A stretch of DNA of 64,000 nucleotides, taken from Cannabis sativa (taxonomy: Eukaryota > Streptophyta > Magnoliopsida > Rosales > Cannabaceae). The stretch spans positions 40,977,686-41,041,685 of the forward strand of contig NC_083604.1 of NCBI RefSeq assembly GCF_029168945.1. Direction: 5' to 3'. The translations under genes and the position numbers were made by a program. The stretch's first letter is position 1, and every line of letters begins with the position of its first letter. The notes beneath the pieces are model-generated. The model had not been told where the DNA came from, did no database searches, and saw only the letters and a list, made by a program, of their open reading frames with translations. This document shows, piece after piece, positions 1-64,000 of the stretch.

Positions 1-3000
1 TTCTCCCCGTCTTTCTCTCTCCTCTCCGCTTCCAAAACCTACAATTCACCTCTCTCTTCACCCCCCGCTACGTCTCCATTATCTCGTTTGCACCTCCGAC
101 CAAGAATTCCCTTGCTCCGTTGTCAATTCAAGAACGACACCGTTTCGGTGCTTCCCGGCGTTGGGGAGGACCTGCCTTTGGATTATGGCGAACGCTTTCC
201 CAAGCCGGATCCTAGCGTTCGCAGAAGAGCTGGTGTGTTGCTCCACCCGACCTCGTTTCATGGACCTCACGGAATTGGCGATCTTGGAGATGAGGCATTT
301 CGTTTTATTGACTGGCTTCACCAAGCTGGTTGCTCCGTTTGGCAGGTGTGTGAACTTCCTTCATACTAATCTGTTTGGCTGCCGAGAACATTTACTAGTT
401 TTATGTTATGTTTAACTGTTTAAGCAGTTTTCCGAAAAAAAAAAAACTGTTTAAGCAGAAATCGGATTTTGTTCGAGACTCAAGTGCTTTATATGAGCTT
501 GAACTGTAACGAAAGCAACTGAATTTTCAATTTCCATCTTAACAGACAACACTATTTCGTTGCTGAGATATTGGTTTAATGTAACTGTAGTTGGACATTA
601 TAGACGTTATGCCGTGATTGGTTCCTTGAAATAATGATTTCCTTTTTTTCCCTTATGGATAAAGCTCACTCTTAGTTTAATATTTTTGGAGTTTGGTTGT
701 TCGTTTATGGTTAAATGTATATTCTTGTTTCAGGTTCTTCCTCTTGTTCCTCCAGGGAGGAGGGCGAACGAAGAGGGGTCCCCTTACTCAGGCCAGGTAA
801 CATGAAGTGTTGTAATTGGCTTCTTCTTTAAAACATGAGATTGATTCGTTTGGCAAACTGAAAATTCTAACAATTTTGAAATTCACCAATATTGACCAAG
901 CTAACCTACTCTAGAAGACTCCAAATTGTTCTTAAAAATCCTTTGGTGTTTGGGTTGTACTAGTCCTTTTGTATCTGTTGCACTGCACACTTGTGGATGA
1001 TTGTCTTTGATGATCAATATTCAGGATGCAAATTGTGGCAACACTCTCTTGATATCTCTTGAAGAGCTTGTTAAGGATGGCTTGTTAAAAAGCGATGAGC
1101 TACCAAAACCAGTGTGAGAATTTTTAATTATTTTCTTGACCCTGTTACAATTAGAACAATATGTTTCCATATGCATTTCTCTTACTAAAATTATGCACTC
1201 ATTCATGCAGTGAGGTTGCACGTGTGAACTTTATAACTGTGGCTGAGATGAAGGAATCTTTAATTACAAAGGTCAGCTATAACTCAAACATCTTATATTA
1301 TATTTCTTGCGGAAGTCACGAAGTTCCCTGAATGAATAAGTTTAATTGTTATTATAAAATTGGCCAGTTTCTGTCTGATTGTATATATTATCAATGTTTT
1401 GAGATGATCTTTTCTAAGTGATGCTTCCAGATTAATTAGGAGATTGGAGCCTGTCACAATAAGGACTTGTTTTACTTAGAAACTTTTGTTCCATCGTCAG
1501 TTGACTTTCTGTGTTAATTGATTGTGGGGGCAAGGAGGTTCAAGATGGTTAGAGTTTCTTAATGTAATACCACTGCCTACTTATGTAATCTGATAGGAAC
1601 CCCTGCACAAATCTATCTCAATAGCACAAACATTAGGGAAATAATAGACCAGAATTGTAATCTCTCCCACAAAGGGTTACAGCCCTTACTAATTTCTCCA
1701 CAACCGACAAATGAACGCCCTCCCTCTGTTTATTCTATTCCTTATGGTGTAGCATAATCCCCAGCCACACTCTTAACATAACCCTCTAACTAATTTTCTA
1801 ACTAAGTCCCTGCTATTACTTACTGCTATTGACTTGGTGAGGGAATGTCTATCATAATCGCACATCAACTAAGAGTATAGGAGTTTTAGTATTTCATTTC
1901 TTGTTTGGGAGCTTATTTGTTTGCACCACACCCTTTAGTTTAGTAACTGATTATTAGATTAAGAAATTCACTGTATACTGTGTTTTCTTAGGCTGCTGAG
2001 AGACTTATTCAGAGCGAAGGCGATCTTAAAAATCAGCTTGAAGATTTTCGTAATGATCCTGATATATCAAGTAAGATTTTTACATTTTAGTATCCTTTAT
2101 CTCATTTTACCTTCTAACTCCAAGAATGCACTTGCATAGATGTAGAATCTTATTCGCTCATCTTTTAAGTTATCTACTATTCTTACGTCGACATTGACCT
2201 TTGTTTGTTAATATTGCAGGCTGGCTTGAAGATGCAGCTTACTTTGCTGCAATTGACAACATCCAAAATACTTTTAGTTGGTATCTGTGGCCTGAACCTT
2301 TAAAAAACCGCCATCTTACAGCCTTGGAGGACATCTACCAGAATGAAAAGAATTTTGTAAGATTAGGATGACTCTTGATTTTTTTTTACAGGTTTATATT
2401 TCTTTACTTTATTGATGCTTGAAATTTGTTTGCTACTAGCTCAAGCATCTGACTTTTACAGATTGATGTATTCATTGCTCAACAATTCTTATTCCAAAGG
2501 CAATGGCAGAAAGTTCGGAAGTATGCTCAGAGTAAGGGAATTAGCATTATGGGAGATATGCCCATTTATGTTGGTTATCATAGTGCTGACGTTTGGGCCA
2601 ATAGGAAACAATTTTTGCTTGTAAGTAGTTTGTAAGTTGATGATGATGGTGTGTAGCATGCAGTGTCATAATCAAAATCATGGTAAAGTATCATATACTA
2701 AGTCAAATAGGTACCGCATATCTGTCTTGCAGAACAGAAAGGGGTTTCCTCTTCTAGTTAGTGGTGTTCCTCCTGATGCCTTCAGTGAAACTGGTCAGCT
2801 GTGGGACAGGTACATTATTCTAGACACTTACCAAGAATATACATGAATTCTTAGAAATGGTTTGTGGTTAAATTCTTTAAAATTGGAAAGCCAAATTTAA
2901 ATGTGCATACTCATCTGAAGTGTATGTAATTTAGATTGTTGTCTATTCTAACCTTTGTGTGCATGTCCTAAGTTTTACTATGGACATATACTTCACTTCG

Positions 3001-6000
3001 AGATTGTAAAGTAATCTTAAGAAAGGCATTGATTTAAATTCCATCTAGCTTTTATATATGAGTTATACGTGTATGAATTATCCAGAACCAACTCGGGATT
3101 ATTAAATAATTAAAGAAAAATACTTGATATTGTTGCTGCCGGCTTGCTATACAGATTGCTAATTAAATAATTTTAACTCAAAGCCCTCTTTATAATTGGA
3201 AAGCCATGGAGAAAGATGGATTTTCATGGTGGATACGTCGCTTACGCCGTGCTCAGGATCTATATGATGAATTCAGGATAGACCACTTCAGGGGATTTGC
3301 TGGTTTCTGGGCCGTTCCTTCTGGTTAGGCTCTCAATATATTTGGTCTGGCCTTTTGTTTGTTGTATTTATGTTGTTCTTTCACTAATATTTATATGCTC
3401 GCAGAGGCAAAAATTGCAATGGTTGGACGATGGAAGGTCAGCTTCTTTCTCAGAGCTAGTCATGGTTTCTACTAAATTTTCCCATTATCTAATTCTGATT
3501 ATTTTTGTCAGTAGGCAGGACCTGGTAAATCTCTGTTTGATGCGATTTCTGGAGCAGTTGGAAAGATTAATATAATAGCTGAAGATTTGGTATGCTTATT
3601 CGATTGGACAGAGAAAGTTCATTTTTTCATTGGATAGCTGTGTCTTTCTCATACTTGTCCTCAGTTACATATATGGGTCTTCCAAAACTACTTTGAGTAA
3701 TTTTTCTTTTGGTTGTGTAGGAAATCAAGCTAGTAATTAGTCTTTATATTTTATTTATCTTCTCAACTGTATATAAAATTTATTGCATTCTCTTAATGCT
3801 AGGAGATCTAGGGTTTGATTTGTATATATATACTCATTCTTCTTGTGAATAAGAATTAGAAAATATTTCCTTCATTTGCTTCATGGTACCAAAGCATTTG
3901 AGGCTCCTAAAAAGTTATTTTCTTTTCTCAGCCCTTTCTCAAAAATTAGGGTTTGGTACTTTGGAGGCTCTATCCTAAAAAACTAATTTAGAGGAGTTTT
4001 TAATTCTCACCTTCGACCTAGGGAGTTTGTCCTACCTCCGATAGGCAAAGCTCAGAAATTTGGCACCCATATGAGTTCGCATGGGTTCCACGCGCCACCT
4101 TCAACTGCTGTCGCCTTCTCCATGCACCAGCATGTATGCACGTGGCTGTCTTCGGCAATGTTTTTCTGCGGTGTCTCTCTCGCTTTGCTTCATTAGTGGT
4201 TCTTCTTCGTCTCTGACGATGTTATTCTAGTGTCGTCTCTCTCCGTTCACTTCATCAATGGTTCTCACTGTCTTTCTCTATGGCAAAACAAATCTCCTTA
4301 AAAGCCATCTCTTTTAGTTGCAAGACAATGCTACACATTCACTTCAGGTTATTAAACCTCTCATCCCCTTGGATTGTGGATTTTGGTGCTTCTGACCATA
4401 TGACAGGTGATAGATCACTATTTTCCTTTTTAAGCAAGTGCTCTAATGAAAAGAGTGTTCGCATAGCAGATGGTTCATGTTCGAGAATTGACAAAATCGG
4501 AACCATAACAATCTCACCAAGTCTTGTCTTAAATTCTGTCCTTTACTTTCCCTAGCTTGATTGTAATTTACTCTCAGTAAGCAAATGGAGTAGAGATCCT
4601 AATTGTGAAGCTAAGTTTACTTTGTGTTTTTCAGGATGTGGAATCGGGAAAGATAATTGGCTATGTTGAGTTCAGTAAGGGCTTGTATCTACTAAAAATC
4701 AAAAACCCCATGTCTAACCATAGAAATCGCTGTTGTTTCTCCCAAGGTCAATCTCTTTCCTCAAATCAGTCCAATAAAATCATTGCTATCATGTTATGGC
4801 ATTATCGTCTAGGTCATCCAAATTTTCGTGTATCTCAAACACTTACTCCCATCCTTTTTTGTCAATGTAAACCCTCAGTCTCAGGTGTGATATTTGTCAA
4901 TTTTCTATACACTCTCGTCACTCATTTGTCCCAAGATCTCATCAACCCTCGCACCCCTTCTCACTCATTCACCAAGATATCTGGGAACCATCCAAAATTC
5001 AAAATATAAGTGGGGCAAGTTGGTTCTTGTTACTAATTGATGATCATAGCTCAGTTGGACATTTCTTATGAAAGAAAAGTCTAAAACAAGTCATATCTTC
5101 AAAACTTATACAAAATGATCCAAAACCAATTTCAACGAATATTCAGGTGTTAAAAACTGACAATGCTCGTGACAAAATGGTGTTTACAATTCTGTTCATG
5201 GACCGTGTTTACAATCAAATAAGATTATTCATCAAAGTTATTGTGTTGACACACACACCATAACAAAATGGTGTGGCCGAATGTAAAAATCGTCATTTGC
5301 TTGAGGTAGCTCGATCTTTACTTTTTTCATAACATGTTCCAGAAAGATTTTGGGGTGAACAATCCTCACTACTACTTATCTCATACACAAAATGCCATGA
5401 AGAGTCTTAAAGTTCAAAACTCCACTGGAAATCTTCTTCGAATCATATCCTTACTTTCATCTTCTATCTCAAATTTCCCTTTGTGTCTTTGGTTGTTTTG
5501 CATTTCCCCATGTTCTTTCCTCAAACCGAAGCAAACTTATGCTCGCGCCACCAAATGTATCCTTCTTGGTTGCCCATCCAGTAAGAAGAGTTACAAATGC
5601 TATTGCCTTGTTTCTAAAAAGGTGTTCCACTCTATGGAAGTCACTTTCTTTGAAGAACAACCTTACTACACCAATTCTACAATTCAGGGGGAGAACCAGA
5701 GTCAAGAACTGCAAAATTGGGACTTTGTTTCTCTCATTGACATTCATCTAATTCTCCTCAAGTACTTCTTCACAAAACACAAATTTTTTCAGTAATAATA
5801 CGAACTCCTTCCGTTTCTCATACTCTAAATCTTTCAATTGAGCCAAATGAGCCAAGAAATCTTCTTCCAATCTCTTCAAGTCCTTCTATCCATATCCCAA
5901 GCAAATAAATCCATGTTTCTCACACTCCAAATTGTTCAATTGAGCCAAATGAGCCAAGAAATCCTCATCAAAGTCCTCCTGTCCATATCCCAAGCAAAGA

Positions 6001-9000
6001 AATCCATGTTTACTCAAGGAGAAAGAAGCAACTCCCAAGCATTGAACAAGCTACCACGTGAACTCAGCAAGGTCAAGATTATGATTCGATCCCATTCTTC
6101 GTTGACGAGACTAGACCATAATCTATTATAGAAGAAAATATGACAGGTGATCTGAGCATACCCATTGCTCACAAAAAAGGGGTATGCTCTTGCACTCAAC
6201 TTCCCATTCACAACTATCTAAGTTACTCAAGCTTATCTCCTACATATAGAGCCTTTATCACCTCCTTGGACCAAGTTCAGATTCCCAATTCAGTCCAAGA
6301 GCTTAGAGCACCTGAAAAGAATAAAAAATGGATCATCACGGATTTATCACTTGGAAAACGCACAATTGGGTGCAAATGGATTTTTTCTATCAACTATAAG
6401 GCAGATGGAAGCATTGAAAGTTCAAGGCTCACTTAGTGGCCAAATGATTCACCTAATCCTATGGCATTGAATATCAGGAGACGTTTGCTCCTATTGCTAA
6501 GTTAAACACTATTCGAGTTCTTTTGTCTATTGCAGTGAATAATGATCGGCCTTTTTTCCAGCTTGACGTAAAGAATGCATTTATTAACGGTGACCTAGTT
6601 GAAGAAGTATACATAGATATCCCTCTAGGATTTGAGGACATATTCACAAAGGGAAAGGTGTGCAAACTCAAGAAATCCTTCTACATCCTCAAGCAATCCT
6701 CTCGAGCCTGGTTTGACAGGTTTATGAAAGTTCTGAAGGGAGATGACTACACTCAATTCCAATTAGATCACACTTTGTTTATAAAACACTCAGCTGGTGA
6801 AAAACTATCGACGTCAATTGTTTATGTTGATGATATTGTGGTTACAAGAAATTTCATGAAGAAAAATTACTCATCTCAAGCAGCTCCTTTCCAATGAATT
6901 TGAGATTAAGGACCTAGGGCAATTAAGGTACTTCCTAGGGATGGAAGTAGCAAGATAGAGACTTGGCATCTCAATCACTCAGCGAAAGTATATCCTCAAC
7001 CTCTTACAAGAATCAGGGATGATCAGGTGCAAGCCAGTTGACACACCGATGGACCCTAATATTACCAAACTTGGAGTTCAAACAGACGGAATAAAAGTTG
7101 ATCAAGGAAGGTACCAACATCACGTGGGAAAGTTGATTTACCTAACTCACACTCGGCCTGATATAAGCTTTGCTGTTAGTGCTGTTAGTCAATTTCTCAA
7201 TAATTCCTCTAAGGAACACATAGATGTTGTCTACCAGATTCTCAAGTATCTCAAGGGATTACCAGCCTAATGTTCAAGTAAACCCTCCATAAGGATCATA
7301 AAATCTATAACTGATGCTGATTGGGTTGGTTCCCTTTTTGATCGAAGATCTACTTCTGGGTACTGCTCATACATTTGGGGAAATCTTGTATCTTGGCACG
7401 ACAAGAAACAATAAGTGGTAGCTCCTAGCGGTGCGGAACAAAGTTTCGTTCCTTAGCTGATGAATTTGTGAAGGAATGTGACTGAAACGTCTTCTTGCTG
7501 AACTCAGAATTGGGCATGAAGGCTCAATTGATGATCTCTATGATAATCAATTAGCCATAGCAACTGCAAAGAATCCAGCCCATCATGATAGGACCAAACA
7601 TGTTGAAATTGACCATTGTTTCATAAGTGAGAAAATTGAAAACAAGACCATCGCCTTGAAGCATGTTCCCTCAAGGCAACAAGCAGCTGACATCTTAATC
7701 AAAGCTCTCCGTCATCCTAATTTTAGTGAAGCTCCAAACTAGGAATATTTATATCATCTAGCTTGAGGGGGAGTGTAGGAAATCAAGTTAGTCATTAGTA
7801 TTTATATTTTATTTATCCTCCCAACTGTATATATATTTATTGCATTCTCTTTATTCTAACAGATCTAGGGTTTGATTTGTATATATATATTTATACTCAT
7901 TCTTCTTGTGAATAAGAGTTTGAAGATATTTCCTCATTTGCTTAAGGTTGGATGCATTTTCTCATGATTTGCTCTTACTTGACAGGGTGTTATAACTGAG
8001 GATGTGATTGAACTTAGGAATTCCATTGGAGCACCTGGAATGGCGGTCCTCCAATTTGGTATTAAGTCATTGCCAGTTTACTATACTGTTCGCTATTGAA
8101 CAAACATTAATGTTCACACTTTGAGCATGTACTACATTATACTTTCTTGGTCCAGGTTTTGGAAGTGATGCTGCTAATCCTCATTTACCCCATAATCATG
8201 AGAGGAATCAAGTTGTGTACACTGGAACTCATGACAATGACACAGTAAAGTCCTTCCATTCATGCTTTTTGTTTAATCATTTTATCAGTTTATCTTTTGA
8301 GTTATAGGTAAATTTGATATAGACATCATACTGTACAATATAATTAAAACCTTGAATCTTTTCTTAGTTATAGTCTGCTACTTGGATCAGTTGGGTTTCT
8401 CTCTCTCTCTAGGGGTTAGAAGATTGGTATTTTGCAGTTTAGGGTAGAAATGTTTTTTCATTTCCATGAGCTGGGCAGCTTATATTAAGATGTTAAAGAG
8501 ACCCTGCTAATTGAGACTTGCTTGTATTGCAGATCTGTGGTTGGTGGAATGTTTTGCCGGAAGTAGAGAAATCTAATGTAGGTGATATTGATCTTACATT
8601 CCCTTTTAACATTTAATTTCCACGTGTAATTAAGTGAATTTGTGATCTTAGGTGCGGAAGTATCTTTCAATTACGAATGAAGATGATATCTCATGGGAAC
8701 TCATCAGAGCAGCATTATCTTCAGTGGCCCAAACAACTATAATACCCATGCAGGATATTCTTAGGCTGGGGAATTCTTCAAGGATGAACATTCCAGCAAC
8801 TCAGGTAAAAAATTATTTTCAGTTGGAAAATGCAGATAAAAAGATAATTGGAAGATAGCTCCTGAAAATGCTGTAGTATAATACGATTTTATCTACTCCT
8901 GCTCCTGATATAATAGATTGCATGATTGAAATAATTGCATATCATTTAATACACACTCTCTACTTTTGATTGCCTCAATTTAGTTTTTGTATTCTACATA

Positions 9001-9316
9001 CTTGAAAAAAAAAACAATTTTATTTATTACTTTATATGCTTTAGTGTAATTGTATTATCCTTATCCTGTTTTAACCTTTTTACCATGTACATGAGAAAGC
9101 TCTGAGGGATGGGCCACCATACCTATTGTTAGAAGTAATCTTTTATATTTTCTCTCTTACCACTCCAACACTTTTAGGGAGGATTTTTAACTAGAACATT
9201 TTATTGCACAGTTTGGTAACTGGAGTTGGAGGATACCGAGTTCCACAAGCTTCGATAAGTTGGAGGATGAAGCCTCTGCACTGAGGGGTATGCTGTCATT
9301 GTATGGAAGACTCTAA
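1..9316 (+). CDS. DPE1: 4-alpha-glucanotransferase, chloroplastic (disproportionating enzyme), 5' partial
   Basis: GH77 enzyme that transfers glucan segments between malto-oligosaccharides during starch breakdown in the plastid stroma. Sixteen exons join in one frame: 1-345, 734-796, 1025-1113, 1211-1271, 1992-2070, 2220-2356, 2462-2620, 2733-2809, 3184-3323, 3405-3436, 3515-3589, 7986-8058, 8156-8244, 8533-8577, 8652-8804, 9212-9316 (573 codons visible, stop TAA). The frame is open through base 1 and begins Ser-rich, so the transit peptide start lies outside the window. All three GH77 acidic sites are present: the nucleophile Asp in RIDHFRGF (exon 9), the acid/base Glu in IIAEDLG (exon 11) and the Asp of GTHDNDT (exon 13). 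The protein ends SLYGRL as in the plant family. Intron 9 has an unusual GTTAGG donor. Intron 11 (3590-7985) is stretched to 4.4 kb by a Copia insertion, but every coding joint stays in phase, so the gene looks functional. Confidence 0.95.
3716..3883 (+). repeat. 5' LTR of the intronic Copia element
   Basis: Begins TGTAGGAAATCAAG and ends TTTGCTTCA. It matches 7774-7945 with about 10 percent visible differences plus small indels. Confidence 0.9.
4280..7740 (+). pseudogene. Copia gag-pol remnant, multiple frameshifts and stops
   Basis: Fragments occur in the Copia order protease, integrase, reverse transcriptase, RNase H. The protease motif DFGASDHMTG near 4379 has Phe where Ser normally follows the catalytic Asp. 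LWHYRLGHPNF near 4794 is the GAG-pre-integrase motif. The integrase core (5000-5800) is heavily broken. Reverse transcriptase is clearest at 6523-6897, with FQLDVKNAF and the catalytic YVDD at 6823-6834. THTRPDISFAVSAVSQF (7148-7200) and SRQQAADILIKALRH near 7670 mark the RNase H end. No frame is long enough for a working polyprotein. Confidence 0.88.
7774..7945 (+). repeat. 3' LTR of the intronic Copia element
   Basis: Begins TGTAGGAAATCAAG and ends TTTGCTTAA (the terminal CA has become AA). The duplication GGTTG follows immediately. Confidence 0.9.
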
Positions 9317-9885
9317 GTCGAGCAACTGGGAATTCTTCGTCCTTATAGCCAAGGTTTAGTTTTTGGCAGAGTAGCATCATAAAAAATATTTGTATGAGGT
9401 ACTGTCCTTGAATTGTTGTTAAATAAACTTAACAGACCAGAAGTGAGTATGTTAATTATGGTGATTCGTGTGAAGCCAGTTTTCAGTAAAATAAAATGGT
9501 CCTCTTTATTTGTTTGTCTGTTGTTGATGTACTTATTGTTCCACTATGAATATTATGTATGAGTAGATAGTCTATTATAGACCCAATTCAAAATCCTATC
9601 AATTATTTCCTACCTGGGTACTAATTTGTAGAATGAATGAGTAAATAGTCTATGATTGAGTTTGTGGAAATGAAAAATAAGCTCTATGATCAAATAGAAC
9701 AGAAATACTAGAATTGGATAAATATTTAAATTTAGCGTTTTTATACAGGGAAAAAATTTTGTGGCCTAGTGGCCAGACGAGTTCAAATTCTTTCAAATCC
9801 TTGTAGCTACACAATAAGAATAATAATTAACATGGAATTAGGATGCAAATCTGATGTCTCCACTTGGAATAGTTTGTTTCAAAAA
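9317..9885. other. Convergent intergenic region between DPE1 and the HEAAH gene
   Basis: The 3' flanks of two convergent genes share 569 bp. AATAAA-like signals lie near 9421 for DPE1. The rest is AT-rich with no open frame of note. Confidence 0.7.
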
Positions 9886-12816
<2,931 letters not shown>

Positions 12817-12930
12817 TGGAGAAGATATTGTGTTGTTTGTTGTATTGATTATATAACTACCAAAAACAATAACTTGCTAACTGATAAGGTTTGGCGCCAC
12901 TATTAATTTATCTATTAATTAATGTGCCTG

Positions 12931-12936
12931 AAAAAA
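12931..12936 (-). terminator. Pol III terminator of tRNA-Leu
   Basis: A run of six T on the minus strand lies 14 bases past the tRNA 3' end. Confidence 0.75.
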
Positions 12937-12949
12937 GATGTAATAGAAT

Positions 12950-12956
12950 GTTGAGA

Positions 12957-12989
<33 letters not shown>

Positions 12990-13029
12990 ACCTTAATCTG
13001 GCGCCTTAGACCAACTCGGCCATCTCAAC
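12950..13029 (-). tRNA. tRNA-Leu (anticodon AAG)
   Basis: Eighty bases fold as a class II tRNA. The acceptor arms GTTGAGA and TCTCAAC pair, the D arm holds the A-box-like GGCCGAGTTGGTC, the anticodon stem CCAGA/TCTGG encloses the loop TTAAGGT (anticodon AAG), there is a Leu-type variable arm, and the T arm GTGGGTTCAAATCCCAC is the B box. CCA is not encoded, as expected for a nuclear gene. No intron is seen. Confidence 0.96.
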
Positions 13030-13134
13030 GTTGATGTTATAGCTCTTACTATAATTTTAATATCACCGTAATGATTACTATCCACCTAAATATAATAATA
13101 TCACAAATTACACTATATCGGTGGCTAGATATGG

Positions 13135-13950
13135 GCCAGGATTTTTGACACAACACGAAAATGGGTACGAGCACGACTAGGTAAGAAAATATACGGGCTT
13201 AAGCATGATACGACACGATGTTATATATGGGCACAACACGACACGGAAAAATATGTCCTTAGGTACGATACGACACGACACGAGAAGCATGAAAAACATA
13301 ACACGTAAGCATGAATAGACTAGCCCAGAAGGCACGACATGCGACAAGCTTGAAAAATACGACACATCATATTAAAATTCTTATAATTTATTGATAGTAA
13401 TAAGATATGCATTTATCAATTATAAATAAATTAAGATAATAATAAAACTTAAATATATTACTGAATATAATTCTATAATTAAAATTATTAAAACATAAAA
13501 AATTAAGATCATATATTAATTTATTATAGAGTGTGAGATAAAATTTTGAGCATTTATAAGTAAATATTTAAATTCTAAAGATGCTAATAATTTTTGTATA
13601 TGATATTATGTAAAATATTATTAAAAAGTTATATAAATATAACTAAAGCTATAAAATATACATATACGTTTGTAATTATGAAGAAAAAAATATGAAAAAG
13701 TAAAGCACGAATTCAAGCCCGAATATGAAAACAAGCTAGCTTGTTTAAGAAATACGATCTGACATGAGCAAAACATGACACGAATCCGAGCACGACACAA
13801 AAATATCGGGCCTACGTACCGTTTAAAAATATTGGCACGACATGGTACAACTCATATTTTTCTGTGGCATCGCACGCCACGATCTATTTTTTAAAAAATA
13901 CGAATAAATATGGGTCGGGCCGGCACGACCTGCACGAACTTACAACATTA
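13135..13950. repeat. CACGAC-rich interspersed repeat with AT-rich core
   Basis: Two arms dense in CACGAC/ACGACACG words (about 13135-13365 and 13705-13950) flank a very AT-rich core. The outer words GGGCC and GGGTCGGGCCGG stand near the ends. No coding frame, LTR or clear terminal repeat was found. Similar CACGA-rich repeats are common in plant genomes, but I cannot assign a class. Confidence 0.6.
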
Positions 13951-14394
13951 GGCTAGACGTGTGCAATGTCTAGCTCACATTATTATATTTTATTAATATT
14001 TTTATGTGCTTAGTATTTTTCATAAATAATTACAAATTTTTTTGTATAATTATCTTTTATATTTTACTTATAATACAAATTACAAAATATATATTTTATA
14101 ATTGTTAATGCAAAATTTTGTTAACCAATAAATGCGCTTTAATGTAATAAATAAACTCTAGAATAATAATGAATATAAATAGTAAGAAAGTTTTTAACGA
14201 TTTTAAAGTTAACTATTTATACTTCACGAGTCTATCTTATTTCTATGATTTCACAAAGTGTTTACAGAATACAAGATATAATTTTTGTATAATTCTCTCT
14301 ATTTCTGAAATTGGCCATCCTCTTTTTTCTTAGGTTCTGTCTCAATTTATACATGTTTTAGGATGTCAGTTATTCTCTGGAAATCTTATTCTTG
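13951..14394. other. AT-rich spacer, nothing recognised
   Basis: AT-rich sequence between the CACGAC repeat and the Gypsy element. No gene or repeat edge is seen. The TAACC at 14395-14399 is the left target duplication. Confidence 0.6.
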
Positions 14395-14399
14395 TAACC

Positions 14400-16480
14400 T
14401 GTAACGCCCTAATGCTAAGGCACGCTACAGTGCTTTTTCAATTATTGTGCAATCTTTGCTAATCAAAGAAATTTCTCGAAAAACGTGTCAAATTAAAACT
14501 TTTTGCTTTAAATATTAAACTTGTAATATAATATAATATTTACAAATTCCGGGATCCCGATTTCAAACTTTGTAAAATTTAATGATTAAGCTTTACATTT
14601 CAAAATACATAATTTTCAGGTCGCACGACGACTTTCAAAATACAACTTCCAGATGTCCCGAGACCGAACACTCCAGGTCGCGCCGCTTGACATGTACAAT
14701 CTCACCCGAGCTCAGGTTCATTCTTGTTCAGCCTTCGCCTTTCCTTTACCTACACATGGAAGCAGAAACTGTGAGTCAACAGACTCAGTAAGAAATGCAT
14801 ATAACATACCATATAATTTCCGACCTGTAAATAGGTGCCCATACACCTATTTACAGAGCTTAACAGATGATTATGAACGTTCAATACCAGGGTACAACCA
14901 CTATACCACATACACATCGTACCTCACTGTACGAGTGTTGGTAGGGTTTATCCTGATCACTGAGTAACACTGAGTGATGTACCACACACCTTAGCGTTTT
15001 CCCATGCTTGTGTTGGTATCACTGTATCGTACTCACAATCACAACAATCACTATACCAATACACTCTATAACTTATTCATACAAGTGTTGGTAGTGCTTA
15101 ACATAATTCAAGCATGCATATATAAACACATATACACACATTCAGATAATCACATCATACATTATACACAGTTCTTACCTGTTTTCCGAATTCAAGTGTG
15201 CTGGCCGACCTGAACGGAATTCACGTGCTAGATGGATGCCCTAATCACAATAATTGCAACACAGATGAGTGACTCGCTAAATCACTTTCCGGGACTTAAA
15301 CTTGAAACTAAAAGTTTCCTTATCGATAAACCTCATGGCAATACCCTAAATATCTCAAAATTGGCCAAAACTAGGGTTTTGGAAATTCCCCCAACAGGCA
15401 GACCGGTTCCCAACCGGCAATCCGGTTCTGGGTCACCAACCGGTCGACCGGTTGGTACTGGCCTCCCAGAACCGGAATTCCGGTTCTGCTGCTGGGAACC
15501 AAAAATTATCCCCCTTAATTCAATTCAACCCCAAACTTTACCAAACTCTCCAGTATACCTATACAATGCATAAACATCCATTTCCAACCAATAAATCACA
15601 GAACAAACCAACAAATCAAATTATGCCATTAAAGCTCAAAGCTTGAGTTTCAAAACTCAAGCTTGCTTAGAATCATTATCAAGCATCAAAACCAGTAGCT
15701 AGAACCTTAAATCAATTAATATTGAGCATAACAACTAAACCCAAATCATTTCTAAACCTAACAGCCACTAACCTAACAAATCACCTCTTGAAACTAAGCA
15801 AAATTTGAGAAAAAACATAACTAGAGAGCAACTAAAGTTACCTTGGTTAAATCCTCCTTGATTCCTTGCTAAATCCCAGAAAAACAAGACGAAAATTCTG
15901 GTTTTGGTCCTTGGTTTGTCCCAGCCGAAAGCAAGAGAGAGAGAGTTCAAGAGATAATCCAATTTTCCAATTTTTCTTCTTTATCTCTTAATTTCTCAAA
16001 GGGTTTCTAATTAAATCTTGCTGAAAAGTAATGTGCTAGGTGTCACACACTCATGGCAGCCACCTAATCCACCATTAAACAAAATGTCTAAAATGCCCTT
16101 AGACTTAAAACTAGGGTATTTCTAAAGCTAGGGGTAAAATGGTCAATTTCCATAACCCCGCTCAATCCCGATAATTTATTTTCTCTAAATTATTTCCCAC
16201 TATGAAATAGGGTTCTAAACTTACCCATGTGATCAATCTAGCCATCCATCGCATTTTCCGTTGTCGCCGAGCAAAAATTACAAAATTAACATATTTCACA
16301 TATAAACTAAATAATACCCCTAGAGTTTAATAAAATCTCTGGAATTGAGAAATTATAACTCTATCATTTATTTCTAAATATTGGGGTCCACATTTAAAAT
16401 TAATTCACAAATAATAATAAAATAATAAAAATTAGTGCTAATTGCCTTTTCTAATCCACATTACTAGAGCGGTCATTACA
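14400..16480 (-). repeat. 3' LTR of the Gypsy element
   Basis: On the plus strand it runs TGTAACGCCC...GGTCATTACA. It contains a GC-rich CCGGTT tract (15388-15497) and, near 16169-16196, about 28 bases that are missing from the partner LTR. Confidence 0.95.
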
Positions 16481-16481
16481 A

Positions 16482-19400
16482 TTATCCCCCCGTTAATAGG
16501 ATTTCGTCCCCGAAATCTAACCTGAATAGCTCTGGATGTTGAGTCCTCATATCTGACTCCAATTCCCAGGTGGCTTCTTCCACCATACTGTTCCTCCAGA
16601 GCACCTTAACCAGTGCAATAGTCTTGTTGCGAAGAACTTTTTCTTTTCTATCCAAAATCTGAACAGGTTGCTCTTCATAGGATAAGTCTGGTTGTAGTTC
16701 AAGGGCTTCATAACTCAAGACATGAGTCGGGTCTGACACGTATTTCCTTAACATAGAGATGTGAAATACGTCATGAACAACTGATAATGCTGGTGGTAAG
16801 GCTAGCCGATACGCTACCTGCCCCACCTTCTCGAGTATCTGAAATGGCCCAATGAACCTAGGGCTTAACTTACCCTTCTTCCCGAAGCGCCTAATACCCT
16901 TCATTGGTGAAACCCGCAGGAAAACATGTTCCCCTGCCTGAAATGTAACATCTCTGCGCTTCGGATCAGCATAACTTTTCTGCCTACTTTGAGAAGCAAG
17001 CATCCGAGCCTTGATCTTATCAATAGCTTCATTGGTCCTCTGCACTAATTCTGGACCCAGGTACTTCCTTTCTCCTGTCTCGTCCCAATGAATAGGAGAA
17101 CGACATTTTCTACCATATAACATCTCATAGGGGGCCATCCCTATTGTACTTTGGTAGCTGTTGTTGTAGGAGAATTCAATTAAAGGCAAGTACTTACTCC
17201 ATGAACCCTCAAAGTCCATGACACAGGCTCGCAGTAGGTCTTCTAAAATCTAGATAGTTCTTTCCGACTGACCATCAGTCTGAGGGTGAAAGGTTGTACT
17301 AAACTTTAACTTGGTACCCATAGCCTTCTGAAGACTCACCCAAAACTTTGATGTGAACTTTGGATCCCTATCTGACACAATAGATTTAGGGGCCCCGTGG
17401 AGACGAACTATCTCCTTCACATACAATTCAGCATACTGATCCACTGAATATGTAACTTTCACTGGTAGAAAGTGAGCTGACTTTGTGAATCTGTCCACAA
17501 TAACCCATACAGAATCATACATCCCCGTAGTTCTAGGCAATCCAGTTACGAAGTCCATTGCAATGTCCTCCCACTTCCATTCTGGAAGGACTAAAGGTTG
17601 CAATAACCCTGCCGGCCTCTGATGTTCAGCTTTAATTTGCTGGCAGGTTAAGCACTTGGACACATAATCCACCACATCTCTTTTCATCCCATACCACTAG
17701 AAGTAGGGTTTCAAATCCTGATACATCTTGGTGGTTCCCGGATGCAACGAATAAGGCGTGGTGTGAGCTTCATCCAGTATTTCTTTCTTAAGCTCATCAA
17801 CACTAGGAACACAAACTCGAGCTTTAAATAACAACATTCCACTGCTCGAGACTGAAAAGCCTCTAGGCCGACCAGCCACTACTTCATCTCAAACTTTAAC
17901 TAGCTCGGGATCTTCCAGTTGTGCCTTTCTGATTCTCTCCAACAGATCAGATTGGAGTGTTAAATTATGTAATCTCCCGACCACGAACTCAATTCCTGCA
18001 CTAATCATTTCCGAGGCTAGTTGAGGGGCTATCATAACCGTAGTACACACTTGCCCGGGACCCTTTCTGCTTAGAGCATCGGCCACAACATTGGCTTTCC
18101 CGGGGTGATACAGTATTTCACAATCGTAGTCTTTAACTAACTCCAACCACCTTCTCTACCTCATATTCAAATCTTTCTGGGTGAAAAAGTATTTAAGACT
18201 TTTATGATCAGTATAAACTTCACACTTTTCACCGTAAAGATAATGTCGCCATATCTTTAAAGCAAAAACCACAGCAGCGAGCTCTAAATCATGAGTTGGG
18301 TAACGCTGCTCATAATCCTTCAATTGACGAGAGGCATAAGCTATGACCCTGTCAGCTTGCATCAGAACACACCAGACCCTGTCTGGATGCATCACAATAA
18401 ACAACGAATTTCTCTTGATCTGATGGCAAAGCTAACACCGGAGCTGTTATCAAACGCTGCTTCAATTCCTGAAAGCTTGTTTCACACTTATCTGACGACA
18501 CAAATCTCTGATTTTTCTTAGTCAATTCGGTTAGGGGCATAGAAAGTTTAGAAAATCCTTCGACGAAACGTCGATAATACCCTGCTAACCTGAGAAAACT
18601 TCGAACTTCCGTCACAGACTTGGGCCTCGGCCAATTCTTCACTAATTCTACCTTGTTTGGATCGACCATAATTCCATTCTTCCCAACAATATGACCCAGA
18701 AAGGACACCTCGGACAACCAGAATTTACACTTTTTGAACTTGGCATACAACTTATGATCCCTAAGTCGCTGTAACACCATTTGAAGATGATGCTCGTGCT
18801 CCTCTTCTGACTGAGAGTATACAAGAATGTCATCGATAAACACTATAACGCAGTTATCGAGGAAATCCTTGAACACCCTATTCATGAGATCCATAAAGGC
18901 CGCAGGAGCATTATTCAATCCGAACGACATTACCAGAAACTCATAGTGCCCATATCTGGTTCTAAAAGCAGTCTTCGGTATGTCCTCCTCTCGAATTCTG
19001 AGTTGATGATAACCAGACCGTAAATCAATCTTAGAAAACACTGTCTTTCCCTGAAGCTGATCGAACAGATCATCGATCCTGGGCAACGGGTACTTGTTCT
19101 TAATCGTCAGCTTGTTTAGTTCCCGATAATCAATACACATTCTGAGGGAACCATCTTTCTTTTTCACAAAGAGAACCGGAGCTCCCCAGGGCGACACACT
19201 GGGTCGAATAAACCCAATGTCAAGCATTCCCTGAAGTTGTAACTTAAGCTCCTTGAGTTCTGTTGGAGCCATCCTATATGGAGCTTTAGAAACAGGTTCG
19301 ACTCCAGGTGCCAAATCAATTACAAAGTCAATCTCTCGCTGTGGCGGCAATCCCGGCAACTCCTTGGGAAACACATCAAGAAAATCTTTCACCACCCGGA

Positions 19401-19941
19401 CTACCTCAGGCCCAAATGTTTCAGGTCTGCTGGAGTCAAATACTACCGCTAGAAATCCTACACAACCATTGCATAGTAAATCCCTAGCTCTCAGCACAGA
19501 AATAACCGGGATCCGAGACCCCTGAACCGATCCAACATAAAAAAATGGATCTTCACCTTCCGGCTGAAAAGTCACCATTTTACGCCTACAATCTATACTG
19601 GCCGAATACTTGGATAGAAAATCCATTCCCAGTATAATATCAAACTCAGTTAATTTCAATTCTATGAGGTCAGTACTCAATTCCCTATCTTCGATCCTAA
19701 TCGGCATAGACCTAATGCGCCTATTAGAGATAACCAATTCCCCGCTAGGCATTAGGGTTCCAAACCCTCTTTCTAAAATATCACAAGGCCTACCCAAAAG
19801 ATCAATCACTCTTGTAGCCACATATGAACGTGTAGCTCCCGAGTCAAATAATACTGTAAATAACAAGTTGTTGACGGGAAGCTGACCTGTCACAATGAAG
19901 GACCGGCCGGCAAAGATCGCCTTGGGTAATGGCAAACACAC
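16482..19941 (-). pseudogene. Gypsy pol (protease, RT, RNase H, integrase, chromodomain-like tail) with four stops and a frameshift
   Basis: The protease motif DSGATRSYV opens the frame. Reverse transcriptase motifs follow: [27 protein letters not shown] and the catalytic FIDD in [13 protein letters not shown] frameshift near 18380 splits the start of RNase H. Stops interrupt the frame at 18156-18158, 17889-17891, 17697-17699 and 17250-17252. Integrase shows the zinc-site end CLTCQQ, the catalytic segments AMDFVTGLP and SIVSDRDPKF, and HPQTDGQSE. The segment SMVEEATWELE near the end resembles the chromodomain of chromoviruses, which guides integration to heterochromatin. The element cannot make a complete polyprotein. 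Confidence 0.92.
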
Positions 19942-21118
19942 GAGCAGGAACCGGTTTCACCTCAGCTTTCGGCTCCTCTTTCTTTGCCTGGGGGCAATCT
20001 TTCTTGAAATGCCCCACCATGCCACACAGGAAGCATGTCTTCCGGTTACATTCTCCCGGATGATGTTTCTTGCACCTTGGACACTCAGGATAAGAGTAAC
20101 CTTGGCGTCCACCTCTGCCTTGGTTCCCACGGAACCGCTTGCTTTGCCCCGAGCCACCAGAAGCTGGAACAACTTTTCTTTTCTGCTCAGTGGTGGAGTC
20201 ACCACCATCCCTACCATAAACAGGAGTAGGAACAGTGGGGGTTCCACCGACACTCGGAGTCACCCGGGGCTCCTGAAGAAATTTCACTGCACCCTCGGCT
20301 CTCAAAGCCTTCTCAACCATATCTGCATACGTGGTTGCTTCAGTAGTGGTAATAACCAGATCATGCCGGATCTTTGCACTCAAACCCGCTAAATATTTCT
20401 CTTTCTTACTGAAGTCAGTGGGCACAATTCCTGCTGCCAACTTAGCCAACCGATCAAACTTCGTCGTGTATTCAGTGACTGACATTCCCTCAGTCTGAAC
20501 TAGATCAGTGAACTCTTTCCGCTTTGCACTGCGGACTGCTTCGTTGTAATACTTGGAGTTAAATAACTCCTTAAATTCTTCCCAGGTCATCAGCGTGACG
20601 TCCCGAGTGAGGGTTATCAACTCCCACCACACGAGAGCATCTTCCTGAAACTGGAAAGTGGCACAGGTCACCCAGTCATTTCCAACCACTCCCATAAAAT
20701 TAAGGATGCATTCAATCATTGAAAGCCACTGCTCGGCCTTCATCACATCAGGGCCTCCCAGAAACACTGGAGGTGCCTGTTTTCGAAATCTTTCGTACAA
20801 CGGTTCCATACGGTTGCCAACAACAGGTTGTTCTGCTGGCACCGCAGGAACTGCAACAGCCTGAACCACTTGAGGAGGCACGGCAGGAGGACCCTGCTGC
20901 CTCAACCTTTGGATCTCTTCATCTTGCTGGCGGATTCTATCTTGCATCTCAGCAAATCTTTGCTCCCAATCAGGAGGAGCTTGAGGTGGATTTACAGGGC
21001 GACCACCCTGAGCTCTGCCACGGCCACGGCCGCGACCACGAGGATTTTGAGGATTCCCCTGACCGCCTCCGGTCTCAACCATGCCACCCTGACTTCTTGT
21101 ATTTCGCGGGGCGTCCAT
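19844..21118 (-). pseudogene. Gypsy gag, shifted out of frame with pol at its end
   Basis: Retrotransposon capsid/nucleocapsid protein. The N-terminus is Gly/Arg-rich, followed by a Gln-rich coiled segment and a retrotransposon-gag domain (about residues 105-260). A CCHC zinc knuckle (CFLCGMVGHFKKDC) lies near residue 361. The start ATG at 21116-21118 follows the leader. The last residues are read from the wrong frame: near 19890-19910 the homology passes to the pol frame, which begins upstream in overlap. A 1-base indel in what is normally one gag-pol frame explains this. Confidence 0.9.
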
Positions 21119-21372
21119 TTAATAGGACTTAGCCTGCGAATCCATAAGCCAGGCAGGTTAGACAGCGATCAAAATTAACACCGCTCTTAATAACTTAAAG
21201 GCAACACACTTTCTTTTCTTTTTAAGAAAATATATTTAATTTAAATCTAATATGCTTCCTAACATGCTTTCACATTCATTTAAAATACTAAACAAGTACG
21301 GCTTACTGAACCGTGAACCGAGCTTTCTCTGATGAAGATTGTACATGTCATAACAAGCTTCGGTAGACAAAC

Positions 21373-21390
21373 CTGGCGGCTCTGATACCA
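21373..21390 (-). other. Primer binding site, initiator-Met tRNA
   Basis: On the minus strand TGGTATCAGAGCC starts four bases after the 5' LTR. It complements the 3' end of plant initiator tRNA-Met. Confidence 0.92.
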
Positions 21391-21394
21391 AAAT

Positions 21395-23447
21395 TGTAAT
21401 GCCCTAATGCTAAGGCACGCTACATTGCTTTTTCAATTATTGTGCAATCTTTGCTAATCAAAGAAATTTCTCAAAAAACGTGTCAAATTAAAACTTTTTG
21501 CTTTAAATATTAAACTTGTAATATAATATAATATTTACAAATTCCGGGATCCCGATTTCAAACTTTGTAAAATTTAATGATTAAGCTTTACATTTCAAAA
21601 TACATAATTTTCAGGTCGCACGGCGACTTTCAAAATATAACTTCCAGATGTCCCGAGACCGAACACTCTAGGTCGCGCCGCTTGACATGTACAATCTCAC
21701 CCGAGCTCAGGTTCATTCTTGTTCAGCCTTCGCCTTTCCTTTACCTACACATGGAAGCAGAAACTGTGAGTCAACAGACTCAGTAAGAAATGCATATAAC
21801 ATACCATATAATTTCCGACCTGTAAATAGGCGCCCATACACCTATTTACAGAGCTTAACAGATGAGTATGAACGTTCAATACCAGGGTACAACCACTATA
21901 CCACATACACATCGTACCTCACTATACGAGTGTTGGTAGGGTTTATCCCGATCACTGAGTAACACTGAGTGATGTACCACACACCTTAGCATTTTCCCAT
22001 GCTTGTGTTGGTATCATTGTATCATACTCACAATCACAACAATCACTATACCAATACACTCTATAACTTATTCATACAAGTGTTGGTAGTGCTTAACATA
22101 ATTCAAGCATGCATATATAAACACATATACACACATTCAGATAATCACATCATACATTATACACAGTTCTTACCTATTTTCCGAATTCAAGTGTGCTGGC
22201 CGACCTGAACGGAATTCACGTGCTAGATGGATGCCCTAATCACAATAATTGCAACACAGATGAGTGACTCGCTAAATCACTTTTCGGGACTTAAACTTGA
22301 AACTAAAAGTTTCCCTATCGATAAACCTCATGGCAATACCCTAAATATCTCAAAATTGGCAAAAACTAGGGTTCTGGAAATTCCCCAACGGTGCACGGTT
22401 CCCAACCGGCAATCCGGTTCTGGGTCACCAACCGGTCGACCAGGTTGAGTGCTTGGCCTCCCGTAACCGAAATTCATTCCGCCGCCGGGAACCAAAAATT
22501 ATTCCCCTTAATTCAATTCAACCCCAAACTTTACCAAACTCTCCAGTATACCTATACAATGCATAAACATCCATTTCCAACCAATAAATCACAGAACAAA
22601 CCAACAAATCAAATTATGCCATTAAAGCTCAAAGCTTGAGTTTCAAAACTCAAGCTTGCTTAGAATCATTATCAAGCATCAAAACCAGCAGCTAGAACCT
22701 TAAATCAATCAATATTGAGCATAACAACTAAACCCAAATCATTTCTAAACCTACAGCCACTAACCTAACAAATCACCTCTTGAAACTAAGCAAAATTTGA
22801 GAAAAAACATAACTAGAGAGCAACTAAAGTTACCTTGGTTAAATCCTCCTTGATTCCTTGCTAAATCCCAGAAAAACAAGATGAAAATTCTGGTTTTGGT
22901 CCTTGGTTTGTCCCAGCCGAAAGCAAGAGAGAGAGAGTTCAAGAGATAATCCAATTTTCCAATTTTTCTTCTTTATCTCTTAATTTCTCAAAGGGTTTCT
23001 AATTAAATCTTGCTGAAAAGTAATGTGCTAGGTGTCACACACTCATGGCAGCCACCTAATCCACCATTAAACAAAATGTCTAAAATGCCCTTAGACTTAA
23101 AACTAGGGTATTTTTAAAGCTAGGGGTAAAATGGTCAATTTCCATAACCCCGCTCAATCCCTCCCACTATGAAATAGGGTTCTAAACTTACCCATGTGAT
23201 CAATCTAGCCATCCATCGCATTTTCCGTTGTCGCCGAGCAAAAATTACAAAATTAACATATTTCACATATAAACTAAATAATACCCCTAGAGTTTAATAA
23301 AATCTCCGGAATTGAGAAATTATAACTCTAATATTTATTTCTAAATATTGGGGTCCACATTTAAAATTAATTCACAAATAATAATAAAATAATAAAAATT
23401 AGTACTAATTGCCTTTTCTAATCCATATTACTAGAGCGGTCATTACA
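21395..23447 (-). repeat. 5' LTR of the Gypsy element
   Basis: On the plus strand it runs TGTAATGCCC...GGTCATTACA. It is nearly identical to 14400-16480 apart from scattered transitions, the 28-bp deletion and a scrambled CCGGTT tract (22380-22490). Confidence 0.95.
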
Positions 23448-23452
23448 TAACC

Positions 23453-23899
23453 GTTCATGAAACGTGGATAATCCCAACATTTCATATTTACATCACATGG
23501 GAAAAAATAAATAACTGCTCTCACTGCTATTGTCTTTATCTATAAGCGGCTATGCTGACTATTCTTCTTCATCTCGCAACACAAATGATCATCTTAGGAT
23601 GCTTTACTTTAAAAATAACTTTTTGCGCCTAAGTATAATTTGAGAAGTACTTCTCGCATCTTTATGTAATATTGAGATAGGCAAATACGAGGCACTGTCA
23701 TAATGTGATAATTCTGAGATGAGTTATATCGTGTGTATTTACCTTAGTCTTTCAACATACTCACGAGTATGTAGGTCAATAAGTTGTAAGATCTTAAAGA
23801 ACTCATTATCTACCCTTTCCAACTTACAATTGTTGTTCTGTAGTATACGCCGTGTATCCTGACATGGACCTTCTACGTTGATTGTTTATCTCGCTAGTC
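23453..23899. other. Right flank of the Gypsy element, nothing recognised
   Basis: Non-coding sequence that would join 14394 before the insertion. No gene or repeat was recognised. Confidence 0.5.
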
Positions 23900-26250
23900 T
23901 TAATTAAGAATAAATGTAGGATTATATTATAATATAATCAATCATATGATATTATATGAGAATATTTAAATTTAAGACCCCATTTGTGTGTTAGAGGTAT
24001 TTTTTGTAATTTTGACCTAAAAGGGGTAAAATGATAATTTTATTATATATTTTGCTAATGGACTATATTATTATGTAGTATGTTCTTTTTATTGTGTTAT
24101 AGGTGAATTTCGACAAGTTAACGCAGCATGGTTATAATCAGGTATTTTAGCTCAAACAAGGTTCAAGGACCGAAATTTATGAATTATGTGGTTATAAAAA
24201 TAACATGAGATATATATGTTTGATGTGAAAGGACATAAATTCTCTTGTTTGTTAATTGTGTTGATTTTTAGCCTTGAGGGCAAAATGAACATTTGACCAA
24301 TAGTTAGTAAATGATATCCTTGTTATTTTAGAAAAATTAAAATCAAAACACCATTTTTTGGGTTTTGAAACCCTCCCTCACACACTCTCTTTATCTCTCT
24401 ATTCAATCTTTGAAAGTTCTTGTGATTTTTGAGGTTGATTGTTGCAAAATTAAAGTGGGTCTTGGTGTTTAAAGCTTGGCCTAAGTATTTGAGGTAGTTG
24501 AATTAATCTTGATTACTTTTAATTTGTAATTTCATTTATAAATTTTGAAGCTTGCATGATATGGGTATATGATGCTCTTGACATGAATTTATGGAGATAA
24601 ATTCATGGATGATAGACTAGAGATTGTATGTTATTTAAGGTTTGCAAAACTTAGGTTAGGTCATTTTCTTTTGATGTCAATTTAGTGAGTTTGAGCATGA
24701 AATATTACTTGGTTTGTTCTTTGAGATTGATAACATGAATTTTATGATTTTGAATATAGTGTTATATGTGTTTTTGGCATGTATATGTTGATACGAACTT
24801 TACTTATTATGCTCTTTATTGGATTTGGGAAGCAATTTTGTAATAGGTGTGGAGTTTGATTTGAATGGGTGTATTTTCAATGTGGTAAAAAAACTAAGTT
24901 TTTGGGTTTTGCAGGCCCAATCAGCGCAGTCAGGGTTAAGGTCGCCGCGGTGAGGCCTTGACTGAAAACAGGGGATGCTCCCTGTAAGGATTCAACTTGG
25001 CGACATCGCGTCGATAATTCATTTTTGACCTCGATTTTCAAAATTTATTTTGGCCATAACTTTTGATTCTAATCTTCATTTTGGACGTTCTTTATATTGT
25101 TGGAAAGCTCATTACGAGCTCTATTATTTGGTCTAGAGTTGGAGTCCTAAATATGAATATTTTTTAAATGTGATTTTAAGATTAACCCTTTTTTGTATAA
25201 ACCCGAGATTGTGATTAGAAATACCGACACTTGCTTGGGATCACCTGTGGACTGAAAATTATCCTCATACTTTGGAATTTTGGTAAGAAAGTGAACCTTT
25301 CACATAGAGTATAGTGCGGTGGCACACTTGTATGTTATGTGAAATCCTTAGTTAAAAATATGAGTTAGGGTTATTTCCCTAAAGCTTCTGTAACTATAAA
25401 GGCAATACATGAATTAATTGAGTATATGTAAATGGTTATGTGAATAAGGCATAACTAGTTTAATGTATGTGGAGAGTTGTGTTGTTAAGAAATAATAAGA
25501 TTAGACTCGGTAATCAAAATCAAGATAAACCTTAATAAGACCTTATATAGTAAACAGACATGTGGAATAACACGTATTGTCTATACAATATAGACTTAGG
25601 ATGCGATGGCATCATCATAAGCGCAATGGCGTGTTATATTAATGTGGTACCACAGTTATCTATGCAATAACATTAAGTGTGATATGCATGCTATATGTTA
25701 TATTTGGGTTTAATTGTGCTTTCTTGCTGGACCTTGGCTCACGGGTGCTCTATTGTATAGACAAGGGTAAAGCAGTGTCAGACTGACCATGAGTTCAAGG
25801 GTTTTGTTGGTGAATTGTACATGTTCTGGCCAACCTAGAACACAAGGGTTGGGTCCTATATGGGGGAGATTGTTTAGAAATCTCATTTTACCGCTTAGGT
25901 CAGCCTATATGTAACAACTTGTAATATTTTGAAAAGAATTTTACGGGATCCCGGACATGTAATTCAATTATTTTATTTTGAATTAAAGATTTTTATTATT
26001 ATTACAACCTGTTTTATTATTTAAGTTAAGTTATTTTTTATTCACTTGGCTTATTAGACCTCGATTAATGCAATTAGCACATGACGTCCATTAATCAAGG
26101 CATTACAATTAGGATTGATGTTATTATTACAAGTTATTTTGTTATTTAAGTTAATTTTTTTATTAACTTGGCTTATTAGATCCTGATTAACGGAATTAGC
26201 GCAATGTAATCAAAACACGTGGCATTCCTTTAATCAGGGCTTTACACTGG
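23900..26250 (+). mobile_element. Decayed Gypsy-type LTR remnant, plus orientation
   Basis: Layout matches the sense layout of the Gypsy LTR at 14400-16480 (read on minus): an AT-rich start, a GAAACCCTCCC/CTCTCT leader-like stretch (24365-24400), a GC-rich tract (24915-25015), text similar to the TTTTGATTC...GGAAAGCTCATT segments of these LTRs, then ACGGGATCCCGG near 25945 and ends in GGCATTACA (26101-26109). No paired LTR, primer site or target duplication was found, so the left edge is approximate. Confidence 0.5.
26015..26246 (+). repeat. Diverged tandem duplication of an LTR 3' tail
   Basis: Two units share TTATTTAAGTTAA, ACTTGGCTTATTAGA, GATTAA and AATTAGC in order. The first ends CAAGGCATTACA (26109) and the second CAGGGCTTTACA (about 26246). 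Confidence 0.7.
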
Positions 26251-26261
26251 GTGCCCATTAG

Positions 26262-26745
26262 GCCTTCATACTGCCTAGGTGTCCTTTCTCGTATAGTTAA
26301 CTCAAAAATCTGAAACTCGACTAGGGCATGTCTCTCATGTATCCCTGGGAAATGGCTAAGTAGATCGCCCATAGAAAGTTGCTAGGAACCAAAACTGATG
26401 CGAGACGATGCACAAGATGTCGACCTAGGCACTCAACTCTAGTACAACATTTAGGATGAGTCCTAGGATCTCCACATGAAATCCTCGGCTTCATTGTTCA
26501 TCATTTTAGGATCAGTGAGACCTATTTGCTTGAACTTTGTTGAATGATAGCACCATAATCAACTTCGCTAGATCTTGGTGCCTACCTGGGTTCTCCCTGA
26601 TGTCAACTAGGGCACTGACACATTGTCCAATGCCCAAGTTAACCACTCTAGTCTTGAGAGGTAGGATCTCATGGTTGTTTCCTTCTTGCCATGTGTTAAA
26701 AGTGGTGTCTATATTACTGGGTCAAATTTTTGAGTAAACATAACC
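26262..26745. repeat. Dispersed repeat, copy 1
   Basis: Aligns over most of its length with 49920-50365. Shared words include GGGCATGTCTCTCATGTAT/GGGCATATCTCTCATGTAT, GGGAAATGGCTAA, AACCAAAACTGATGCGAGA, CTTCGCTAGAT/CTTCACTAGAT and GGGTTGTTTCCTTC-like text near the end. GTC(A/G)AC...GGGC-type words recur. No coding frame is credible. Confidence 0.75.
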
Positions 26746-28063
26746 ATTATTTTGCAATTTCTAACTAAACTTTTCATTTCAAAATTAAACAAGATAATAA
26801 ATTAAGATTACAAACTAAAAATTTAATATACACTCAATATATATTATAATTTTTTCAAAGAAAACTTGTCATACATTCTAACCATTAATTTAAATATCCT
26901 ATACAAAATTCTTTAGTTCAAAATTTTATAAAATAAATAATAATTAACATATATACACATTACAACTAAAATATATCTGAATTATCTCATGATCATCAAT
27001 ATATGCATGTTTGAACAACTAAAGATTTAAGCCACACAACTTTATAATAATTAAATAATTCATATACACAATTTTCTTATTTATACATATTCTAAAATTA
27101 AAATTTTCATTTCAAATTACATTAAAATAACACATTTAACATACTAAATAATTAATAACCTAGGAACTAATTGATATAAAAATTTCTAAAACAAATTTTT
27201 TAATCAACATAATACGCAATATCTATATATGTATACATAATTATAAAAAGACAATACAATATTCTAATGACATTATCAATTATATTTAACTAAAAATTTA
27301 GCAAAAAATAAAAAATAAAAAAAATATAAACTTATACAATAATCTGACCAAAGTAGAAAAATACAAAACTTGAAATCATACCCAAATAAAGATACCAACG
27401 CTCATGCTTTCTTAATATTAAAGTATATATTGACGTTGAAAAGCGATCAACTCCACACCATCTAATAAGTTGTAGCGGCCAATAAATTTATGAACTGAAA
27501 AATAAAGGAGACCACAAAGATTATAAAAGTTAACTCCCCTTGACACAACGGTAATGAAATTATGTTTACTTGGAGCTTTTATTATCACAAAAGCTAATTG
27601 CCTAAGAAGAAAACTCGAGAAAAAATGAATAAGTCTCCTTTCACTTTACAAATTTAAGAAAGAAAATGTGAAGAGATAGAAGCTTTAACCTTTTAGAGAG
27701 AATGAGGAATGTGTAAAATGAGGTAGGAGAGCTCTCCTTTTATACGGAAGGAGGTCCAATTAAATTACAATAAAATAATAAAAAGAATTGCACAAAATTT
27801 GCTAGAAAATTTTGCACTAGCATGTGAGTCAAATTTGGGCTCGAATTAAAAATAAACGTTTGCAAGGGTCTAATACACTTAGGTATTGAAAAGAGCTTTC
27901 ATATGCAACTTGAATCACATTACTTGGATAAAAATTGAGTGAGTTATGGCTATTTTACTGAGCGGTGTGCACTACAAAAAATGACTACGAGGTCAAGTCG
28001 ACCATTAGGCACTCACGTTGACATTAAACGTCAACTTGGGTGCCTAAAACTTGATTTCTTAGG
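26746..28063. other. AT-rich non-coding stretch; CACTACAAAAAA word at 27970
   Basis: Mostly AT-rich sequence without genes. CACTACAAAAAA at 27970-27981 looks like the end of a CACTA (En/Spm) transposon and is followed by repeated GTCGACC/GTCAACTTGGGTGCC words, but no partner end with matching flanks was found. Confidence 0.45.
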
Positions 28064-28068
28064 ATATA

Positions 28069-30783
28069 TGTAACGCCCCGATTTCTCGAAAGGTCACACT
28101 AGCTAGTCCGTTTAAAACCATTTAAGATAAAGACAATAAAAGACTTCTTTAATAAAAATAACTAAGCATGAGATCTCATTATTTTTAAAACAAAACATTT
28201 ATTTATTCATAACCTTAAAATATAAAGCTTTACAAAAACTATTTGAATCATAATCTTTAATAAAATATTTTTAAACCAAAACATCGTGACAATCCCCTAA
28301 CATGTAATCCACGCCTCGAGCTCGTCATCCTCACTGTTTAGTTGTCTTTACCTGCACACAGAGTACTCGTGAGTTAACGCCCAGTAAGAAGAGCTATGTA
28401 GGACATAACCCCCCCAACTAGATAACATAGTCATAAGTATAACAATATCACAACATCAAATCAATTCATACCATACTTGCATACATATAACAACATGTCA
28501 TATCACATATTATTCTCACATATAATATAACATCATATCACAGTGTAATCTTAATGCATGCTATACTCACACACATAACACATAGTATCTTATCGCACAT
28601 TGTCCTCACATACGATAATCTACTCCCACTCATGTTGATCAGACATGAAGTGTAACTTGCCCTGCCTTGTGCTGTTCTCACACTCGGCATCCAATAGGGC
28701 AATCCCTTATCACAAGTTGTACTCACCCATGATAGAATAACCTGCAGGTAAACCCATACAAGCAGCCAAAAATATATCCTGTAGTGCTATGCTCACACCA
28801 GCAGCAAAAAACCTATCCTATAAGTGCTGTTCTCACACAAACAGTCAAAGCCTTTTCACTATCACACACTAATAACATTAGCATAAAACAACAATCTACC
28901 ATAGAATAAAACATGCAAATAAAAACCCATAATACAGTTGTATGCTTCAACATACACCCTGTGCACAGATGTCCACTCTTCTTACCTCAGTTGTTAAGAA
29001 CACCTTCTTGCTACTCCAAGCACCTCAATGAATTTTCTTGTTGAGGACAAGATCCTCAAATCCCGCTTCTTAAGACTTGTTATCTCGTCACTACTACCTA
29101 TAACAACACATGGTTCAAGGCCCTAATATTAAAATTCGTACTCTTACAGTACAGAAGAAAGATCACTATTTTTGACCAACAACTATACTAATTCAGCGAA
29201 AGTTATCTTCATAAAAATTATAGGAAATTTTATTATCTTTACAATGATATAAAGATCATTAAAAATGGATTAAAACCGAGGGAGTTATGCTTGTTTTATT
29301 GAAACTATTTCTGAGAAGGAATATGGAGTAACGAATTACACAACTTAGCAAAAATACAAACTTTTGACATTGAATGGTTTAGAACTAAAAGATAACATCT
29401 TCACCAAAGTTTTAGGAAATTAAATTCTCTTTCCAATGGTACCAAAATCTTTGAAATTGGAATTATATTCAAAGAGATATTACAATTTTACCAAAACAGT
29501 TTTGCAAGAATAAGATTCTAGAAACGAATCACATGATATTGAAGAAAACTAACTTTTTGACATAGTATGACTTCGAATTAACAAAACGTTTATTCATAAA
29601 ACTTATGGAAAATCGAATAATAGATCATTAAAAATGGATGAGAATTGAGAGAGTTATTGTATTTTAAGTGAAAGTACTTTTTCTAGAAATATAAAGAAAA
29701 CGAATTACAACAATAGCAGAAAGATGATAATTTTCGACATAGAAGAACACCGAATTGGTGAATAGTTTCTTGATAAAAATTTAGATCATCGAGTAAGCTT
29801 TCCAATGATACAAAAATCTCTAAAAACGGATCAATATCAAGAGAGATATCATCACTTTACTAAAACTTATTTTTTCTAAGAATGAAAAATATAATAGTTC
29901 CGAACCCTAGATAACATTTAACATTATTGAGCAAGAAAATATTTCATACCTCTTCACAACTTTCTATTTGATGTCTCAAGCCCGCAAGCCTTGATTATAA
30001 ATCCAAAACTTTAAGAATGAAGGTAGAAAAATAAGAAGTGTGGAAGGTTTGAGAGGAGCAACCATGAAGAAGAATGAGGCTTTGACTAATTGGTTTGGAA
30101 AGGAAAACTAAAACTATGATAGTTTAGGGTTTGATAAAAAATATGTACTGAAGATTATGAGATACCGTATTCTAATAGGTTTAGGTTAACTAAAAATAAT
30201 AATATATAATAAAATGCTAAAATATTATTAAATCAACAAATATCTAATTTTTAAATTTTAAAAATAAGCCCTCTATCTTGTAAATTTAGGCTCAGTTTTC
30301 ACCTAGAAAACTTCCGAATTATGATATAACTATTTCTACAAAATTTATAGATCTTTGAATTATCTTTCCAACGCCACTAGAATCACCTCAATCGGAGCTC
30401 TAAAACTCTAGATATGATCATTTTACTAAAACAGTTTTTAATCCTGCGAAGTTATCCAAACCTACAAATTTTTTTTAACATTAATTCCATTATAAATGTT
30501 ATTTAATGCACTCATACAATAAATTAAATCCACTAAATAATTTATAAAACTCTAATAGACTTTCGTATTGGACTTTAATCGGGTAATTATCCTAATTCGT
30601 AAAAACACCATAATTTTACCTTGACACTTACTATAATTTCAACTATGTTTAGAAATGTGTCAATACTATTCTAAGAAATTATCTCTATTCACTATTAGTG
30701 GAAATAAATAAAATACTTATTCTCACACAAATTGTAAAACAAATAAAATTTAAAATATATGTATATTTTTACCGAGTATTACA
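28069..30783 (-). mobile_element. Gypsy-type solo LTR, 2.7 kb
   Basis: Begins TGTAACGCCCCG and ends CGAGTATTACA on the plus strand, with the target duplication ATATA on both sides (28064-28068 and 30784-30788). The ends resemble those of the Gypsy LTR at 14400, which suggests the minus orientation. No gag-pol or second LTR is present, so unequal recombination between two LTRs probably removed the interior. Confidence 0.9.
29170..29900 (+). repeat. Four degenerate tandem units of about 190 bp inside the solo LTR
   Basis: Units start at the TTTTGACAT-like words at 29170, 29361, 29553 and 29731. Each runs on through a C/GAA(A/T)T, TTCAT/TTGATAAAA, ...GGAAA, AAAAATGGAT/AAATTGG and GAG(A)GAG(T/A)TAT-type series. 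Confidence 0.7.
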
Positions 30784-30788
30784 ATATA

Positions 30789-30996
30789 GGCATATTTTGA
30801 GATGCTTGAATAACTTGATAGCTATCCTTAATTCATTCTTTGACTCCAGTGAAAGTTCTCTTGGTAATTTTAAATGATGTGCACAGGTGATGCCTGGTGA
30901 ATTACTTGTGATGACCAGGTGAGAATCAGGGGATCACTAGTGCACATGGGTGTCGATGGACTTGCATGTGACACATGTAAATAATATATTGACTTG
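30789..30996. other. Short pre-insertion segment between solo LTR and element A
   Basis: About 200 bp of older sequence with GTGATGCCTGGTGAAT and CACATGGGTGTCGATGG, words like those of the dispersed repeat at 26262 and 49628. No gene. Confidence 0.5.
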
Positions 30997-31001
30997 TGGA
31001 A

Positions 31002-32262
31002 TGTTGTGATATTTTGTACATGCAAGTGTACGTATCGTTAACAAGTAGTAAACTCACCAAGAGTGAGGTCGATCCCACAAGGATTGTAGTTAAGTACGTT
31101 AAAATAAACTTTTACTTCTATTTGATTGAATAAAAATTAAGCAAAGATTAAAACTAGAAAATAATAAAAACAGTGAAAGAGTAAGCAATTAAACTAATAA
31201 GGAAATTAATAGTTAATAAAAATTAGGGCTTCGACTTCAATTGTTTCTATTGATTATGGCCTAATATGATTATCTCCCTATTATCAATTTCTATGCAATA
31301 GCAGGTTTACTAAGGTAATTTATAGTCTTCTCAGATATATAAATCTCAATCACATGCAAACTTTCTACTCTCGTGATAAATTTAACATGCAACGGGCATT
31401 AAACACGAAAACCCTATAAGCTATCTAAACCATATAGGTACTCTCGTCTTATATCGAAATTCAGTTCTATTTCACTATAGCACAATTGACACTCACTTCT
31501 CAGATCTCGCATCAAAATCATAGACAATAAATGGGGATCAGGCAATCAAAAGTAATTAAGCACGAATGAAATAGAATACATAGAAATTGGGGAAAAATAA
31601 ATCATATTAATACCATAAAGCAATATCAAACAATATCCATCTAACCCTAATCAAGTGTTTAGCTACACATGTTCATGGAAGCAAAATCACACATATTAAC
31701 TTTAAGAAAGAAAAGAAGATAGAGAATAAAATAATGCTGAAAACCCTCTGTAGAATGCCTCCAGTATTGACTTTGGTCTCTGAAATTCGTACTCCTTTTT
31801 CCCTCTGAATTGCTTGATGAAATCAACTCTCTTCTTCCCTTTATATAGGCATTGAGGGCCTAAAAAGATAGATAAAACGCACATGTTTAAATTCCAATTG
31901 GGATTTAAATTTTGGGAAACCTCCAGAATGAGATATTTTTGCTACAGAAATAGAGGCGGGCTACGGCATGTTAAAGCCATGCCGCGACCCGTGTGGCCTT
32001 CTGGGATACTTCCTTTTGATTTTTTACGTAGGCGGGTTGTGGCATGCTAAAGCCATGTCGCGGCCCGTGTCTCCTATGAATCCATATTCCACTTGATTTT
32101 ATCTTTTTCTGGATTTGAATTTGATATTTTTCCACTGGCATATCTTTTATGCGATATTATATCTTTTTCTATTGATATTTTCCAACTCTTCCTCTATTTT
32201 AAATTTGCAAAATTAAAAGATAAAAAGCGTGAAAATGCTCCAAACATGATTTAAACTAAATA
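31002..32262 (+). repeat. 5' LTR of element A, 3' end diverged or lost
   Basis: Matches the 3' LTR up to ...TTTAAACTAAATA near 32262. The last 50 or so bases of the 3' LTR (49572-49622) have no counterpart here. Two GC-rich inverted repeats lie at 31956-31992 and 32031-32069. Confidence 0.85.
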
Positions 32263-32353
32263 TAGGGGAGGTGCTGCCCAATTTTTTTTACACTAAAAAT
32301 TAGAATTTTGGCTAGTTGATTGGTATGGAAACTAAAAGAACCAAAACCCGAGC

Positions 32354-32786
32354 TGTAACGTCCCCGCTTCAAGCCTCCATTGGGTCCTTACACCCACGGA
32401 CTAATGGCTCTTATACACGAGTTCGTCACTCTGACTGCTTCATGGACTGATGACTGACCCTACAGACCAACACGAGTGTTTTCAGCGTGCTTTGTCCTCA
32501 CTCACACGCTTCTTGGAAAAACTTCCCAGGAGGTCACCCATCCTTGAAATTGCTTCAGGCTAAGCACGCTTAACTGTGAAGTTCTTTCGAAATGGGCTAC
32601 CGAAAAACAAGATGCACCTTGTTGACATAGGTAGTACCAATCAATCCATTTAAACTCTCTTCAACTGTGTAGTCTCATACCTACACAGTGTCAGAATCAT
32701 CCCACTTGACCTTCCCCTGGCGGTGTGGGATTGCACAGCTTACCCGGTGTTTCCCCTTACAGATCACGGGACTACTGACTATCACA
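32354..32786 (-). mobile_element. Cassandra TRIM, solo LTR
   Basis: A 433-bp LTR runs TGTAACGTCCCC...GACTATCACA on the plus strand, with the target duplication CGAGC on both sides (32349-32353 and 32787-32791). It contains a 5S-rRNA-like core, the hallmark of Cassandra. The 5S sense lies on the minus strand. No second LTR or primer site is adjacent. Confidence 0.92.
32516..32618 (-). pseudogene. 5S rRNA-like core of the Cassandra LTR
   Basis: On the minus strand CAGTTAAGCGTGCTT (A-box region) and AGGATGGGTGACCTCCTGGG (C-box region and 3' arm) match plant 5S rRNA. The 5' third and the intermediate element are diverged. This is a transposon part, not a working 5S gene. Confidence 0.88.
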
Positions 32787-32801
32787 CGAGCCAACCGCAA
32801 C

Positions 32802-34036
32802 ATGCAAGTTTCATCATCACATACTCCTAATCTTCAAGAAGATCATTCTCAACAACTCACTAGGTTTTTGAATCACCTAGCTGCGAAACGATATGAGAAA
32901 TTGATAAACAGGAGTGTAATTCGGGAGAGGGGTTTTGAATTTCAAGATGCACCTTTTGAGCGGGACCAGTGGTATGAACTCATCAGAGGAGAGATTGCCC
33001 GAAGGCAATGGCAGAGATTATGTGTTGCAGAGCACGTGGGGGATGCTAATCAGAATATAGTGTGTGATTTTTTTGCAAATTACCCATACAGAGGGGACAA
33101 CAACACAGTCTATGTTCGGGGAGTGAATGTGTCAGTCACTGTGGAAGCTATAAACAACTCATTTAGCCTTCCTACATTGAGAGAGGATCAAGATGAAAGA
33201 ACGATCGAACTAAATAGGGAGATCCTCACTGATGACGCCATTGCACAAGAGTTGGGGCAAGAGGGAACTCTTAGGTTGAAGGAAACACAAACCAAAAGTT
33301 CCTCTACTGGCCGCAACTTAACTCGAAAGCCAGAGCCTGGACATATTTTGTTAACGCCAGAATAATGCCGACGTCACATACTTCATCATTAGACTACGGG
33401 CGTTGTGTCATAGTTTATGCTGTCATGGCCAGAATGACATTCGACATTGTCTGGGTTATCTTGAGAAACATCAACCATTTCTCTGAGATCAAGACAACAG
33501 CAGGTCTAGTACACAGTGCCTTAATTATCGCATTATGCTCGCAACAGGGTGTGCCTATGATTGAAGGAGACATCTTAAAAGCACCCATGCAGACCATCTT
33601 ACGCCGGATCTACTATGACTTTCCCCTTGCATCATTAGAGCCTCCAGAAGACGCAAGAAAATGCCAAAAGGGTGATGCCGATGTCGAGGAGGAGGACCCA
33701 GCAGGTGCTGGTACCAGTGAACCAGTGCCGCCTATTCCCCTGCCTGAGCCACCACTAGACTCCCGCACACAGGACACTTACGATAGACTGGATCACCTCA
33801 TCAGGCAAAATCATTATCTTGTTCAGTCTAACTAGTACCTTGTCCAGGCCCACCAGGCCCAAGCTGCTTATTACAACTCATATCTTTAGCAGCAACATGA
33901 TTTTGCTCAAAGGCAAGTCCAAGAGTTGAATTCTACCTTCTCATTGTGGACAATGGACCCCCATGCTCCCGACCATTTCTCGCAGCTCCCACCATGGCAG
34001 CCATACCAGCCACCACAACCTCCACCGCCATACTGA
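32802..34036 (+). pseudogene. Plant transposon-protein-domain gene of element A (frameshift, two late stops)
   Basis: The first frame starts at ATG 32802 and reads to 33365. An open overlapping frame carries the homology on to 33835. The order FLNHLAAKRYEKL, ARRQWQRL, VCDFFANYP, VYVRGVNVSVTVEAIN, then VNARIMPTSHTSS and LVHSALIIALCSQQGVP matches the 'putative plant transposon protein' domain found in many non-autonomous LTR elements. Its function is unknown. A 1-base shift near 33300 separates the halves, and in-frame stops follow at 33833-33835 and near 33888 before a Pro-rich tail. The 38 codons that precede the ATG come from the inserted Cassandra LTR. Confidence 0.75.
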
Positions 34037-34450
34037 AGTGGCGCTCATGTAAGTTCTCTTTATTCTTTCTTTAATGTCACATTGGGGACAATGTGTCACT
34101 TTAGTTTGGGGGGGGGGGTGAACTTCAATTTTATTTTGGTTTTAGTTTTACGTTTTAATTTCTAATTTTTTCATTTTTTGAGTGAATTTGCTAAATGTGA
34201 GTCATGTGAAAGTCGGTGAATAGCATAGTTTGAAAAGTTCATTTATTTTTTGAAAAATCCCTGTGCTTGGTGACATTACATTCTTGACTAATTTCAATTT
34301 CATACTTGAAAGAACATGGAAACATATTAGGTAATTTTCTAGTAATTGAATTGGTTTATGTATGCTAATTGGGACATGTGGAAAGTTGCTTGAAAAATTC
34401 TAGAACTTGCTTACTTGCTATTTGAGGCGAAATAATAAATTATGCATGAC
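34036..34450 (+). other. 3' untranslated region of element A with polypurine-like tract
   Basis: Holds ACATTGGGGACAATGT and a G run (TTTGGGGGGGGGGGTG, about 34107-34122), as seen downstream of the genes of Athila-type elements. Then AT-rich sequence leads to the 3' LTR. Confidence 0.65.
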
Positions 34451-35379
34451 TGTTGTGATATTTTGCACATGCAAGTGTACGTATCGTTAACAAGTAGTAA
34501 ACTCAGCAAGAGTGAGGTCGATCCCACAAGGATTGTAGTTAAGTACTTTAAAATTAAACTTTTACTTCTATTTGATTGAATAAAAATTAAGCAAAGATTA
34601 AAACTAGAAAATAATAAAAACAGTGAAAGAGTAAGCGATTAAACTAATAAGAAAATTAATAGTCAATAAAAATTAGGGCTTCGACTTCAATTGTTTCTAT
34701 TGATTATGACCTAATATGATTATCTCCCTATTATAAATTTCTATGCAATAGCAAGTTTACTAAGGTAATTTATAATCTTCTCAGATATATAAATCTCAAT
34801 CAACATGCATTAAACACAGAAACCCTATAAGCTATCTAAACCACATAGGTACTCTCGTCTTATATCAAAATTCAGTTCTATTTCACTATAGCATAATTGA
34901 CACTCACTTTTCAGATCTCACATCAAAATCATAGACAGTTAATTGGTGATCAGGCAATTAAAAGTAATTAAGCACGAATGAAATAGAATACATAGAAACT
35001 GGGGGAAAATAAATCATATTAATACCATACAGCAATATCAAACAATATCCTTCTAACCCTAATCAAGTGTTTAGCTACACATGTTCATGGAAGCAAAATC
35101 ACACATATTAACTTTAAGAAAGAGAAGAAGATAGAGAATAAAATAATGCTGAAAACCCTCTGTAGAATGCCTCCAGTATTGACTTTGGTCTCTAAAATTC
35201 GTACTCCTTTTTCCCTCTGAATTGCTTGATGAAATAAACTCTCTTCTTCCCTTTATATAGGCATTGAGGGGCTAAAAAGATAGATAAAATGCACATGTTT
35301 AAATTCATATTCGGATTTTAATTTTGGGAAACCTCTAGAACGAGATATTTTTGGTGCAGAAATAGAGGCGGGCCGCGGC
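34451..35379 (+). repeat. 3' LTR of element A, left part
   Basis: Starts TGTTGTGATATTTTGCAC and breaks off after GGGCCGCGGC, where element B inserted. It continues at 49279. Confidence 0.92.
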
Positions 35380-36199
35380 TGCTGGGTTTTATGCCCTAAA
35401 TAAAACTCATTTCAATATAATCAGATTTACTTATTAATATAGATCAGAAATAACATTTAATGTTGCATGGTTCACATGATTTATATGTACATAATGTATG
35501 AATTCTATTTAAGTCCAGAACATATCAATTTGTTAATGATTATAGTGTTGTCAACACAGTGGAATATAATCTTAATTATATGTTCGAAAGTTTATTCCCT
35601 GATTTGTCAGAACACTGGATTTAGACTGACATGGTATAATCAGCGATAGGTATTCTTACACCTTGGATAAGTGTTATGTCATTTCCAGGACATTGGCAAA
35701 GTTTACCATCATCGGATGTATGGAGTATACATCGGAAGGGACCGATATTGAACTTTGATTAGATATATTAGAATTTACCGTAATATCTATTCAATTCAAT
35801 ATCACCTGTTGATCCTAGATCAAATGATCTTAATCCTGATATGATTAGGTTCAATCTCAAGAGTGTTATTCGTGTTCTTTGATTTGTTAGTTAAGCCTAC
35901 TTTTGGGTAAGGGTGATACGTACATTTTGGGAACACGGTAGTGCAATTGAGTGGGAGCGCTAACATAAATATGGAACCTATAGCTTCTATCTGGCGAATA
36001 GAAAGTAAAGGATGATTTCCTTCGAGCTTAACCAAACGAAAATAAATGGTGGAGATCTCATTTCACTTAGCTGAAATATCATTTATACAGGGTTAAGTGT
36101 TTTAAGGATAAAATACATTGTAGGGTGTTACGGTAATTTAATCCCTTTACAGTGTAAATCATCTATATAGAGGATCATTGATCACATTAGGGTTATAAC

Positions 36200-38097
36200 T
36201 GTTGGATATTATTTTACCAGGATCTTAGATCTACTCACAAGTATGTTGATTAACACCCTAAATATGAACTTTCTAAAACGATGAAATAAACACATATAAA
36301 GTTTAAAGAAACCTTACATTGGGTGCAGCGGAATATAACGACTCCTTCCGTTCAGATATCTAGCCCTTGATTCCTTTTTGTAGCAGAGCATTATCAATAT
36401 CTGAACCTGGATCTCTTTCTCTAAATCTTTGATGCTGAAACCTCCTTCTTGCTGAAAGTCTTTCTTCACGATCTTCCTCACTATGATTGAGGTATCACTT
36501 GCTGTGCGTGGGCACTACTCATACACTAAGGATTTTCGAAATTGAAGAGGAAGAGAGAGAGAGAGTGGGTTCGGCCAAAGATAGGGAGAGAGAAGACTCA
36601 GTTTTTTCTGAATCAGAAGTGTCAGAAGAAAAGTGTGTTTTTCCTGAAGCCTTCACTATCTATTTATAGCATTCCACTAGGGTTAGGTTTGAATTATTTG
36701 GCATTAAAATAATGAAAATATCAGTTTAAATTGCCTATAAAAGTGGCTGGCCATGCTTAGTGGATTTAGGCCTCACTTTTTGCAATTTTGCAGTTTTATC
36801 TTTTTTGCATTTGATTTTCTCAAAAACGCCAATTTTCTAATTCAACCATTTAAATGCCAATTCTAACTATTTAATAACTATAAATAATTATTAAATAATA
36901 TTGTCATTTATCATATTTATTAATTGAACCATACAAAGTATCATAATTAACAAATATGCCCCTATAAACTCTTTCTTTATAATTTCGCCCTTACTTAGTG
37001 AAAATTTCACAAATAGACATAGTCTAATTTGAGAATTATAATTGATTAATCAAAACTAATTACATGAGTCTTACAAGAAATATTATCTCAACTAGTGCGG
37101 GGACCATGGGTCTATATAACCGAGCTTCCAATAAGTAGATCAAGAATTTATTACTAAAATTCACTAACTTATTAATTTTTCGTTGAATCCACGCATAGAA
37201 CTTAGAATTGCACTCTCAGTATATAGAATGCTCTATATGTTCTACCATATAGACACATCATTAGTTATCCATTATTATAATCCTAATGTGATCAATGATC
37301 CTCTATATGAATGATCTACACTGTAAAGGGATTAGATTACCGTAACACCCTACTATGTATTTTATCCTTAAAACACTTGACCCCGTATAAATGATATTTC
37401 AACTTATGTGAAATGAGTACTCCACCATTTATGTTCGTTTGGTCAAGCTCGAAGGAGATCATCCTTTGCTTACTATTCGCCAGATAGAAGCTATAGATTC
37501 CTTGTTTATGTTAGCGCTCCCACTCAATTGCACTACCGTGTTCCCAAAATGTACGTATCACCCTGACCTAAAAGTAGGCTTAACTAACAAATCAAAGAAC
37601 ACGAATAGCCTTTCAAGATTAAGCCTAATCATATCAGGATTAAGATCATTTGATCTATGATCAACTAGGCGATATTGACTTGAATAGATATTACGATAAG
37701 TTTAATAAATCTAAGTCAAAGTTCAATATCGGTCCCTTCCGATGCATACTCCATGCATCCAACCTGAGCTTTACTTTAACCAATGCTCTGGAAAGAACAT
37801 AGCACTTCTCCAAATGCAAGTAAACTCTGTTGTAGATTATCATATCAGTAAAACCCCATGTCTGATAAATCTAGGAAACTTTATTCACATAGTCATGTTT
37901 ACTTTCCAATGTGTTGACAGCACAATAAACAGGATCAAGTATGTGAAAAGGGTTTCAGATGAATTTATACATTATGTACATATAATCATGAAATAAATCA
38001 TGTGAACCATGCAACCTTAAATGTTATTTCTGATCTATATTAATAAGTAAATCTGATTATATTAAAATGAGTTTTATTTAGGGCATAAAACCCAACA
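36200..38097 (-). mobile_element. Solo LTR of the B family, inverted, inside the 5' LTR of B
   Basis: On plus it runs TGTTGGATATTATTTTACC...GGCATAAAACCCAACA, the reverse complement of the B LTR. The duplication ATAAC lies at 36195-36199 and 38098-38102, and the uninterrupted ATAAC is seen in the 3' LTR of B (near 48217). Confidence 0.93.
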
Positions 38098-38704
38098 ATA
38101 ACAATGGATAACTAATGACGTGTCTATATCGTGGAACATATAGAGCGCTCTATATACTGAGAGTGCAATTCTAAGTTCTATGCGTGGATTCAACGAAGAA
38201 TTAATAAGTCAGTGAATTTACGATATAAATTCTTGATCTGCTTATTGGAAGCTCGGATATATAGACCCATGGTCCCCATACTAGTTGAGACCATACTGCT
38301 TGTAAGACTCAGTTAATTGATTTTGATTAATCAATTATAATTCTAAAGTTAGACTATGTCTACTTTATGAATTTTCACTAAGCAAGGGCGAAATTGTAAA
38401 GAAAAGAGATTCTAGGTTTATTTATTAATTAAGAGACTTTATATGTCTAATTAATAAATATATTAAATGATACTATTATTTAATAATTAATTTTTAGTTA
38501 TTAAATAATTAGAATTGGCATTTAAATGGTTGAATTTGAAAATTGGCATTTGTGAGAAAATGAGATGCAGAAATGATAAAACAGTAAAATTGCATAAGTG
38601 AGGCCCATTATCCAAGCCCATGGCCGGCCACACTTTATGGGTTTATCATTTATTTTTTCATTATTTTAATGCCAAATAATTCTAACCTAAACCTAGGTGG
38701 TTAC

Positions 38705-38714
38705 CTATAAATAG
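38705..38714 (+). promoter_or_regulatory. LTR TATA box of the Copia family
   Basis: CTATAAATAG is kept at the same place in every LTR of the family: 48823 and 45511 on plus, 55990-55999 on minus. Confidence 0.65.
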
Positions 38715-39152
38715 ATAGTGATGGCTCTCATTCACACTTAACTTCTGTCAGATGAAAACTGAGCCTCTATCTTTTCTCTAGACCGAACCTCTTCCCTTCT
38801 CTTTTCTTCTCTAAATTTTCGAAATCCTTGAGTGAATGAGTGAGTGCCCACACACATCAAGTGGTATCTCAATCATAGTGTGTAAGACTATGGAAAATCA
38901 ACCAACAAGAAGGAGAATCAGCATCAAAGGAAGGAGAGAAAGAGATCCAGGTTCAGATATTGATAATGCTCTGCTACAGAAAGGAATCAAGGGCTAGATA
39001 TCGGAACAGAAGGAGTCATTATATTCCGCTGCACCCAATGTAAGGTTTCCTAAACTTTATATGTGTTTATTTCATTGTTTTAGAATTCATATTAGGATGT
39101 TAATGAAACATACTTGTTAGTAAATCTAGATCCTGGTAAAATATATCCAACA

Positions 39153-42100
39153 ACTGGCCTTAGAGCCATGGTAATGATTTACTTTCATGAAATATGAATT
39201 AAAACGATGATTTGTGTTGATTTGGATGTTTTCATGTGGTTTATGTGCTTATTTGATGAAAGTTTAGAAAGCGTAATATATATTACTGAAATATTTTTTA
39301 TTTCGATCTGGAATTATTTTTTCTAGAAAGTAGACAAAAATTTAATAAATTTAGGCTTTTACAGAACTTAATTTGGATTTTTTATGAATTAGTTATGATT
39401 TTTTGAATTTGAACGAAAATATCAGGATTTGAAACACACGCGCGCGCGCATGGGCACAGGCTCGCTCGGACACGCTGCTGTCTGAAGGGCAGCTCACGCC
39501 CAAGATCCTTGGTCAAATGTCGTTCCTGGGCCATACTCCCCATTCCGCGCGCGCAGGGGGCTTCAAACTTGTTTTCGTCACAACTTTTGATTAAAAAATC
39601 GTTTTTCATTGAAACAAAAGCCAAATTTTGTTAGAATTTTGTGTAGAATCTAAATTTTCAATTAAAAATCTAATTTTCAGAATAAAATTAATTTTTATTA
39701 ATTTTTTAATTAATTAAAATTAGTTTCTGATATTAGTAGGCTTTGAATTTTGAAAATTTGATTTCTCACAAAGTAGCCTTATGGTTATTTTTGAAATTTT
39801 AGATTATTTTATTTATTTTAATTATAAGATCATATATTTTTTTTATTAAATTTTAAATGATCTTACTTTGATATTAAAATATTATCTTTTAAAAATAATC
39901 TTGTTCTAATTTCAAAATTTTGCTAACCATATCATATGTTTTTCAAATTTGTTATTTTCAAAATATATTTTATTAATTAAAATTATAAGGTTAGGTTTAA
40001 TATTTTATCTTATTAGACATTTTTTAATAAAATTATATTTTGGCAAAAATAACATAAAGATTTGAAAAATTGGTTAGTTTAGTTTGAATAGATATTTTAG
40101 GGTTTCAAATCATAAATTTTTCAAACTTATTATTTTATTATTTTTTAAATATTCTAACCATATAAAATATCTTATTTTTCAATTAGTTTATTTATGTAAT
40201 ATTTAAATTTATTAAATTATAAGACTCAAAATATAATAATGGAATATCTAAATTTAAAATTCAAGATATTTTATTATATTATCTTATTAGAAATTTTAAA
40301 TAAATTTAAATTTTGAATAAACTTGATATTTAAAAAATTGGTTAGATATTTTTTATTTTTAGTTAGAATTTAAGAAATTTAGGAGTTTGTTGAATTTTGA
40401 ATTTTTTCAAATATTCTCTAACAACCTAAATTTGAATTCTAGTTAAGATATTTATTTTAAAATTTAATTTTAAATTTTAAAATTGAGATATTTTAGCTTA
40501 CTTTCCAGATATTCCAGATCAGTTAATTGTTTGTATTGTTTGATTATATTATTATGTATTCAAATTGTTTTTTACAAACCTATTATTTATTTGATCTAAA
40601 TTGTTATGATTAACTTGTTGACAGATCCAATGATCTGATTTTAATCATAGTCCAATATACATCTTATAAATAATTTGTAACAGGTAAATTTTGCAATTTC
40701 TTTCATCTGTGTAAACCTAGTAACATGATAGGGCCCATCCAAATCTTTTGACCTGTGTGAGCCTATATGTTTGCTATTGGGCTTAGATGCATATAGGAAG
40801 TCCATTTAAGTTTTACTAAGTAAATGGACTAGGTTGCTAAAATAAATTTTGACATAAGTAAATTTATTTAGGCTCAATTAGATTTGGGCTTATTCAATGA
40901 ATAACAATTGTTTATTTAAAGGTTAAATTCCTCTCTTTTGGGCCTTGTGTGAGAGTTGGGGGCCAATAGAAGTGGGTACGACATACTGAACCCAGCTCCC
41001 CCTCACATGAACTACCCCAATTGTGAAGGCTCATTTGCCTTATTTAAATAATTGTATTAGGTTTATTATATTAGTCTAACCTAATTAAAATTGAATTAGC
41101 AACATAATTAACTTTTAAAATATATGAAATTTATTTTTTCATTTAATATTTTAAAGTTAATTTTAGAAAAACACTTAGTAAATGAAATTATTCTAGATAG
41201 TTATTTCTAGTACTAGTTATTTTTTCTAATATTTAATTAGGAAAATATCATAGATTGTGAAATTAATTGTTTAATAATTAATTTTGGTACAATCTAAGTT
41301 AAGTATATTTTTCCTAGTATTAAATTAGAATTAATAATTAAGTCTTCGCTATACTTAATTATTTATTTCTTGAATTTAATATATTTAATTAAATTGAAAA
41401 TTTAAATATTTAAGTTGATTTTCACCATGATACTTAAATATTATTATTTTCATGTTATTTAATTAAAATTGAAAATTATTTTAAGTTTGAAATCTTATTT
41501 CATATAACTTAAATTTGAATAATTTTCAAAATATATTTTATTTTATTTTATTAATCTTTTTCCACAATTTCGAAATTGCATTTCTTAAATGCATTAATTT
41601 CGAATTTTATTTGAAAAATAGATTAAAGTTTTAAATTATTTATTTTAATTTTGGACCACCTTAAATCAATGATTTTTTCATTTAATGGTTAATAAAAATA
41701 AATGAAATAAAATATATATTTAATTAGAAAATGAATTAATTAGTCCATGAAAGTCTAGATAGATATTATCTGTTTTTGCTTGAAGTATTTTTCTAGTGTA
41801 TTTAATTAAATAGAAAATTAATATTTAATTGATTTTCATCATCATACTTAAATATTTGATTTTTTTTTTATATATTCAATTAAATAGGAAAATTATATTT
41901 TTTGTTGTAAATTAATTTTATTAATTAATTTTGGGCCAATATTAAATTAGAATAATTTTTCCATTTTTATTTTTTATTTTATTTTAACAAGTAATTTCGA
42001 AAATTGTATTCTTAAATACTTCAATTTTTCGAAATGCAATATATATTTTTATAGAAAATTAAATTTGAGTGGTAAATTAATTTAAATTAATTTTGTAACA

Positions 42101-45100
42101 ACTTAAATTGAATATTTTTCTAAATATTTATTGGAATTTATTACTAAGATGGAAATAATTCATGTTATTTTCATATCCATCTAAGTAAAATTTATAAATA
42201 TTAAATCAAAATTTATATTTAGAATTTTTCATTCTAAATTGGAAATTTTAATTAAATAAATATATTTATTTAAAATAAATAGATTAAAGTAAATATTAGA
42301 AGAAAATACACTTTAAATAATGAGCTTTATTATTAGGACATTCGATCTCCATTGTTGGTTTTACATAGCGTTTGTTTTAGTGAGTAATCCTCCTTAATGG
42401 AGGAATGTTCATTAGCAAGTTCGCACCGTTTAATCTCGAAAGATAAGTAGCTTTGTAAGTGTTTTATATGGTATGGATCACCCTAATGGTGGCGACTGTA
42501 TTTGACTTTACAAAATATGAAACAATGGTGGAAGCTCATAAGATAGAATAGCCTTGACTCTCGCCTAAACGGGACAACGCTGGATTCCAATCTTGATCGA
42601 ATAAAAGGTTGCTAGAATGTTTAACATTTTAGATGAGCTGACAACTCTATTCAATGGATGGTAGCTTTGACTCTCGCCTAAACGGGACACTGATATCAGT
42701 TTGTTGAAGACCTTGAAAATTATTTAGGATTGTATGTTTTAGTATTTTCACTTGTCATTCCTACTTGCTATATGTTTAATAATTTCTGAATTGTGTATGA
42801 ATTTATATTGAACCATGTTATTTTCTGTTATTAAATTGTAGTTTAATTTCGAATCTTCATTGTTGGTCTAACTTGGTTTGTTTATCTAATGAGATAAATC
42901 CCTAATGGATTTTCACCATTAGACATACATAATAGTGTTAGATCTCGAAAGATAAATATTGTATATGCAACATCTAGCTGTTCATCAATTGATGACACCT
43001 TAGAGTAGTATTTTTACAATATGAAATAAGAAGATTGTATAAATAAGATTACTTTGACTCTCGCTAATCGAAGCATCGTTGAATTCTTATTTATAAACGA
43101 AATTATCCTAATTCCTCTTAGCTTATTCATTTCGAATTAGCTCAATAACATATCATTGGATGAATGGTCTATATATCATTTCATGTCATTCTATTTTTTC
43201 TCTTCAGAAATTAAATGACGCATTTGATTATAATCCCGAAATTCTATTCCACAATGATATAAGTCCTCAATCTTAGAAATCTCCTACTTGTATGGGCAAA
43301 TCTGACTTAGAGTTTAAATTAATAGTGGTGGTCCAAGAAAGAATTAATCATTATATTTGGTATAAATTTAAGTCTTTGACTTTAATTTTAGATTCCAAAC
43401 AGAAATTTTCTTATATTTCTAATTCCAGGATACAATACAGTTATACTTTCACAAGTGTTTAATAACCATTTTCTATCAATGGATTCAAACTGTATGGAAT
43501 ATGGGTTTAGTATTTTGTGACCAGGATCCACTTGCAATATTCTAAGAACTCTTTGATGTAACTAAATCTAAGTCATCAAAAGACACAAGCACATTTTTAT
43601 TAGTCTATGGCATTTGTATCTTGTTCATAGTGGTTTTGACAAGATCATTCTCTGCAGAGAGTTAATATGCCTCTATTCACTGAAAGTAAGTTCATCTCAT
43701 TCGCAGATGGATGTACATTGAGGAGTGGATATGAGTTTTCGTTGTATTCTTAAAACGATCACTCTAGATTTTACCTTATGCAAAAGAATTTGAAATGTTT
43801 GAAAAATTTCATGAATTTCTAGCAATGGTAATTGGTTAAAGATCTTGCGAACTGATAGGGGTGGAGAAATAGTTAGTAGATATGCAGTTCAAAGATCATT
43901 AATTTGATTTTTGAATTATATCCAAACTTACCTCCCCAGAAATTTCGTTTTGCATATTGATGATTAGTTACTAGTCGTTGCCTAAGTCCTTCTATGGTAA
44001 TACAATTTCAGAATGATGTAATGGTTGTATACTTAATGTAAATCATTACTAGATTCATGGATGACCTAATTGTTAGGTTTTATGCCCTAAATAAAACTCC
44101 ATTTCAATGTAATCTATTTTATTCAACATCAATAAAGAAACAGAAGTATTTTTCATTCATTTGTGTATGTTTTGGTTCACTTTATCAATTGCTTGTCTAT
44201 TTGATTTATAAATTCATCTTAAACCCTTTTCACATACTTGATCCTGTTTATTGTGTTGTCATCACATTGGAAAGTAAACATGACTATGTGAATAAAGTTT
44301 CCTAGATTTATCAGACACAGGGTTTTACTGATATGATAATCTACAACAAGAGTTTACTTACATTTGGAGAAATTCTATGTTCTTTCCAGAACATTGGTTA
44401 AAGTAAAGCTCAGGTTGGATGCATGGAGTATGCATCGGAAGGGACCGATATTGAACTTTGACTTAGATTTAATTAAACTTACCGTAAAATCTATTCAAGT
44501 CAATATCGCTAAGTTGATCCTAGATCAAATGTTCTTAATCCTGTTATGATTAGGCTCAATCTTGAAAGGCTATTCGTGTTCTTTGATTTGTTAGTTAAGC
44601 CCACTTTTAGGTCAGGGTGATACGTACATTTTGGGAACACGGTAGTGCAATTGAGTGGGAGCGCTAGCATAAACATGGAATCTATAGCTTCTATCTGGCG
44701 AATAGTAAGCAAAGGATGATCTCCTTCGAGCTTGACCAAACGAACATAAATGGTGGAGTACTCATTTCACATAAGCTGAAATATCATTTATACGGGGTCA
44801 AGTGTTTTAAGGATAAAATACATAGTAGGGTGTTACGGTAATCTAATCCCTTTACAGTGTAGATCATCCATATAGAGGATCATTGATCAAATTAGGATTA
44901 TAACAATGGATAACTAATGATGCGTCTATATGGTGGAACATATAGAGCATTCTATATACTGAGAGTGCAATTCTAAGTTCTATGCGTGGATTCAACGAAG
45001 AATTAATAAGTTAGTGAATTTTAGTGCTAAATTCTTGATCTACTTATTGGAAGCTCGGTTATATAGACCCATGGTGCCCGCACTAGTTGAGATAATATTG

Positions 45101-47388
45101 TTTGTAAGACTCATGTAATTGGTTTTGATTAATCAATTATAATTCTCAAATTAGACTATGTCTATTTGTGAAATTTTCACTAAGTAAGGGCGAAATTGTA
45201 AAGAAAGAGTTATTAGGGGCATATTTGTTAATTATGATACTTTGTATGGTTCAATTAATAAATATGATAAATGACAATATTATTTAATAATTATTTATAG
45301 TTATTAAATAGTTAGAATTGGTATTTAAATGGTTGAATTAGAAAATTGGCATTTTTGAGAAAATCAGATACAAAAGTGTTAAAATTGCAAAATTGCAAAA
45401 AAGCAAGGCCCAAATCCATCAACCATGGCCGGCCACTTTTGTAGGTATTTCAAACTGATATTTTCATTATTTTAATGCCAAAATAATTCAAACCTAACCC
45501 TAGTGGAATGCTATAAATAGGTAGTGAAGGCTTCAGGAAAATTACACTTCTGAATCAGAAAACCTGAGCCTTTCTCTCTCTACCTTGGCCGCCACTCTCT
45601 CTCTCTCTTCTTCCTTCATATTTCGAAATTACCTTAGTGATTAGAGTAGTGCCCACACACAGCAAGCAATACCTCAATCATAGTGAGGAAGATCGTTAAG
45701 AAAGATCATCAGCAAATGAGTTTCAGCATCAAGGATTCAGAGAAAGAGATCCAGGTTCAGATCTTGATAATACTCTGCTACAGAAAGGATACAAGGGTTA
45801 GAGATCTGAACGGAAGGAGTCATTTAATTCCGCTGCACCCAATGTAAGGTTTCTTAAACTTTATACGTGTTTATTAAATCGTTTTAGAAAGTTCATATTT
45901 AGGATGTTAATAAACATACTTGTGAGTAGATTTAAGATCCTGGTAAAATAAATTCCAACACTAATCAAAATCTTAAGAAAAGCTAGAACTGTTAACCATG
46001 GTTTGTTAGCTATTCTAAGTGATTAGGGGTGGACCATCCCATAGTCAATAGATAAGAAAGTGTTTGTTTAAACAAATACTACTTTTCTAAGAAAATGATT
46101 AAGTCTGAAAATAAAGTAGAAAATAAAGGAGATATTTTTCTTGATTCCAAAAGTGTTCTATCATTTTATTTGACATATGATGATCCCACTGCCTTTGTTG
46201 TCTTGTAACAACCGAAGAGGTTAATACCATTTAGTTTTCTTAGACATAATTCACAGTACCTTGTCGTAGTGGGAGAGTTTCTAGGAACTCACCTTCTTGG
46301 AAGACACTAGTGATTAAAATCCATTGTGAGTTTAAACAAGTAATGGATTGCCAAGATAAGAAACTAAGAAGAAAAGCCAATAGAACTATGGTTTAATCCA
46401 TTCACATGGAGTAACCTAAATTTTTCTATTACAAGAACATAAAAGGAAATTTTGTTAATAAGTCTATTCAATGGACTTAACAAAACTTCCTGTTCCTAGT
46501 ATTATAGGTTTGAGTTTATCTAAACCTAGGGCTTATGGTAAACCTGGTAATTACTTACTCCAATGCAAGCAACTTACTTTAGTAAGATGCTGAAGCATTT
46601 TCTTTCTAATGGCAATCTATAGAAGCCTCTCGACTTCTAGGCATAGATTTTATTTATTTAAGGAAAAGTATCAACTATTCCAGAAAAGATAAAGCCATGA
46701 AAGAATATCTTAAATCAACAGTGAGAGGTCTCAGATATGCTTTAGTATGCCTTAGACCAGACACCTGCTGTTGAGTGGGAGTAATGAGTAGGTATCAGAT
46801 TAATCCAGGAGAAAAACATTGGAAGACAATCAAGTAAATCTTAAGATTAAGAAGAGGAACTATATGTTAGTCTATAAGGGTGTGTTTAAAACTCTTAGAC
46901 TACACCACATCAGATTTCAAGAATTGCCTTTGTGTTAGAAAGTCTGCTGATAAGATGGTGATTACTCTGGGGGTGGAATAGTGATTTTGGAGAAGTGTAA
47001 AAACCTATCTGAAGTCTCTAGGTCTACCAGAAAGGGACTGAATGTTAAAGTTGCAGCAAAGGTACTTATTCAGTCTAAGGAAAGTTCTATACAACTGTGG
47101 CACCGTTCCAACCTGCCTTAACTACTAGGGTTACTTCCTGAATAACCAAAAGTAGTTGCCAAAGGTATAGAATCCAGTATCCCAAAAGAGTCGACATATA
47201 GAGAGGAATTTCACATTATCAATGATTTTGTGATTAAGGAAGAGTAATGGTGGAGAAAAGGTTGTGTTTAATTCAACCTTTCAGATCCTATTACGAGGAG
47301 TTTACTACTACTACACTTGATTTATATATCAAGGTGTTGAGATTATTTGAAATGCACATTTTGTTTTATATTAGTGCAAGTGGGAGTT
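39153..47388 (+). pseudogene. Interior of element B: AT-rich leader and Copia gag-pol remnant
   Basis: Leader 39153 to about 42700 is AT-rich with a GC-rich island (39425-39560). Coding traces are heavily broken. LWHLYLVH near 43604 recalls the GAG-pre-integrase LWHLRLGH. KILRTDRGGEIV (43838-43873) matches the integrase core around its second Asp. ALVCLRPDTC...SRYQINPGEKHWKTIK (46736-46840) matches the RT/RNase H junction of Angela/TAR-like Copia elements. The solo LTR at 44071-45960 interrupts integrase. No long frame survives. Confidence 0.8.
44071..45960 (+). mobile_element. Solo LTR of the B family in the interior of B
   Basis: Runs TGTTAGGTTTTATGCCC...AAATTCCAACA, with the duplication CTAAT at 44066-44070 and 45961-45965. 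It shares its first part (CTCCATTTCAATGTAATC) with element D rather than with B. Confidence 0.93.
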
Positions 47389-49273
47389 TGTTGGGTTTTA
47401 TGCCATAAATAAAACTCATTTCAATATAATTAGATTTACTTATTAATATAGATCATTAATAACATTTAATGTGGCATGGTTCACATGATTTATTTCATGA
47501 TTATATGTACATAATGTATGAATTCTATTTAATTGCAGAACATATCAATTTGTTAATGATTATAGTGTTGTCAACTCAGTGGAATATAATCTTAATTATA
47601 TGTTCGAAAGTTTATTCCCTAATTTGTCAGAACACTGGATTTAGACTGACATGGTATAATCAGCGATAGGTATTCTTACACCTTGGATAAGTGTTATGTC
47701 CTTTCCAGGACATTGGCAAGGTTTACCAGCATCGGATGTATGGAGTATACATCGGAAGGGACCGATATTGAACTTTGATTAGATATATTAGAATTTACCG
47801 TAATATCTATTCAATTCAATATCACTTGTTGATCCTAGATCAAATGATCTTAATCCTGATATGATTAGGTTCAATCTCAAGAGTGTTATTCGTGTTCTTT
47901 GATTTGTTAGTTAAGCCTACTTTTGGGTCAGGGTGATACGTACATTTTGGGAACACGGTAGTGCAATTGAGTGGGCGCGCTAACATAAATATGGAATCTA
48001 TAGCTTCTATCTGGCGAATAGAAAGTAAAGGATGATTTCCTTCGAGCTTAACCAAACGAAAATAAATGGTGGAGATCTCATTTCACTTAGCTGAAATATC
48101 ATTTATAGAGAGTTAAGTGTTTTAAGGATAAAATACATTGTAGGGTGTCACGGTAATTTAATCCTTTTACAGTGTAAATCATCTATATAGAGGATTATTG
48201 ATCACATTAGGGTTATAACAATGGATAACTAATGACGTGTCTATATCGTGGAACATATAGAGCGTTCTATATACTGAGAGTGCAATTCTAAGTTCTATGC
48301 GTGGATTCAACGAAGAATTAATAAGTCAGTGAATTTAAGATATAAATTCTTGATCTGCTTATTGGAAGCTCGGATATATAGACCCATGGTCCCCATACTA
48401 GTTGAGACCATACTGCTTGTAAGACTCAGTTAATTGATTTTGATTAATCAATTATAATTCTAAAGTTAGACTATGTCTACTTTATGAATTTTCACTAAGC
48501 AAGGGCGAAATTGTAAAGAAAAGAGATTCTAGGTTTATTTATTAATTAAGAGACTTTATATGTCTAATTAATAAATATATTAAATGACAATATTATTTAA
48601 TAATTAATTTTTAGTTATTAAATAATTAGAATTGACATTTAAATGGTTGAATTTGAAAATTGGCATTTTTGAGAAAATGAGATGCAGAAATGATAAAACA
48701 GCAAAATTACATAAGTGAGGCCCATTATCCAAGCCCATGGCCGGCCACACTTTATGGGTTTTATCATTTATTTTTTCATTATTTTAATGCCAAATAATTC
48801 TAACCTAAACCTAGGTGGTTACCTATAAATAGATAGTGATGGCTCTCATTCACACTTGAACTTTTGTCAGATGAAAACTGAGCCTCTATCTTTTCTCTAT
48901 AGACCGAACCTCTTCCCTTCTCTTTTCTTCTCAAAATTTTCGAAATCCTTGAGTGAATGAGTGAGTGCCCACACACATCAAGTGGTATCTCAATCATAGT
49001 GTGTAAGACTATGGAAAATCAACCAACAAGAAGGAGAATCAGTATCAAAGGAAGGAGAGAAAGAGATCCAGGTTCAGATATTGATAATGCTCTGCTACAG
49101 AAAGGAATCAAGGGCTAGATATCTGAACGGAAGGAGTCATTATATTCTGCTGCACCCAATGTAAGGTTTCCTAAACTTTATATGTGTCTATTTCATTGTT
49201 TTAGAATTCATATTAGGATGTTAATGAAACATACTTGTTAGTAAATCTAGATCCTGGTAAAATATATCCAACA
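47389..49273 (+). repeat. 3' LTR of element B
   Basis: Runs TGTTGGGTTTTATGCC...ATATATCCAACA, with a TATA box at 48823-48832. It differs from the 5' copy by scattered substitutions and a short TTTCATGATTA-type indel near 47492. Confidence 0.94.
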
Positions 49274-49278
49274 GCGGC

Positions 49279-49622
49279 ATGCTAAAGCCATGCCGCGGCC
49301 CGTGTGGCCTTTTGGGATACTTCCTTTTGATTTTTCACGTAGGCGGGCAGTGGCATGCTAAAGCCATGTCGCGGCCCGTGTCTCCTCTGCATCCATATTC
49401 CGCGGCCCGTGTCTCTTCTGGGTTTGAATTTGATATTTTTCCACCGGGATATCTTTTATGCGATATTCTATCTTTTTCTATTGATATTTTTCAACTCTTC
49501 ATCTATTTTAAATCTGCAAAATTAAAAGATAAAAAGCGTGAAAATGCTCCAAACATGATTTAAACTAAATAAAAAAAATATGCTAAAGTTAACCTAAATT
49601 TAATACTAAAAATAACCTAACA
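49279..49622 (+). repeat. 3' LTR of element A, right part
   Basis: Resumes at ATGCTAAAGCCATGCC, following 31968 of the 5' LTR. It ends TAACCTAACA before the duplication TGGAA. Confidence 0.92.
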
Positions 49623-49627
49623 TGGAA

Positions 49628-50606
49628 GCATCCAAATCTTATTTTTATGGCAAAATAAGGTAGATGCCCAGGACGAAATTAGCATTTGATGGACAGAGGA
49701 CTAAGCCCTAGGTTTAATGTCAAATTTCCACGTGTGTTACTTGGTGAAATGAAATCAGTTCCCAAGTTGATATGTCAACCTAGGCGCCCATAGTTGGGAA
49801 TGGGCTCTTTTTGGCTGTCGTTGATGAAATATCATGTCTTGGCATAATTCCTTCATGGATTTGAGGAATCGGGGTCCAAGGAGTTCCCTGGAAACCTAAA
49901 CCCTAGCTGTTGTGTGCCCATATCGACTAGATGTCAACTAGGGCCCCCATTAGGGCTTCAAAGTGCTCAGGGCCCCCATTAGGGCATATCTCTCATGTAT
50001 CAAAGGGAAATGGCTAATCATATCGCCCATAAGAGGTTGCTAAGAACCAAAACTGATGCGAGATGGTGCATTATGTCAACCTGGGCGCCTAGCATGAGCA
50101 CTGGACCTAGGTTAAGCTATAGTATTTCCACGTGACATCCTCAAATTCATGGCTTATCAAAATCGTGGCTTATCAGAAACGACTTCACTAGATGTTGGTG
50201 GCTACCTAGGAACCCCGTGATGTCAACCAGCGCGTACCGATACAGTTTCATTTAGCCAAGCTGACCATCCTAGTCTTAGGAGGTAAGGCCCCAGGGTTGT
50301 TTCCTTCGTGCCACGTGTGAAAAGTGGTTTTTTATGTAACCGAGCCAAATTAACGAGTAAACATTTGCCCCCCTCCCCCCAAGTTAGTAAAACACAAGTG
50401 TCATGCTGACTTTCCAACACAAACAAAACTCGTTTCATGCAAAACCACCATTTTGGCATCACTTTTTCACACGAGACCTTCATTTTTTCCTTCTCGTTGA
50501 GATTTTCTATGATCTGGGAGTTTTCCAAAAAAAAAAATCAAAAAGAAGATGATTTTTCAATGGCTTCCTAGTCGCATTAGAAATATATGAGATTTCCTCA
50601 TATAAA
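49628..50606. repeat. Older repeat sequence between elements A and D; dispersed repeat copy 2
   Basis: Before insertion it joined 30996. 49920-50365 aligns with 26262-26745. GTCAACCTAGGCGCCC, GTCAACTAGGGC, GTCAACCTGGGCGCC and GTCAACCAGCGCG recur at 49768, 49936, 50071 and 50223. No credible gene. Confidence 0.7.
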
Positions 50607-50611
50607 TAGAA

Positions 50612-51925
50612 TGTTGGAAATTATTTTACCAGGATCTTAGATCTACTCACAAGTATGTTGATTAACACCCTAAATATGAACTTCTAAAACGATTATGAAA
50701 TAAACACATATAAAGTATGAGAAACCTTACATTGGGTACAGCAGAATAATATGACTCATTCCATTCAAATCTCTAACCCTTGTATCTTTTCTGTCGCAGA
50801 GTATTATCAAGATCTGAACCTGGATCTCTTTCTCTCCTTCTTTAGTGCTGAAACTCCTTCTTGTTGAATGTCTTTTTTCACGATCTTCCTCACTATGATT
50901 GAGGTATCACTTTCTGTGTGTGGGCACTACTCTAATCATTAAGTGGTGCAAAATTTCAAGGAAGAAGAAAGAGAAGAAGGTGGCGGCTAGGTATAGAGAG
51001 AGAAGGCTCAGGTTTTTCTCTAAAGGAAAAAGTAGAAAGTTAAGTGTTACTGAAGCCTTCACTATCTATTTATAGCATGCCACAAGGGTTAGGTTTGAAT
51101 TATTTGGCATTAAAATAATGAAAATATCAGATGATAAACCCTATAAAAGTGGCCGGCCTAGGCAATGTGGATTTGGGCCTCACTTTTTGCAATTTTGCAG
51201 TTTTATCATTTCTGCATCTCATTTTCTCAAAAAACGCCAATTTTCAAATTCAACCATTTAAATGCCAATTCTAACTATTTAATAACTATAAATAATTATT
51301 AAATAATATTGTCATTTATCATATTTATTAATTGAACCATACAAAGTATCATAATTAACAAATATGCCCCTAAACTCTTTCTTTACAATTTCACCCTTAC
51401 TTAGTGAAAAATTCACAAATAGACATAGTCTAATTTGAGAATTATAATTGATTAATCAAAACCAATTATATGAGTCTTACAAGCAATATTATCTCAACTA
51501 GTGGGGGGACCATGGGTCTATATAACCGAGCTTCCAATAAGCAGATCAAGAAATTATAATCTAAATTCACTGACTTATTAATTCTTCGTTGAATACACGC
51601 ATAGAATTGCACTCTCAGTATATATAATGCTTTATATGTTCCACCATATAGACACATCATTAGTTATCCATTGTTATAATCCTAATTTGATCAATGATCC
51701 TCTATATGAATGATCTACACTGTAAAGGGATTAGATTACCATTACACTCTACAATGTATTTTATCCTTAAAACACTTAACCCCGTATAAATGATATTTCA
51801 GCTTATGTGAAATGAGTACTCCACCATTTATTTTCGTTTGGTCAAGCTCGAAGGAGATCATCCTTTACTTACTATTCGCCAGATAGAAGCTATAGATTCC
51901 ATGTTTATGCTAGCGCTCCCACTCA
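50612..51925 (-). repeat. 3' LTR of element D, truncated
   Basis: Matches 55531 to about 56860. It ends at CGCTCCCACTCA and is fused there to leader sequence matching the reverse complement of 42840-42890. Confidence 0.93.
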
Positions 51926-54900
51926 TTAGAAAAACAAACCAAGTTAGACCAACAATGAAGATTCGAAATTAAACTACAATTTAATAACAGAAAATAACAT
52001 AGTTCAATATAAATTCATACACAATTCATAAATTATTAAACATATAGCAAGTAGGAATGACAAGTGAAAATACTAAAACATACAATCCTAAATAATTTCC
52101 AAGGTTTTCAACAAACTGATATCAGTGTCCCATTTAGGCGAGAGTCAAAGCTACCATCCATTGAATAGAGTTGTCAGCTCATCTAAAATGTTAAACATTC
52201 TAGCAACCTTTTATTCGATCAAGATTGGAATCCAGCGTTGTCCCGTTTAGGCGAGAGTCAAGGCTATTCTACCTTATGAGCTTCTACCATTGTTTCATAT
52301 TTTGCAAGTTAAATACAGTCGCCACCATTAGAGTGATCCATACCATATAAAACACTTACAAAGCTACTTATCTTTCAAGATTAAACGGTGCGAACTTGCT
52401 AATGAACGTTCCTCCATTAAGGAGGATTACTCACTAAAACAAACGCTATGTAAAACCAACAATGGAGATCGAATATCTTAATAAGAAAGCTCATTCTTTA
52501 AAATGTATTTTCAGTATTATTTATAATAAAATATATTCATTAAATATCGAATATAGAACTAAAATTCTAAATTAGAATTTAATTTAATATTTATAAAATT
52601 ATACTTAGATGGTGATTGAATTATTTCCATCTCAGTAGTAATTTTGATATATAAATATTAAGAAAATTATTTAAGTTGTATTAATTTAAATTAATATGCA
52701 ACTCAAAATAAATTTTCATGAGAATATATTTATTGTATTTTGAAAAAGAAAGTATAAAAACTTTATATTTTCATAATACTTAAATAATAATTACTTAGAA
52801 AAATACTTCAAGCAAAAATATCACGTATCTAGATTTTGCTTTGACTAATTAATTCAATTTCTAATAATATACTTTAATTCATTTATTTTAAATTAATCAA
52901 TAAATGAAAAAATCATTGATTTAAGTTGGTCCAAGAATTAGTTAAAATAAATAATTAATTTACAACTTAATCTATTTTTCAAGATAAATTCAAAATCATC
53001 TTGCATTATGAAATGCAATTTCGAAAATTGATTAATAAAATAAAGAAAAAATATATTTTGAAAATTATTTAAATTTATGTTGCAAAAATAAATTTCAACT
53101 AAAAATAATTTTCTATTTAATTAAGTGTCATGAAAAGAAATATTTAAGTATCATGATGAAAATCAACTTAGATATTTAATTTTCAATTTAATTAAATGTA
53201 TTAAATTCAAGAAATAAATAATTAAGTGTAGAGAAGGCTTAATTATTAATTTCTAGTTTAATACTAGGAGAAATATACTTAAAATAAATTGTACCAAAAT
53301 TAATTATTTAAATAATTAATTTCACAATGTATAATATTTTCTTATTTAATATTAGAAATAATAAGTAGTCTAGAAATAACAATCTAGAAAATATCTTATT
53401 TGACTAAGTATCTTTTCCACAAAAATTGAAAAAAAATATCTAATTTAAGTTGTATTAGAAAAAAAAATCTAGAACTTATATATTTTCAAATTTAAATTTA
53501 ACTAAATATCAAAAATTAAGTTGTAACCACTTAATTTGAAAATATTCCATTTTAAGTTAATATTTAAAAAAAATATCAACTTAAAAAAAAATATCTAAAG
53601 AATCTTAATAACCAATTCCTAAAATTCCTCAATTTAATTTTGAAATTTGAAATTCAAAAGATATTCAGATGATAACTAATTTTCAACTTAAATAGGAATA
53701 TTTAATGAAAAAATTCAAATTAAGCTTCAGAAAGAATTTAGTTGGTTATAATTCTATATTTAATTAAATACAAGAAAATACAAATAGTTTATCTTAGAAT
53801 AAAATTCTTTAAACTATGGTTTTCTTAAATTAATTTCAAAATAAATGAAGTTAATTATGTTGCTAATCAATTTTATTAGGTTAAACTAATTTAATTAACC
53901 TAGTACAGTTATTCAAATCAAGCAAATGGGCCTTCACAATTGGGGTAGTTCATGTGAGGGGGTGCTGGATTTAGTATGTCGTACCCACTACTATGGCTCC
54001 CAACTCTCACACAAGGCCCAAAAGAGAGGAATTTAACCTTAAAATGAACAACTGTTATTAATTGAATAGGCCCAAAAACTAAATGGGCCTAAATAAAATC
54101 TATCAAAAACTATGATATTTTATTTAGCAACAACAACCTATATGCATTTATAACAAAATTAAACATATAGGCTCACACAGGCACACATTTGGATGGATCC
54201 TATCATGTTGCTAGGTCATACACAGATGAAAGAAGATTGTAAAATTTACCTGTTACAAATTATTTACTTGACCAATGAAACCATGAGTTAAAATCAGATC
54301 ATTGGATCTGTCAACAAGTTAACCATGGCTATTTGTAATCAAGCAATAATAGGTTTTATAAAACTTACATACAAGCTAAAACACATACTCCTGCAACAAG
54401 ATGAATTGGATAGTTGGATGTAGGATTTATTTAATTTTAAATAATTATTTTTCGAAAATATTTAAATAATAAAAAAATATTTCGGTTTTAAAATAAAATA
54501 ATAAATAAAAAAAAATTTAAAATTAAACCTACAATTTTTGAAAAATTAGGTTTCAACTAACCTAAATATCATTTCAAAAATAATTGCTAACTACCTTTTA
54601 AATTTTTAAAATTATTTTATAAATTAAATATAAAATAAAAAAAAAAAATAAATATTTTTCAAATTTTATAATCTAATTTAAATAAAATAACAAAAAATTA
54701 GCAAAATTAGCAAAATATCTTACTTCTATTTAAACTTACATGATTATAATAATTTTATTTTAAATTTAAATAAGGTCAAATATTTAAAAAAATATTTAAT
54801 ATCTGACCTTTAAATTTAAAAGATAAGATAAAATAATCAAATTTAAAAATAAGATATAAAATCAAGCAAAAAGATAGATATTTACTTGTTTTCAAATTCA

Positions 54901-55530
54901 AATTACACTAATATCTAAAATTAAATTTAAAAAATTCAAATTAATTCATTTCTGATATTAGATTTGAAAATTGAAAAGTAAAAATCAAAATACAAAACTA
55001 CATAAAAAATCGGAAGTTAATTCCATGAAATAGCATGAAAAAACAAAGAAAAACGAAAAAATTGCGAGCTGTACGGACATATGCATTGCATACTGTCCGC
55101 GCGCACGCATCAGGGTGCTTGACCGAGAAACGTCGGCGCAGGAGGCTGCATGAAGCCTATTCTGCGCATGCGAACCTCAGTTTCAGACAAAATCTTGTCT
55201 GTGCGCTGCTGTCCGAGGGATGCCCCTCATGCGCGCGTGTGGCTAGTTGCACCACCCTGATATTTTTCGAAACTTCAAAAAAATTATAACTAATTCAAAT
55301 TAAATCGAAATTGAGTTCTGTAAAAAAGTAAATTGCTTTATTTTTTCCATACTATCCAATAAAAATAATTCAAGAGACAGATATTCAATTATTTTTCACG
55401 AAAATTCACAAACATCTATCAATCATCAAACAACACTCAAAACAACATGATACCATCCAAAACATCAAACAAATCGTTTTAAGTCCAAATTTCTTGCAAG
55501 AAAATCAATTACCATGGCTCTGAGGCCAGT

Positions 55531-57436
55531 TGTTGGAAATTATTTTACCAGGATCTTAGATCTACTCACAAGTATGTTGATTAACACCCTAAATATGAAC
55601 TTCTAAAACGATTATGAAATAAACACATATAAAGTATGAGAAACCTTACATTGGGTGCAGCGGAATAATATGACTCCTTCCGTTCAGATCTCTAACCCTT
55701 GTATCCTTTCTGTCGCAGAGTATTATCAAGATCTGAACTTGGATCTCTTTCTCTCGTTCTTTAGTGCTGAAACTCCTTCTTGTTGAATGTCTTTTTTCAC
55801 GATCTTCCTCACTATGATTGAGGTATCACTTGCTGTGTGTGGGCACTACTCTAATCACTAAGTGGTTTGAAATTTCAAAGAAGAAGAAAGAGAAGAAGGT
55901 GGCGGCTAGGTATAGAGAGAGAAGGCTCAGGTTTTTCTCTAAAGGAAAAAGTAGAAAGTTAAGTGTTAATTTTCTGAAGCCTTCACTATCTATTTATAGC
56001 ATTCCACAAGGGTTAGGTTTGAATTATTTAACATTAAAATAATGAAAATATCAGATGATAAACCCTATAAAAGTGGCTGGCCTAGGCAATGTGGATTTGG
56101 GCCTCACTTTTTGCAATTTTGCAGTTTTATCATTTCTGCATCTCATTTTCTCAAAAAATGCCAATTTTCAAATTCAACCATTTAAATGCCAATTCTAACT
56201 ATTTAATAACTATAAATAATTATTAAATAATATTGTCATTTATCATATTTGTTAATTGAACCATACAAAGTATCATAATTAACAAATATGCCCCTAAAAC
56301 TCTTTCTTTACAATTTCGCCCTTACTTAGTGAAAAATTCATAAATAGACATAGTCTAATTTGAGAATCATAATTGATTAATCAAAACCAATTATATGAGT
56401 CTTACAAGCAATATTATCTCAACTAGTGGGAGGACCATGGGTCTATATAACCGAGCTTCCAATAAGCAGATCAAGAATTTATAATCTAAATTCACTGACT
56501 TATTAATTCTTCGTTGAATCCACACATAGAACTTAGAATTGCACTCTCAGTATATAGAATGCTCTATATGTTCCACCATATAGACACATCATTAGTTATC
56601 CATTGTTATAATCCTAATTTGATCAATGATCCTCTATATGAATGATCTACACTGTAAAGGGATTAGATTACCGTTACACCCTACAATTTATTTTATCCTT
56701 AAAATACTTAACCCCGTATAAATGATATTTCAGCTTATGTGAAATGAGTACTCCACCATTTATTTTCGTTTGGTCAAGCTCGAAGGAGATCATCCTTTAC
56801 TTACTATTCGCCAGATAGAAGCTATAGATTCCATGTTTATGTTAGCGCTCCCACTCAATTGCACTACCGTGTTCCCAAAATGTACGTATCACCCTGACCC
56901 AAAAGTAGGCTTAACTAACAAATCAAAGAACACGAATAGCCTCTTGAGATTGAGCCTAATCATAACAGGATTAAGATCATTTGATCTAGGATCAACTAGG
57001 CGATATTGACTTGAATAGATATTACGGTAAGTTTAATAAATCTAAGTCAAAGTTCAATATCGGTCCCTTCCGATGCATACTCCATGCATCCAACCTGAGC
57101 TTTACTTTAACCAATGCTCTGGAAAGAACATAGCATTTCTCCAAATGCAAGTAAACTCTGTTGTAGATTATCATATCAGTAAAATCCCGTGTCTGATAAA
57201 TCTAGGAAACTTTATTCACATAGTCATGTTTACTTTCCAAAGTATTGACAACACAATAAACAGGATCAAGTATGTGAAAAGGGTTTCAGATGAATTTATA
57301 AATCAAATAGACAAGCAATTGATAACATGAACCAAACAATACACAAATGAATGAAAAATACTTCTGTTTCTTTATTGATGTTGAATAAAATGGATTACAT
57401 TGAAATGGAGTTTTATTTAGGGCATAAAACCCAACA
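55531..57436 (-). repeat. 5' LTR of element D (complete)
   Basis: On plus it runs TGTTGGAAATTATTTTACC...GCATAAAACCCAACA, with a TATA box at 55990-55999 (minus). The primer-site region GCCTCAGAGCCATGG (minus) adjoins at about 55513-55530. Confidence 0.94.
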
Positions 57437-57441
57437 TAGAA

Positions 57442-58975
57442 GACTTCATCATTCACCCTCATTCACTCCGAGAGCTCTACTAGGGCTTGCTTCATCTTGC
57501 TTTGAGATTTTAGCTCCATCAAGTAATTCTTTTTAATCTTGAAAAATGCGACTCTACGATTCTAGAGGTACTAACAGACTTTTAAACTTATATGCGGTTC
57601 CATCTAAAATTAAAAAATTAGAAAGATTTTGCTTTCTTGTTGAAGCTTCATTTCAATTTCCACAATCAAAAATATCTTTGTCTGAGCTAAATCGAGTTGA
57701 TTTAAGCTGAATCGATCTAGGGTTAGGCTAATTAAACTAGAGGAATCATCTTGAGATGAGAAATGTGTCATTGTAAACAAACACGAAGACTGCCAACTCG
57801 TCTGGACCCTTATACTGCCCAATACACCAGAGCAAAGAAAACAAAGTCACATTTCTTAATTTTACTCACTTTTCGAAAAAGAAATATTATCAATGACTAG
57901 ATAAAGTCATAGAAAAAAGAAAATATACAAATTCTTCTTTGATTTTCAGAGTTGTATTGATAAATGGGATTAGAAAAACAAGTTTTCAACAACGAAATTA
58001 TGTTATCTTTGGATAGATTTTAGGACCTTATTTTGCTTACATTTTTAACTTTTTAGTTCATAAAATAGGATTGGGATGGCTGGAAAGATGAAGGAAAATA
58101 AGAAGAAGAAGAGGATAAGGCTGGGAGCAAGATAGGAGAAAGAAGAAAGAAGAAGGAGAAGAAGAAAAATGGGGTTGGTGTGACTGGGATTTCCTGGTGT
58201 GCGCAACTACTAAAAAATGAAGGAAGAAGAGATGAGGGAGAGAATTAAATGGGCGGGCTAAGATTTTTTTTGTTCTTTTTGAATTTTGAGACATAATATT
58301 GGGAGGTCCACTGAGAACTACCTAGGTAGGATATTAAGAATACCCTATCTCGTTGGACCCCCTGAGATTGGGCCTCCAACAATATTTATTTATTTATTTT
58401 AAATAATCACCAATCTTGGCGACTTTTTATAAAAATCATTGAGATAACTCATCTTTCTTGTAGTGGGTAGGTGGTGGATGGTGGTGGTTCTCTATAGTAT
58501 GATGAAGAAGAATGAAGAAGAAGAATAAAATTGGAAAAGAAAAAAAGAAAGAAAAAAAAGTGCAAATAGAATCCGTGTAAAAAAGAAAGAATTAGAAGGA
58601 AGAAAGAAATTAAAATAAAAAATAATTAAAAAAAAAATATTTTTAAAAGAATATATAAAATAAAATGTTTAATAAAATTTTTAATTTTAACAATGCGACG
58701 TAATGTGATTTTGAGTGACATGGCAATAACGTATTGACTTGGCACTTAGTATTTCGGGCCAAGTAAGTAAATAACCGAGACAAATGAATGGAAGTGATGA
58801 ATTGGTAACAGTATAGGGGTTTTGGAGATTTTACTGTTAAAATTATAGTTAGAGTTAATTATTACCGAGGTGAAATTATTAGAGGTTTTATCACAATTAA
58901 CTGATAGGATATTTATTGTCATTTATTAGAGTTGTTGTACCAAAAATAAAAAATTACATACCAACAGTATAACTA
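57442..58975. other. Non-coding region right of element D
   Basis: No gene recognised. A GAAGAAG-rich purine stretch lies at 58080-58170. A word CTTTCTTGTAGTG (58453-58465) resembles an inverted CACTA-transposon end. The remainder is AT-rich. Confidence 0.5.
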
Positions 58976-59495
58976 GGGAAATTTCAATTTTTGGCCTTAA
59001 TAATACAAGCCATATCAAAATTTATACCCTTCCTTAATTTGTACAAATTTAGTCCATTAATTACATGAACTTCCCATTTTACCCTTTTTTTTTCAAAAAA
59101 AAATAAAATAAAATAGCTAAAATCTGAAATTGATCTTTCTCTCTCTCTTCCCTCTTCCCTCTCTCTCGTGCACCACTCTCTCTCTCTAGAAAAAAACTAA
59201 AAAATTTATCAAACAATTTCCCTCTATTCGTCCCACTCTCTCGTCACTCTCTTTCTTCCCTCTTGAATGGTTGTTTTCTCGGTGGGTGTTGGTGGAAAAC
59301 CAAAGCACAACTCAATATCACTCAAGAATCTTACACCATTATAATGGGTAAGTTGTATTTTAAGCATTTTGTTTGACTTTATGTAGTTTAAAATTGTTAT
59401 ATGTGTGTTTTTTGTTGGAACTGCTGTTTTTTGGTCTGAAATTGTTGAGATCTGGCAGATCTGGTTTTCAGTCGAATTCTGGGTTTTCCAGTGTT

Positions 59496-59741
59496 ATCGA
59501 TGATATATCGATACTATGTCGATGGTTTGTCGATGATTACAAAAGGAAAGGTCAGTGACGACCATTATCGACGTTATGTCGACATAATGTCGACATGTTG
59601 TCGACATCATGCAACCAACATGGTATTTACTATTTGTCGACATTTTGTCGACAGTTGTCGACAGCATGTCGACAAGAAGCATTTTTCTTTTTTTTAGAAG
59701 TTGTCGATATTTTGTCGACATGATGTCGACAAAATATCGAT
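59496..59741 (+). repeat. Left block of TCGA quartets in the MULE intron
   Basis: TCGA cores begin at 59497/59508/59519/59530, 59568/59579/59590/59601, 59637/59648/59658/59669 and 59704/59715/59726/59737. Each group is four sites at 11 bp (one step is 10). Groups start 71, 69 and 67 bp apart. Nine of the sites are the palindrome GTCGAC. Confidence 0.95.
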
Positions 59742-59917
59742 GCAAATGAAAAAAAACCGTGAATAAAACATAAACATAACATAACATTAACATTAAATAA
59801 AGTTCATAAAAAAACATAACATAACATAAAAAAAACATAAAAAAAAAACAGAAAATAAAGTTCATAAAAAAAAAACAAACATTAAATAAAACTCACCACA
59901 AGCCATAACATAAGAAA
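59742..59917. repeat. AACATA-rich low-complexity stretch
   Basis: Repeated AACATAACAT and ATAAAGTTCATAAAA words, plus A-runs, lie 3' of the antisense gene. Confidence 0.75.
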
Positions 59918-60160
59918 TTATTTTTTTTTAAATTCTTTGGCTTGTGGGTGAGCCTTGCAATACTTGCATAATGTTCCAGGCTTCACCGGTTTACCGTTAA
60001 AGATGCCTAGTTTGCAACGACGGCATCCTTCGGGGAACCCTGGTGGTGGAGCCGGCCATACACCAGTTTTGCAAAAATGTGCTTCAAGTTGCCTGAACCT
60101 GAACTCGTTCCCACATCGTTCTCTTTCGAAAGCTCTTTGGGCGTCAAAAACTTTCTGCAT
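59918..60160 (-). CDS. Small unknown protein with two CxxC pairs, antisense inside the MULE intron
   Basis: Not recognised. The Met-started frame is 80 residues, but the same frame stays open upstream to about 60265 (SKYGPRKNKGKFPILTPEEL...). An upstream ATG at 60247-60249 is one base out of phase with it, so the original protein was probably about 110 residues. It is basic at both ends, with a charged middle (AFERERCGNEFRFRQLEAHF), then a Pro-rich turn (WPAPPPGFPEG) and CRRC...CKYC, a possible zinc-binding pair, ending EFKKK. A TATA box lies 85 bases upstream of the ATG. It sits between the two TCGA-quartet blocks. It may be a second MULE gene, a captured host fragment, or the cargo of a separate insertion. 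Confidence 0.55.
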   Translation of the reverse strand: MQKVFDAQRAFERERCGNEFRFRQLEAHFCKTGVWPAPPPGFPEGCRRCKLGIFNGKPVKPGTLCKYCKAHPQAKEFKKK

Positions 60161-60333
60161 TTCAGGAGTAACTATGCCAACATCAGGCTCCTGCTTCAGC
60201 TCTTCAGGAGTTAAGATGGGGAATTTGCCTTTGTTCTTTCTTGGGCCATATTTAGAACTTAAGAATAAGAGAAATTTTTAAGAGTAAGAGAGAAGTAGTA
60301 GACAAGAGCACTTATGAATAAGAAAGGGATTTG

Positions 60334-60341
60334 CTTTTATA
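60334..60341 (-). promoter_or_regulatory. TATA box for the antisense intronic gene
   Basis: TATAAAAG on the minus strand, within CTCTATAAAAGC. It is spaced suitably (85 bases) before ATG 60247-60249, with a CT-rich leader between. Confidence 0.5.
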
Positions 60342-60428
60342 GAGCAGTAAACATGTTGGGAATGTATGAAAATTTAATGGTCATTAAATGCGTAACTGTA
60401 CAGGTAAAACGCCTGAAATGGTGTATTT

Positions 60429-60795
60429 GTCGACTGAATGTCGATACTATGTCGACATCATGTCGACAACATGCCAATTTAGTGTCACTGCTAACTCATT
60501 TGTCGATGCCATGTCGACGTCATGTCGACAGCTTGTCGATAGGACACGTGTCTGACATGCAACGTGTCAGTTGGGAAGGGTTGTTGGGAACGTGGGTAAA
60601 ATTTATTAACATTAAATGTGTAACCGTTGTTAATTGTCGATTGTATGTCGATGGTATGTCGATATTATGTCGATGGCGAGCATGCTTGGTGTGGTTGTCG
60701 ATGTTATGTCGATAGTATGTCGACACAATGTCGACAATCAGTGCCATTATTTCTACTGTTGTTATTATCGACATTATGTCTATTGATATCGATTT
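60429..60795 (+). repeat. Right block of TCGA quartets in the MULE intron
   Basis: TCGA cores begin at 60430/60441/60452/60463, 60503/60514/60525/60536, 60637/60648/60659/60670 and 60698/60709/60720/60731, all steps exactly 11 bp. A decayed group follows at 60768, 60779 (TCTA) and 60789. Group spacing is 73, 134, 61 and about 70. Each of the four full groups opens TTGTCGA and mostly continues with ATGTCGA. Confidence 0.95.
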
Positions 60796-63446
60796 TTATT
60801 TTTTTTTTGGGTGTTTTTTCCTTTACTCACCTTGTTTTTTTGGTTTGCAATTGCAGGAGACAAAGTGTTCCTTGTTGTATCGTACGATGGTGTTTGGTTA
60901 TGTGAGAATTATAATTGGATCTACAAAGCAAATAGCAGCTTGACGTTGACAGTTACAACCGAGACAACCCTACAAGAACTGCGACAAATTTTATATGAAG
61001 AGTTGGAAGTTGATCCGGTAGCGTATGATTTAAAGTTGGAGATTTGTTCCTTGTACATGAAGGGAAAAATGGTTGCGCCAGAGGTTATTAACAGAGAACG
61101 CCAACTGAGAACGTTTTTAGAGATGATGGCAACAATGTCAAATACAGAGTTTATGCCATTATTCGTGACCAAGGTGAGAAAAGTTGGGAATTCGGAGCCT
61201 ACGCCGCCTACTAATCCTCTCCCTCGGAGTGTGGTAGGGTCTTGCGTTCCCGAAACAGATGTTGGGATTGGTGTGAATGAGGAGGTTCCGGCCAATTTAG
61301 AGGTTCCGACCAATTTAGAGGTTCCGACCAATGTAGGGCAAGAACAAGAAGCGACAGGATTTCATCAGTTTGAAGAGTTCGATACACCCTTCTACAATAA
61401 CGATCCTATTGTAGATTTGAATATGGACGATGAACATGATTTAGCAGTCGATGAAGCCGTAGCGGGACCATTGTTGAGGTTAGAGTGTGTACCGAGTAAC
61501 CAAGGTACGCAGCGAGAACGACAACCTCGTAGTGAAAATCGCACTACACCTGGAACTAGCAGTAGTCGACCAGGCAGAACTGAAGAACATGCTCGTCATG
61601 CAACGTTCTCAACGTTCTCCTCTTTTGAAGTTTGTACCAAGTTCAAAGCTCCCATGTGGACAAAGGAAGATATAATGGAAAATCATGAGCTAACTACTTG
61701 TTTACAAAGTAAGGAAGCAGGGGTGATAGAGCTTGGTAATTTTTATGAAAACAAGGAAGAACTGAGACAAGTAGTGGGTAGGTTTGCACTTAATAACAAT
61801 TTCGAGTGGATGGTGAAGAAGTCATCCCCTGATGTGTTGTACGTTACATGCAAGGCTCCAGATTGTAAATGGAGATTGAGGGGAGGAAGAAGATGCATTC
61901 TGACAACTTTGAGGTCACTGTATTTCACAATGAACACACATGTAACTTGAATGCGAGACATTCAGATCACCGTCAAGCAGCACCATGGGTAGTTGGCCAC
62001 CTTATTAAGGGGAAGTACACCCAAGACGGAACTAAGTACAAGGCTAAAGACATACAGAGGGACATGTTTGACAACTACGGTATCAGTATGAGTTATGTGA
62101 AGGCGTGGAGGTGCAGGGAGATGGGACTTACGTATGCTAGGGGTACGCCTGAGTTTTCATACATGAAGCTTCCTGGGTACTTGTACATGCTGGAACAGAA
62201 GAATCCAGGTACCATTACTGACTTGTACTTAGAGGATGAGCGGTTCAAGTACTGTTTTATATCACTCGGTGCATGTAGAAGGGGCTTTTCTTTTTGTCGT
62301 CCTGTTTTGAGTATCGATGGAACCTTCTTGAAGACGAAGTACGGCGGTATAATGTTAGTTGCTGTGGCATACGATGCGAACAACCAATTGTTGCCGGTTG
62401 CTTATGGTATCGTTGACAGTGAGAATAACGACTCCTGGACGTATTTCTTACAGAAGTTGAGGGTAGCAATTGGCGTGGTTGAGAACTTAGTGTTTGTGTC
62501 AGATAGGCATCAAAGCATTGATCATGCTGTTGAACTCGTTTTTCCCGAAGCAGTCCACTGTGCATGCTATCACCACATTGTTATGAACGTGAACGCCAAA
62601 TTCAAGACTGATGCTTTTCACAACCAAATATATAATGTTGCTTACGCATGGTCGAAGACTGAATGCGATAGAGAGTTCGAGAAGCTTAGAAAGATGAATC
62701 CGGCCATTGCTGCATATGTGGAGAGTATAGGGTTTGAGAAGTGGGCTCACCCTTATTGTTTGGGCGATAGATACAACATCATGACGAGCAACGCTGCTGA
62801 AAGCTTCAATAGTGTCACAGAAGAGTTCAGGGAATATCCAATAACTACTTTGGTTGAATTTATCAGGTTCACACTCCAATCGTGGTTCGCTGATCGCCTC
62901 GAAAATGCTGACAAATGTGCCACCCCTTTGGCCACGCTCTTTGAAAAAAACTTGGCAAAAATTCATGAAAATACAAGGTACAGGCGCGTCCAACGAAATG
63001 GAGCCAATTTGTATAACGTTGGTAGGGGACCTAACGGTGAAAGAGGTGGTGATGTGAATCTAGTTGAAAGAACATGCACCTGCGGCGTGTTCACGTTATT
63101 GAAACTCCCTTGCCTTCATGCATGTGCCGCGACATTGAAAACGAACACAAGTGTGTACACGCTTTGCTCACCTTATTATTCAAAAGAAACGTGGAGGAAG
63201 ATTTACGATGATACCATCAATCTTGCTGGTGACGAGGATGATTGGGTTCTCCCAGAACACATGAAGAATATGAAAGTTGGCGTACCTATGGAAAAGAAGC
63301 CTGTAGGTCGTCCAAGAAAAAGCAACGCTGGAAGAAGATGGGAGAACCGTTTCCCGTCTGGTGATAAAAAAGGTTCTGTACCACGAAACTGCAGCCATTG
63401 TGGCGATTCGAGCCACAACAGAGCAACATGCAAAGCCCGCATCTGA

Positions 63447-63701
63447 GGCGTCTTGTACGTATTCGTTGGGAAATTTGATATATTGTAATGATGCATATTT
63501 TGTCATAGTTATTTTTGTTGAGGTTGAATATTTTTCAAATATTTTAATTATTTTTAGGTTTAATAGTTATTTTTGTTGAATAATATTGATATTTTATATT
63601 TGAAACCACGAATAATTATCAAAATTTGAACGAAAAGAAAATCTATATATTGTAATGTTAATTACACAAAATATACAATGTCGCAATAATTACACATATA
63701 A
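63447..63701. other. Convergent spacer between MULE transposase and Ulp1-like gene
   Basis: AT-rich spacer of 255 bases serving as the 3' flank for both genes. No other feature. Confidence 0.6.
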
Positions 63702-64000
63702 TCAGCCGACATTTTGGTAAAATAAATCAACACACCACCGTTGACGAAACATAGCTATCCGGTCTGGCGTCACATCAGTCAATCCACACTGCATCATGAG
63801 ATGCTCCACATACTCAATGCAATAGACGCCACAATCACCACTAAATGCAAAATAAAATGTAAAGTCAGTCTAACGTAAAACATATTTTAATACTAAGTAC
63901 TTTTTTATCGCTATGTACCTGGTTGCTGACTTCGGAACTAAGTCGTGAGTGGCTCGAGTCGAGTGCATTTTTGGAAGCACCGTGATGTCACAGTTAGCTA
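63702..64000 (-). CDS. Ulp1-like SUMO protease (peptidase C48) C-terminus carried by the MULE, partial
   Basis: Two minus-strand exons are visible: 63919-64000 (continuing out of the window) and 63702-63840, stop TGA at 63702-63704. Intron 63841-63918 has GT and AG ends and keeps phase. The last exon reads SGDCGVYCIEYVEHLM. The DCG triplet with its Cys is the nucleophile site of Ulp1 (C48) proteases, and the pattern that follows fits the family. The His-Asp part of the triad would lie further 5', beyond the window. Captured Ulp1 genes are a defined feature of Kaonashi MULEs; their role is not settled. No break is seen in the visible part. Confidence 0.85.

Follow-up and report, generated by a model that had tools for sequence, protein, structure and literature searches.

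The window, a stretch of 64,000 nucleotides of Cannabis sativa DNA, ends inside a MULE that becomes complete when the sequence is read past the window end (locus L031). This element is 8,817 bp long (58976-67792 in extended coordinates), and the 9-bp target-site duplication GTATAACTA is perfect on both of its flanks; target-site duplications of MULEs range in length from 8 to 11 bp. It carries a transposase gene on the plus strand, a DUF1985/Ulp1 gene on the minus strand, and a small antisense cysteine-rich ORF. Its TIR, target-site duplication, and transposase bear out the preliminary description of this DNA, which had made an array of TCGA sites part of a MULE. The features within the window are the following:

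58967..58975, no strand: left copy of the target-site duplication, 9 bp; the right copy follows directly after 67792, outside the window
58976..59062, plus strand: left TIR, 87 bp, 86% identical to the right TIR at 67706-67792 (extended coordinates)
59344..59347, plus strand: predicted transposase exon 1, ATGG, followed by the donor GTAAG; ATGGGTAAG is kept in 20 of 21 copies
59348..60856, plus strand: predicted transposase intron 1, containing blocks 1 and 2 and the antisense ORF; its 3' end, TTGCAGGAGACAAAG, is kept in 19 of 21 copies
59497..59533, plus strand: TCGA quartet 1, steps 11/11/11
59568..59604, plus strand: TCGA quartet 2, steps 11/11/11
59637..59672, plus strand: TCGA quartet 3, steps 11/10/11; it varies more between siblings than any other group
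59704..59740, plus strand: TCGA quartet 4, steps 11/11/11
59918..60160, minus strand: small antisense ORF, cysteine-rich (CxxC...CxxC), flanked by blocks 1 and 2
60430..60466, plus strand: TCGA quartet 5
60503..60539, plus strand: TCGA quartet 6
60637..60673, plus strand: TCGA quartet 7
60698..60734, plus strand: TCGA quartet 8
60768..60803, plus strand: ninth group, decayed, with two TCGA cores remaining in this copy (60768, 60789)
60857..63443, plus strand: transposase coding region, two overlapping frames (PF03108, PF10551, PF00872, SWIM PF04434)
63705..64000, minus strand: 3' part of the DUF1985/Ulp1 gene, with weak Peptidase_C48 fragments; the gene runs on beyond the window

All transposase domains score over their cut-offs (PF10551, 7.8e-27; PF00872, 1.8e-10; SWIM, 2.6e-7; PF03108, 1e-7). 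The two frames overlap at 61869-61947, and a similar overlap is present in the related loci L035 and L037, so that a transposase in two frames is not private to this copy. Three 18-bp direct repeats lie within the coding region, at 61282-61336. The minus-strand gene has its DUF1985 pieces at 65931-66344 (extended coordinates), with a match to PF09331 (7e-12, 45.9 bits, cut-off 35.1) at L031:2616-2924 on the minus strand; the open frame that holds this exon is just 103 residues long in this copy, against about 180-330 in most of the listed copies. Peptidase_C48 matches two adjacent minus-strand fragments below cut-off (0.0024 and 0.011).

The predicted exon structure bears on where the TCGA sites lie. 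A start followed by a donor (ATGG/GTAAG, 59344) and an acceptor (TTGCAG/GAGACAAAG, 60851) join in frame to give MGDKVFLVVSYDG, and a similar transposase start occurs in some relatives, such as P0008 (MDSTVFVAVLYDG); three others begin at a more internal position: P0007 and P0009, which are Cannabis predictions, and P0005, the nearest relative. From the in-frame splice sites and the starts of relatives we infer that blocks 1 and 2, together with the antisense ORF, are located in transposase intron 1. At the other end of the element, a putative first intron of the DUF1985/Ulp1 gene (approximately 66570-67350) would enclose a mirror array at 66621-67185. In this copy and in L035 the right array is bounded by a donor and by an acceptor that immediately precedes ATGGCTCCC; the same script did not find such sites in L037 and L040 (two of four copies positive). 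The intron positions of the arrays are thus predictions from sequence.

The region 59400-60800 holds 36 TCGA sites, versus 113 in the rest of the 64-kb window. Eight quartets with a step of 11 bp, and a single step of 10 bp, had been described and are all in place. The reported distances between group starts were likewise recovered (71, 69, and 67 bp, then 73, 134, and 61 bp); the last one, 70 bp, leads to the group at 60768, which had been called decayed and is indeed a decayed quartet with steps 11/10/11. Siblings retain three of its four cores and this copy two, and the 11-bp pair at the equivalent of 60789 and 60800 is still there in all 20 sibling copies read. Quartets 1-4 form block 1 and quartets 5-8 block 2, with the antisense ORF between them. 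These two blocks were the ones first described, but a third, mirrored block (66621-67185) lies at the right end and consists of seven quartets and one group with a single mutated core. Groups, most of them of four, follow one another every 60-80 bp or so and make up three blocks close to the two ends of the 8.8-kb MULE: the left array begins 521 bp from the left end, block 2 reaches 1.5-1.8 kb from it, and the right array stops 607 bp from the right end.

When all 256 tetramers were tried for chains of four at exactly 11 bp, TCGA gave seven, GTCG and TGTC four each, CGAT two, and CGAC one; no other tetramer gave any. The window holds 24 TCGA pairs, 14 triples, and 7 strict quartets at 11 bp, and 60 first-order Markov windows yielded a mean of 0.25 pairs, with zero triples and zero quartets. 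Protein coding does not explain the order of the array, as had been concluded before, and a search with one translated frame of the array returned no mis-annotated protein carrying it. Gaps from group to group cluster near 60, 70, and 80 bp, with a best period of 10.3-10.6. Helical phasing between groups was nevertheless set aside as a firm feature: it is only suggestive, since homologous copies inflate the signal, and for the window's element alone the share of null runs reaching it was 0.20 (quartets only) or 0.047 (all groups). Two kinds of simple repeat were also seen elsewhere in the window: a 39-base stretch made of TAACTATTAAA units is present at three places with one shared consensus (36864-36902, 51272-51310, and 56196-56234) and likely represents a dispersed repeat family, and a (GA)48 microsatellite lies at 10277-10372.

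Pattern counts over the whole 770-Mb genome, with the same patterns read backwards (AGCT) as control, covered the host-genome part of the search for 11-bp TCGA arrays that the preliminary description had proposed. TCGA triples are pitch-specific, with 7,059 at 11 bp versus 47 at 12 bp and 18 at 10 bp; the backward triples number 17 at 11 bp, 597 at 12 bp, and 49 at 10 bp, the 597 being AGCT repeats at 12 bp that are uninformative on TCGA. The quartet pattern, trimmed of its outermost T and A, occurs 3,045 times, and once backwards. Subtracting these trimmed quartets from the triples gives an estimate of roughly 4,000 groups of at least three cores.

Sibling copies were found through the left TIR (566 candidates, 40 scored), and 11 of the 40 scored, this copy among them, are identical over 100 bp. 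An alignment with other copies of the MULE had also been proposed, and both left blocks are present in all 20 siblings whose first 2 kb were read. Counted as chains of exactly 11 bp, their left ends hold 124 fours, 17 threes, and 42 twos, besides a single five and a single six. The decayed ninth group accounts for 20 of the twos, and others come from groups broken by a step other than 11. Four right ends contain 23 fours, 5 threes, 3 twos, and one six, and 12 sampled regions contain 118 chains (56 fours, 20 threes, 42 twos, none longer). Group 3 shows genuine losses of one 11-bp unit in siblings. Four is therefore the rule, not absolute, with exceptions of three, five, and six cores: the claim of exactly four sites per group holds for the eight quartets of this copy, but has exceptions in its siblings. 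Variable copy number per group, which had been named as an observation that would speak against the proposal, is seen in part in these exceptions, but fours dominate (124 in 20 left ends).

Slots flanking a four contain a core that is off by one letter in 5% of cases per side (background 2%), and 6 of 56 quartets have such a neighbour. In slots flanking twos and threes the figure is 20-40%, a pattern expected of decayed quartets. Decayed cores read TTGA or TCAA in 35 of 54 cases, versus 35% in the background, and this excess would be expected if cores get methylated once silenced.

The repeated unit has a direction. In 20 sibling left ends a T precedes the core at -2 in 641 of 642 cores, with A at +5 in 357; in four sibling right ends it is the A at +5 that is nearly invariant (118 of 119 cores), with T at -2 in 69. 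This asymmetry makes T-R-TCGA-Y the strictly kept part of the unit, followed by a free 3' flank, and has it point inwards from either end of the element. The cores had been regarded as palindromes that may each bind a dimer; this does not fit the part that is strictly kept, which is polar and inverted between the two ends. Inverted polarity of the two ends is also found in L035/36, L037/38, L040, and L046; in L042/43 it holds by a small margin. It was not found in L039 and L044, two loci without a detected TIR match, and L033 has the expected pattern on its left side only, the right side being mixed. In L046 (3650-5500), a relative with inverted ends, many cores are flanked by C and not by G/A (TTCTCGA) while the 11-bp pitch is intact; this is possibly a target variant.

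Constraint was measured in 21 left ends (2 kb), with core sites picked as TCGA in the consensus, which introduces a slight bias favouring cores. Core T and A are off consensus in 0.29% and 0.15% of cells, versus 1.9% and 1.5% for other T and A, and core C and G in 0.7% and 1.0%, versus 2.7% and 2.3% for other C and G. Conservation of the core letters thus exceeds that of their counterparts in the rest of the 2 kb two- to ten-fold, and the core CpG is retained in 98.7% of 689 cells, versus 94.7% of 685 for other CpGs. Spacer centres, off consensus in 4-7% of cells, are less conserved than background. The flanks -1 (R) and +4 (Y) change at the background rate (1.5% and 1.9%), yet remain R and Y. 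The number of indels per kb and copy is 4.05 within groups and 3.94 between them, with 5.71 for the antisense gene and 9.18 for the remaining sequence, and 14 of the 24 events within groups fall in group 3; as the rate within groups equals that between them, indels do not mark the spacing of the groups as specially protected. A PWM was derived from 51 quartets, mostly of one lineage.

Ten of the first eleven array clusters listed on contig C1 were read over 10 to 20 kb, chosen regardless of gene content; the eleventh (2.09 Mb) was read over approximately 3 kb and left out of the gene scan. Pieces of the element genes were present in seven of the ten (L035/36, L037/38, L039, L040, L044, L045, and L046), with a single short piece each in L045 and L046, and no recognised element genes were found in the 10-20 kb read of the other three (L033, L034, and L042/43). 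TIRs homologous to those of this MULE occur in the gene-less L033 and L042/43. L033 is a long-TIR element with quartets inside its TIRs, L040 is a deletion derivative that retained its arrays, and L044 has arrays and transposase, with DUF1985 not found in the 10 kb read. The gene-less array element of L042/43 also contains two stretches of 1.88 kb (L042:4855-6728 and L043:3014-4893) that are 98.8% identical and are probably the LTRs of a recent insertion.

By raw count, a DUF1985 exon in opposite orientation, as expected, lies no more than 8 kb from 29 of the 40 scored left TIRs, at 6.9-7.4 kb for 25 of them. Five more have one at 12-29 kb, and six have none on the list, which holds the best 150 of 942 candidate exons, at 89-100% identity; one of these six, L035/36, does carry a more diverged DUF1985. 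The DUF1985 pieces of L037 and L039 are mostly about 58-66% identical, yet core and pitch are the same there, and co-variation of the DUF1985 protein with the motif was not seen in these diverged pieces.

Element-encoded proteins that act on tandem motifs are known from VANDAL MULEs. In the parts of the accounts that could be compared, DUF1985 is one of two domains marked in VANC proteins, and the targets of VANC21 are tandem motif repeats upstream of VANA21 and in introns of VANB21 and VANC21 (PMC5735166). The statement that no described MULE has such an array therefore holds in part only: VANC-targeted tandem motifs in noncoding parts of VANDAL MULEs were already known (PMC5735166, PMC10398659, in excerpt), but the 11-bp quartet geometry is absent from the accounts compared. 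The cannabis element is like VANDAL21 and VANDAL6 in these excerpts in having short noncoding repeats upstream of the transposase and in (here predicted) introns, in encoding DUF1985, and in repeat copy numbers that differ between copies; its three blocks of TCGA groups are a short tandem motif in noncoding parts of the element, as in VANDALs. The other domain of VANC proteins, DUF287, was not found here in seven separate pieces of the DUF1985/Ulp1 gene, between which exon joins are uncertain. The motifs given for VANDAL21/VANDAL6, YAGTATTAY and AGTTGTCC/AC, also differ from TRTCGAY, which is neither YAGTATTAY nor AGTTGTMC and contains a CpG. The fixed 11-bp pitch, the quartets, and the end-inverted polarity have no counterpart in the compared portions of PMC5735166 and PMC10398659.

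A second likeness is to the KIU/Kaonashi Vandal MULEs, which according to a review have a transposase together with a DUF1985 and Ulp1-like gene; the KIU members, with VANC plus Ulp1, are said there to target motifs in noncoding sequence of elements like themselves (PMC13317346). The likeness follows this description, motif geometry aside and with a candidate Ulp1 part here, matched below cut-off, and these elements are described as non-TIR, versus an 87-bp TIR here. The descriptions of VANDAL ends disagree, as the same review makes VANDALs non-TIR MULEs while TIRs are mentioned for VANDAL21 in the portion compared of PMC10398659; the cannabis MULE, with its 87-bp TIR at 86% identity, was left outside the VANDAL class. 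TCGA quartets or arrays in Cannabis MULEs appear in none of the titles and abstract openings listed, a comparison that did not extend to the EMBO J 2022 study of VANC/KIU in eudicots, and in the part compared of a Cannabis assembly paper Mutator is named in a repeat table only (PMC12869074). As far as the compared literature shows, then, an element-encoded protein with tandem targets in a MULE is known, and the 11-bp, mostly four-fold, polar, and end-inverted geometry is new.

Arrays beside the 5' parts of genes and an encoded DUF1985 protein match the known VANC targets and lead us to favour an anti-silencing role. We tentatively predict that the TCGA quartets may well be docking sites of the element's own DUF1985/Ulp1 (VANC/KIU-like) anti-silencing protein, which would recognise copies of its family through them and lift their silencing. 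Since the pitch is about one helical turn, the four sites would lie on nearly one face of the DNA; the bound protein would then sit four in a row and shield or demethylate the core CpGs, and this protection would open promoter regions and ends to transcription and transposition. A stricter version, possible though we doubt it, is that a quartet acts as a self-recognition barcode, in which four polar CpG sites are read by a putative element protein of four subunits or four modules that counts; silencing would then be lifted only where pitch, number, and direction are all correct. Against a DUF1985 binder stand the arrays in gene-less L033, L034, and L042/43 and in L044, where DUF1985 was not found, which suit a transposase equally well; one trans-acting protein could serve array loci without DUF1985. 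The unchanged core and pitch beside diverged DUF1985 pieces, the lack of a DUF287 match in the seven pieces scanned, the background rate of change at the R and Y flanks, the equal indel rates, and the loci without inverted polarity also count against this reading, whereas pitch specificity, polarity, core constraint, the DUF1985 exons near left TIRs, and the TTGA/TCAA decay count for it.

The main rival is that the arrays are subterminal sites of the MULE transposase, loaded at both inverted ends for pairing, which we consider a real possibility but on the whole rather unlikely. Arrays at 521 and 607 bp from the left and right ends, with inverted polarity, would suit it, as do the homologous-TIR loci without recognised genes, L033 and L042/43, which retain arrays at about 470-490 bp from their ends (the distance at the left end of L033 was computed after omitting a putative nested insertion), and L044, where arrays are kept alongside transposase with no DUF1985 found in 10 kb. 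There are, however, eight groups per end, and to our knowledge known MULE transposase sites are far fewer. In the full-length element the arrays are moreover hundreds of bp inward, outside the 87-bp TIR, with block 2 up to 1.5-1.8 kb away from the left end, and those of L039 and L044 are not inverted. Maize Mutator offers a parallel, as its TIRs contain transposase sites and promoters (PMC3310237, as far as compared): cis sites near both ends are common to the two systems, and the gene-less long-TIR relative L033 has them as well, but the arrays of the full-length cannabis element are interior to the TIR and repeated tens of times.

The antisense cysteine-rich protein would be an improbable binder of the arrays and regulator of the element. 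Its ORF has block 1 on one side and block 2 on the other, and the versions in L035/36, L037, and L040 are 87-99% identical to it; its relatives are 106-109 aa long (three of four named Cannabis sativa), and CxxC...CxxC is invariant in five antisense sequences. Yet no match was found in L033, L034, L039, L042-L044, and L046, although arrays are present there, the frame in this copy opens only at residue 30 of the relatives, and the protein has no Pfam match and a poor AlphaFold model (pLDDT 59).

Slightly less probable still is that the arrays serve as intronic enhancers bound by a transcription factor of the host, for instance an auxin-response factor (ARF). The predicted first-intron location, the sense orientation, and the 11-bp pitch would suit a host enhancer, and the synthetic DR5 element consists of TGTCNN direct repeats at the same pitch. 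ARF sites require TGTC, however, and here 35% of half-sites (51 quartets) have A in place of the G of TGTC, while the C and G of TCGA are kept; as these 51 quartets were selected for TCGA, the fair test of the ARF reading is conservation in the 21 left ends only. The conserved letters are those of TCGA, TGTC is not invariant, and a DR5/ARF element was rejected.

We regard as very improbable a function in RNA, by which the palindromic cores would fold each quartet of an intron transcript into a hairpin. Folding against dinucleotide shuffles is strong (z -10.4 for block 1, 59490-59745, and z -5.1 for block 2), but spacers 1 and 3 are complementary at 0.509 versus 0.485 for shuffled partners (z 1.06, or 1.14 with G-U; 55 quartets). 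With no clear complementarity of the spacers, the strong fold probably follows from the palindromic cores, and the hairpin was rejected as these 55 quartets show no covarying stem beyond the core.

The least probable reading, a functionless ordinary minisatellite from slippage with near-identical units and free copy number, which the preliminary description had also weighed, could draw on the groups of three, five, and six cores and on losses of whole 11-bp units, but does not look right for this array: its cores are held and its spacer centres change faster than background, spacers differ within groups whose cores and pitch persist, none of the 118 chains in 12 regions exceeds four (56 are fours) and fives and sixes are rare in siblings, and the units are polar and linked to one MULE lineage.

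The array bears on how VANC-type proteins single out their own family among thousands of transposons. As a target it has a fixed pitch, a usual number of sites, and a polarity, and it occurs in roughly 4,000 groups; it lends itself to direct recognition tests on short synthetic DNA, and the clean TCGA motif can be used to find its reader among the element proteins. Should the anti-silencing protein turn out to bind, the quartets would provide a sequence-specific demethylation handle outside Arabidopsis.
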